42,499 nucleotides of DNA from Bacteroidota bacterium. Its GTDB lineage: Bacteria > Bacteroidota > Ignavibacteria > UBA10030 > UBA8401. The notes under the pieces were generated by a model, which searched no databases, was not told the origin of the DNA, and was given only the letters and a program-made list of their open reading frames with translations. The translations under genes and the position numbers were made by a program. The stretch lies in contig JAUXTU010000073.1 of NCBI GenBank assembly GCA_030679145.1, positions 1-42,499 on the forward strand. Reading direction: 5' to 3'. This document shows positions 1 to 42,499 of the stretch, piece by piece; within the stretch, counting starts at the first letter, position 1, and the number at the start of each line of letters is the position of its first letter.

Positions 1-272
1 ATCACATATTGTTCGATGTCATTCACTAACAACGATTTTACAAGTTCTGCGGAAACCGATTGCTTCGCTGCTGAATATTTGAATGGCAGTTTTGAAATTG
101 GTGCTACGTTCGTGTATTTCCAATCTTCATCCTTCGTTGTCGGAAATCCACGTTCTTCAAATACTGTCAACGCAGATTTGCGGACATCATTCACCCACGA
201 CGGGCTCTTTGTTGCTCCATTCTTCTGAAAAGCCTGGAACTCAGCAGTGTAATGGTTTTTCTCAATAGACAT
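1..272 (-). CDS. sufD: SufD, Fe-S cluster assembly scaffold subunit (N-terminal 90 residues; truncated by window edge)
   Basis: This is the N-terminal part of SufD, which pairs with SufB and SufC in the SufBC2D scaffold that builds Fe-S clusters in the cytoplasm. The reverse strand reads from an ATG at 272 (MSIEKNHYTAEF...) without a stop to base 1. The motif FPTTKDEDWKYTNVAPI near residues 44-60 is the typical SufD N-terminal signature. A purine-rich GGGGGAAGAG lies just upstream of the ATG, and the sufC stop is only 14 nt away, so it is the next gene of the suf operon. The conserved beta-helix core and C-terminus lie outside the window and cannot be assessed. Confidence 0.93.
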   Translation of the reverse strand, partial: MSIEKNHYTAEFQAFQKNGATKSPSWVNDVRKSALTVFEERGFPTTKDEDWKYTNVAPISKLPFKYSAAKQSVSAELVKSLLVNDIEQYV

Positions 273-286
273 GTTCTCTTCCCCCA

Positions 287-1045
287 TTACGCTGACTGCA
301 ACATTTCTTCTTTAATGAAATCGTAGCCGTTTGCTTCGAGTTCCAACGCCAATTCTTTTCCGCCTGATTTCACGATGCGTCCATTCACAAGCACGTGCAC
401 AAAATCCGGAACAATATAATTGAGCAAACGCTGATAGTGTGTTACAACGATCGTTGCGTTCTTTGGCGATTTTAATTTATTCACACCGCTTGATACGATC
501 TTCAATGCGTCAATATCCAATCCGGAATCGGTTTCATCGAGGATCGCAAGTTTCGGTTCGAGTACTGCCATCTGCAGAATTTCATTTCGTTTCTTTTCAC
601 CACCGGAAAATCCTTCGTTCACAGGACGATTGATGAAACTATGATCCATTTCAACAATTTTCATTTTCTCTTTCAACAATTTCAAGAACTGCATCGAATC
701 CAATTCTCCTTCTCCGCGTGATTTTCTGATCTCATTCAAGCCCGCTTTTAAAAAATAACTATTGCTCACACCCGGAATTTCTACCGGATATTGGAATGCA
801 AGAAAAACACCTGCATGCGCACGTTTTTCCGGCTCCATATCAAGAAGATCTTGACCTTCAAAGGTTACTGTTCCTTCAGTTACTTCGTATGCAGGATGCC
901 CTGAAAGAACTTGGGCTAGTGTACTTTTCCCGGAACCATTCGGTCCCATAATCGCATGCACTTCCCCTGCGTTGATTTTGAGATTGATCCCTTTTAGGAT
1001 CTCTTTGCCATTGACTGATGCGTGTAAATTTTTAATTTCAATCAT
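287..1045 (-). CDS. sufC: SufC, Fe-S cluster assembly ATPase
   Basis: SufC is the soluble ABC-type ATPase that drives SufB-SufD rearrangement during cluster assembly. At 252 aa it has the usual family length. Walker [10 protein letters not shown] lies at residues 34-42. The SufC-type signature [17 protein letters not shown], Walker B with the SufC-specific [12 protein letters not shown], and the switch histidine in VVTHYQRLL all follow in order. There is no membrane segment, which separates it from transport ABC proteins. It lies between sufB (97 nt upstream, the gap holding repeat remnants) and sufD (14 nt downstream). Confidence 0.97.
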
Positions 1046-1071
1046 AAATTTTAGTTCTGTTTTTCTTCTTT

Positions 1072-1133
1072 AGATTTTTCGCTGTGCTCGAAATGACAAT
1101 GATTTAATATTTCTTTGCGTCCTCAGCGGTAAA
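1072..1133 (-). repeat. Degenerate palindromic-repeat remnants between sufB and sufC
   Basis: Read on the minus strand, 1098-1072 begins TGTCATTTCGAGCACAGCGA and then AAAATCT. It resembles the left end of the element at 11961-12070 (GTCATTTCGAGCGCAG, then GAGAAATCT). Next to it, 1112-1133 on the plus strand reads like a second kind of repeat end (CTTTGCGTCCTCAGCGGT). Neither has its matching inverted arm here, so these look like eroded half-elements. They fill most of the 97-nt gap between sufB and sufC. Confidence 0.5.
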
Positions 1134-1142
1134 TATTTCTTA

Positions 1143-2579
1143 TTATCCTACTGAACCTTCTAAACTGATACCAAGTAACTTCTGTGCTTCAACAGCAAAT
1201 TCCATTGGAAGATTTTTGAACACTTCTTTTGCAAAACCATTGATGATCATTGAAACTGCATTCTCGGTATTGATCCCTCGCTGTTTGCAATAGAATATCT
1301 GATCTTCGCCGATCTTTGATGTAGAAGCTTCATGTTCAACACTTGACGTACTATTTTTCACCTCTATATACGGAAATGTATTCGCACTGCATTTATTTCC
1401 AATCAGCATCGAATCACATTGAGTGTAGTTGCGGGAGTTGGTTGCATTTTTTCCAATGTTCACCAAACCGCGATAAGTGTTGTTACCTCTTCCTGCCGAA
1501 ATTCCTTTTGATATGATCGTGCTGCGAGTATTCTTTCCGATATGATGCATCTTCGTTCCGGTGTCTGCATCCTGACGATTATTGACAACAGCAACAGAAT
1601 AAAATTCACCGATTGAATCGTCTCCCAGCAGAATGACTGATGGATATTTCCACGTAATTGCAGATCCGGTTTCGACTTGAGTCCAAGCGATTTTCGATTT
1701 CGCACCAAGACATTTGCCACGTTTTGTGACGAAATTATAAATTCCACCTTTTCCGTCTTTGTCACCGGCGTACCAATTCTGAACAGTTGAATATTTTATT
1801 TCTGCATTTTCAAGTGCAACAAGTTCTACGACAGCTGCGTGCAATTGATTTTCATCGCGCATCGGAGCAGTGCAGCCTTCTAGATAACTGACATACGCGT
1901 TGTCTTCAGCAACGATCAATGTCCGTTCGAACTGTCCCGTGTTTGATGCATTGATGCGAAAATATGTTGAAAGTTCCATTGGGCAGCGAACCCCCTTTGG
2001 AATAAAGCAGAATGAACCGTCGCTAAATACTGCGGAGTTCAGTGCGGCAAAATAATTATCCGCATACGGAACAACAGACCCGAGATATTTTTTCACAAGA
2101 TCAGGATGCTCATGAACTGCGTCGGAGAATGAACAGAAAATAATTCCCTTCTCTTTCAGTGTCTCTTTAAATGTTGTCGCAACCGAAACGGAATCGAACA
2201 CGGCATCGACAGCAACACCAGTCAATCGTTTCTGTTCGGTAAGGGAAATACCGAGTCGTGCGTAGGTATCAAGCAGAACCGGATCGACTTCATCAAGACT
2301 ATTCAATTTCTTTGCTTGCTTTGGCGAAGAATAATAACTAATCGATTGATAATCGATCTTTGCGTATTTCAGATTCGGCCAGCGCGGTTCTTCCATTGTC
2401 TTCCAGACACGAAACGCTTTTAAACGCCAATCTGTGAGCCATTCAGGTTCATTTTTCTTTTTTGAAATGATACGCACAACATCTTCGCTCAACCCGGGCG
2501 CAATGGTATCCGATTCGATGTCGGTGGTAAACCCGTATTTATATTCCTGCGATACTAATTCTTCAATTGTTTCTGACAT
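1143..2579 (-). CDS. sufB: SufB, Fe-S cluster assembly scaffold subunit
   Basis: SufB is the scaffold subunit on which sulfur and iron are assembled within SufBC2D. The 478-aa product matches the family length. It carries the SufB core [20 protein letters not shown], the motif TQCDSMLIG with Cys388, and [14 protein letters not shown] with His416. By family knowledge, the equivalents of this Cys and His are needed for cluster building at the SufB-SufD interface. The C-terminus ([14 protein letters not shown]) is also typical. It lies downstream of the iscA-like gene, separated by a 193-nt gap holding a composite palindromic repeat, and upstream of sufC. Confidence 0.97.
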
Positions 2580-2629
2580 ATTTTTTATTTTCTTTTTAAA
2601 GAGAGTTATCTGAAAAATTGATTGTTCCC

Positions 2630-2739
2630 GTCATTCTGAGCGAAGCGAAGAATCTTATTTTATTCTTCAGCAGAAAATCGAGATTCTTCGTCGCTGCCTG
2701 CCCGACTGAGTCGGTCAGGCGGGCGCTCCTCAGAATGAC
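2630..2739. repeat. Composite palindromic repeat (110 bp) with a nested hairpin, inside the Fe-S operon
   Basis: GTCATTCTGAG at 2630-2640 is an exact inverted match of CTCAGAATGAC at 2729-2739. Inside, AGAATCT and AGATTCT add a second complementary pair. A separate hairpin at 2696-2720 (GCCTG-C-CCGAC, loop TGA, GTCGG-T-CAGGC) interrupts the right half, as if a second short repeat had landed in the first. Its GC-rich composition differs from the surrounding sequence. The element sits between the iscA-like gene and sufB, so a transcript crossing it would fold strongly. Confidence 0.8.
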
Positions 2740-2772
2740 ATTGAGGATAGATTTTTCTGATGGTTCAAATAA

Positions 2773-3132
2773 TTAAACACCAAACGAACTGCCGCATCCG
2801 CAGGTCTTGGCTGCCTGGGGATTATTGAAAACAAAACCTCTTCCGTTCAAGCCATCGGTAAAATCCAGTGTTGTGCCAGAAAGATAGAACATACTTTTCT
2901 GATCGACCGTAATCTTTACGCCGTTCTTTTCCAGAATCATATCCTTTTCTTTCACTTGATCGTCAAACGCTAGCACGTACGACAATCCTGAACATCCGCC
3001 ACCTTTTACGCCAAGACGTAGATTGTGGTTCTCTGGAATATTATTCTTTTCTTTGATCGCATGGACTTCTGCGATTGCTCGTTCCGTAAGGATAATATCC
3101 TCTTCTTGTGTTTGAGTCATTACTTCAGACAT
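2773..3132 (-). CDS. A-type Fe-S carrier protein (HesB/IscA/SufA/ErpA family)
   Basis: A-type carriers bind an Fe-S cluster and pass it from the scaffold to target proteins. The 119-aa product has the three conserved cysteines: Cys47 in GGGCSGLSY and Cys111/Cys113 in the C-terminal CGCGSSF. The family core FTDGLNGRGFVFNNPQA is intact. The chosen ATG at 3132 has GGAG about 8 nt upstream; an internal Met5 is possible but less well placed. It lies 20 nt downstream of the 97-aa unknown gene. Which A-type subfamily (IscA, SufA, ErpA) it belongs to cannot be told from sequence alone. Confidence 0.93.
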   Translation of the reverse strand: MSEVMTQTQEEDIILTERAIAEVHAIKEKNNIPENHNLRLGVKGGGCSGLSYVLAFDDQVKEKDMILEKNGVKITVDQKSMFYLSGTTLDFTDGLNGRGFVFNNPQAAKTCGCGSSFGV

Positions 3133-3152
3133 ACAATGTTCTCCATTAATTT

Positions 3153-3446
3153 TTAAACTGCTTTTTTAATTGCGTAATCGGTGTAATTCAACATCCAGGT
3201 CTGCATGTTCAATTTTTTGAAAATATTCTTCTTCTCAAAATGCAGAGCAACTTCCCGCGCTACTTGTTCCCCTTCAGTCTGACCCAATTTCACGTTTTTC
3301 TTTTTTAAGAATTCCATCACTGCAAAATGCAGGTCACGAAAAAAAACATTTGATAAATGAATCAGTTGAGCACGGGTCCGCATAAAGTTCATAAACTCTA
3401 CTTGGTTTCCGATAATATATTGTGACTTCTTAAATTTAATATTCAT
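3153..3446 (-). CDS. Small protein of unknown function in the Fe-S operon (97 aa, no cysteine)
   Basis: I do not recognise this family. The product is 97 aa, basic and probably cytosolic, with no signal peptide or membrane segment and no cysteine. Its N-terminal half is rich in aromatic and aliphatic residues (NQVEFMNFMRTRAQLIHLSN); the middle is Lys-rich (FLKKKNVKLGQTEGEQ). The ATG overlaps the iscS stop by one base (TAATG), which suggests translational coupling to the cysteine desulfurase. The iscA-like gene follows after 20 nt. The position is one where IscU, SufE or SufU might be expected, but the lack of cysteine argues against a scaffold or sulfur-relay role like theirs. Confidence 0.8.
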   Translation of the reverse strand: MNIKFKKSQYIIGNQVEFMNFMRTRAQLIHLSNVFFRDLHFAVMEFLKKKNVKLGQTEGEQVAREVALHFEKKNIFKKLNMQTWMLNYTDYAIKKAV

Positions 3447-4621
3447 TATACACCTACTGCTGAAAATGTTCTGAGCTTTGATATTACCGTATTTATTCGT
3501 TCTGCTACATAATCAACTTCTTCTTCTGACGTGAATCTTCCAAGTCCAAAGCGTATTGTTGAGCGCCCTGCTTCTTGATCGAGACCAATTGCATGAAGTA
3601 CATGTGAATATTGTACTTCACCAATTTCTTCCGATGTGCACGCCGATCCGGCTGAAACTGCAACATCGTTCATTTCTGTCATCAATTGATCTGAATTAAT
3701 ATTGTGAAACGTAATATTCAGATTGTTCGGAAGTCGTTCTGTCGCATGTCCATTAGGAGTTGTTTTTTCTAATTTTAACAATTTCTCTTGCAGACGATTT
3801 CTCAAACGGAACAATCTGATATTTTCCTCTTCCATTTCATCCATGGCAATCTGTACAGCTGTTCCAAATCCAACGATTCCGGCAACATTCAATGTTCCCG
3901 AACGCAAATTATGTTCATGACCTGCTCCATTCATCTGAGCCTCAATTGCGATGCGAGGATTTCTTGAGCGAACATAGAGTGCGCCAACACCTTTGGGTCC
4001 GTACATTTTGTGCGATGCAAACGAAAGTAAATGAATGTTCATCGCTTCAACATCAATCGGAATTCTTCCGACACCTTGTGTCGCATCAGTATGGAACACA
4101 ATTCCCTTCTCCGCACATAATTTTCCAATTTCAGCGATCGGTTGTATCGTTCCGATCTCATTATTTGCAAACATTACAGAAACAATAATCGTTGAATCTG
4201 TGATGGCATTCTTTACATCTTCAACATTCACCTTTCCCGTTTTATCAACAGGAAGGATTGTTATTCTAAAGCCTTCAGTTTCCAAACTCTTACACGACTC
4301 AAGAACACATTTATGTTCTATCTGAGTCGTGATGATATGATTTCCTTTAGACCGTAACGAATGAGCAACCCCTTTTAGTGCAAGATTATTCGATTCCGTT
4401 GCTCCGCTGGTAAAAATAATTTCTCTTGGCTGCACATTGATCGCCTTAGCAATTTTCTTTCGTGCAATTTCAACTGCTTCTTTTGCGATCCACCCAAACC
4501 GATGCTGTAAACTGGCTGCGTTGCCGAAATGTTCGGTGAAGAACGGCATCATAGCATCGAGTACCCGCTTATCAACTGGTGTTGTTGCATGATAGTCCAT
4601 ATACACCGGAGTTTTAATCAT
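3446..4621 (-). CDS. iscS: Cysteine desulfurase, IscS/NifS type
   Basis: This PLP enzyme takes sulfur from cysteine, giving alanine and an enzyme persulfide for Fe-S cluster assembly. The 391-aa product has the PLP lysine Lys205 in SFASHKMYGPKG, His103 in QIEHKCVLES and the catalytic Cys328 in SAGSACTSEE. These positions nearly match E. coli IscS (from memory, His104, Lys206, Cys328). The long active-site loop and this Cys context mark it as IscS-like (group I) rather than SufS-like, although it sits with sufBCD. Its ATG overlaps the rrf2 stop by one base (TGATG). Confidence 0.94.
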   Translation of the reverse strand: MIKTPVYMDYHATTPVDKRVLDAMMPFFTEHFGNAASLQHRFGWIAKEAVEIARKKIAKAINVQPREIIFTSGATESNNLALKGVAHSLRSKGNHIITTQIEHKCVLESCKSLETEGFRITILPVDKTGKVNVEDVKNAITDSTIIVSVMFANNEIGTIQPIAEIGKLCAEKGIVFHTDATQGVGRIPIDVEAMNIHLLSFASHKMYGPKGVGALYVRSRNPRIAIEAQMNGAGHEHNLRSGTLNVAGIVGFGTAVQIAMDEMEEENIRLFRLRNRLQEKLLKLEKTTPNGHATERLPNNLNITFHNINSDQLMTEMNDVAVSAGSACTSEEIGEVQYSHVLHAIGLDQEAGRSTIRFGLGRFTSEEEVDYVAERINTVISKLRTFSAVGV

Positions 4622-5022
4622 CAGACGATCTCTGAAACTTTCATTGCATTAAAAACATTCTCAAGACTATGTTGAATCTTACCTAAAGGATTTTTGATTG
4701 TGCAGTTCATATGAATGGAACAATTCGATTCATCTTCGGTAAAGCATTGTGCAATTCCAACCTGCGTTCCTTCGATAACAGAAATAACATTCATCACAGA
4801 AATTTCGTCCGGACGGCGCGCCAAAGTGTATCCACCCATTGAACCTTGATACGATGTAATCAATTTACCTTTCGTCAATTTCTGCATCACTTTGGCAAGA
4901 ACATCAACCGGAATAGAATACTTCTCTGAAATCTCTTTCACAGTTGAGATTTGATTATTCAACGATGCAATGTGGCGAATGGCAATCAAACCGTATTCAA
5001 CTTTTTTCGATAACTTGAGCAT
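4621..5022 (-). CDS. Rrf2-family transcriptional regulator (IscR-like)
   Basis: Rrf2 proteins are winged-helix regulators; IscR senses Fe-S status through a bound [2Fe-2S] cluster. The 133-aa product has the usual N-terminus (MLKLSKKVEYGLIAIRHIAS), the wing motif GSMGGYTLARRP and three cysteines at 93, 101 and 107. Their spacing, CX7CX5C, is near the CX5CX5C of E. coli IscR but not identical, so cluster binding is likely though unproven. It is the first gene of the Fe-S operon and is coupled to iscS, which fits autogenous control of the operon. Confidence 0.9.
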   Translation of the reverse strand: MLKLSKKVEYGLIAIRHIASLNNQISTVKEISEKYSIPVDVLAKVMQKLTKGKLITSYQGSMGGYTLARRPDEISVMNVISVIEGTQVGIAQCFTEDESNCSIHMNCTIKNPLGKIQHSLENVFNAMKVSEIV

Positions 5023-5266
5023 TCTTAAATAGGTCTTCCTTAGCCTTATATCATTCCAAAAAAATAGAAGAACTTGAGATTATTAACAAAGTTGCGAACA
5101 AAATTGTTTCATCCATTCTTCTAACTGTTTCAATATACTTGTTTTTACACTAAAATTCCAAGATTTAACTAAATAAAATTAATACGAAACTTGGCGTAGA
5201 AATTGCGATATTGTAAGGCGATAATGAAGACCAAACAGTTCCAATTCAAAATGAAACGTAATCAAA
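5023..5266. promoter_or_regulatory. Divergent intergenic region between the Fe-S operon and the hydroxyacyl-CoA dehydrogenase operon
   Basis: These 244 nt are AT-rich and must hold the promoters for both rrf2 (leftward) and the dehydrogenase gene (rightward). I could not assign a convincing -35/-10 pair or an IscR-type operator by eye. A short open frame of 17 codons (5224-5277, MKTKQFQFKM...) starts upstream of the dehydrogenase ATG and overlaps it in another frame. It may be chance. Confidence 0.4.
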
Positions 5267-6196
5267 ATGACAACTAATCAATTCTCAGAAATTCTCGGCG
5301 AAATAAAGCTTTCAAAAAAAGATTCGGATGGTTTTCACTCCATTGCAGTTATAGGTTTAGGAGTAATGGGTCAAGGAATCGCTCAATCGATCTCAACTGC
5401 TGGTATTGAAGTTATTGCGGTTGAAAAATCCGAAAAGCGTCTGCATCATCAAATAAAATCGATGGATGAAACATTGGAGAACGATATTCATCGGTGGACG
5501 ATGACAAAAAGTGAAAAACGTGCAATACTCTCCCGTATCAAAGGAACAACAGACATAGCCACGATCGCAAACATTCCAATTGTGATAGAGGCTGTGGATG
5601 AAAATTTTGAACTTAAAAAGAAATTATTTCATGAACTTGACCAGTTGTGCTCACCGGAAACGATTTTAGTTTCTAACACATCTACATTGAATCTTTCAAA
5701 ACTTGCGACATACACAAAACGGGCGGACAAAGTGATCGGGATGCATTTTCTGAATCCTGTTCCAAAAGTTCCGCTCGTTGAACTTGTCCGTGGAATGAAA
5801 ACGTCGGATGATACATTCAACACAATTCAAAAATTAGCCCAGCGACTCGGAAAGACTCCGATCGAGGTATTCGAGTACCCGGGATTTGTAACAACTCGTA
5901 TCATCATTCCATTATTGAATGAAGCGATGTACATTTTAATGGAAGGTGTTGCGACTGCAGAAAGTATCGACACAGCAATGCGTCTCGGTTATGAGTTCCG
6001 ATATGGCCCTCTGGAACTTGCCGATATGATGGGACTCGACGAAGTTCTTGCATGGATGGATTCACTCTTCCACGAACTTGGAGAAGCAAAGTACCGTCCT
6101 TGCCCTTTGTTGCGACAAATGGTGCGTAAAGGAAAGCTTGGTAAAAAAATGGGTGAAGGATTTTTTAAATACGATGATCACGGAAAGAAAGTATGA
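5267..6196 (+). CDS. 3-hydroxyacyl-CoA (3-hydroxybutyryl-CoA) dehydrogenase
   Basis: This enzyme oxidises 3-hydroxyacyl-CoA to 3-oxoacyl-CoA with NAD(P), or works in reverse in butyrate-type pathways. The 309-aa product has the Rossmann motif GLGVMGQG at residues 30-37 after an extra N-terminal stretch of about 23 residues. The catalytic pair is His160 in GMHFLNPV and Glu172 in LVELVRG. The C-terminal domain motif RLGYEFRYGPLELADMMGLD is typical. The ATG at 5267 has no clear ribosome binding site, but upstream ATGs are out of frame. The stop overlaps the ackA ATG (ATGA), so the two are coupled. Chain-length preference cannot be read from sequence. Confidence 0.93.
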   Translation: MTTNQFSEILGEIKLSKKDSDGFHSIAVIGLGVMGQGIAQSISTAGIEVIAVEKSEKRLHHQIKSMDETLENDIHRWTMTKSEKRAILSRIKGTTDIATIANIPIVIEAVDENFELKKKLFHELDQLCSPETILVSNTSTLNLSKLATYTKRADKVIGMHFLNPVPKVPLVELVRGMKTSDDTFNTIQKLAQRLGKTPIEVFEYPGFVTTRIIIPLLNEAMYILMEGVATAESIDTAMRLGYEFRYGPLELADMMGLDEVLAWMDSLFHELGEAKYRPCPLLRQMVRKGKLGKKMGEGFFKYDDHGKKV

Positions 6197-7401
6197 ATAT
6201 ATTAGTTCTAAACTGCGGCAGTTCTTCGGTAAAATATCAGCTTATTGAAGTCGACAAAAAATTATTCCTTGCAAAAGGAAGTATTGAACGAATTGGAATG
6301 AGCGGTGCCGTACTGACGAACACTCGGGCTGACGGTGATGAGATCAAGATCTCAGGTGATATTCTCGATCACACAACAGCAATCGAATACATCCTTGCTG
6401 TACTCTTGAGTAAGAATCATGGCGTGATAACTTCGAAATCAGAAATACATGCGGTGGGACATCGCGTTGTGCACGGCGGTGAAACTTTCACCGGTTCTGT
6501 TCTGATCGATGAGAGCGTCATTAAAGGAATCAGAGATAATTTTGAAATTGCTCCGCTTCACAATCCGCATAATCTTCGCGGGATCAATGCTTGCGAAACT
6601 CATTTGCCAGACATTCCGCAGGTAGCTGTTTTTGATACGGCATTCCATCATGAAATGCCTCCGCACGCATATATTTATGGGATTCCGTATTCATTTTATT
6701 CACAGTATAAAATCCGCCGATACGGATTTCATGGCACCAGTCATGAATATGTTGCACAACGAGCTGCAGAACTTCTCCGAAAAGATCTGAAAAAAATGAA
6801 GATCATCACCTGTCATCTTGGAAACGGATGCAGTATCACTGCGATTGATAAAGGTATTTCCATCGATACATCAATGGGATTCACTCCCCTTGAAGGATTA
6901 TTGATGGGAACTCGCTCTGGCGACATCGATACTTCGGTGATCTTATATATTATGGCAAAGGAAGGATTGAATTATTCCGAAGCGAACACATTATTGAACA
7001 AGCACAGCGGATTGCAGGGAATTTCCGGCGTCAGCAGCGATATGCGTGAGGTGATCAAAGAAATGAACGAGGGGAACAAGAAAGCAAAACTTGCATTCGA
7101 TATCTTCTGCTACCGTGTAAAAAAATATGTCGGATCGTATGTCGCTGCCCTTGGGGGACTTGATGCGCTGGTATTCACCGGCGGTATCGGCGAAAATTCT
7201 CCCGATGTTCGGAAAGCGATCTGTGATAATTTGGAATATCTTGGAATTGAATTTGATAAATCCGCAAACTCTTCTAAAGAGAAAGAAAAAGTAATTACAA
7301 GCGAAAAATCAAAGGCGACTGTTTTTGTTATTCCGACCAATGAAGAATTGATGATTGCACTAGAGTCAAAAGAAGTTGTAAAGAGTATAAAGAAGAAGTA
7401 A
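6193..7401 (+). CDS. ackA: Acetate kinase
   Basis: Acetate kinase interconverts acetyl phosphate plus ADP with acetate plus ATP. The 402-aa length is typical. It opens with NCGSSSVKYQL (Asn7), followed by Arg91 in GHRVVHGGE, Asp148 in VFDTAFHHEMP, His180 in RRYGFHGTSHEYV, LGNGCSITAI, MGTRSGDID, FTGGIGENS and the Glu in PTNEELMI. The key residues of the ASKHA-fold kinase are present. Butyrate kinase is a relative but lacks several of these exact acetate-kinase signatures. No phosphotransacetylase gene is next to it. The unusual partner is the coupled hydroxyacyl-CoA dehydrogenase upstream; a terminator follows at 7415. Confidence 0.96.
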   Translation: MNILVLNCGSSSVKYQLIEVDKKLFLAKGSIERIGMSGAVLTNTRADGDEIKISGDILDHTTAIEYILAVLLSKNHGVITSKSEIHAVGHRVVHGGETFTGSVLIDESVIKGIRDNFEIAPLHNPHNLRGINACETHLPDIPQVAVFDTAFHHEMPPHAYIYGIPYSFYSQYKIRRYGFHGTSHEYVAQRAAELLRKDLKKMKIITCHLGNGCSITAIDKGISIDTSMGFTPLEGLLMGTRSGDIDTSVILYIMAKEGLNYSEANTLLNKHSGLQGISGVSSDMREVIKEMNEGNKKAKLAFDIFCYRVKKYVGSYVAALGGLDALVFTGGIGENSPDVRKAICDNLEYLGIEFDKSANSSKEKEKVITSEKSKATVFVIPTNEELMIALESKEVVKSIKKK

Positions 7402-7414
7402 TTCTGAAATTTGT

Positions 7415-7454
7415 AAAATCCTGCGTGAATACAAACTCTTGGCAGGATTTTTTG
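7415..7454. terminator. Intrinsic terminator between ackA and the convergent TauE/SafE gene
   Basis: AAAATCCTGC at 7415-7424 pairs exactly with GCAGGATTTT at 7442-7451, with a 17-nt loop. A T-run follows on the plus strand, and the A-run before the stem would serve the minus strand. It lies between two convergent stop codons (7401 and 7457), so it probably acts in both directions. Confidence 0.85.
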
Positions 7455-7456
7455 TT

Positions 7457-8221
7457 TTAAAGATTCCTGCCGATCAAGCGTACCGCAACAATCATCATCA
7501 CAATAAGCAAGGCTCGGATGATCCAAACACTTTTAATTTTGTGAGATAATCTCCCACCAATTTGAGCACCGATGATCGCACCCAGCCCTAAATATGGGAT
7601 AAAACTCCATTCCACTTCGCCGATAAACGCGTGACTTCCACCGGCAAACGTTGCAGAGATAGCAAGAATAAAATGTGATGTTGGAATTGCAATGAATGGA
7701 GGAAATCCGAAAAGATAGATCATTGCGGGAACATGAATAACTCCTCCGCCGATTCCCGCCATACTTGCGACAAACCCAACAAGAAAACTGATAAACATTC
7801 CGAGAAATTTATTATACGCTGGTCGTTGAAATGAATCGATACTCAATATCTCACCGACAGGTTGTTTTCGAAAACTTAGATAGCCTGATATACACAACAG
7901 GAATATCCCAAAGCTAACATCAAAAACAGGTTTTGAGACCATCTGCAAAAGATATGCACCAAGGAATGATCCGGGAAGCGTTGCAGATGCAAATAATAAT
8001 CCTGTTTTGTAATCTATTCTTCGCTGACGAACGTAGGAGGTAGTTCCAGAAATTGCATTAAGAGCAACAATTATCATTGAAGTACCAACTGCAAGCTGAG
8101 GTGTAAATTGATATACGATCGTCAGCAAGGGAACAACGATGAATCCGCCGCCAACACCAATGAGGGTTCCAAACATTCCAACAAAAATACCGACGCCGAG
8201 AAGAAATATCGATTCGATCAT
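7457..8221 (-). CDS. TauE/SafE-family anion transporter (sulfite/sulfonate exporter-like)
   Basis: These inner-membrane proteins export or import sulfur-containing and other small organic anions. The product has about eight hydrophobic segments in two repeats. Each repeat has the glycine-rich family motif: GTLIGVGGGFIVVPLL near the N-terminus and SMAGIGGGVIHVPAM in the second half. I chose the ATG at 8221 (254 aa, MIESIFLLGVG) because it makes an ATGA overlap with the upstream yigZ stop; the open frame also extends two codons to a TTG at 8227. The substrate is unknown. It is the last gene of a three-gene overlapping unit with yigZ and a porin. Confidence 0.9.
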   Translation of the reverse strand: MIESIFLLGVGIFVGMFGTLIGVGGGFIVVPLLTIVYQFTPQLAVGTSMIIVALNAISGTTSYVRQRRIDYKTGLLFASATLPGSFLGAYLLQMVSKPVFDVSFGIFLLCISGYLSFRKQPVGEILSIDSFQRPAYNKFLGMFISFLVGFVASMAGIGGGVIHVPAMIYLFGFPPFIAIPTSHFILAISATFAGGSHAFIGEVEWSFIPYLGLGAIIGAQIGGRLSHKIKSVWIIRALLIVMMIVAVRLIGRNL

Positions 8222-8850
8222 TGCCAATTCACCGTTTTCTTTTCACCAAATGAAATTTCAGATGAACCGCGGGTTGCATTTACAAAAAGATCTCTGACCG
8301 ATGTACTTTGAGATGGAAGAATATAAAGGGTCAAGATGGACCGTTCATCGGAATAATTCGTCGCAGCAATTTTCAGTTTGTGAGAATGGATGATATTCAT
8401 GACAGGATTTGTTTCTGCAAAAGGAAATGCGATCTGCATTTCCTGAATTAATGCTTTTGAAATGATCGTTGCTTGATCGATCACGTTTTCAGCAGATTCA
8501 AAATATGCTCTACCCAATCCGCCGACACCTAATTTGGTGCCCCCAAAATACCGAGTAACAACAAGAAGAACGTCGGAAAGGTTTTTTGCTTGAAGAGAAG
8601 AATGGATCTTTACACCGGCTGTTCCGGACGGTTCTCCGTCATCGGAGTATCGGACTATCTTTTTTTCAACTCCGATAACGTATGCAAAACAATGGTGTGT
8701 AGCATCAAAATATTTTTTCCGTATTGTATCCAGTTTTTCTTTTGCATCCTCTTCGGTCAATACGGGAAAAACATCTGCAATAAATCGAGAGCCTTCAATT
8801 TTTATCTGAACGGTTGTGAGTGCTTGAACGGAAGAATATATCTCATCCAT
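8218..8850 (-). CDS. yigZ: YigZ/IMPACT-family protein
   Basis: YigZ proteins are linked to translation and stress (eukaryotic IMPACT regulates GCN2), but the bacterial role is not well defined. The 210-aa product has the family signatures YSDDGEPSGTAG and VTRYFGGTKLGVGGLGRAY in the N-terminal UPF0029 domain. A smaller C-terminal alpha/beta domain follows (residues about 140-205). The ATG overlaps the porin stop by one base (TAATG), and its own stop overlaps the TauE start. Translation of the three genes is probably coupled. Confidence 0.93.
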   Translation of the reverse strand: MDEIYSSVQALTTVQIKIEGSRFIADVFPVLTEEDAKEKLDTIRKKYFDATHHCFAYVIGVEKKIVRYSDDGEPSGTAGVKIHSSLQAKNLSDVLLVVTRYFGGTKLGVGGLGRAYFESAENVIDQATIISKALIQEMQIAFPFAETNPVMNIIHSHKLKIAATNYSDERSILTLYILPSQSTSVRDLFVNATRGSSEISFGEKKTVNWQ

Positions 8851-9890
8851 TATTTAAAATAAACCGCTGTAGTCAATCGAACTTCCATATCATCAACTAT
8901 CTCAGTTCCCGTTCCCTTTTTAAGATTTTTAGTATAAACGAGATTTGGGATCAAGTGAACTTCAGGAACTGGTAAATAATCAATACCAACATTAAGATAT
9001 ATTTCTCGATAACCGGCATTCGAAACATTAAAATCGTTATCAACGACATCTACCCGTGCGACTGCACGCAACCCTTTATCCATTTCAAACCAGGAATAGA
9101 GAGATGCACCAACCGGATTTGCATCTTTACCTCCTGCCGCCATTTTTCTCTCCAGCCGATAGAACGCTTCAGCACCAAGAGTCATTTTTGAGGACATCAT
9201 TCCGTAGAATACTTTCGCATCGATCGTACTTTTTCCGCCGGGAAGATTTTCATAATCAACATACGCTTCCAATACGGAGTATTTATCAAACCAATTACCG
9301 ACCGCTAATGCAAGCTTTTTCACTTTATCATTTTCTGCCAGTAAGCCATTACCGTTGTAAACGGCTAAACGAGCATAGGAAGTCCCTTGGGCATTGGTTC
9401 TTCCGGTAATGGTCAATCCCATATCAAATTCGTCGGTAAACCCTTTTCTATCCAACACCGTCGCTTCCAATGAGCGATAATCCCATATCTTTTCAGTTAC
9501 TTCTGATGAAAGCGTCTGCATCATTCCGACTTTCAGATCGACCAGCGAAGTAATATTTCGAACATCAACAAACGCTTGTTTCATAAAATTACTGCTGGCA
9601 TCATACACGATCCTTCCGGTAACATTCTTATTGTATGAATATTCGTATCCGATCGTTGCCCGTCTGAATAAAAAAGCATTCGCACCGGAAGTACCTTTGC
9701 TTGGATTCAACGTTTGGGGTTCCTGTAGTACGTATGAAAGATCGTTGAAGATCATTCCAACAAATTTACTGGAAGGAACTACTGGTTGCTCCACTGGTTT
9801 TACCGGTTGCGTTTTTACTATTGGTTTTTGTTGAGAAAAGACATTGAACGTGAAAACAAACAATAGAATAAGTACAGAATATTTTTTCAT
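8850..9890 (-). CDS. Outer-membrane beta-barrel porin (phosphate-selective porin O/P-like)
   Basis: This is a predicted outer-membrane porin. From the ATG at 9890 the product is 346 aa, with a signal peptide (MKKYSVLILLFVFTFNVFSQ), a Pro-rich stretch (residues about 21-45), and then alternating amphipathic strands ending in YFK, with an aromatic near the C-terminus as in many barrels. Segments such as FLFRRATIGYEYSYNKNVTG resemble the OprO/OprP-type porin family (moderate certainty). I chose this ATG over one five codons upstream because AAAGGA at 9897-9902 is a well-spaced ribosome binding site for it. It is the first gene of the coupled porin-yigZ-TauE unit. The solute is unknown. Confidence 0.8.
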   Translation of the reverse strand: MKKYSVLILLFVFTFNVFSQQKPIVKTQPVKPVEQPVVPSSKFVGMIFNDLSYVLQEPQTLNPSKGTSGANAFLFRRATIGYEYSYNKNVTGRIVYDASSNFMKQAFVDVRNITSLVDLKVGMMQTLSSEVTEKIWDYRSLEATVLDRKGFTDEFDMGLTITGRTNAQGTSYARLAVYNGNGLLAENDKVKKLALAVGNWFDKYSVLEAYVDYENLPGGKSTIDAKVFYGMMSSKMTLGAEAFYRLERKMAAGGKDANPVGASLYSWFEMDKGLRAVARVDVVDNDFNVSNAGYREIYLNVGIDYLPVPEVHLIPNLVYTKNLKKGTGTEIVDDMEVRLTTAVYFK

Positions 9891-10030
9891 AACTGATCCT
9901 TTCAATAAGTATGTGAAACTGTAAAAAAGTAATTCTTTTTACTTTCTCAAGCAACAGATTAAATACAATATTATAGTTTCTTCTTCGTTCATTTAGTCGT
10001 AAGTTATATCATTTAATACAGGAAATTTCT

Positions 10031-11164
10031 ATGAATATCGGCATTACGTGTTATCCTACATACGGCGGCAGCGGAGTTGTGGCAACAGAATTAGGCAAGA
10101 CACTCGCAAAACGAGGACATAATATCCATTTTATCAGCTATGCAATCCCAATGAGGCTGGATGGATTCGTGAATAATATTTTTTATCACGAAGTGGAAAT
10201 TTCAACCTATCCTCTGTTCGAATTTCCCCTCTACACTCCGGCATTGGCGAGTAAAATGATAGAAGTTGCCAATTACGAGAAACTGGACCTTCTTCATGTT
10301 CATTATGCAGTTCCACATGCAACAAGTGCTTTTATCGCAAAACAAGTCATTCCTAACCCTGATTTTCGTGTGATTACAACATTACACGGAACCGATATTA
10401 CACTCGTCGGTCTTGAACCGAGTTTTCTTCCGGTAGTGAAACTGAGCATCGAAAAAAGTGACGGCGTCACTGCCGTTTCACGACATCTGCGAGAAAAAAC
10501 GCAGACGAATTATGGAATTGAAAAAGATATTGAAGTCATTCCCAACTTTGTGGATTCAGATGCTTACAAACGTAAGACAGATTCATGTTTACGGAGTAAT
10601 TTTTCTCCGAACGGCGAACGTGTGCTTGCACATATTTCAAACTTCCGGCCGGTGAAACGAGTCAGCGATGTTATTAGAATATTTGATATTGTCCAGCAAA
10701 AAATGCCAGCCACACTTGTTCTTGTAGGTGATGGACCGGATAGAACAAGCTGTGAAATGCTGGCGCGCGAATTAAAGATACACGACAAGATTCGTTTTAT
10801 GGGAAAACAGTCGGACCTGACTGAGATTCTTTCCGCTGTTGATCTCTTTTTACTTCCAAGCCAGCAGGAAAGTTTTGGGCTCTCCGCCTTAGAAGCAATG
10901 TCGTATGAAGTTCCTGTTATCTCCTCAAGCGTTGGGGGATTGCCGGAACTTGTGCTGCATAACCAGACCGGATACATTGCAGAGATTGGCGATGTGGAAC
11001 GAATGGCAAAATATGCAATTGAACTGCTGACGAACGAGAATAAACGATTGATGTTTGCTAAGGAGGGACGAAAACGTGCGGTAGAAGTATTTAGCGAAGA
11101 GAAGATCGTTACAGAGTATGAAAATTATTATAAGAAAGTTTTAAGCTTGCCAAAAGTGATTTGA
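10031..11164 (+). CDS. bshA: BshA, N-acetyl-alpha-D-glucosaminyl L-malate synthase (bacillithiol biosynthesis)
   Basis: BshA joins UDP-GlcNAc and L-malate in the first step of bacillithiol synthesis. The 377-aa GT4 glycosyltransferase starts MNIGITCYPTYGGSGVVATE, the BshA hallmark. It continues with FISYAIPMRL, HVHYAVPHATSAF, TTLHGTDITLVG and VSRHLREKT. The C-terminal nucleotide-sugar domain has the EX7E motif (ESFGLSALE). AGGAAA lies about 6 nt before the ATG. bshB and bshC are not in this window; in this phylum they are often unlinked. The gene stands alone and converges with the hydrolase gene, with only 10 nt between the stops. Confidence 0.96.
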   Translation: MNIGITCYPTYGGSGVVATELGKTLAKRGHNIHFISYAIPMRLDGFVNNIFYHEVEISTYPLFEFPLYTPALASKMIEVANYEKLDLLHVHYAVPHATSAFIAKQVIPNPDFRVITTLHGTDITLVGLEPSFLPVVKLSIEKSDGVTAVSRHLREKTQTNYGIEKDIEVIPNFVDSDAYKRKTDSCLRSNFSPNGERVLAHISNFRPVKRVSDVIRIFDIVQQKMPATLVLVGDGPDRTSCEMLARELKIHDKIRFMGKQSDLTEILSAVDLFLLPSQQESFGLSALEAMSYEVPVISSSVGGLPELVLHNQTGYIAEIGDVERMAKYAIELLTNENKRLMFAKEGRKRAVEVFSEEKIVTEYENYYKKVLSLPKVI

Positions 11165-11174
11165 TATTTTTTAA

Positions 11175-12095
11175 TCAATTCAGAATAAAATTCTTAATTG
11201 TAGAAATGTAATTTGCTTCACCCATCTTCCACGGAACTTCCGAATGATCCGCTCCCGGAACTGCGATGAACGTTTTCGGTTCATTTGCGTTATTGTATAT
11301 CACTTTTCCATTCTTTTCCATATCAATAAATTTGTCATCAACACCGTGAAGAATTAATACAGGAGAAGTGATGCGTTTTATCTTCTCTGCCGTTGTATAT
11401 TCTCCTTTCATCACAAATGTCCCGGGTAAATCTAACAATGTTCCGCTTTGAGTCAATGCACTTGCGGAAGCAAATGTTGATTCAAGGATCAATCGCCGTG
11501 GAGTGAATGTCTTTGCGGCAAGATTTGTCGCCGGTGCACCGCCGAGTGAAAATCCATACACTGTAATCAGTGTGTCGTGAAATCCTTTTGATTGCAGATA
11601 ATAATACGCCACATTCGCATCGGAATAGATCGCCTCTTCCGTCGGCTCTCCTTCGCTCATTCCATATCCTTGATAATCATAGATGAACACGTTAAATCCC
11701 ATTTTATAAAATAACTCGACTCTGTCCCAATAGAATTGTAGATGATCGCGGTTTCCGTGATTATAGAGAACGACATTCTTCTCATTTATATTAGATGACT
11801 TTACGAAATAGCCGTAGATCTTTTTCTCCTGAGAGTTCAACACAACTTGCGTTCGTAACGATTCAGGAATAACAGTCGTGCGGAGATTGTATGCTGTCAA
11901 AGTATCGTTATTGAACAACGAGTTGTCAAGATCGAAGCAGCCGGAGAATAAAATTGCGATCAATGTCATTTCGAGCGCAGTCACGAAGTGACGAGCGAGA
12001 AATCTCGTTTTTAATCCCAACAGAAAAAAAGAGATTCCTCTCACGCTAACGCGGGCTCGGAATGACATTGATTGTAAATTCTTTATTTTTTTCAT
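11175..12095 (-). CDS. Alpha/beta hydrolase (BEM46-like), lipoprotein-type N-terminus interrupted by an in-frame palindromic repeat
   Basis: The mature part (from about residue 75) is an alpha/beta hydrolase of the BEM46/prolyl-oligopeptidase-like kind. It has the nucleophile elbow VYGFSLGGAP, the Asp in LHGVDDKF and the His in GADHSEVPW. The substrate is unknown. The N-terminus is odd. MKKIKNLQS is followed by about 34 residues encoded by an intergenic-type repeat (11965-12066), and then LIAILFSGC, a hydrophobic stretch ending in a lipobox-like FSGC. Removing 102 nt (34 codons) would give a normal lipoprotein signal peptide with Cys near 19. The ATG at 12095 overlaps the upstream stop (ATGA). 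Translation might also start at an ATG inside the repeat (11969). Confidence 0.85.
   Translation of the reverse strand: MKKIKNLQSMSFRARVSVRGISFFLLGLKTRFLARHFVTALEMTLIAILFSGCFDLDNSLFNNDTLTAYNLRTTVIPESLRTQVVLNSQEKKIYGYFVKSSNINEKNVVLYNHGNRDHLQFYWDRVELFYKMGFNVFIYDYQGYGMSEGEPTEEAIYSDANVAYYYLQSKGFHDTLITVYGFSLGGAPATNLAAKTFTPRRLILESTFASASALTQSGTLLDLPGTFVMKGEYTTAEKIKRITSPVLILHGVDDKFIDMEKNGKVIYNNANEPKTFIAVPGADHSEVPWKMGEANYISTIKNFILN
11961..12070. repeat. Palindromic repeat element inside a coding region
   Basis: The ends CAATGTCATTTCGAGC (11961-11976) and GCTCGGAATGACATTG (12055-12070) are inverted copies with one mismatch. The inner sequence carries GAGAAATCTC and GAGATTCCTC blocks as in intergenic members of this repeat class. 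From GTCATT (11965) to AATGAC (12066) it is 102 nt, a multiple of three, with no stop in the hydrolase frame. It is related in design to the element at 2630-2739 and to the remnant at 1072-1098. Confidence 0.85.
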
Positions 12096-12739
12096 TTCAA
12101 ACTATATTGAAGTCCAAAAAATAATCCGACATTTCCTCTGCCGCTGATTGATGCAACTCCCTCAAACACTCCGTGGCACGTATTGCGGTTCATCGCCATC
12201 CATTTTGATTCGATCTGCATTTCCATTGTATTGGAGATAGGAAAACTATATCCGATAAACGGCGACACGAACAGATCAGAATTGGAAAATTGATACAAAT
12301 TATCTGCACCGAAATAGAACAGGGAATACTCTCCCACCAAATAACTTCCGGTCAGCGTTCCGGTTGGATAGAGCCGCATTGTATTTCCTCGAAATGCATC
12401 CCAAAAGAAATAAGCTCTACCATTCAGAGTGATCTCCGGAAGTACTCCGGTTTCAAAAAATAATCGTGTGGAAAATCCGCCGTCGAGTCCAACATCTTTG
12501 AAAAGCAAAGCAGTAACATGAGCATTGCCGTAGAGTGTAAGATCTGACGTATACCCATACATCGCACCGAGATTCAAATATGGAACCGGAATTGCAATTC
12601 CACCGAATGGAATGATCGGTCCGCCGAGCGATGCAATTACTTCTGTTGATCCTTCTTCAATCGGTCGGATTGGCTGCGTGATGCCGCAGCCAACGAATAA
12701 GGAGATGATAATGATGGTAAGCGTGTTGTAAAATTTCAT
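12092..12739 (-). CDS. Predicted outer-membrane lipoprotein/barrel-like protein of unknown function
   Basis: I do not recognise the family. The 215-aa product starts with a lipoprotein-type signal peptide (MKFYNTLTIIIISLFVGC, lipid-bearing Cys18). It continues with Gly- and aromatic-rich strands, for example GGIAIPVPYLNLGAMYGYTS and FVSPFIGYSFPISNTMEMQI, and ends in a strand (VGLFFGLQYSLK). This pattern suggests a small outer-membrane beta structure, perhaps 8 to 10 strands. The stop overlaps the ATG of the hydrolase gene (ATGA), so the two form a coupled pair of envelope proteins. There is no strong ribosome binding site in front of the ATG. Confidence 0.75.
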   Translation of the reverse strand: MKFYNTLTIIIISLFVGCGITQPIRPIEEGSTEVIASLGGPIIPFGGIAIPVPYLNLGAMYGYTSDLTLYGNAHVTALLFKDVGLDGGFSTRLFFETGVLPEITLNGRAYFFWDAFRGNTMRLYPTGTLTGSYLVGEYSLFYFGADNLYQFSNSDLFVSPFIGYSFPISNTMEMQIESKWMAMNRNTCHGVFEGVASISGRGNVGLFFGLQYSLK

Positions 12740-12775
12740 CGAATGGGTTTGTTTAAAACTCTACAACTAAAAAGT

Positions 12776-13201
12776 TTATACAGAAAAATTTTTCTTGAAT
12801 TGCTCGGGAACGGGCGCAAGTTTACGCTCTTCATAATTAAAGAATGCAATTCCTGTCTTTGCTTGAACAACTTCCCTTCCGCTTTCCCGTTCTCGCACAA
12901 GATAGTAAATATCACATCCAAATCTTGAGAAATCAATAACCGTGATTTGAATGCGAAGCGATTCGCCATAAAATGCTTCGGACTTATAAACGACCGCAGA
13001 ATCGGTCATGATGATACCGACTCCTTCTACATTGAATTCGGAATATCCATACTCCAGCAACAATCGGATACGCGATTCGTGTAAGATCGAAAGAACAGCA
13101 TCATTGCCGAGATGACCGCCATAATTTATATCGGAAATACGGATTGGAATTTCAGTGGTGAAATGGAAATTTTTCGGAAGGTCAAGTTTGATTCGCGGCA
13201 T
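12776..13201 (-). CDS. Hotdog-fold acyl-CoA thioesterase (YbgC/4-hydroxybenzoyl-CoA thioesterase-like)
   Basis: Single-domain hotdog thioesterases hydrolyse acyl-CoA or acyl-ACP in the cytoplasm. The 141-aa product has the family's N-terminal active-site segment RISDINYGGHLGND, a variant of the usual DxDxxGHVNN, followed by ESRIRLLLEYGY. The C-terminal strands (VVQAKTGIAFFNYEERKLAPVP) match the fold. Because the Asp/His environment differs slightly from YbgC, the substrate is uncertain. The gene lies 36 nt upstream of the lipoprotein gene and 90 nt downstream of carB, with a palindromic repeat in the latter gap. Confidence 0.85.
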   Translation of the reverse strand: MPRIKLDLPKNFHFTTEIPIRISDINYGGHLGNDAVLSILHESRIRLLLEYGYSEFNVEGVGIIMTDSAVVYKSEAFYGESLRIQITVIDFSRFGCDIYYLVRERESGREVVQAKTGIAFFNYEERKLAPVPEQFKKNFSV

Positions 13202-13225
13202 ATTTTACCAGAAGCGGTGAAGAAT

Positions 13226-13282
13226 TTGCCACAGATTTCACAGATTAATATTATAGATTTTAATTTGTGTAATCTGTGGCAA
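13226..13282. repeat. Palindromic intergenic repeat (TTGCCACAGATT family)
   Basis: Arms at 13226-13248 and 13260-13282 are inverted 23-bp copies with two mismatches and an 11-nt loop. The ends read TTGCCACAGATT and AATCTGTGGCAA. This sequence type is a familiar repeated intergenic palindrome in many environmental bacterial genomes (from memory). It lies 9 nt from the carB stop and could serve as its 3-prime stem-loop, although no strong T-run follows. Confidence 0.82.
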
Positions 13283-13290
13283 TGAGAAAC

Positions 13291-16200
13291 TTAAATGTTA
13301 TGATATTCCTGAATTGATTTCACATTCAGTTTGCCTTGCTTGATGCGTTCAATCCCTTTTACCGCAGTCGCAGCGGCGGAAAGTGTCGTAATGAATGCGA
13401 TCTTCTGTTGAATCGCCGCCCAGCCAATTGAATATTCATCGTACCGTGATTCTTCACCGAGCGGTGTATTGATCACCATCTGCACTTCGCCGTTCTTGAT
13501 CGCATCCACAATGTTTGGGCGTCCTTCATTCACTTTAAAGATCGACGCTGCGTTAATTCCATTGGATTGTAAAAACTTTGTCGTTCCTTCTGTCCCTATG
13601 ATCTTGAATCCAAGATTTGAATATTCTTTCATGATCCCGACAGTTTCGGCAGTTTTATCATTATTGTTAACGCTGACAAAGATCGTTCCCTCTTTTGGAA
13701 GAGGATTTCCGGCAGCAAGCTGTGCTTTTGCAACCGCTGCGCCAAATGACTGCGAAATTCCCATCACTTCACCCGTTGAACGCATTTCCGGTCCGAGGAA
13801 CATTTTCACTTTGGGAAATTTGTTGAACGGAAATACCGATTCTTTCATCGACATATGTTTCACTTTTCGGAAATCAAAAGCGAGGACATTCAGTTCTTTC
13901 AATTTTTTCCCGCCCATAATTTTTGCCGCGCATTTCGCCAAGGCAAACCCGGTTGCTTTGCTGACAAACGGAACGGTGCGTGATGCGCGCGGATTCACTT
14001 CCAGCACATATATTTTATTGTCTTTCATTGCATACTGCACGTTCAACAATCCACGCACGTGTAACAGTTTGGCAAGTTTTTTCGTAATCCCGATGATCTC
14101 CTGCAGTTTATCTTCTTGTAACATGAACGGCGGAAGCACGCTTGAACTATCGCCCGAATGGATACCTGCTTCTTCCACATGCTCCATCACTCCGCCGATC
14201 AGCACATCATCGCCGTCAGATACAGCATCAACATCAAATTCGAATGCATCTTCAAGAAAACAATCGATCAGGATCGGCTTCTCGGGAGAAACATCCACTG
14301 CAAGTTTCATATATTCTTTTAAAGATGTGGAATTGTAACAGATCTGCATTGCACGACCGCCAAGAACATACGACGGACGAACAAGAACAGGATAACCGAT
14401 CTCTTCTGCAACAAGCACCGCATCTTTTACGGAAAAAGCAGTCCCATATTTTGGATGAAGAATATTATTGCTTCGGAGAAGTGCTCCAAAGCGCTGACGA
14501 TCTTCTGCAAGGTCAATCCCTTCCGTCGATGTTCCAAGAATTTTTACTCCGTTCAACTCTAACGCTTTCGCGATCTTCAATGGAGTTTGTCCGCCGAAAC
14601 TGACGATAACACCTTCCGGTTCTTCCAACTCACAAATATTGAGAACATCTTCGAGTGTAAGCGGCTCAAAATATAATTTATCGGTTGTATCATAATCCGT
14701 TGACACTGTTTCCGGATTACAGTTGATCATGATCGTTTCATAACCTTCTTCACGCAACGCCATCACGCCATGAACACAGCAGTAATCGAATTCAATTCCC
14801 TGTCCGATCCTATTCGGTCCTCCGCCAAGAATGATCACTTTTTTCTTTGCAGAACGAATTGATTCGTTTTCTTGATCGTAGGTTGAATAATGGTACGGCG
14901 TGTTGGATTCAAACTCCGCAGCGCACGTATCAACCATTTTATAGACCGGAGTTACTCCAAGCTTTTTCCGTAGCTGTCGAACTTTGCTTTCATCGGTTTT
15001 CCAAATATGTGACAGCTGGCGGTCGGAGAATCCATATTGTTTTGCTTTCAAAAGAATTTCTTTTGTCACTGAAGTGAATAAAATCTCTTTCAATTCAGCT
15101 TCAAAATCAACGATCTGTTTAATATTGAACAAGAACCATGGATCGATCTTGGTCAAATTATGAACATCTGCGATCGAAAGCCCAAGTTGGAATGCATACC
15201 GTAAATAGAAAATATTATTTGCTTTCGGTCTGCGAAGCTGCTCTTTTACAGTTTTAAGCCACGTTGTCTTTTGACCTTTTGAAAGTGCCTCGATCTCAAA
15301 ATGATCTTTTCCATCCGCACCCAAACCAAATCGTCCTTGTTCAAGCGAGCGTAGAGTTTTCTGCAACGCTTCCTTGAATGTCCGTCCGAACGCCATTGCT
15401 TCGCCGACAGATTTCATTTGAACGCCGAGTGAATCATCCACACCTTTGAATTTTTCAAAATCCCATCTCGGAATTTTCACAACGGTATAATCAATGGTCG
15501 GTTCAAATGAAGCGGGAGTTAATTTTGTAATGTCATTCGGAATTTCGTCGAGTGTATAACCGACAGCAAGTTTTGCGGCGATCTTTGCAATCGGGAATCC
15601 AGTTGCTTTGGAAGCGAGCGCAGAACTTCGCGATACACGCGGATTCATTTCTATCACGTACATCTTTCCATTTTCAGGATTCATTGAAAATTGAACGTTC
15701 GACCCTCCCGTATCAACACCAATAGCTCGCATCACTTTCAAGGCGGCATCGCGCATGAACTGATATTCTTTATCGGTCAATGTCTGTGCAGGAGCGACTG
15801 TAATGGAATCTCCTGTGTGAACTCCCATCGGATCAAAATTTTCAATCGAGCAAATGATAACAACATTGTCTTTTGTGTCGCGCATGACTTCAAGTTCATA
15901 TTCTTTCCAGCCAATAACAGATTCTTCAACAAGCACTTCGTGAACAGGGCTGTTCAACAATCCCAATTCTACGATCTGTTTGAACTCTTCAATATTATAT
16001 GCAATACCTCCGCCGGTTCCACCCATTGTAAATGAGGGACGAATGATGATCGGAAATCTTCCAATTCCTTGTACAATTTTTAATGCTTCATCAACAGAAT
16101 AAACAAAACCGCCGCGCGGCATTTCCAAACCAATTTCAGTCATTGCTTTTTTGAACAACTGTCTGTCTTCAGCTTTTTTTATTGCTTGAAGATTCGCGCC

Positions 16201-16548
16201 GATCAGTTCAACACCATATTTTTCCAACACTCCGCTCTCAGCGAGTGCTACAGCAGTATTCAATGCCGTTTGTCCTCCCATTGTTGGAAGAATTGCATCA
16301 GGACGTTCTTTCTCGATGATCATCTCAACAAATTCGGGTGTGATCGGCTCTATGTATGTTGCATCAGCCAATTCCGGATCGGTCATAATCGTTGCAGGAT
16401 TGCTATTGATCAGAATGATCCGGTACCCTTCTTCACGAAGCACTTTGCACGCTTGTGTTCCCGAATAGTCAAATTCGCACGCTTGACCGATGACGATTGG
16501 TCCGCTGCCGATGATAAGAATGGATTTAATATCTGTACGTTTTGGCAT
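13291..16548 (-). CDS. carB: Carbamoyl-phosphate synthase large subunit
   Basis: CarB makes carbamoyl phosphate from bicarbonate, ammonia and two ATP, for arginine and pyrimidine synthesis. From the ATG at 16548 it is 1085 aa, the usual length, and starts [20 protein letters not shown], the standard CarB N-terminus. An open frame extends 23 codons upstream to 16617, but that part overlaps a terminator-like hairpin and does not look like CarB. The two ATP-grasp halves are marked by [14 protein letters not shown] and [15 protein letters not shown]. The C-terminal MGS-like allosteric domain ends with [17 protein letters not shown]. carA is not adjacent. Confidence 0.97.
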
Positions 16549-16570
16549 TGAGTAAGTAGTTTGGACAGAG

Positions 16571-16603
16571 AAAAACCTCCTTGGAAATATTGCCGGAGGT
16601 TTT
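16571..16603 (-). promoter_or_regulatory. Terminator-like hairpin in the carB leader (candidate attenuator)
   Basis: AAAACCTCC at 16572-16580 and GGAGGTTTT at 16595-16603 are perfect 9-bp inverted repeats with a 14-nt loop. Read towards carB (minus strand), the stem ends in GGAGGTTTTT, like a weak intrinsic terminator, 23 nt before the chosen ATG. It could be an attenuator for carB. It could also mark the end of a transcript coming from another direction. The overlapping 23-codon frame could be a leader peptide, but nothing proves that. Confidence 0.5.
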
Positions 16604-16671
16604 GAGTTTTGTTTCATAAAAATACAATTTTTCTTTCAACATTACAATTCCTTACTGATAAAGAAAAAGTT

Positions 16672-16728
16672 CGTCATGCTGAACTTGTTTCAGCATCTGG
16701 TAGAACCCGAAACAAGTTCGGGGTGACG
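16672..16728. repeat. Palindromic intergenic repeat (CGTCATGCTGAACTTG family)
   Basis: CGTCATGCTGAACTTGTTTC at 16672-16691 and GAAACAAGTTCGGGGTGACG at 16709-16728 are inverted 20-bp arms with three mismatches around a 17-nt loop that includes CAGCATCTGG. The element lies between the divergently transcribed carB and MFS genes. It is a different family from the GTCATTCTGAG and TTGCCACAGATT elements in this window. Confidence 0.82.
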
Positions 16729-16812
16729 TAATCATTGAAATAGCTCATTACTAAATTCCTTATTGATTCTCAGCTTCTCCTTTTCTATCATTACACAACA
16801 TTTGGAGAAAGA

Positions 16813-18042
16813 ATGTCCACCCATAAAATTGCATTAAAAGATCTCTTCAATACTGCAGTCATTGTTGCCGCGCTCGGATATTTTGTTGATATATACGACT
16901 TGATCCTTTTCAGCATCGTAAGAATACCAAGTCTGCGCGATCTTGGCTTAACTCCGGAACAAATCACCAGTCAAGGATTACTGCTTTTAAATGTTCAAAT
17001 GATTGGAATGCTTCTTGGAGGAATTTTATGGGGCGTTCTCGGCGACAAAAAAGGACGAATTCAATTATTGTTCGGCTCAATTTTTTTATACTCTCTTGCC
17101 AATATTGCCAACGGATTTGTTCACACTATTGAATTGTATGCTCTCTTCCGTTTTATTGCAGGCGTTGGACTTGCCGGAGAACTCGGTGGCGGAATAACAT
17201 TGGTCTCAGAGATTATGCCAAAAGAAACGCGCGGTTATGGAACAATGATCGTTGCGACTGTTGGTGTAGCCGGGGCGGTTCTTGCTTATTACATTGTGGA
17301 ACATTTTGACTGGCGCAACGCGTATTTTATCGGCGGCGGATTGGGATTAGCGCTGCTCGTTCTTCGTGTTAGTGTGTTTGAATCGGGGATGTTCAATGCC
17401 GTAAAAGAAAAAAATGTATCGCGGGGAAATTTTTTCAGTCTCTTTACCAACAGAGAGCGATTCTTCCGCTATCTTAAATGTATCTTCATCGGTTTGCCAA
17501 CATGGTATTGTGTCGGGATTCTTGTCACTCTCTCCCCCGAATTTGCGAAAGCGTTGAATGTTGACGGCGCGGTGAGCGCGGGACGAGCAGTAATGTTCTT
17601 CTATCTTGGATTGATTCCAGGGGATTTTCTTAGCGGACTGATGAGTCAATTGATGAGAAGCAGACGCAAAATTATTCTTGTATTCTTACTGATGAACGGT
17701 GTTGCAATAACAACATACTTTATGTCGCACGGTATGTCTGCTGATTCACTTTACTACATCACATTCTTTCTAGGATTCAGCGTGGGATATTGGGCGGTGT
17801 TTGTTACAAACGCGGCAGAACAATTTGGAACGAATCTTCGCGCAACAGTTGCGACAACAGTTCCCAATATGGCGCGCGGTGCTACGGTGCCGATCTCAAT
17901 TGCATTTACGTATGCAGCATCTCAATTTGGGATTCTTGCGGGGGGTGCGATTGTCGGAGCACTTTGTCTAGCGATAGCGTTTTACGCACTCTTCCATTTG
18001 AACGAAACATTTGGTAAAGATTTGAATTTTGAGGAAGATTAA
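16813..18042 (+). CDS. Major facilitator superfamily transporter (metabolite:proton symporter-like)
   Basis: This is a 409-aa inner-membrane carrier with about 12 hydrophobic segments. TM1 contains ALGYFVDIYDLILFSIV, with an Asp pair as in the sugar-porter/metabolite-H+ symporter branch of the MFS. The loop 2-3 motif is GVLGDKKGRIQLLFGS. The TM4-5 region has RFIAGVGLAGELGGGITLVSE followed by KETRGYG, a typical motif. GGAG lies upstream of the ATG. The substrate cannot be told; small organic acids, osmolytes or sugars are all possible. The gene stands alone between divergent carB and the convergent EamA gene. Confidence 0.88.
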   Translation: MSTHKIALKDLFNTAVIVAALGYFVDIYDLILFSIVRIPSLRDLGLTPEQITSQGLLLLNVQMIGMLLGGILWGVLGDKKGRIQLLFGSIFLYSLANIANGFVHTIELYALFRFIAGVGLAGELGGGITLVSEIMPKETRGYGTMIVATVGVAGAVLAYYIVEHFDWRNAYFIGGGLGLALLVLRVSVFESGMFNAVKEKNVSRGNFFSLFTNRERFFRYLKCIFIGLPTWYCVGILVTLSPEFAKALNVDGAVSAGRAVMFFYLGLIPGDFLSGLMSQLMRSRRKIILVFLLMNGVAITTYFMSHGMSADSLYYITFFLGFSVGYWAVFVTNAAEQFGTNLRATVATTVPNMARGATVPISIAFTYAASQFGILAGGAIVGALCLAIAFYALFHLNETFGKDLNFEED

Positions 18043-18072
18043 AATTTTAGAGTTTTCAGTATGAGAAGTATT

Positions 18073-18990
18073 TCATTTTTTTTCTAAAAATTTGTTTCGG
18101 ACAAACACCCGAATCTCTTTTGCATTAGCAGTTGCGATTCCTGTAAAGACAAGAAATGCTCCGGCAAATAATTCTGCAGAAACTTTTTCATTAAGAAGTA
18201 GAACACCAAGCAGTACCGCGATCAACGGCGTAACGAAAGCGGTGAGAGAGAGCAAAACTACTTCAACTCTTTTTAACAGCCAGAAGTAGCTGACAAATGT
18301 TACAATCGTTCCGAAGATCGCCAAAAAGAAAATGCTGAAGAGTGCCATCGGCGTAAATTGAACGATCGAATAATCCTCAACGCTAACGCTCGCACCGAGC
18401 AGGAGAACCGCGCTGATAGACATTGGAACAAAACTGACAACAAACGGACTGATATCGTGACCATGCTTTTTTATCGTTACTGCAGAGAATGCCTGAATTA
18501 CAGCACTCATTACAACAGCTCCCATTCCCAACAGCGCATCAGGATTTCCGGAAAATTGAACATCATTTGAAAAGATCGTTACAACACCTCCGAACCCCAA
18601 TAGCACACCAAGAACTTTAAGAAAAGTCACCCTATCCGTTTTGATCATGATACTTGAAATAAGAGCGACACACAGAGGATACATTCCAAATAAGATCGAC
18701 GTTAATCCCGAAGAAATCTGATGCTCTCCCCAATAAACCAATCCAAATGGAAGCGAGAATGATGTAAGGGCAATGACAAAATAAAACCAACGGGTATTTT
18801 CATCCCAAGGAACAACAATTTTTTTGAATTGTATGATCCCAAACAAAATTACCCCCGCCAATGCAAATCGCAAACCGGCGGCAAGCAGCGGCGTTAATGT
18901 TTCAAGTCCGATTTTAATGACAAGCCAGGTTGAACCCCAAATGGTACAAATAGCTGTATAAGCAATAATTATTTTTAGTTTGTCGGACAT
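18073..18990 (-). CDS. EamA-family (drug/metabolite transporter) permease
   Basis: The 305-aa product has about ten hydrophobic segments in two EamA repeats. The first repeat opens with YTAICTIWGSTWLVIKIGLE, with the typical WGSTW motif, and LAAGLRFALAGVILF. The second includes GAVVMSAVIQAFSAVTIKKH and ends in a basic cytoplasmic tail (VRNKFLEKK). Such proteins export amino acids or other metabolites, but the substrate cannot be predicted here. It lies 65 nt downstream of the DUF1015 gene on the same strand and may or may not be cotranscribed with it. Confidence 0.9.
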   Translation of the reverse strand: MSDKLKIIIAYTAICTIWGSTWLVIKIGLETLTPLLAAGLRFALAGVILFGIIQFKKIVVPWDENTRWFYFVIALTSFSLPFGLVYWGEHQISSGLTSILFGMYPLCVALISSIMIKTDRVTFLKVLGVLLGFGGVVTIFSNDVQFSGNPDALLGMGAVVMSAVIQAFSAVTIKKHGHDISPFVVSFVPMSISAVLLLGASVSVEDYSIVQFTPMALFSIFFLAIFGTIVTFVSYFWLLKRVEVVLLSLTAFVTPLIAVLLGVLLLNEKVSAELFAGAFLVFTGIATANAKEIRVFVRNKFLEKK

Positions 18991-19055
18991 AATAACAGGT
19001 TTAGAGTTTAGGGTTTTGAGCTTTTATCTGCATTCAATCAGAGAAATCCGCGAAA

Positions 19056-20336
19056 TCATTCTTCCATTCTATTAAGGACTAATCCTGAAATTAATTTCGG
19101 GAAAAAGAACGTTGATTTCTGCGGCATTACATTCCCGGATTTTGCAACGGCTCTCACTTGATCGATCTTTGTGGGATTCACAAAGAAAGCGATTTGTGAA
19201 GCACCGCTGGCAACTTCTTCAATGCATTCGTGAACGTTTTGGATGTAATGGATATTCAACTTTTTGTCTTGCGCATCCTGTGAAATTCCGAGAAGATTTC
19301 TGAGAATGTGATTATGAAGCAGAACAACATTCAGTTCTCTTACTTCACTGGGAAGTTCATCCGTTACTAATTTTTTCAACATTGATTCATCTTTCAACGT
19401 TGCAGTAAAGAATTTTGGAGAATGTTTTGAAACAAATCCGAATGTGAATCGTTTGCTCTGTTTCTGCGCATCCATCATCATTTGCGGTGTTGGAAAAACT
19501 TGAAGTGTAAAATGTTCTTGCAATTTTGCAGACAATTCTGCTCCGTCATATTTTGGCAAACTGTGAATGACTCTATGCGTCGGGAAGATTACCAATCCTT
19601 CATCGTCAAGATTCGTGAAGAACATCATAATGTAATTGTACAATTCTTTCCCGGTGTGATTCGGATTTTGTGAGCGCATCAGATCTCTATAAGCTAACCC
19701 TGTCTCATACCGGTGATGTCCATCTGCGATCAACACTTGTTTTGGTTCCATCAATGCTGCAATTGCGTCAACGACCATTGGATCGGATATCTGCCACAGT
19801 TGATTTTTTACACCTTCAAATTCCACGTCGATCACTGGATAGGTGGAATGAACCGGATCCAAATATTGATCGATCTTTTTTTCGGGATCGGAATAAAGAC
19901 TGAATACCTGACTGAAATTGGATTTCGTCGCTTTGAATAATTTGAAGCGATCTTCTTTTGCTTTCGACAATGTTCGTTCGTGCGGAAGGACGATCTTCTT
20001 TTCAAATTCTTCCAGTCTGCATAATGCAATGAAACCTTTTCGTTGAATTTGTGTTCCATCTAACGATTTGAATGTTTGCACCAATGGATAAATGGACGGG
20101 ATTAAGTCTCGGAGCAAAACATCGCTTCCCTGCCACTCAGAATATGTCTTTGCAGCAGAAGCGTAGCGGTCTTCTTCTCTTCCCAGAATCAACCGAACAA
20201 CATTGAACGGATCTTTTGCATAATATCCATTTTGCTGTTCCGGTGAGATGACATCATACGGCGGCGCTACAACGTTTGCCATCGTTACTTTCATTTGATT
20301 ATATCGGATTCCTCGAAATGCTTTTATTGTTGCCAT
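19056..20336 (-). CDS. DUF1015-family protein
   Basis: This is a member of the DUF1015 family (widespread in bacteria, function unknown). The 426-aa product has the family's N-terminal FRGIRYNQ and VAPPYDVISPEQQNGYY, the central KIVLPHERTLSKAKEDRFKL and VLIADGHHRYETGLAYRD. It ends with the usual FFFPKLISGLVLNRM. The conserved His/Asp-rich motif ADGHHRYET suggests a catalytic or metal-binding site, but no reaction is established. The ATG is preceded by AAGGAAA. It follows era after 24 nt, so the two are probably in one operon. There is no signal peptide, so it is likely cytosolic. Confidence 0.92.
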   Translation of the reverse strand: MATIKAFRGIRYNQMKVTMANVVAPPYDVISPEQQNGYYAKDPFNVVRLILGREEDRYASAAKTYSEWQGSDVLLRDLIPSIYPLVQTFKSLDGTQIQRKGFIALCRLEEFEKKIVLPHERTLSKAKEDRFKLFKATKSNFSQVFSLYSDPEKKIDQYLDPVHSTYPVIDVEFEGVKNQLWQISDPMVVDAIAALMEPKQVLIADGHHRYETGLAYRDLMRSQNPNHTGKELYNYIMMFFTNLDDEGLVIFPTHRVIHSLPKYDGAELSAKLQEHFTLQVFPTPQMMMDAQKQSKRFTFGFVSKHSPKFFTATLKDESMLKKLVTDELPSEVRELNVVLLHNHILRNLLGISQDAQDKKLNIHYIQNVHECIEEVASGASQIAFFVNPTKIDQVRAVAKSGNVMPQKSTFFFPKLISGLVLNRMEE

Positions 20337-20360
20337 AATAGTTTCCTTATTGCGATTATA

Positions 20361-21278
20361 TTATTCTTCTTTTTTATATCCAAAACGGTCAAGCCAATTT
20401 TGATTCCCGCGCCAATCTTCTCGAACTTTCACATGCAATTCCAGAAAGACAGCGTGTCCTAAAAATGTTTCGATCGATCTTCGTGAAACACTTCCCAATC
20501 GTTTCAATGCGCTCCCCTGTTTTCCGATCAGGATTCCTTTTTGAGAATTTCGTTCGATCACAATATCTGCCGCAATGTAATATTTCCCCTTTTCTCGTTC
20601 CTTAAATTCAATAATATCAACCGTCGTTGAATACGGTATTTCCTGTTCATACAATTCAAAAATCTTTTCTCGGATCATTTCGCTCACAAAGAACCGTTCC
20701 TGCGCATCACTTACAATTTCGGTATCGAAGTAAGGCGGATTGACAGGGATAAATTTCAGGAGTGTTGAAACCAATTCATTCGTGTTGAAATTAGTGAGGG
20801 CAGAAATCGGAATAATTTCATCAAACGGGAACATTGATTGAAGATCCGCCAACATTGGTAATAGTTCCTGCTTCTTTAACAGATCGATCTTGTTGATCAC
20901 TAAAAATGTCGTTTTGTTCGCCGCTTTGATCTTTTCAATTGCTTCGTTGTTTTTGTCGTATTCTTTATTCTTCACTTTTTCCGCATCGACAAGAAGCAGA
21001 ACCACATCGGCATCCGCCACGGCAGATGAAGCAAAGTGCATCATCATTTCCTGCAAAAGATATTTCGGCTTGATGATCCCGGGAGTATCAAGAAAAACGA
21101 TCTGATGATCGTCGCCATTCAAAATGCCAAGAATTTTATGCCTTGTTGTTTGAGGTTTATTGGTAACGATGGAGATCTTTTGCTTTAACAAAGAGTTGAG
21201 CAGTGTCGATTTCCCAACGTTTGGCTCACCGATAAGCGCAACGTATCCGGATCGAAAAGTGTTTTGAGATTCAGTCAT
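20361..21278 (-). CDS. era: Era GTPase
   Basis: Era is an essential GTPase that binds 16S rRNA during 30S maturation. From the ATG at 21278 the product is 305 aa, the normal length. It has G1 GEPNVGKST (residues 17-25), G3 DTPGI, G4 NKIDLL and a C-terminal KH domain with RNSQKGILIGKQGSALKRLG. A longer open frame reaches 21485, but its extra 69 residues do not resemble Era and overlap the divergent methyltransferase gene, so the shorter start is preferred. It is followed by the DUF1015 gene. Confidence 0.95.
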   Translation of the reverse strand: MTESQNTFRSGYVALIGEPNVGKSTLLNSLLKQKISIVTNKPQTTRHKILGILNGDDHQIVFLDTPGIIKPKYLLQEMMMHFASSAVADADVVLLLVDAEKVKNKEYDKNNEAIEKIKAANKTTFLVINKIDLLKKQELLPMLADLQSMFPFDEIIPISALTNFNTNELVSTLLKFIPVNPPYFDTEIVSDAQERFFVSEMIREKIFELYEQEIPYSTTVDIIEFKEREKGKYYIAADIVIERNSQKGILIGKQGSALKRLGSVSRRSIETFLGHAVFLELHVKVREDWRGNQNWLDRFGYKKEE

Positions 21279-21392
21279 TACTAAAATGTAACGAAAAAAG
21301 CGCTGGGATAAAACGACTTTCGACAATCTTACAAATATGAGTTCAGGTTTTACAGTTTTGAAAATCCTCAAAATTGTAATACCTTGAAGTAT

Positions 21393-22571
21393 ATGAGCAC
21401 ACTTTCTCAGCATGTAATTCTCAAAAAAAATGAAGACCGGCGGATAATTGCCGGTCACCAATGGATTTTCAGCAACGAACTTCAACGAATCGTCGGCAGT
21501 CCAAAAAGCGGAGATGTCGTGGAAATATTGCGAAGCGATGGACGCTCACTTGGTATTGGATTGTATAATCCGGCATCGCTAATTGCAGTTCGTTTTATCT
21601 CTCCTGCAATAGAAGAGATCAATGAATCATTCTTCAATAAGAAAATCCGTTCCGCCTTTGATTTACGGAAAAAACTTTTCCCTGCAAGTGAAACATTTCG
21701 GGTTGTCAACGGCGAAAGCGATTTTCTTCCCGGGTTGATCATCGATAAATACAATGATTATCTTTCCATCCAGACATTTTCTGCAGGAATGGATCTTCGA
21801 CTTGAGATGATCTGCAATGTGTTGGAAAACATCTTCCATCCAAAAGGTATTGTAGAACGAAATGAATCTTCGCTCCGAACACTTGAAGGCATTCCATTAC
21901 GAAAAAATCTTTTGCATGGATCCGTTGCTCCTATTGTTATTGAACTGAACGGCGTTAAATTCACTGTAGATATTTTGGATGGACAGAAAAGCGGATTTTT
22001 CTTGGATCAACGGGAAAATCGCACTGCGATCAAACCGTTCGTAAAAGATGCAGCCGTATTGGATTGTTTCTCTAATGACGGTGGTTTTGGACTGTATGCT
22101 TCAAAATTTGACGCAAAGAGTGTCGACAGTGTGGATATTTCGGAAGAGGCAATCAGTAAAGGAAAAGAGAATGCTGCATTGAACGAATTGAGCAATATTC
22201 AATTTCACACCGCAGATGTCTTCAAATTTTTAGAACAATCACTTACAACGGATAAACGCTGGGATGTGGTCATTCTTGATCCACCGTCATTCACAAAGAG
22301 TAAAAAGACCGTCGCAACTGCGATCAAAGGATATAAGGAGATCAATACGAACGGATTAAGACTTATTGCGCCGAATGGGATTCTTGTCTCTGCCTCATGC
22401 TCTCATCATATAGATCGAGATACATTCTTAAACATTATTCAGGAAAGCAGTGTCAAAGCAGGACGACGGATAAAATTGCTCCATTTTGCAGGAGCTTCTC
22501 CGGATCATCCAACACTTCCATCTATGCCGGAAACTCATTATCTTAAATTTACGTTGTTTAGTGTAGAATGA
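21393..22571 (+). CDS. Class I SAM-dependent rRNA methyltransferase (RlmI-like)
   Basis: RlmI-type enzymes methylate a cytosine (C5) in 23S rRNA. The product from the ATG at 21393 is 392 aa (a TTG at 21384 in frame gives 395). The N-terminal PUA-like part has AGHQWIFSNELQRI and GDVVEILRSDGRSLGIGLYN. The SAM-binding domain has VLDCFSNDGGFGLYASKF in place of the usual FxYTGGF form, then DVVILDPPSFTKSK (motif IV) and LVSASCSHH (with Cys in motif VI). The substrate nucleotide is inferred from family only. It is divergent from era, with 114 nt between the starts. Confidence 0.88.
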   Translation: MSTLSQHVILKKNEDRRIIAGHQWIFSNELQRIVGSPKSGDVVEILRSDGRSLGIGLYNPASLIAVRFISPAIEEINESFFNKKIRSAFDLRKKLFPASETFRVVNGESDFLPGLIIDKYNDYLSIQTFSAGMDLRLEMICNVLENIFHPKGIVERNESSLRTLEGIPLRKNLLHGSVAPIVIELNGVKFTVDILDGQKSGFFLDQRENRTAIKPFVKDAAVLDCFSNDGGFGLYASKFDAKSVDSVDISEEAISKGKENAALNELSNIQFHTADVFKFLEQSLTTDKRWDVVILDPPSFTKSKKTVATAIKGYKEINTNGLRLIAPNGILVSASCSHHIDRDTFLNIIQESSVKAGRRIKLLHFAGASPDHPTLPSMPETHYLKFTLFSVE

Positions 22572-22573
22572 AA

Positions 22574-22650
22574 ATATTTTTGCCACAAAGTCGCTAGGAC
22601 ACTAAGATTTGTTTTTTTCGTGCCTTTGTGTCTTAGTGGCAAAAAAATAT
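22574..22650. repeat. Palindromic intergenic repeat (GCCACTAAGACAC family)
   Basis: ATATTTTTGCCAC (22574-22586) and GTGGCAAAAAAATAT (22636-22650) form complementary ends. Inside each arm are ACACTAAG and CTTTGTGTCTTAG blocks typical of a repeat seen in many environmental genomes (from memory). The stem starts two bases after the methyltransferase stop and may act as its terminator. Confidence 0.78.
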
Positions 22651-22707
22651 AATTTTTTGAACTTCTTTTTGAGATTGAATATACTTTAAAATTCTCGTGA
22701 GGTTGAC

Positions 22708-23433
22708 ATGAAAAAAATAATTGCTGTAACATTCATCATCGCATCCATACTTTTTTCCCAACAAAATGATTCTACCATAATTTTTGAATCGCCGGAACAG
22801 GAATTATCAAAACCTGTTCAATCATCGTTTGACGATGCGTGGGGAGCTGATATTCTTCTTTCGAACAATGGATTCGGTATTGCCGGTTTTTATCGTCATC
22901 AATATACACGCGATCTGTTCGGAACAGTCACACTTGGCGTAGCAGAATCAAAAGACGATAACGAAGTTGAGTATTACGATTATTGGGGACAATCATTTGT
23001 TCCGGGAAAAATCAATCGCTTCCTTATGATTCCTCTTCATTTTGGAGTTCAATACAGATTATTTGCTGATGATATTACTGACAGTTTTCGTCCGTATGTA
23101 AATGCCGGTGCAGGACCAACTGCTGTTCTCGCCTCACCGTACAATCGGGAATATTTTAACAGCTTAGGATATGCACGCACTCATTACACACTCGGTGGAT
23201 ATGTCGGTGTCGGTGCTTTTTTCGGTTCGGATGCGGGAAGTTTATCAGGAATAAATATTCGATACTATTTTGTCCCGTTCAGTAGTGGAATTGAAAGTTT
23301 GCAAGACCCAGAGACTATTATAACTCCGACAGCAGGACAGACATTTGCCCCATATACAATTCCCGGGAAGATCAGAAAGAAAAAAGATTTCGGCGGATTT
23401 TTTATTACAATCAATCTTGGTTCTGTATTTTAG
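22708..23433 (+). CDS. Predicted outer-membrane protein of unknown function
   Basis: I do not recognise a named family. The 241-aa product has a signal peptide (MKKIIAVTFIIASILFSQQ) and then alternating strands with Gly/aromatic residues, such as YVNAGAGPTAVLASP and TLGGYVGVGAFFGSD. It ends in GGFFITINLGSVF, a C-terminal aromatic as in many outer-membrane barrels. It looks like a small barrel of the OmpA-like or outer-membrane-protein-beta-barrel kind. GAGG lies 7 nt before the ATG. It converges with the SPFH gene, with a strong hairpin between them. Confidence 0.75.
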   Translation: MKKIIAVTFIIASILFSQQNDSTIIFESPEQELSKPVQSSFDDAWGADILLSNNGFGIAGFYRHQYTRDLFGTVTLGVAESKDDNEVEYYDYWGQSFVPGKINRFLMIPLHFGVQYRLFADDITDSFRPYVNAGAGPTAVLASPYNREYFNSLGYARTHYTLGGYVGVGAFFGSDAGSLSGINIRYYFVPFSSGIESLQDPETIITPTAGQTFAPYTIPGKIRKKKDFGGFFITINLGSVF

Positions 23434-23441
23434 AATCAAAA

Positions 23442-23480
23442 TTGACCGTCACCTTGGAGGTGACGGTCAACTGATTTTTT
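23442..23480. terminator. Strong bidirectional terminator hairpin
   Basis: TTGACCGTCACCT at 23442-23454 pairs exactly with AGGTGACGGTCAA at 23458-23470, a 13-bp stem with a 3-nt loop. TTTTTT follows after four bases on the plus strand, and on the minus strand the stem is followed by TTTTGATT. It lies between convergent stop codons (23433 and 23479), so it should end both transcripts. Confidence 0.93.
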
Positions 23481-24432
23481 ATTTCTTCTTTACAACATCT
23501 TTCACTTCTTCAACAGTCGTTTGACTCATTCCAGAGAATATTTTAGCGATCGCTCCAACTGTTCCTGCTACATCGGATAAGTTTGAAGGGATGATCATCG
23601 TATTATTCTTTTGTGCAAGTTTCCCGAACTCACCAAGATATTGTTCTGCAATTCGAAGATTCACCGCATCTAATCCGCCTTTGTCATTGATCGCATTTGC
23701 AATTTCACGGATACCTTTCGCAGTTGCCTGTGCTACGCGTTCAATTTCCTGCGCACGTCCTTCTGCTTCGTTGATCCGTTTCATTTTCTCTCCCTCAGAT
23801 TTTGCGATCGCTTCTGCTTTATCACCGTCTGCACGATTGATCTTTGCCTGTTTATCCCCTTCTGATTCAGCGATCAACGCACGCTTCTCACGTTCGGCAC
23901 GCATCTGTTTTTCCATTGCATCTTTGATGCTCGGCGGAGGAATGATATTTTTGATTTCGTGACGAGTTACTTTCAATCCCCATGGAGCAGCTGCTTTATC
24001 AACTGCCATGACGATTTCCTGATTGATCTTGTCACGTTCTTCAAATGTCCTGTCAAGCTCTATTCTTCCAACCTCACTTCGCATTGTAGTCTGCGCTAAT
24101 TGTGTTGATGCAAAAATATAATTATCAACACCGTAGGATGCTTTCACGGGATCAGTGATTTGTAAATAAAGAATCCCGTCAACTTCTACACCGATATTAT
24201 CTTTGGTAATACAGCTTTGCGGAGGAACGTCGATGACCATTTCTTTCATTGAATGTTTATACGCAATACGGTCAATGAATGGAATTAAAATATGAAATCC
24301 TGCATCCAATGTACCGCTGTATTTTCCAAGACGTTCAATGATAAATACCGTCTTTTGGGGAACAACTCTCGCAGTTTTACCAAGTAAAACGAACGCGAAA
24401 AAAATTAGACCTATTAGAATATAAACTTCCAT
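23479..24432 (-). CDS. SPFH/Band-7 (stomatin-like, QmcA family) membrane protein
   Basis: SPFH proteins form large membrane-anchored rings or scaffolds and often act with NfeD partners or proteases. The 317-aa product has one N-terminal membrane segment (MEVYILIGLIFFAFVLLG). A band-7 domain follows (residues about 20-190: VPQKTVFIIERLGKYSGTLD, PPQSCITKDNIGVEVDGILY, TTMRSEVGRIELDRTFEER). Next is a charged coiled coil (about 190-245, Ala/Glu/Lys-rich). The C-terminus is Ser/Val-rich with KKK at the end. An nfeD gene lies 13 nt upstream on the same strand, the usual pairing. Confidence 0.93.
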   Translation of the reverse strand: MEVYILIGLIFFAFVLLGKTARVVPQKTVFIIERLGKYSGTLDAGFHILIPFIDRIAYKHSMKEMVIDVPPQSCITKDNIGVEVDGILYLQITDPVKASYGVDNYIFASTQLAQTTMRSEVGRIELDRTFEERDKINQEIVMAVDKAAAPWGLKVTRHEIKNIIPPPSIKDAMEKQMRAEREKRALIAESEGDKQAKINRADGDKAEAIAKSEGEKMKRINEAEGRAQEIERVAQATAKGIREIANAINDKGGLDAVNLRIAEQYLGEFGKLAQKNNTMIIPSNLSDVAGTVGAIAKIFSGMSQTTVEEVKDVVKKK

Positions 24433-24445
24433 GTGATAACTCCTT

Positions 24446-24895
24446 TTACTGGATTGGTTTTACTTTAAGTATGAGATTATTTCGTTCAAGAACTTCAACA
24501 GATGCTCCTTTTGTTATCGCAACATCAGCTTCAGCATTCCACAATGTTCCGTGAAATTCAACTTTCCCACCTATTGTAGGTTGGATATCAGAAAGAGCAA
24601 TTGCTTTTTCCCCCTTAATATCATCAATAGAACCTGCAACATCAGGTTTTGAAACTTTTCCTTTGAAATATTTATTTCCAAATCTTCTAAAAACAACCAA
24701 CAATAATACCGAAGTGATCAAAAAAATAAACAATTGACTTGTGAACGAAATTGGAACACCGAGCCACAGCAACAATGAAATGATCCATGCGCCTATTCCA
24801 AAGAAAATGAGCACGAATCCCGGTGTAACAATTTCTCCCAGCATCACTACAAGCCCAAACAAGAACCAGAGTAATTCATTTGAAATTGATTCCAT
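24446..24895 (-). CDS. NfeD-family membrane protein
   Basis: NfeD proteins are membrane partners of SPFH proteins and carry a C-terminal OB-fold. The 149-aa product is the short form without a protease domain. Three hydrophobic segments occupy residues about 6-70, including LLWFLFGLVVMLGEIVTPGF with the typical EIxxPGF motif. A soluble domain follows (GEKAIALSDIQPTIGGKVEF, SVEVLERNNLILKVKPI). The family's G-x-A/V-x-T-x-L-x-P pattern is recognisable as KAIALSDIQP. It is the first gene of the nfeD-SPFH pair. Confidence 0.9.
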   Translation of the reverse strand: MESISNELLWFLFGLVVMLGEIVTPGFVLIFFGIGAWIISLLLWLGVPISFTSQLFIFLITSVLLLVVFRRFGNKYFKGKVSKPDVAGSIDDIKGEKAIALSDIQPTIGGKVEFHGTLWNAEADVAITKGASVEVLERNNLILKVKPIQ

Positions 24896-25055
24896 AGCTT
24901 TCTCCTAATTAACGAACGCATAAAAGTAGAGAAACAGTAGTAGAAAATCAACGGAATAAAAAATTCCCTTTATCACGTTGATATATTTAACAGATATTTC
25001 TTTCTCTCTGTTCCTAAAAATTGAATTTATTTTTTTAATGAAAAATATTCTGTTC

Positions 25056-25069
25056 GGATAAATTTATCC
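25056..25069. promoter_or_regulatory. Perfect 14-bp palindrome upstream of osmC (possible operator)
   Basis: GGATAAATTTATCC reads the same on both strands. It lies 66 nt before the osmC ATG, in the 239-nt divergent region between nfeD and osmC. OsmC/Ohr genes are often controlled by redox regulators that bind palindromes, but this does not match a consensus I know. No regulator gene is adjacent. Confidence 0.35.
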
Positions 25070-25134
25070 TGTTTTAGCATGGCATATCGTTGTACTTGTT
25101 TCGTATATTTCATACAACAAAATAAGGAATAGCT

Positions 25135-25554
25135 ATGAGAGTTGAAGTTCAACGCATGAATGAAAATTACGGAATAGAAGCCCGCAACGAAGCGGGAAAG
25201 ACGTTTATTATTGATAATAACAAAGCCGGCGGCGGAGACGATCTGGGATTTCGTCCGATGCAATCGCTTCTTGCTGCTCTTGGCGGATGCAGCTCGATTG
25301 ATGTAATTTCTATTCTTAAGAAACAGAAGCTTGAGCCATTTGATCTAAAAGTAATTATTGACGGCGAGCGGGAAACCGGGAAAGATGCAAACCTCTGGAA
25401 GACTGTTCACGCTCATTTTATCTTCAAAGGAACCATACCAAAAGAAAAAGCTCAACGAGCCGTTGAGCTTTCAATAACAAAATATTGTTCTGTTTCAAAA
25501 ACATTGGAAGCAGGCGGAACAAAAATAACGAGCAGTGTTGAAGTGCTCTCCTGA
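25135..25554 (+). CDS. OsmC/Ohr-family protein
   Basis: OsmC-family proteins are thiol peroxidases that use two cysteines to reduce organic hydroperoxides. The 139-aa product has Cys52 in LLAALGGCSSIDVISIL and Cys118 in ITKYCSVSKTLE, the expected pair. The short N-terminal strand region and GFRPMQSLLAALGG place it nearer the YhfA/OsmC-like branch than classical Ohr. A purine run (AAGGAA) precedes the ATG. The stop codon ends at 25554, and the convergent TonB gene's stop begins at 25555, leaving no intergenic base. Confidence 0.9.
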   Translation: MRVEVQRMNENYGIEARNEAGKTFIIDNNKAGGGDDLGFRPMQSLLAALGGCSSIDVISILKKQKLEPFDLKVIIDGERETGKDANLWKTVHAHFIFKGTIPKEKAQRAVELSITKYCSVSKTLEAGGTKITSSVEVLS

Positions 25555-26046
25555 TTATTTATTTTTCTTTGTTTTACTATCCGGCTTAGAAGGTTCCAGT
25601 CTAAACTTGAATGGAATGGTCACCCATACTTTTGTCGGTTTACCATTCAGAACTGCTGGAGTAAATTTCCATTGTTTGGCTGTGGCAACAGCAGCTGCAT
25701 TCAAACTATCCAACGCCACTGAAACTTCTTTCGAAGGCGTTTGATTTTCTGAATTTTTCCCTTCATTATTTGACAGGTTCGATTTAAACACAACAATTTT
25801 CGAAGCTTCCCCTTTTTCATTAATTACCATTTTTAGCCAAATTGTTGCTTCAACTCCTAGTTTTCTTGCATTCGCAGGATAATTTGGAGCTAAATAGGAT
25901 GTTGGTCGAGGCATTGTATCCACTTGAACATTTTCAGACGGATCCTGTTCATCAATCGTTGATGACAAAGCAAACGATTGTTCACTTGTCGATTGTGAAA
26001 ATCCAATCATACAAATTATTATCAGTAACATTACGATGTATTTCAC
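25555..26046 (-). CDS. TonB C-terminal-domain protein
   Basis: This is a 163-aa energy-transducer-like protein. It has a hydrophobic N-terminus (VKYIVMLLIIICMIGFSQS), which may be a signal peptide or an anchor. A linker of about 50 residues follows, then a TonB C-terminal domain: LAPNYPANARKLGVEATIWL, then an Ala-rich helix and AKQWKFTPAVLNGKPTKVWV. I chose the GTG at 26046 because AGGAGG lies 4 nt upstream. A longer frame with an ATG at 26091 runs into the previous gene. The usual long Pro-rich spacer of TonB is missing, so it may act as a periplasmic partner rather than a true TonB. Confidence 0.82.
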   Translation of the reverse strand: MKYIVMLLIIICMIGFSQSTSEQSFALSSTIDEQDPSENVQVDTMPRPTSYLAPNYPANARKLGVEATIWLKMVINEKGEASKIVVFKSNLSNNEGKNSENQTPSKEVSVALDSLNAAAVATAKQWKFTPAVLNGKPTKVWVTIPFKFRLEPSKPDSKTKKNK

Positions 26047-26050
26047 ACTT

Positions 26051-26056
26051 CCTCCT
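26051..26056 (-). promoter_or_regulatory. Ribosome binding site that fixes the GTG start of the TonB-domain gene
   Basis: AGGAGG on the minus strand lies 4 nt before GTG at 26046. It is one of the strongest Shine-Dalgarno sequences in the window and favours this start over ATGs at 26091 and inside the hydrophobic stretch. Confidence 0.75.
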
Positions 26057-26065
26057 GTTGAATAA

Positions 26066-26488
26066 TTAATTGAGAATTGCGCGAACTTCAATTTGCGGTA
26101 ATTGCATTATATAGACTAATTCGGTTTCAGCTTTTGGTGCCAGCACTATTGTCGCAGCAAAATAACTTCCAACAAGCAACAACAAAACAGTGGCCGCAAA
26201 TGCAGGCATTGAGAAGGAGAATTTTTTACTCAAAAAATTTTGCAATCTAGATTTATCCGACAACATTTTTACGTGTGAAGTTAGACTTAAACGTTTAATT
26301 CTTTCGTCCAGTTTAACTGGAACATCATGTACTGGAGTTGATCGAAGCCCCTGCCGTAATGTTTGGAATGATCGAAATTGCATTCTCAATGTTTCATCGG
26401 TACTCATTTCAGAGAATAAATTTTTCATCTCGTCATCATTCAAATCACCATCAAAACAACGCTGGAGTAGCTCTTCGTTCTTCTTCAT
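26066..26488 (-). CDS. Putative anti-sigma factor (single-pass membrane protein)
   Basis: The 140-aa product starts with a short cytoplasmic helical part (NEELLQRCFDGDLNDDEMKN) that resembles the N-terminus of zinc-finger-less anti-sigma proteins. One membrane segment follows (PAFAATVLLLLVGSYFAATI, residues about 94-113) and a short outside tail. No HxxxCxxC zinc motif is present, so the call rests on its position. Its ATG overlaps the sigma factor stop by 4 nt (ATGA), the usual arrangement for a sigma/anti-sigma pair. The TonB-domain gene follows after 19 nt. Confidence 0.75.
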   Translation of the reverse strand: MKKNEELLQRCFDGDLNDDEMKNLFSEMSTDETLRMQFRSFQTLRQGLRSTPVHDVPVKLDERIKRLSLTSHVKMLSDKSRLQNFLSKKFSFSMPAFAATVLLLLVGSYFAATIVLAPKAETELVYIMQLPQIEVRAILN

Positions 26489-27045
26489 AATGCATCCTCT
26501 TTTATATATGGTTTTGCTTTTTCCATCAGTTCTTTGCGTGCCTTAAAGAGTTTTGATTTTACCGAACCGATCGTCGTTCCGGTAATTGCGGCGATCTCTT
26601 CATAGTTCATTGATTCAAATTCTCTTAACAATAATACTTCTTTGTATTGCGGCAATAATTGATTCAATAAAGCTTCAAGCAGTTTTGATTGTTCATTTTC
26701 CTCAATAACCGTCAGCGGAGAATCTTCAGAAAAGATATCATCATCGTCATTTAATGGACGATATTTTTTTGTTCGATTGATCACCGCAAACGCTTCATTC
26801 CGTGCGATCATAAACATCCACGATTTGAGCGATGCCGGGTTTTGTAGTTTCCGGTTTTCCAATAGAACTTTGCTGAATGTTTCGTAAACAACATCTTCCG
26901 CTCTGTTTTCATCTCCCAATAAGCGATAGGCAAATAAATACAGTCCTTGCTTGTATCGTTCATAGATCTGGATCAACGCTTGGTTATCACCATGTTGTAA
27001 ATTAACAGCAAGCTGTTCATCCGAAATAAGGGTGTGTGGCATCAT
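26485..27045 (-). CDS. ECF-subfamily RNA polymerase sigma factor
   Basis: The 186-aa product has sigma region 2 (YERYKQGLYLFAYRLLGDEN, RAEDVVYETFSKVL, SLKSWMFMIARNEAFAVINR) and region 4 (LLPQYKEVLLLREFESMNYE, EIAAITGTTIGSVKSKLFKA). Regions 1.1 and 3 are absent, as in ECF sigmas. Two adjacent ATG codons begin the gene; either could be used. It is the first gene of a sigma, anti-sigma, TonB-domain set, so it probably controls an envelope response. Target promoters cannot be predicted. Confidence 0.93.
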   Translation of the reverse strand: MMPHTLISDEQLAVNLQHGDNQALIQIYERYKQGLYLFAYRLLGDENRAEDVVYETFSKVLLENRKLQNPASLKSWMFMIARNEAFAVINRTKKYRPLNDDDDIFSEDSPLTVIEENEQSKLLEALLNQLLPQYKEVLLLREFESMNYEEIAAITGTTIGSVKSKLFKARKELMEKAKPYIKEDAL

Positions 27046-27076
27046 ATATAAGATTGGGAACTGAGGAAAAAGTTGC

Positions 27077-27559
27077 TCAGATTTTCGATTTTTTTTCTAA
27101 GGAAAGGAAATAAAATCCGGGGTGTTCTTCCTTGCTGTTCGCATTGAATGTTGTTCCAAGCAAATGTTCGTATGGCGGGAAAAAAGTATCACCCAATTCG
27201 TTGTCATCTACAATTGTCAGTTCCATTTCATCAGCAAGATCAAACGTCTGCAAAAATATTTCACCGCCCCCAATAACTAATACTTTTTTCTCGTTTTCAA
27301 GTGCGGTAAGTGCGGATGAAACGCTCGGAAATATTTCTACGGATTCAACTTTACTAAGATTATTACGGGAAATGACAACATTTCTTCTGTTCGGAAGCGG
27401 TTTACCGATTGAATCGAACGTCTTCCTTCCCATTAATACTGTATGGTTCGATGTGATTTGCTTAAAACGCTGAAGATCTTCAGGAATGCGCCACGGAATT
27501 TTCCCATCTCTTCCAATGACACGGTTTTTATTGAGTGCGGCTATCAGGATAAGTTTCAT
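27077..27559 (-). CDS. folA: Dihydrofolate reductase
   Basis: DHFR reduces dihydrofolate to tetrahydrofolate with NADPH. The 160-aa product has the N-terminal substrate region LIAALNKNRVIGRDGKIPWR, the catalytic acid in IPEDLQRFK (Asp28), the cofactor motif VLMGRKTFDSIG and VLVIGGGEIF. Length and order are standard for chromosomal bacterial DHFR. It follows thyX after 60 nt on the same strand, with an imperfect hairpin between, so the two folate/thymidylate genes may form one unit. Confidence 0.96.
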   Translation of the reverse strand: MKLILIAALNKNRVIGRDGKIPWRIPEDLQRFKQITSNHTVLMGRKTFDSIGKPLPNRRNVVISRNNLSKVESVEIFPSVSSALTALENEKKVLVIGGGEIFLQTFDLADEMELTIVDDNELGDTFFPPYEHLLGTTFNANSKEEHPGFYFLSLEKKSKI

Positions 27560-27576
27560 TTAGATTGATCTTGCGA

Positions 27577-27611
27577 TGCCAGGATAATCAAGATAGTTGA
27601 TCATCCCGGCA
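27577..27611. repeat. Imperfect hairpin between thyX and folA
   Basis: TGCC-A-GGAT-A-ATCA (27577-27590) and TGAT-C-ATCC-C-GGCA (27598-27611) pair with two mismatches around a 7-nt loop. No T-run follows. It may be a short palindromic repeat like others in the window, or an RNA-processing stem inside a thyX-folA message. Confidence 0.45.
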
Positions 27612-27619
27612 CGAAAGAA

Positions 27620-28540
27620 CTATTTCCAAGGAATTGCGATACCCAATTGAGAGAATTTTGTTTCAATGTCGCCGCGTTCACGGTTACTTTTCACTTCTTG
27701 TCCTGCTGGCGGAAGTAGATTGAATTTTCGCGCAACTTCTATTGCGGCCTCTTTACCATTCAAATTAAGCGCTTTCATAATTTCTATTTCAATATACGAT
27801 AATGAAGAAGCTTTCACTTTATAATCCTGGAATGCTTCCCACGCCATCGGAACCCATCGCTTTACAATTTCGTTGCCGATCGTGTCGGCGAACATTCTAA
27901 TTTCATATTGAGCATGTGAGTCCATACGAAGCCAGAGAAAATGTAAAAGGTTATGAAGATCGACTTTCCAATATGCTTCCGTGTATGTTGAAAGCGGAAG
28001 ATCTTTCCTTGCCTGTTCACGCGCCATTCCAGCATTCACACGTTCTTCATAGACCGAGCGGGATAAATTTTGTAATTCCAATTCCTGTTCTGAAAATTGT
28101 TTTCCACGTTCACGATCAAAGAATCCTTCACTCCCCTGTTTATTATCACTTGACTGCTTTCTCCATTGTTCATCACCGGCGCGTTGCGAAGCATCGATCG
28201 CCAATGAGTATCGTGTGGAATATTCATTCACATTCGCCGTACGGTGGCGGATCCATTGTCTCCAACAATCCATTGGAACACGAACGTGGAATTTTATTTC
28301 GCACATTTCAAATGGAGTGGTGTGTTGATGACGGAGAAGATACCGGATCAATCCGCGGTCTTCGCTAACTTTTTTTGTACCTTTGCCGTACGAAACGCGG
28401 GCAGCCTGCACAATGGATTCATCCGAACCCATATAATCTACAACGCGAACAAAGCCGTCGTCGAGCACTTTGAACGGTACGCCTAAAATATCATCTAACT
28501 GTTGAACGATCGGCCTGGTAAGTTTTTCTGTTTGTTCCAT
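27620..28540 (-). CDS. thyX: Flavin-dependent thymidylate synthase
   Basis: ThyX makes dTMP from dUMP with FAD, NADPH and methylene-tetrahydrofolate. The 306-aa product has the family motif RHRX7S at residues 98-108 (RHRTANVNEYS), continuing TRYSLAID. Later blocks are ARKDLPLSTYTEAYWKVDLH, NLLHFLWLRMDSHAQYEIR and IVKRWVPMAWEAFQDY. The length agrees with the longer ThyX forms of about 300 aa. ThyX leaves tetrahydrofolate rather than dihydrofolate, so the neighbouring DHFR gene is not strictly required by this reaction. Confidence 0.96.
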   Translation of the reverse strand: MEQTEKLTRPIVQQLDDILGVPFKVLDDGFVRVVDYMGSDESIVQAARVSYGKGTKKVSEDRGLIRYLLRHQHTTPFEMCEIKFHVRVPMDCWRQWIRHRTANVNEYSTRYSLAIDASQRAGDEQWRKQSSDNKQGSEGFFDRERGKQFSEQELELQNLSRSVYEERVNAGMAREQARKDLPLSTYTEAYWKVDLHNLLHFLWLRMDSHAQYEIRMFADTIGNEIVKRWVPMAWEAFQDYKVKASSLSYIEIEIMKALNLNGKEAAIEVARKFNLLPPAGQEVKSNRERGDIETKFSQLGIAIPWK

Positions 28541-28628
28541 TAGTAATGTTTTGAGATTTGAATGAATTTTCTGTGATTAGATTAACCAAACTTACTTTAA
28601 TATTGCCTGAAAAACAATATGACGCTTG

Positions 28629-30449
28629 TTAATGCGTAACAGCAACACCAGATCCAAAATTTCCAACTTCAATTGAAGCAACCACCACACGTTTAACCGC
28701 ATCAATGATTTTAAGAAAACCAACTTTTTTCCCCCCGACAGTCGGGTGATGCGGCGGATCGCTGATGCCAAGATTTTCGCACGAAACATAAATGAATTTT
28801 CCATCCTTGGAAACTGCAACTCCGTGAGGTTCAACACCAATGTTAGTCAAAGTAAAATCAACCGTTCTTGTAGAAGTCTTGATAATTGAAAGAGAATTGG
28901 AATTTCTATTTGCAACATAAATCCATTCACCATCCGGTGAAATTGCAGGGATGAGCGGTGTGGTTCCAACTTTGATCGAATCAATCATTGTTAGCTGTTG
29001 AAGATCGATTACGCGCACTTCACCTGATTTTCTGCATGTAACAAATGCAAAATTATTATCCGGCGTTACTACTGATTGATACGGCTCGTATTTACTTACA
29101 TAACCTATCGGTATTGGTGGAACATTCCATGCGATTGGAATTGTCTTAATAATAGAATTATCAGATGTTCGAACTATTGAAACATTATCCGACGCAGAAT
29201 TGGAGACAATGACATATTTGAAATCCGGAGTTATTGTTACACCATGCGGAGTTGAAATTGCGTCACTCGCAACATCCGTTATTTTCGTCATTATTGTTGT
29301 ATTGACAACAGTGATGTAATTTTTTTTATCGAAAAAGTTTGAAACGTACGCCGTGTCGCTGTTCTTTGATAATGCTACTTGTGCCGGTGAAGTCAATCCT
29401 GTAACCATCTCCCCGACTTTCACATTATCTGAAACCCGAAATTTTAACAGTTTACTTCCGCCAATGAGATTGATGTAGTAAAATTGATTTTGCCAATCAA
29501 CAACTACATTATGTGGTGATTGTGGCGGAGCAGTATTTGTATTTTCAACTCCTGTCGTTATATATCGTGCAATTCTATTTTTATCAAGATCGATAACAGC
29601 CGTGATGTCTTCACCTTGATTTGTAACATACGCCCAACCACGGGCTGGCACAATCGAATACCCCACCGTACCATCATCAAATTTTGCGCCATCGTTGATC
29701 CATCGAATAATTACATCTCTTGATCCAGTTGGAAATGATAATCCGGGCGGCATTGATGGTGATGCGATCGGAGAAATTAACGTATCAGAATTAAGATGTT
29801 GTATGATATGACTTTTCGAAGCACGAAATGGTACAATCTGCGCGACTTCATCTGTCCCTGCCAGCGCATCACTCCATGAGTGGAGAATAAAATTTGAACC
29901 GCCATGCTTCGTTTGTTCTAACTTCGTCAAACTGTTATGTGATTCCCCTCCATGACAACCGTCAATAGCACACCCGCCCGTAAATATCGGTTGAATGTGT
30001 TCTGAATATTTTATCTGATTTGTTAGAAGTGTTGAATAATCAAACGGCTTCACAGGGATGGTTGTCGATGAAAGACTACGAATCAAATCTCCGTTTAAAG
30101 ATCTTTGCTCTAAAATAATTGTATAAAAATATGTTGTCCCATTACTAACAACAGAGTCAATGAATGTTGAATTTTTGTTAAAATTTCTCATTGAATCGGT
30201 TATTTCAATTGTTGCAATTCTTTCTGCACGTTCATACGAAAATGCCTGTAAGGCACTCCGATAAAGTCTAAATTGAGCTGCTTCAGTAGAGGTTCCAATC
30301 TCCCAAGCGAGAGTTACCTTGTTTGATGAAGCTAAACCATATAATTTATCCACAACCAATGTTGAAGTCGATGATGAAATGATGGACTTATTTTCATTGC
30401 AATTCCAAAACATAAAAATGCAGAAGATAAACAGGGAATATTTTTTCAT
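28629..30449 (-). CDS. Lipoprotein with fibronectin-III-like, cytochrome c-like and YVTN beta-propeller regions
   Basis: From the ATG at 30449 the product is 606 aa. A lipoprotein signal peptide ends at Cys17 (IFMFWNCNEN). Residues about 35-135 look like a fibronectin III domain (KVTLAWEIGTSTEAAQFRLY). A cytochrome c-like part follows: HIQPIFTGGCAIDGCHGG gives CX4CH (Cys160, Cys165, His166), and Met233 in SPSMPPG could be the distal ligand. The rest is a beta-propeller of YVTN repeats, e.g. PHGVTITPDFKYVIVSNSAS and SPDGEWIYVANRNSNSLSII. A longer frame upstream (to 30518) has no signal character. It may be a surface electron-transfer or binding protein; the function is unknown. Confidence 0.85.
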   Translation of the reverse strand: MKKYSLFIFCIFMFWNCNENKSIISSSTSTLVVDKLYGLASSNKVTLAWEIGTSTEAAQFRLYRSALQAFSYERAERIATIEITDSMRNFNKNSTFIDSVVSNGTTYFYTIILEQRSLNGDLIRSLSSTTIPVKPFDYSTLLTNQIKYSEHIQPIFTGGCAIDGCHGGESHNSLTKLEQTKHGGSNFILHSWSDALAGTDEVAQIVPFRASKSHIIQHLNSDTLISPIASPSMPPGLSFPTGSRDVIIRWINDGAKFDDGTVGYSIVPARGWAYVTNQGEDITAVIDLDKNRIARYITTGVENTNTAPPQSPHNVVVDWQNQFYYINLIGGSKLLKFRVSDNVKVGEMVTGLTSPAQVALSKNSDTAYVSNFFDKKNYITVVNTTIMTKITDVASDAISTPHGVTITPDFKYVIVSNSASDNVSIVRTSDNSIIKTIPIAWNVPPIPIGYVSKYEPYQSVVTPDNNFAFVTCRKSGEVRVIDLQQLTMIDSIKVGTTPLIPAISPDGEWIYVANRNSNSLSIIKTSTRTVDFTLTNIGVEPHGVAVSKDGKFIYVSCENLGISDPPHHPTVGGKKVGFLKIIDAVKRVVVASIEVGNFGSGVAVTH

Positions 30450-30602
30450 ACTGTAATAATTCTGGAAATATTCATAGTATTGTTGTGTCAATATAGAAAA
30501 CAATGATTGCTGTTTCAATCAAATCACAGTATCTTTAAACACAAAATATGGAAGCAAACATCTTCCTCATTTACTGATTTCTAAACCTCAAACAGAATCG
30601 TT

Positions 30603-32294
30603 ATGGTCATCTCAAACAAATCCGTTCTTGTTCTCGGCAGCTGGGGACTTGTTGGTTCCGCAATTTGCCGCAAATTAATGGAAGAAAATCCAAAACAGAT
30701 CATCCTTACTTCCCTCAAAGAATCTGAAGCAAAAGAAGCTTGTGCAACAATGCGCCTTGAATATCCAAAAGTTGGAAAGAATTTTTTCGTTCCGTGGTGG
30801 GGTAATATTTTTGTTCGCAACGAATTTAAAGATCTTACCCGCGAAGTAATTCTCAACGATCAGGCAAAGCGGACAAAATTTCTGGATGATGTAATCGAAG
30901 AATTAACTCCCGAAGTGCTGGAACGATCCGCGTTGTATCAATTGATCACAAAGTATAAACCGGATATCGTAATTGATTGCATTAACTCTGCGACTGCAAT
31001 TGCATATCAGGATATCTTTCAAAGTTCACGCGATGTAGTTCTTGCTTTAAAAAATAATTCTGCCAATCTTCGCGATACAGTTGAAAAACTTCTTGCGACA
31101 CAATACACGCCGCAACTAATACGGCACGTGCAGATTTTCTACCGTTCGATGAATATTGCAAAAACCACTACCTATGTAAAGATTGGGACAAGCGGAACCG
31201 GTGGTATGGGTTTGAATATTCCATACACTCACAGTGAAGAAAAACCTTCCCGCGTCCTTCTTTCAAAATCTGTTGTTGCAGGAGCACATACAATGCTCCT
31301 CTTTTTAATGGGAAGAACTCCGGATGCTCCAATTACAAAGGAAATTAAACCGACAGGAGCAATTGCTTGGAAAAAAATTGCGTACGGTGAAATTGCAAAA
31401 CGTGGCAAACCCATTGATCTGTACGATTGCGCACCGAACAAAGGAATAGAACTAAAAGGAAAATTCAAGATCAAGATGGAAAATGTTGTTGAGCCGACAG
31501 GTCAGCGATTGAAATCCGTATTTATCGATACCGGTGAAAATGGAATATTTTCCCGGGGTGAATTTGAAGCGATCGCAACTCCCGGACAGATGGAATTCGT
31601 AACGCCGGAAGAAATTGCAGAATCAGTTCTATATGAAATTCGCGGTGGAAATACAGGTCACGACATCATCAACGCACTGGATAATGCAACGCTTTCGCCG
31701 ACGTATCGGGCAGGATTTATGTTTCAGGGTGCGCTTGAGAAAATGAAAAGACTTGAAAAAGAACATAATACCAACAGCGTTGCATTCGAAATGCTTGGTC
31801 CGCCACGACTATCAAAATTATTATACGAAGCGCATCTTTTGAAAAAAGTATACGGCACCGTCAATGCTGTGATGAAAACTTCACCAAAAAAATTGTCGGC
31901 TGATTTAACCGAATATATTTCCAAGGATGATGCTCTTCGTTCACAAATAATCTCTATCGGAATTCCAATCTTACTTCCCAACGGCAAAACATTGCTGCGC
32001 GGCAACGATGTAAAGATTCCGGCATTTCGCGGTATCAATGAGTTAGATATTACTCCTGAACATATCGATGATTGGGCGAAAAATGGCTGGATCGATCTGC
32101 GTACAATTAACATGGAACAATGGAAATATCGGCTGAATGAAATACAGAAAGAAGTTGAACTCTATACCAAAGACGATACCAGTTCGCGTAATTTCAGAAC
32201 AATGGAATATTGGTCCGATTTCAATGATATTGATGCCGGAAAAATTGTCGGATGGGTTTTCACAGAAGAGGAAAAAGGAAAAAGAATGAAATAG
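30603..32294 (+). CDS. Large NAD(P)-binding Rossmann protein (SDR-like), function unknown
   Basis: The 563-aa cytosolic product begins with a clear dinucleotide-binding fold, VLVLGSWGLVGSAICRKL (glycines at 12, 15 and 18), as in extended SDR or epimerase/dehydratase enzymes. After that I recognise no catalytic YxxxK at the usual place. The middle has KIGTSGTGGMGLNIPYTHSE and SVVAGAHTMLLFLMGRTPDA, and the C-terminal 200 residues have no familiar motif. Length is about twice that of an ordinary SDR. It might act on a large substrate or be a bifunctional enzyme. It is single-gene, divergent from the propeller gene. Confidence 0.75.
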   Translation: MVISNKSVLVLGSWGLVGSAICRKLMEENPKQIILTSLKESEAKEACATMRLEYPKVGKNFFVPWWGNIFVRNEFKDLTREVILNDQAKRTKFLDDVIEELTPEVLERSALYQLITKYKPDIVIDCINSATAIAYQDIFQSSRDVVLALKNNSANLRDTVEKLLATQYTPQLIRHVQIFYRSMNIAKTTTYVKIGTSGTGGMGLNIPYTHSEEKPSRVLLSKSVVAGAHTMLLFLMGRTPDAPITKEIKPTGAIAWKKIAYGEIAKRGKPIDLYDCAPNKGIELKGKFKIKMENVVEPTGQRLKSVFIDTGENGIFSRGEFEAIATPGQMEFVTPEEIAESVLYEIRGGNTGHDIINALDNATLSPTYRAGFMFQGALEKMKRLEKEHNTNSVAFEMLGPPRLSKLLYEAHLLKKVYGTVNAVMKTSPKKLSADLTEYISKDDALRSQIISIGIPILLPNGKTLLRGNDVKIPAFRGINELDITPEHIDDWAKNGWIDLRTINMEQWKYRLNEIQKEVELYTKDDTSSRNFRTMEYWSDFNDIDAGKIVGWVFTEEEKGKRMK

Positions 32295-32423
32295 AGACAT
32301 CTGAAAAACTCTCGAGTAATTTTATTGCGAGACGTTTTTTTAGCGAAGCAATCTTGTTTTTCGTTTGTTTTAAGGATAGTGCTTCGTTGCTTCGCTCCAC
32401 ACAATGACTTTTTCAGATGTCTC
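32294..32423. repeat. Nested palindromic repeat downstream of the Rossmann gene
   Basis: GAGACATCTGAAAAA (32294-32308) and TTTTTCAGATGTCTC (32409-32423) are perfect 15-bp inverted arms. Between them are parts of another palindrome type: ATTGCGAGACG and AGCGAAGCAATCTTG on the left, and CTTCGTTGCTTCGCTCCACA with CAATGAC on the right. The outer arms start at the stop codon of the gene. Together with the terminator at 32533 it fills most of the gene-free stretch 32295-32614, the only one over 300 nt in the window. Confidence 0.75.
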
Positions 32424-32532
32424 AAATAGTAAAAGTAATTATTGGATGTGGATTAACAATCGATAAAATAAATTCAACACGATGTAACTAAGTTGACTGT
32501 ACCTTCAAGATACTGACAATTTTAATAAACTT

Positions 32533-32566
32533 AAGGCACTCCAAAACAAAGGAATGCCTTTTTTGT
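32533..32566 (+). terminator. Intrinsic terminator upstream of the aminotransferase gene
   Basis: AAGGCACTCC (32533-32542) pairs with GGAATGCCTT (32551-32560) with one mismatch and an 8-nt loop, followed by a T-run. It lies 240 nt after the stop at 32294 and 48 nt before the next ATG. It either ends the upstream transcript late or ends a short transcript that starts within 32424-32532. Confidence 0.85.
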
Positions 32567-32614
32567 TGTCCAATTTTTTTTATTTATATTGATTGAAACT
32601 AAAAATCATACTGT

Positions 32615-33787
32615 ATGAAAAATTTTGAACGACTGAATCGCCTTCCACCCTACGTTTTTTCAATCGTCAATGAGCTGAAAATGTCTGCCCGTCGTGCAGG
32701 CGAAGATATCATTGATCTTGGGATGGGAAATCCGGATCAACCGACCCCGCAGCATATCATTGATAAGTTGACAGAATCAGTACAAAAGAATTCCAATCAC
32801 CGATACTCTGCTTCAAAAGGAATCACAAAACTTCGTGCAGCAATTTGTGATTGGTATAAACGAAAATTCAATATCGATCTTGACCCTGAATTAGAAGCGG
32901 TCGCAACGATCGGATCAAAAGAAGGATTGGCTCATTTGGCACTTGCGGTTTCCGGTCCCGGTGACACTGTTCTTTGTTCCACACCGGCGTATCCAATTCA
33001 TCCATATGCATTTGTGATCGCTGGAGCGCAAGTAATTCATGTTAATCTTTTCCCGCAAGATAAATTTTTAGAAAATATTGCACTTGCTTACAAAAATACT
33101 CATCCAAAACCAAAATTTCTTGTCATCAATTTCCCTAATAATCCAACCACGGCAACGGTTGGCTTGGATTTCTTCGAACAGATCGTTGCCTTTGCAAAAG
33201 CAAATGATCTTTTTATCATTCACGATCTTGCATACGGAGATTTAGGTTTTGACAATTATCAGGCTCCTTCCATTTTTCAAATCAAAGGGGCAAAAGAAGT
33301 TGCTGTGGAATTTTCCACGCTTTCAAAGAGCTATAATATGGCAGGCTGGCGTGTTGGCTTTTGTGTTGGGAATAGGGAAATAGTCGGCGCTTTGGTGAAA
33401 ATAAAAAGTTATCTGGATTATGGGATGTTCCAACCAATTCAAATAGCAGCTATTTCTGCCTTGAATGGACCGCAAGATTGTGTAGAGGATATTCGGAAAA
33501 TTTATGAATCTCGCCGCAATACACTTGTTGACGGACTGAATAAGAGCGGCTGGAAGATTGAAAAACCAAATGCTTCGATGTTTGTCTGGGCAGAGATTCC
33601 AAGTTCAATGAAACATCTCGGTTCGTTGGAGTTTGCAAAATTACTTGTGAAAGAAGCAAAAGTTGCAGTTTCACCTGGTATCGGATTTGGCGATGCCGGA
33701 GAAGGATTTGTACGTTTTGCTTTGATTGAAAATGAAGAACGGATTAGGCAAGCAGTAAGAGGGATTAAAAATATTCTTCAGCGCTAA
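32615..33787 (+). CDS. alaC: Class I aminotransferase, AlaC-like (glutamate-pyruvate type)
   Basis: This PLP enzyme probably transfers an amino group between glutamate and pyruvate or a related keto acid. The 390-aa product starts [20 protein letters not shown], closely like E. coli AlaC (YfdZ) as I remember it. It has the PLP lysine Lys238 in [28 protein letters not shown] and [12 protein letters not shown]. The alternative is a related aspartate, LL-diaminopimelate or methionine aminotransferase. The ATG has no strong ribosome binding site. The next gene (HExxH protein) begins 20 nt after its stop. Confidence 0.88.
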
Positions 33788-33807
33788 CTGGTTAATACAT
33801 AATTATA

Positions 33808-34902
33808 ATGCGATTATTTTACTTTTTTTTAGTCACTTCTATTTGCTTTTCACAACAGGAAAGCTTTAATGTATCCCTTCGTTTGGATTTTTCTTCCATT
33901 GATGCTTTAATCGAATTAAGCGAAGGAAAAATTGCAAATGTTAATCACGCTGCTGAGTTAAAAGGAAATCAAATTGCCGCTGCGACAAGCGCACTACTCG
34001 CACGTCAATCATATTCAACAGAACATTTTGCACAGGAGCTCGACCGCTTTCGCAATGGATCAACTTCATCGTCAGACATTTATGGATTTCGCTCAACACT
34101 TGAATTCTTACCACAAATTAAGGCATTAGCGACAGAAGTAAAGCGACGTCAGTTAGATAGAAAAGTTGTTGCAACTATTGCTCCTTTTTTTCCGGAAAAA
34201 GCACGTGTCAATGCATCCATTCCGGTCTATTTTGTTGCATTGGGAAATGAGAATGCCGCAGCATTTGTTCGGAGTATTGCGTGGCGGGACAATGTTCCGT
34301 ATTTCGTGGGTGATGGTGAAGGCGAATTAACGATTGTTGTTAATCTAACTCGATCAGTCCAATACATTCATGATATACAAATCCAATTTGTTGATATGAT
34401 GAGTACACTCGCTCATGAAACTTTCCACGCAGTATTTGGAGTTTATCAACAATCATCACCGGTGTGGAAAACAATAGAGTATCAGCAGGAGCCGTATTGG
34501 ACACTTGCAGAACTTGTACAAAATGAAGGTTTCGCATATCTGATCTCGCTCCAGCAGCGCAATGGCTCTTCATTGTCAGCGGGACAGCTTTCTTCATCCA
34601 AACAAGCTATCGCATCATTGAACAGTGCATTGAAAGAACTTTCTTCTCCTTCAATCACACAGTCTCGTGCAAGAGAATTGATCATGAATTCAAATCTCTC
34701 CGGTTCATACGAAAAAAATTATGGTGCTTCTGCCGGATTGTTAATGGCATACGCTATTGATGCAAAACTTGGAAGAAAGGCATTGACAGAATGTCTGGAA
34801 TTTGGTGTTGCAGATTTCTTTCTGAAGTATCAGCAACTTACTGAACAATATGGTGAGTTAACAAAGTTTGACGAGGAAGTAATTGAAAGGCTCAAAAATT
34901 AA
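33808..34902 (+). CDS. Secreted HExxH protein, putative zinc protease (DUF5700-like)
   Basis: The 364-aa product has a signal peptide (MRLFYFFLVTSICFSQQ) and is otherwise soluble, so it is probably periplasmic or outer-membrane attached. HETFH at residues 203-207 is the HExxH zinc motif, and Glu240 in ELVQNEGFAYLI fits a third, gluzincin-type ligand. This agrees with the DUF5700 putative zinc-dependent protease family (moderate certainty). No pro-domain could be recognised. It follows alaC by 20 nt on the same strand; the functional link, if any, is unclear. A strong terminator follows at 34899. Confidence 0.75.
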   Translation: MRLFYFFLVTSICFSQQESFNVSLRLDFSSIDALIELSEGKIANVNHAAELKGNQIAAATSALLARQSYSTEHFAQELDRFRNGSTSSSDIYGFRSTLEFLPQIKALATEVKRRQLDRKVVATIAPFFPEKARVNASIPVYFVALGNENAAAFVRSIAWRDNVPYFVGDGEGELTIVVNLTRSVQYIHDIQIQFVDMMSTLAHETFHAVFGVYQQSSPVWKTIEYQQEPYWTLAELVQNEGFAYLISLQQRNGSSLSAGQLSSSKQAIASLNSALKELSSPSITQSRARELIMNSNLSGSYEKNYGASAGLLMAYAIDAKLGRKALTECLEFGVADFFLKYQQLTEQYGELTKFDEEVIERLKN

Positions 34903-34934
34903 AAAGCCACCTCTTAGATGAAATGGCTTTTTAA
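34899..34934. terminator. Bidirectional terminator between the HExxH gene and the exporter operon
   Basis: TTAAAAAGCCA (34899-34909) pairs exactly with TGGCTTTTTAA (34924-34934) around a 14-nt loop. A-rich and T-rich arms give a U-run in either direction. It lies between convergent stop codons (34902 and 34944). Confidence 0.9.
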
Positions 34935-34943
34935 TCAATTCAA

Positions 34944-36221
34944 TTATTCAAAGCGAAGCGCTTCAATAGGATCAAGATTAGCTGCTTTCCACGCAGGATA
35001 CACGCCAAACACAATCCCGATAAAAGAGCAGAAAATCAATGCGGTAATATTCATTTGCAGTGCAGTAAAATCCAGAAACGGTGTTTGCAAGATCGCCACA
35101 GAATTATTCCACGGATACACCGGCGGTGCATCAAGAAGCAATGAAACAATATTCCCCATGATTGATCCCGTAATTATTCCTATCACACCGCCGATCTGAC
35201 TGAATACAACAGACTCAGTTAAAAATTGAGAAAGCACGTTATATTTTGTAGCCCCTAACGCTTTTCGAATTCCGATTTCTTTTGTTCGCTCCGTTACAGA
35301 AACAAGCATGATATTCATAATTCCAATTCCAGCTGCAAGCAATGCTATACATGCGATACCAACAGCACCAATTTTGATCATAAATGTTGTGTCATTGAAT
35401 TGTGCTATAATGGTTTCATTGGAAAAGAACTCAAAATCATCCGGTTCACCTGGCGGCACTTGGCGAATTACGCGAAGAACACCTCGTGAAAATTCCAAAA
35501 CATCGTTGTATGTTTTTTGATCACGTGCAGTCACCATAATATTAACGGATCGTTCTTTACCATACGTATTCATATGAGTGGTGATTGGCATAACTACCAG
35601 ATTTCCTTGAGTTCCACCTAACATTCCTCCTTTATTTACAAGAGTACCAATCACTTTGTACTGCCGACCATCAACTCGAATTAATTCTCCAATCGGGTTC
35701 CCAATTGGGAATAATTTTTTAACTACATCGCTGCCGATGACAATAACATTGGCAGCCGATTGCACTTCTTGATTAGTGAACGAACGTCCATCTTCAACAT
35801 TCCAATTATTGGTTGCCAAACCATCAATAGATTCACCTGCAACTTGTACACTCGGATTCGTTTTGATTTTTTTATATTCAACAACTTTACCAAATTCCCA
35901 CACTTCTAACCCGACAAATTTTGCCAATTTCATCCTATCATAGAACATGTCTGCCTGTTCGTATGTGATATTCTTTCGGTTCCTCAATCTCCAACGACTA
36001 TTATCATTGAAATTTCCAATAGGGAATTTCTGAATTTGAAATGTGTTCGCCCCTAGATCGCTGACACCGTTTTCAATCGCATTCTGCAATACTCCCATCG
36101 CAGTCATTACACCAATGATCGAAAAGACTCCCACACCAATTCCAAGCAGAGTCAACACCGATCGAAGTTTGTTCACTCGAATCGCATTTAATGCCATTCC
36201 AACACTTTCTTGTAACTGCAT
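34944..36221 (-). CDS. MacB-type ABC transporter permease (second of two)
   Basis: The product from the ATG at 36221 is about 425 aa. An N-terminal membrane segment (LRSVLTLLGIGVGVFSIIGV) is followed by a large periplasmic MacB_PCD domain (residues about 50-270) and a C-terminal FtsX domain with three membrane segments. The FtsX coupling motif [20 protein letters not shown] is present. A TTG at 36254 in frame would add 11 residues, but the ATG (MQLQESVGMALNAIRVNKL) looks more typical. No ATPase domain is fused. It is the last gene of the operon, separated from its paralogue by 163 nt containing an inverted repeat. Confidence 0.92.
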   Translation of the reverse strand: MQLQESVGMALNAIRVNKLRSVLTLLGIGVGVFSIIGVMTAMGVLQNAIENGVSDLGANTFQIQKFPIGNFNDNSRWRLRNRKNITYEQADMFYDRMKLAKFVGLEVWEFGKVVEYKKIKTNPSVQVAGESIDGLATNNWNVEDGRSFTNQEVQSAANVIVIGSDVVKKLFPIGNPIGELIRVDGRQYKVIGTLVNKGGMLGGTQGNLVVMPITTHMNTYGKERSVNIMVTARDQKTYNDVLEFSRGVLRVIRQVPPGEPDDFEFFSNETIIAQFNDTTFMIKIGAVGIACIALLAAGIGIMNIMLVSVTERTKEIGIRKALGATKYNVLSQFLTESVVFSQIGGVIGIITGSIMGNIVSLLLDAPPVYPWNNSVAILQTPFLDFTALQMNITALIFCSFIGIVFGVYPAWKAANLDPIEALRFE

Positions 36222-36294
36222 AAGAATTTCTTTCGATAATATTATTCGTTGCAACTATTGAGTGGCGGTTGGTAAGATTTCACCAAATTGTTGA

Positions 36295-36375
36295 AGTCAT
36301 ACGATGAGTTATTTCAGTTGACTTTCCAACACTTTCAAATTTCATTCACATAACATTCAAACTCATCGTATGACT
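36295..36375. repeat. Perfect 16-bp inverted repeat between the two permease genes
   Basis: AGTCATACGATGAGTT (36295-36310) and AACTCATCGTATGACT (36360-36375) are exact reverse complements, separated by 49 nt. No T-run follows on the minus strand, so it is not a plain terminator. It could be a processing site that changes the ratio of the two permeases, or another mobile palindromic element. Confidence 0.8.
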
Positions 36376-36384
36376 GAGTAAATA

Positions 36385-37620
36385 TTATTCGTGACGTAAT
36401 GCTTCAACCGGATCCATTTTTGACGCTCGGTTTGCCGGTAAGAATCCAGAAACTACACCAACAACCAATGAGATTAGTATTGCTATTGCAACGACAGAAA
36501 TTGGCATTGATGTTGGTAAAATTTGATTGATCAGTAAACTCAACGGATATGAAATAATGATTCCAATAATTCCACCGATAAGTGACAACGCTGCAGACTC
36601 TATCAAGAATTGTAACAAAATGGTTGAACGTCTTGCACCGATCGCTTTTCGAATTCCAATCTCTTTTGTCCGTTCGGTGACTGAAACAAACATGATATTC
36701 ATAATTCCGATCGCGCCCACAAACAACGACAGCGCCGTGATAAATAGCCCTATCGCTGCAATTACCCCGCCAATTTGATTAAATGTTTGAATAAACATTT
36801 CCTGTTGGTTAATTGCAAAATCATCTTTTACTCCGGGCTTCACTCCGCGCACCTTCCGAAGGATTCCACGTAATTCTTCTTTTGTGTTTTCCAAATCATT
36901 AATATTTGCTGCTTTTACGTGAATATCCATCCCGCGTCTATTGTTGCTGAATTTCTGAAGAAAATTAGTTATTGGAACATAGACTCGATTATCCATGTCC
37001 ATTCCCAAAAAACTCCCTTGCTTTGAAACTACTCCAACAACTCTGAAGGAGTGTGCGCCAACTTTTACATTCTTGCCAAGTGGTGTCTCACTCGGAAATA
37101 ATTTTTCGGCAATCGTATATCCTAGCACAGCAACCGGACGGTCGCCATTAGATTCCGCTTGGGAAAAGAATCTTCCCATTTCAATATTTAAACCGCCAAC
37201 TTGTATATACTGTTCATTTACTCCTATTAAGATAATTCCGTCGGAACTTAAACTTCGATATTTAATTGGAACTCGTGTTCCTGTCATTGGTGAAACTGCC
37301 GCTATTGTTGATCCTTGGTCTCGTACTGCTTTAAATTGTTTCAAATCAATATTTTTACGATTCCGCGAAGCAAAAAAATCTTCTTGACTGGAAAACCATG
37401 AAAATTTTTGGACAAAGAGAACATCCGCTCCAATTTTCGAGATCATCTCATTGAAGGAGCGACTCATTCCTTCGATCGCTGTTCCCATTAACGTAACAGA
37501 AACAATACCAATAACAATGCCAAGTGTCGTCAACACGGATCGCATCTTATTCGCGCGAATTGCCTGGAATGAAATTCCAAGTCCTTCTTTTACTTCATAT
37601 GCAAAATCAGTGAACTTCAT
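36385..37620 (-). CDS. MacB-type ABC transporter permease (first of two)
   Basis: The 411-aa product has the same architecture as the downstream permease: an N-terminal membrane segment ([20 protein letters not shown]), a periplasmic MacB_PCD domain (about 45-260) and an FtsX domain with [20 protein letters not shown] near residue 320. The two share many short blocks, such as KMRSVLT/KLRSVLT and the FtsX motif, so they arose by duplication. With only one ATPase gene beside them they may pair as a heterodimer. It begins 29 nt after the ATPase gene. Confidence 0.93.
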
Positions 37621-37649
37621 AATATTGATGGTTGGTAAATTAAAATTTA

Positions 37650-38363
37650 CTACACGTTAACACCGGGTAAAACTCTATCCTCTACCATAAAATCTTTTTC
37701 AATAAGACCATCCCGAACACGAATAATACGATGTGCATGGCGTGCAATATCTTCTTCATGCGTTACAAGAATAATCGTGTTTCCCTGTGCATGCAGATCA
37801 TTAAATAATCCCATAATTTCAACACCGGTCTTTGAATCAAGATTCCCTGTCGGCTCATCCGCAAGGATGATGGATGGATTCGTTACAAGCGCACGGGCAA
37901 TTGCAACACGCTGGCGCTGTCCTCCCGAAAGTTCATTTGGTTTATGATGCATACGATCTTCAAGACGGACGTGCCCTAAGGCTTCTTCGGCACGTACTTT
38001 TCGATCCGTTTTTTTCATTCCGGAATAGATCAACGGAAGTTCAACATTGTGAAGTGCATCCGAACGTGCCAATAGATTGAATGTTTGAAATACAAACCCG
38101 ATATCTTTGTTTCGAATTTTTGCAAGTTCATTGTCATTCATATCGCCAACGTTCACACCGTTAAATTCGTACAATCCAGATGTTGGCGTATCAAGACAAC
38201 CAATAACATTCATCAATGTCGATTTACCGGAACCGGAAGGTCCCATGATCGCAACATATTCATTTTTTTGTATCCGAATGGAAACATCGACAAGCGCATT
38301 CACTTCCACTGTTCCCATGATGTACGTTTTTTTGACGTTCTTGATATTAATTACTGGCTGCAT
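37650..38363 (-). CDS. MacB/LolD-family ABC transporter ATPase
   Basis: The 237-aa product is a stand-alone ATPase subunit. Walker [10 protein letters not shown] lies at residues 41-49, the Q-loop in [12 protein letters not shown], the signature [15 protein letters not shown], Walker [16 protein letters not shown] and the switch His in [11 protein letters not shown]. These match the LolD/MacB class that drives mechanotransmission rather than transport through the membrane. It sits 7 nt after the TPR gene and 29 nt before the first permease. It should bind both permeases. Confidence 0.95.
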
Positions 38364-38370
38364 AGTTTTC

Positions 38371-39324
38371 CTATAATTCTTTGATTTTCTTTTGTGCAGA
38401 TTCCGCTCGTCGTCCTTGCGGTTCTACAGTTAAAAACCATTGGTATGTTTCTTTTGCTTTTTGTTTCAATTCTTTTAATTCATAACATTCCGCTAATGAG
38501 AATATTGAAGCACTAAAATTTTTGTCAATTGAAAGCGCATACAAATATTTTTCAATCGCCTGATCGTATTTCTGTTCAGTTTTCAGAACATCGGCATAAC
38601 TATCATACGAATCAGGATTCGTAGGTTCAAGTTCAACAAACTTCTTCATTTGAGTATACGCTTCGGCAAACCTCTTTTGACTCGTATATAAATATCCAAG
38701 ACGCTTATACCCATCACCAGTATCTGATTTAACTGCAATTGCTTTTTTTATCTGCTGTTCCGCTTCAACGGTATCTTTTTTTACTCGAGCATAATATGTC
38801 GAAAGAAGATTGTAGCCGCGGTACGGATTCAATTTTACAATTGCGTTTGCCTGCTCCAGTGCCTTTTCTTCACTTCCCCCCATAATTCCGGGAGCCATTA
38901 TATAATAATTGTAAAGAGATGCTCTTGCATCAACATTGTTAGGATCAAGTTCCGAAGCACGAAGAAAAGCATTCTTTATTTTCGGTGCAAGAAATCCCTG
39001 CGAGATAACATTAGCGGTCATTGCTTTTTGTCCGAGAATGTTTCCACGCATCATGTGATATTTAGAAACAGTTTCATTTATATCAATCGCTTCTTCTATA
39101 GCATCCTGTGCATCATCTGATTTTTGCTGACGCATCAAAGCAATTGAAAGGAAATAATATGCCTCAGCATTTTTATTGTTTTTCTGTATTACAGATTCAA
39201 AGAACGATTGCGCCTCAGAATACTTTCTTTGATTGATCAGCTTTATGCCGGTGCTGTCAACTTGACCAAACACCAATCCGGCAACTGCTGTAAGAAGAAT
39301 AAATAATTTCAGAGAAAGTGTCAT
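38371..39324 (-). CDS. Secreted tetratricopeptide-repeat protein of the exporter operon
   Basis: The 317-aa product has a signal peptide ([20 protein letters not shown]) and then TPR repeats, for example [60 protein letters not shown] and [20 protein letters not shown]. It is probably periplasmic. TPR proteins commonly act as protein-protein adaptors. Its place between macA and the ATPase gene, with 12-nt and 7-nt gaps, suggests it is part of the export machine or handles its cargo. Confidence 0.88.
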
Positions 39325-39336
39325 TAGTTAGTTGTA

Positions 39337-40635
39337 TTATTTTTTTTCTTCTTGTTTACCGAGTGCAAATTTTGCTTTTGTATTTTCAACTTTTACGACA
39401 GATTCGTCTTCCAAGTCACGGTTGATTGCTTTATATGAACCGCTCACAATTTCACCATCAGCCTTCAATTCTGTTGTAATTTCAACATATCCTTCATCAT
39501 TAATTCCGCGCTTCACCGGAACCATTTTTGCTTTTCCATTCTCAACTAGAAATACACATTCAATCGGTTTTTCATTTGTTGACAATCCTCCTTGATTCCC
39601 TTCTTGTTTTTCCCCGTCTTCTTTCTTTTCACCTTCTTTTGCCTTCGGAGCCCTTGTCGTTACACTTTGAATAGGAACAGCAATTGTGTTTGTCTTAGTT
39701 TCTGTTTCAATATCTGCAGTCATTGACATTCCTGGACGCAGAGAAATATCTTTGTTGAGCACCCGGATTTTGACTTCAAAGTTTGTTACTTCTTCTTGTG
39801 TACCAAGACCTTTTGATTTTGCGGTATTTGCAATTTCATAAACTGTTCCTACAAATTTCTTGTCCGGATATGCATCAATTGTAATTCGTGCTGTATCGCC
39901 AATAGAGATTGTGATAATATCATTTTCGCCGACATCAACACGGGCTTCCATCATCGAAAGATCAGCGACGGTCATGATCTGAGTCCCCTGCTGAAATCCG
40001 CTGCCGCTGACTCGTTCACCAAGTTCAGAGATCAATTGCGAAATCGTTCCATCCATTGGTGAATAAATGGATGTTTTATTCAGGCTCTCTTTTGCATCAC
40101 GTAATGATGCCTGTGCCTGCTGTACTCCAGCTTGAGCCGATTCATATTGTGATTTTGATACACTGAATGCGGTCTTTGCCGAAACAAATTCCTGATCGGA
40201 CAATAATTTCTTCTCATACAATTCCTGAGCACGCTTGTATTCTGATTCTGATTTTTCAAGATTTGCTTTTTGTAGATTCATACTTGCACGGGCAGATTGC
40301 AAACCGGCTTCCGCACGATCAACCTGAGCTTGATATTGATCAGGCTTGATGCGAACAAGGAGTTCTCCACGCTTTACCTTATCTCCTTCTTTTATGGGGA
40401 GCATGGTAATTTCACCGCTCACTTCGGCATTGATCTTCACCATTGTTTCGGGTTGTATTTTTCCGGAAGCATTCACCATTTGCGTTATCGTTCGGCGTGC
40501 AACCTTCTCCGTTTGAACGGTGATGATATTTTCCTTTTTCGCTCCCAACACAAGCACCAGAACGAGAGCAATCGCAACTACACCGATTGCAAGAAATATG
40601 TATAATTTCTTTTTATTTTTTTTACCGTTTGCCAT
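39337..40635 (-). CDS. MacA-like periplasmic adaptor (membrane-fusion protein)
   Basis: This protein links the inner-membrane ABC part to TolC. The 432-aa product has an N-terminal membrane anchor (IFLAIGVVAIALVLVLVLG), then a lipoyl/barrel-sandwich half, a coiled-coil hairpin (residues about 100-175, Gln/Ala/Ser-rich), the second lipoyl half (KTSIYSPMDGTISQLISELG) and beta-barrel/membrane-proximal domains. The C-terminal part has a low-complexity acidic/Lys linker (about residues 325-350, EGEKKEDGEKQEGNQGG), which is unusual for MacA. It follows tolC by 29 nt. Confidence 0.93.
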   Translation of the reverse strand: MANGKKNKKKLYIFLAIGVVAIALVLVLVLGAKKENIITVQTEKVARRTITQMVNASGKIQPETMVKINAEVSGEITMLPIKEGDKVKRGELLVRIKPDQYQAQVDRAEAGLQSARASMNLQKANLEKSESEYKRAQELYEKKLLSDQEFVSAKTAFSVSKSQYESAQAGVQQAQASLRDAKESLNKTSIYSPMDGTISQLISELGERVSGSGFQQGTQIMTVADLSMMEARVDVGENDIITISIGDTARITIDAYPDKKFVGTVYEIANTAKSKGLGTQEEVTNFEVKIRVLNKDISLRPGMSMTADIETETKTNTIAVPIQSVTTRAPKAKEGEKKEDGEKQEGNQGGLSTNEKPIECVFLVENGKAKMVPVKRGINDEGYVEITTELKADGEIVSGSYKAINRDLEDESVVKVENTKAKFALGKQEEKK

Positions 40636-40664
40636 AACTACTCCGTTGTGAAATAAATTAGTTT

Positions 40665-41957
40665 CTAAAACTTTTCTCTTCCAACCGTGATTCTGAATTG
40701 AAGTTTTGCGTAGACAAAATCATATGTTGAACTGACTTGATTGCTTTGCGCCTGAGTGTAATTTGCGGTTGCTATTAAAAGATCCAACAACGTATTCGCA
40801 CCAAGATTATACCGCTCTTCTGCAATGCGTCGATCTTCTTCTGCAGATTTTACACTTTTCAATGAGACTTCATGCCGTTTGCGTGCGGTTTCTAAACTGA
40901 GCAATGCAGATTTTACATCTTTTCCTACTTTACGTTTTGCTTGTTCAACTGAACTTTCTGCAAGTTGAAGATCAAGCTGACTTGTTTGAACAGCAGTGCT
41001 TGTCTGGAATCCACTAAATAATGGAACTGACAATGTCAGACCTGCATCCCAAGTTTTACTCTGTCCGATTGTTCCCAACTCTGTACCGCCAAAATTGTAT
41101 CCTGCCCCAGCGCTTAACCGAGGATAGTGACCGCCGCGTGCAATGGTAAGATTACTTTCAGCGATCTTTTTGTTCAAAACTGAAGATTGATAATCCGGAC
41201 GGGAAGCAAGAGCTTCCTCGACTAATTTATTATAGTCAGCATATTCCTGTTGAAGTGAGTCAAAATTCAATTGATTGATTTGATCGAGAACGGTTTCATC
41301 GGTGAAATTATATTCTTTGTCACCGTCTATTGAAATTAAATAGAGAAGGTCAAATTTTGAATTGTCATAATTACTTTGTGCGCTGATAAGCGATAATTCG
41401 TCATTCGCAGTCTGTACTTGTTGTCGATAAACATCGGCTTTTGCAACTGCTCCAACTTTATTTGACTCTTCTATCCTTGAAAGCTGTTGTTGACTTCGTT
41501 TAAGATTATCCTGACTTACCTTTAACAATTGCTCGTTTCGCAAAACAGTTAAATATGCTTGCTCAACAGCAAGAACGATATCTTGCTTCCGTTTTTGGTA
41601 ATCGTATTCGGCTGCGTCAGAGCTTGCACTTGCTCTGTTCAATGTCGAAATATTTCTGAAACCGTCAAATAATGTCACGCTTGCATCAATTCCTGCACCG
41701 GCACTTCCCCGTGCAGAATTCGTTACTGTCGATCCACTTCGCCCGAGATTTGCAGATGCATTTACTGTCGGAAGCAGATTTCCAACAGCTGTAGTAACAT
41801 TTGCACTCGAAATTTGGGAGGTATTCTTTGCACGGATAATGTCAATATTTTTTTCCAGAGCGGTTTGAATTACTTTTTGAAGAGTCAGTTTCTCTTGTGC
41901 AGACGTTGCCGCTGTAAAAAACAGCGAAATTAATGCAACGGTGAGGATTTTTTTCAT
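40665..41957 (-). CDS. TolC-family outer-membrane efflux protein
   Basis: This is the outer-membrane duct of the tripartite exporter. From the ATG at 41957 the product is 430 aa with a signal peptide (MKKILTVALISLFFTAATSA). Two TolC-type helical repeats follow, with motifs such as EKLTLQKVIQTALEKNIDII, EQAYLTVLRNEQLLKVSQDN and RRIAEERYNLGANTLLDLLI. I chose this ATG over one four codons upstream because GGAGAAA sits 6 nt before it. It is the first gene of the tolC-macA-TPR-ATPase-permease-permease operon. The 157 nt upstream should contain the promoter. Confidence 0.94.
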   Translation of the reverse strand: MKKILTVALISLFFTAATSAQEKLTLQKVIQTALEKNIDIIRAKNTSQISSANVTTAVGNLLPTVNASANLGRSGSTVTNSARGSAGAGIDASVTLFDGFRNISTLNRASASSDAAEYDYQKRKQDIVLAVEQAYLTVLRNEQLLKVSQDNLKRSQQQLSRIEESNKVGAVAKADVYRQQVQTANDELSLISAQSNYDNSKFDLLYLISIDGDKEYNFTDETVLDQINQLNFDSLQQEYADYNKLVEEALASRPDYQSSVLNKKIAESNLTIARGGHYPRLSAGAGYNFGGTELGTIGQSKTWDAGLTLSVPLFSGFQTSTAVQTSQLDLQLAESSVEQAKRKVGKDVKSALLSLETARKRHEVSLKSVKSAEEDRRIAEERYNLGANTLLDLLIATANYTQAQSNQVSSTYDFVYAKLQFRITVGREKF

Positions 41958-41963
41958 GTATTT

Positions 41964-41967
41964 CTCC
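41964..41967 (-). promoter_or_regulatory. Ribosome binding site that decides the tolC start
   Basis: GGAG followed by AAA on the minus strand lies 6 nt before the ATG at 41957. The ATG at 41969 is itself immediately followed by this motif and would leave no upstream site, so the downstream ATG is preferred. Confidence 0.6.
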
Positions 41968-42126
41968 ATTTTGATACTAAACTATGTGATTTTAACGGTT
42001 TAGAACTGTAAAAGTTGCAAGAATATTCAGAAAACTTATGAGTTAGACGTTATTTTCTTACAAGAGTTTAACAGGTTTTTTTTAGTAGTTACAGTCGTTT
42101 GTGATATTTGTGGTTATATATATGAT

Positions 42127-42499
42127 TTATAGTATCCAAAAAAATATTATAATAAAAATCACATACAAAGAAGGAAATATTCGACGGCAAATTTTATCAA
42201 ATTTTAGAGCTAAACCATTTTTTCTTTTTGTTGCTAAAACATTTACGATAATACTCTCTACCAACGCTAAAAAAATAAAAAGATAACTAACCAATAGTAG
42301 CTTATCAGATTTAATTAAGTAATCGACTTGTGGTAATTTATCTGCAATGACAAAGTTCAACGCAATAATACTGAGTAACGCTGTTGAACCTAAAGCAATT
42401 TGTGACTCCAAATCTTTTGCTGGTATGTAAAAGGAAAGCATTGACATTAATACTACAATAAATAATGGGATAAATATTTTAACAACGAAAGGAGATAGT
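42127..42499 (-). CDS. Pentameric ligand-gated ion channel (Cys-loop/GLIC-like), membrane domain; 5-prime end outside the window
   Basis: The reverse frame is open from 42499 to the stop at 42127 and holds four hydrophobic segments. M1 is FVVKIFIPLFIVVLMSMLSF, and M2 lies in LESQIALGSTALLSIIALNF. The M2-M3 loop is VIADKLPQVDYL, M3 is LLLVSYLFIFLALVESIIVN and M4 is IFPSLYVIFIIIFFWIL. From the Glu before M2 to the LP after it, the spacing matches GLIC (recalled) without gaps: Glu at -2', Ala 2', Thr 6' and Leu 9'. The extracellular ligand domain is missing because the window ends. The first in-frame ATG (42447) is inside M1 and is not the true start. It lies upstream of tolC. Confidence 0.85.
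   Translation of the reverse strand, partial: LSPFVVKIFIPLFIVVLMSMLSFYIPAKDLESQIALGSTALLSIIALNFVIADKLPQVDYLIKSDKLLLVSYLFIFLALVESIIVNVLATKRKNGLALKFDKICRRIFPSLYVIFIIIFFWIL

Follow-up and report, generated by a model that had tools for sequence, protein, structure and literature searches.

Comparison with insert-free orthologues showed, at the level of sequence, that several genes for predicted exported proteins had taken up a short palindromic element, in frame and downstream of the start codon that they had inherited. The element was analysed in a window of 42,499 nucleotides (the whole stretch of DNA under study), in the genome to which the window belongs (G000; 3.83 Mb in 123 contigs), and in a family set of 22 genomes that included this one.

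Position of the Element in the Hydrolase Gene

The palindromic insert of the window is hosted by an alpha/beta hydrolase gene (11175..12095, minus strand; 306 aa) whose product is a predicted lipoprotein. This product matched the Pfam models PF12146 (Hydrolase_4; E 1e-17, with residues 105-209 as the best stretch) and Abhydrolase_1. Its start codon (12095-12093) and the stop codon of the upstream gene (12092..12739, minus strand) overlap as ATGA (12092-12095), which favours the upstream start of the hydrolase. The upstream gene encodes 215 aa, for which Pfam gave nothing at E ≤ 0.001. The TTGAAATGA junction of the hydrolase gene recurs in the relatives G001, G004, G005, and G010.

The element is a REP-like dimer of about 111 bp (11963..12073, minus strand), which was matched by the covariance model R1 at E 5.9e-19. 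It touches codons 8-45 and supplies residues 10-44 of the hydrolase. As a preliminary description of this DNA had claimed, it sits in frame within the signal peptide, between the start codon and the hydrophobic core, and the hydrolase frame runs through the whole insert without a stop codon. The hydrophobic end of the signal peptide (11937..11963, minus strand; codons 45-53) reads LIAILFSGC, in which FSG, judged by eye, is lipobox-like and is followed by Cys53. A lipobox usually has L at -3; the FSGC of the hydrolase does not. The n-region was unusually long, with a net charge of +8, the uncharged run before Cys53 comprised only 11 residues, and the mean KD of MTLIAILFSGC was 2.15.

Architecture of the Palindromic Element

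The inverted ends of the insert, TGTCATTTCGAGC (11964-11976) and GCTCGGAATGACA (12055-12067), are one base apart, in agreement with the one mismatch described before. The left inverted-repeat arm (11951..11976, plus strand; 26 nt) is 85% complementary to the right arm (12055..12080, plus strand; 26 nt), with which it pairs. Two REP-like units, whose limits were drawn by eye, could be distinguished. The first (12031..12073, minus strand) reads in gene sense AATCAATGTCATTCCGA, a hairpin, and AGGAATCTC; the second, TGTCATTTCGAGCGCAGTCACGAAGTGACGAGCGAGAAATCTC (11964..12006, plus strand), is inverted and contains the inner hairpin GTCACGAAGTGAC. An AT-rich linker (12007..12030, limits likewise by eye) joins both units. 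RNA folding of 11953-12078 gave -50 kcal/mol (z = -6.3), and none of 200 shuffled sequences folded equally well.

The preliminary description had given the segment a 102-nt core of 34 codons (11965-12066). The register of this interval is one base off the codons, and the joining of MKKIKNLQS to LIAILFSGC removes 35 codons (105 nt) rather than 34. The element also proved larger than this core, since the model spans 11963-12073 and many copies have outer arms of the AGAAGCCATCTCAAAAAT..ATTTTTGAGATGGCTTCT type. The residues KNLQS of the hydrolase probably belong to the element too, because copy C57:157651 reads MSHLKNLQSISFRR, and removal of the core alone would not give back the precise ancestral sequence.

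Alignment of the copies showed two inverted units of the form TGTCATTYCGA-(hairpin)-GGAATCTC, which flank an AT-rich linker of about 20-25 nt. In the window copy, the inverted pair has TGTC at either end. Across 17 copies, the final C of this tag and the ATT that follows it were invariant, the first T and the G were conserved in at least 90%, and the third letter was more variable. The stems of the units consisted of ATTCC..GGAAT (5 pairs) and were uneven beyond, and the RNAalifold consensus comprised these 5 pairs and inner pairs. The loops were variable in length and enclosed further hairpins, for example CCCGCTTTAGCGGG. As is demanded of a MITE, the element has inverted repeats at its termini and occurs in many short copies. 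A known Rfam family was ruled out as the identity of the element, as the window region 11900-12150 had no Rfam match at E ≤ 1.

Copies Across the Genome

A DNA search of G000 for the repeat gave 59 rows. The covariance model R1, built from 17 copies of this genome with the window copy among them, gave 148 rows at E ≤ 0.01, which merged to at least 84 distinct places; this number is a lower bound, with 150 of 2432 first-look candidates scored. The other genomic copies that the preliminary description had looked to were thus found, and a single oddity was ruled out.

The window itself holds a second full copy (2623..2746), which is intergenic and lies between a sufB-like gene (1143-2579, minus strand; named by eye) and the gene at 2773-3132. 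The sufB-like gene is downstream of this copy, and its frame stops inside it. At 1082-1103, between the genes 287-1045 and 1143-2579, a lone unit end, TGTCATTTCGAGC (1086-1098, minus strand), was seen, which is perhaps a remnant. Elsewhere in the genome, two copies in series (G000:C59:5537-5629 and 5847-5993) were located at the start of one lipoprotein-like gene, one of them within the signal peptide and the other upstream.

A convincing target-site duplication was not found around the 84 copies, which had 6 direct repeats of at least 8 bases vs. 2.7 in shuffled pairs. Two candidates were noted. A copy with long outer arms (G000:C31:4053-4145) is flanked by a perfect 12-bp direct repeat, AGAGAAGGAAAG, and the copy at C57:97881 is flanked by one of 8 bp. 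Mobilisation by a RAYT (Y1_Tnp) received no support, as the core motif was found at none of the 7 loci of G000 that matched Y1_Tnp, and no transposase for the element emerged from this Y1_Tnp search.

In other genomes, R1 at E ≤ 1e-6 gave 13 rows in G003, 11 in G004, and 12 in G010. By eye, further in-frame, signal-peptide-like cases were recognised in the gene for a TonB-dependent receptor of G005 and in that for an M16 peptidase of G010. Two G003 copies with an open frame lack an ATG ahead of them; these copies are probably extragenic. One G010 copy (L212; G010:C157:17177-17299) lies in frame in the middle of a gene for a P-type metal ATPase, within the match to the HAD hydrolase model.

Association of the Element With Signal Peptides

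For each place, a coding frame was sought up to 250 nt downstream on either strand with a three-periodic score, which was trained on the 39 window genes and chose the right frame for 39 of 39 on this, its own training set. Of the resulting 79 copy/strand pairs, 5 had a coding margin of at most 10 and were excluded, leaving 74 pairs from 71 copies, in which the C59 lipoprotein gene is counted twice, being behind two copies. The gene frame was open through the whole element in 15 of the 74 pairs. Signal-peptide-like genes accounted for 13 of these 15 vs. 22 of the 59 others (Fisher 6.5e-4, by a rule written after the pattern had been seen). The rule is lenient, calling 13 of the 39 window genes, some of them plainly cytosolic. 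It followed a plain hydrophobicity test, which at cuts of 1.8, 2.0, 2.2, and 2.4 gave p values of 0.077, 0.029, 0.018, and 0.048, respectively.

The hydrolase of the window (C45) is therefore one of 13 signal-peptide-like cases in the genome, a pattern that the preliminary description had missed. The other cases are a NosL-type lipoprotein (C18:145349), a PD40/peptidase-MA protein (C12:10868), an M14 carboxypeptidase (C72:15554), a DUF4249 protein (C57:97881), a YkuD-type protein (C95:12028), a cytochrome-like protein (C69:10618; CxxCH by eye, no Pfam match), a redoxin (C18:71229; a weak copy, R1 E 1.3e-5), the lipoprotein-like gene at C59:5537, and signal-peptide-like genes at C107:15794, C49:6615, C49:8826, and C9:5919. 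In the 13 genes, the hydrophobic core lies directly behind the element or in its end. An upstream ATG was present in the open frame of 12 of them, the nearest being 5 to 37 codons ahead of the element, and the redoxin gene has only a GTG there, with no ATG. For the remaining two of the 15 genes, of which one encodes an AMP-binding enzyme (AMP-ligase) and the other a protein that was named GNAT-like by eye, a start downstream of the element is evident. By eye, 0 of the 15 open-through genes had a mature protein part before the element.

The open frames of the element had a mean charge of +2.64 vs. +1.00 for random open segments. This basic charge is mostly a matter of composition, because shuffled elements gave +2.08; even so derived, basic open frames would suit an n-region.

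Empty Sites in Orthologous Genes

Orthologues were sought for 6 of the 13 genes, of which 5 were informative; the YkuD-type gene (C95) had no orthologue in the genus at E ≤ 1e-30. The start codon lies ahead of the element in four of the informative genes, and in one the element brings the start.

The M14 carboxypeptidase of G000 reads MKNSI, the element, and GVLLLLFFFVVSFSFAQ. Its site is empty in G002, G005, G006, G007, and G010, which read like MNKILVIMMLTAFSFAQ and have the same start context, GGAG-N5-ATG, as G000. The 5' segment in G000 is 129 nt longer than in G005 and G007. Four relatives did not give a clean comparison: longer N-termini without a recognisable element were present in G004 and G018, the G003 gene contains masked bases and, close to its beginning, a stop codon, and the match in G001 is without the 5' part.

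The NosL-type lipoprotein of G000 begins with MKKNEFFLP, which is followed by the element and then by IPMTLMFLFISC. The site is empty in G001, G004, G005, G010, and G017, in a comparison that leaves out the G013 orthologue (E 9e-11). In the NosL signal peptide of G007 (L161), an apparent half unit was seen by eye in frame (MKHISSHIIRSAAKNLMLAALPFILISC), to which R1 gave no match. For the PD40/peptidase-MA protein, 7 of 7 congeners are empty, and the gene of G003 (MMRKKFFAGYQFLFLISLCSLPLYSQ) is 159 nt shorter than that of G000.

The cytochrome-like gene (L254; G000:C69:10618-10722) has an insert of 152 nt as aligned and is empty in G001, G003, and G004. The frame of its native start is now closed by a stop behind eight codons. 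The gene frame is opened by an ATG that lies in the outer arm of the element and overlaps this stop as ATGA. Over 32 empty or unclear loci of the relatives, R1 had no match at E ≤ 1.

These starts bear on the reading in which the element is a 5' leader and the hydrolase starts internally (for example, at TTG codon 26 or ATG codon 43), the upstream frame being incidental. For many REPs near the beginning of ORFs, such an arrangement was proposed by Di Nocera et al. 2013 (PMC3733652). The hydrolase has in-frame ATG, GTG, or TTG at codons 10, 18, 26, 38, 43, and 45, an ATG stands in the right outer arm just ahead of the hydrophobic core in C107, C49:6615, and C57:97881, and downstream starts are evident for the AMP-ligase and GNAT-like genes (2 of 15) and for the two G003 copies; the cytochrome-like gene does take its start from the element. 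A 5' leader is nevertheless unlikely for the hydrolase, as its start and upstream context, like those of the M14, NosL, and PD40 genes, precede the element and are common to insert-free relatives. Moreover, a start at ATG codon 43 would yield MTLIAILFSGC, which has no charged n-region, and the insert aligns in frame and without gaps between two carriers.

The empty sites also bear on where the element inserts. Those of the cytochrome-like gene and of NosL read like AAAAATATTTTTTTTC and AAATAAATATTTTTTAGC, respectively, and the outer arms are themselves AAAAAT and ATTTTT. If the element preferred A-rich/T-rich junctions, which would lie at the border of the lysine-rich n-region and the core, insertion and not selection would make the signal-peptide bias. 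Such a target preference is rather unlikely: the direct repeats around the 84 copies lent it no clear support, and by eye the PD40 and M14 sites fit it less closely.

Distribution and Age of the Hydrolase Insert

In the family set, 14 of the 22 genomes had a hydrolase orthologue at E ≤ 1e-60. The same insert as in the window was present in 2 of the 14, namely G000 and its congener G003. In G010, which belongs to another genus, a related but different palindrome of the GTCATTGCGAG type lies in frame at the same place (R1 E 1.1e-6). DNA relatives of this palindrome gave 14 rows in G010, the query's own place counted, and 10 rows in G000, and this second kind forms further in-frame, signal-peptide-like cases in an M1 peptidase of G000 and a FixP_N protein of G010. 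The hydrolases of G001, G004, and G005 contain, in frame, a short segment alignable to one unit; R1 matched this segment weakly in G001 (E 0.022) and did not match it in G004 and G005. Insert-free hydrolases, with no R1 match, were found in 8 of the 14 (G002, G011, G012, G013, G015, G017, G018, and G019). Distant orthologues were thus without the inserted residues, and the earlier likening of the repeat to palindromic elements inside Rickettsia genes was upheld.

In the mature part of the hydrolase, 105 of 165 synonymous sites differ between G000 and G003 (64%; dS about 1.4, near saturation). Because G003 carries the same insert at this divergence, we infer that the insert is old and that its entry predates the split of G000 and G003. 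The recent jump that had been supposed was ruled out by the same comparison.

Overall, the insert is identical at 90 of 102 positions in G000 and G003, with zero gaps and an in-frame alignment. By codon position, its differences numbered 3/5/4, vs. 27/23/109 in the mature part; as they fall evenly on the codon positions, the residues of the insert are not apparently selected as protein. In codons 10-43 of the insert, 4 synonymous differences were counted over about 25 sites (Fisher 1.3e-5 vs. the mature part), and the last 42 nt of the insert (window 11964-12005; codons 31-44) are identical in both genomes (L032). An intergenic copy at an orthologous place in G000 and G003 was kept less well, with identity at 77 of 104 positions (two N being taken as differences) and 16 gap columns. 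The low synonymous divergence, the identical 42 nt, the less conserved intergenic copy, and the strong fold of the element would agree with an insert that is kept for its nucleic-acid structure. A hairpin early in the coding region would then adjust translation, the stability of the mRNA, or export during translation, and the peptide would be a by-product. This explanation is rather improbable, since it draws on one gene pair and one control pair, since synonymous divergence could also have been lowered by gene conversion or by a transfer of the 5' end at a late stage, and since G001, G004, and G005 retain at most a short in-frame stretch. The low synonymous divergence may thus come from structural constraint or from gene conversion, and neither explanation is trusted here.

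In the insert-free hydrolases, with starts chosen by eye, the cysteine is at position 17-25 vs. 53 in G000. This displacement and the uncharged run of only 11 residues could suggest that the signal peptide is disrupted or changed by the insert and the enzyme sent elsewhere; a possible change of destination had been raised in the preliminary description. Relocation is highly improbable, because the carriers still have a start codon, a hydrophobic run, and the cysteine. Furthermore, G003 has retained the insert, and another genus carries a palindrome of its own at this site; both point to a tolerated function.

Proposed Mechanism and Implications

The elements are quite likely to be non-autonomous REP-dimers that are tolerated as long, cleaved-off n-regions of exported proteins. 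A repeat of two inverted, TGTC-tagged REP-like units, probably non-autonomous, lies between the start codon and the hydrophobic core, and the insert would be translated as a long basic n-region. The hydrophobic core of the hydrolase would be made partly from the end of the element (..ALEMT-LIAILFSGC), and lipoprotein signal peptidase would cut before Cys53 and thereby discard the insert. The same elements would have done this repeatedly. Insertions in signal peptides may survive because this region demands no more than a start codon, positive charge, and a hydrophobic stretch, and because the mature protein keeps nothing of them, while insertions elsewhere in genes, judging from the distribution of the copies, would mostly be purged. 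In the cytochrome-like gene, the element itself provides the start codon.

A further idea, which is offered tentatively and is open to considerable doubt, is that, in this lineage, REP-dimers of at least two related kinds repeatedly colonise the n-regions of exported proteins and at times provide a gene with its start codon, with the hairpin leader becoming a selected part of the export signal through co-translational timing or expression. If true, this would account for the unusual synonymous conservation of the insert.

The comparative evidence that palindromic repeats enter the signal peptides of conserved exported proteins in frame suggests a rule, by which such elements survive in genes where the protein part is cut off. 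Export tags, which are removed anyway, would then be a tolerant landing place for repeats. The old question of translated repeats at gene starts becomes testable in this way, and the genes offer a natural series of unusually long n-regions for probing the tolerance of export signals. They also carry a warning, as gene callers may trim such genes to a wrong start codon.

Comparison With Known Repeats

Palindromic elements in Rickettsia genes (Rickettsia palindromic elements, RPE) were reportedly described by Ogata in 2000, as cited in PMC3733652 and PMC2229807. By description, the element resembles RPE in being a short palindromic repeat with many copies that lie in frame in conserved genes and are apparently translated. 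An in-frame position in conserved genes with insert-free orthologues, which marks RPE, was found here for the hydrolase and for the M14, NosL, and PD40 genes. The two differ in phylum and in that the in-frame read-through copies found in G000 precede signal-peptide cores; one RPE-like, mid-gene in-frame copy is that in the P-type ATPase of the relative G010. R. conorii proteins with an N-terminal RPE-1 are said to be expressed in vivo (PMC3733652).

REP dimers tagged with CGTC/TGTC were reported from Chlorobi and Bacteroidetes, among others (PMC3733652). Each of their units carries an unpaired CGTC, TGTC, or CCTC motif at one end. They resemble the element in the TGTC tag, a stem that starts with AT, inverted dimers with a spacer, and no dedicated transposase; some dimers lie within longer outer palindromes, and intragenic copies are known. 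The dimers described there, mostly head-to-head and with spacers often of 20-100 bp, fit the two inverted units and the linker of about 20-25 nt seen here. The stem given there is 8-9 bp long and starts with A-T pairs; here 5 pairs are continued unevenly. The loop given is 4-5 nt, whereas the loops here are longer and are themselves hairpins (PMC3733652). Because of this difference in loop length, the element was classed as CGTC-like and was assigned to none of the four families. Di Nocera et al. 2013 (PMC3733652) regarded most N-terminal-coding copies as maybe extragenic, whereas here, in several genes, the empty orthologues place the insertion behind the start.

Repeats in signal peptides have been described before. 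In Delihas 2007 (PMC2759123), part of a predicted signal peptide is encoded by a MITE-like repeat, and RU sequences occur in two further predicted signal peptides (YPO2495 and YE2643). Those RU/MITE signal peptides, as presented there, are isolated loci (PMC2759123), whereas the present cases concern several conserved exported proteins, can be aligned with orthologues that lack the insert, and belong to a bias seen across the genome. The Coxiella repeats QMITE1 and QMITE2 are bacterial MITEs of 150-400 bp, of which QMITE2 contains a REP (PMC5896051). QMITE1 often overlaps ORFs, and its copies encode basic peptides according to a section heading of that paper (PMC5896051); unlike here, a signal-peptide bias was not among the features described in its available part. 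In the open-licence PMC literature, no report of a genome-wide signal-peptide bias of such repeats was found. RPE-like insertions and isolated MITE-derived signal peptides are thus known, and a signal-peptide bias with comparative proof appears to be new.
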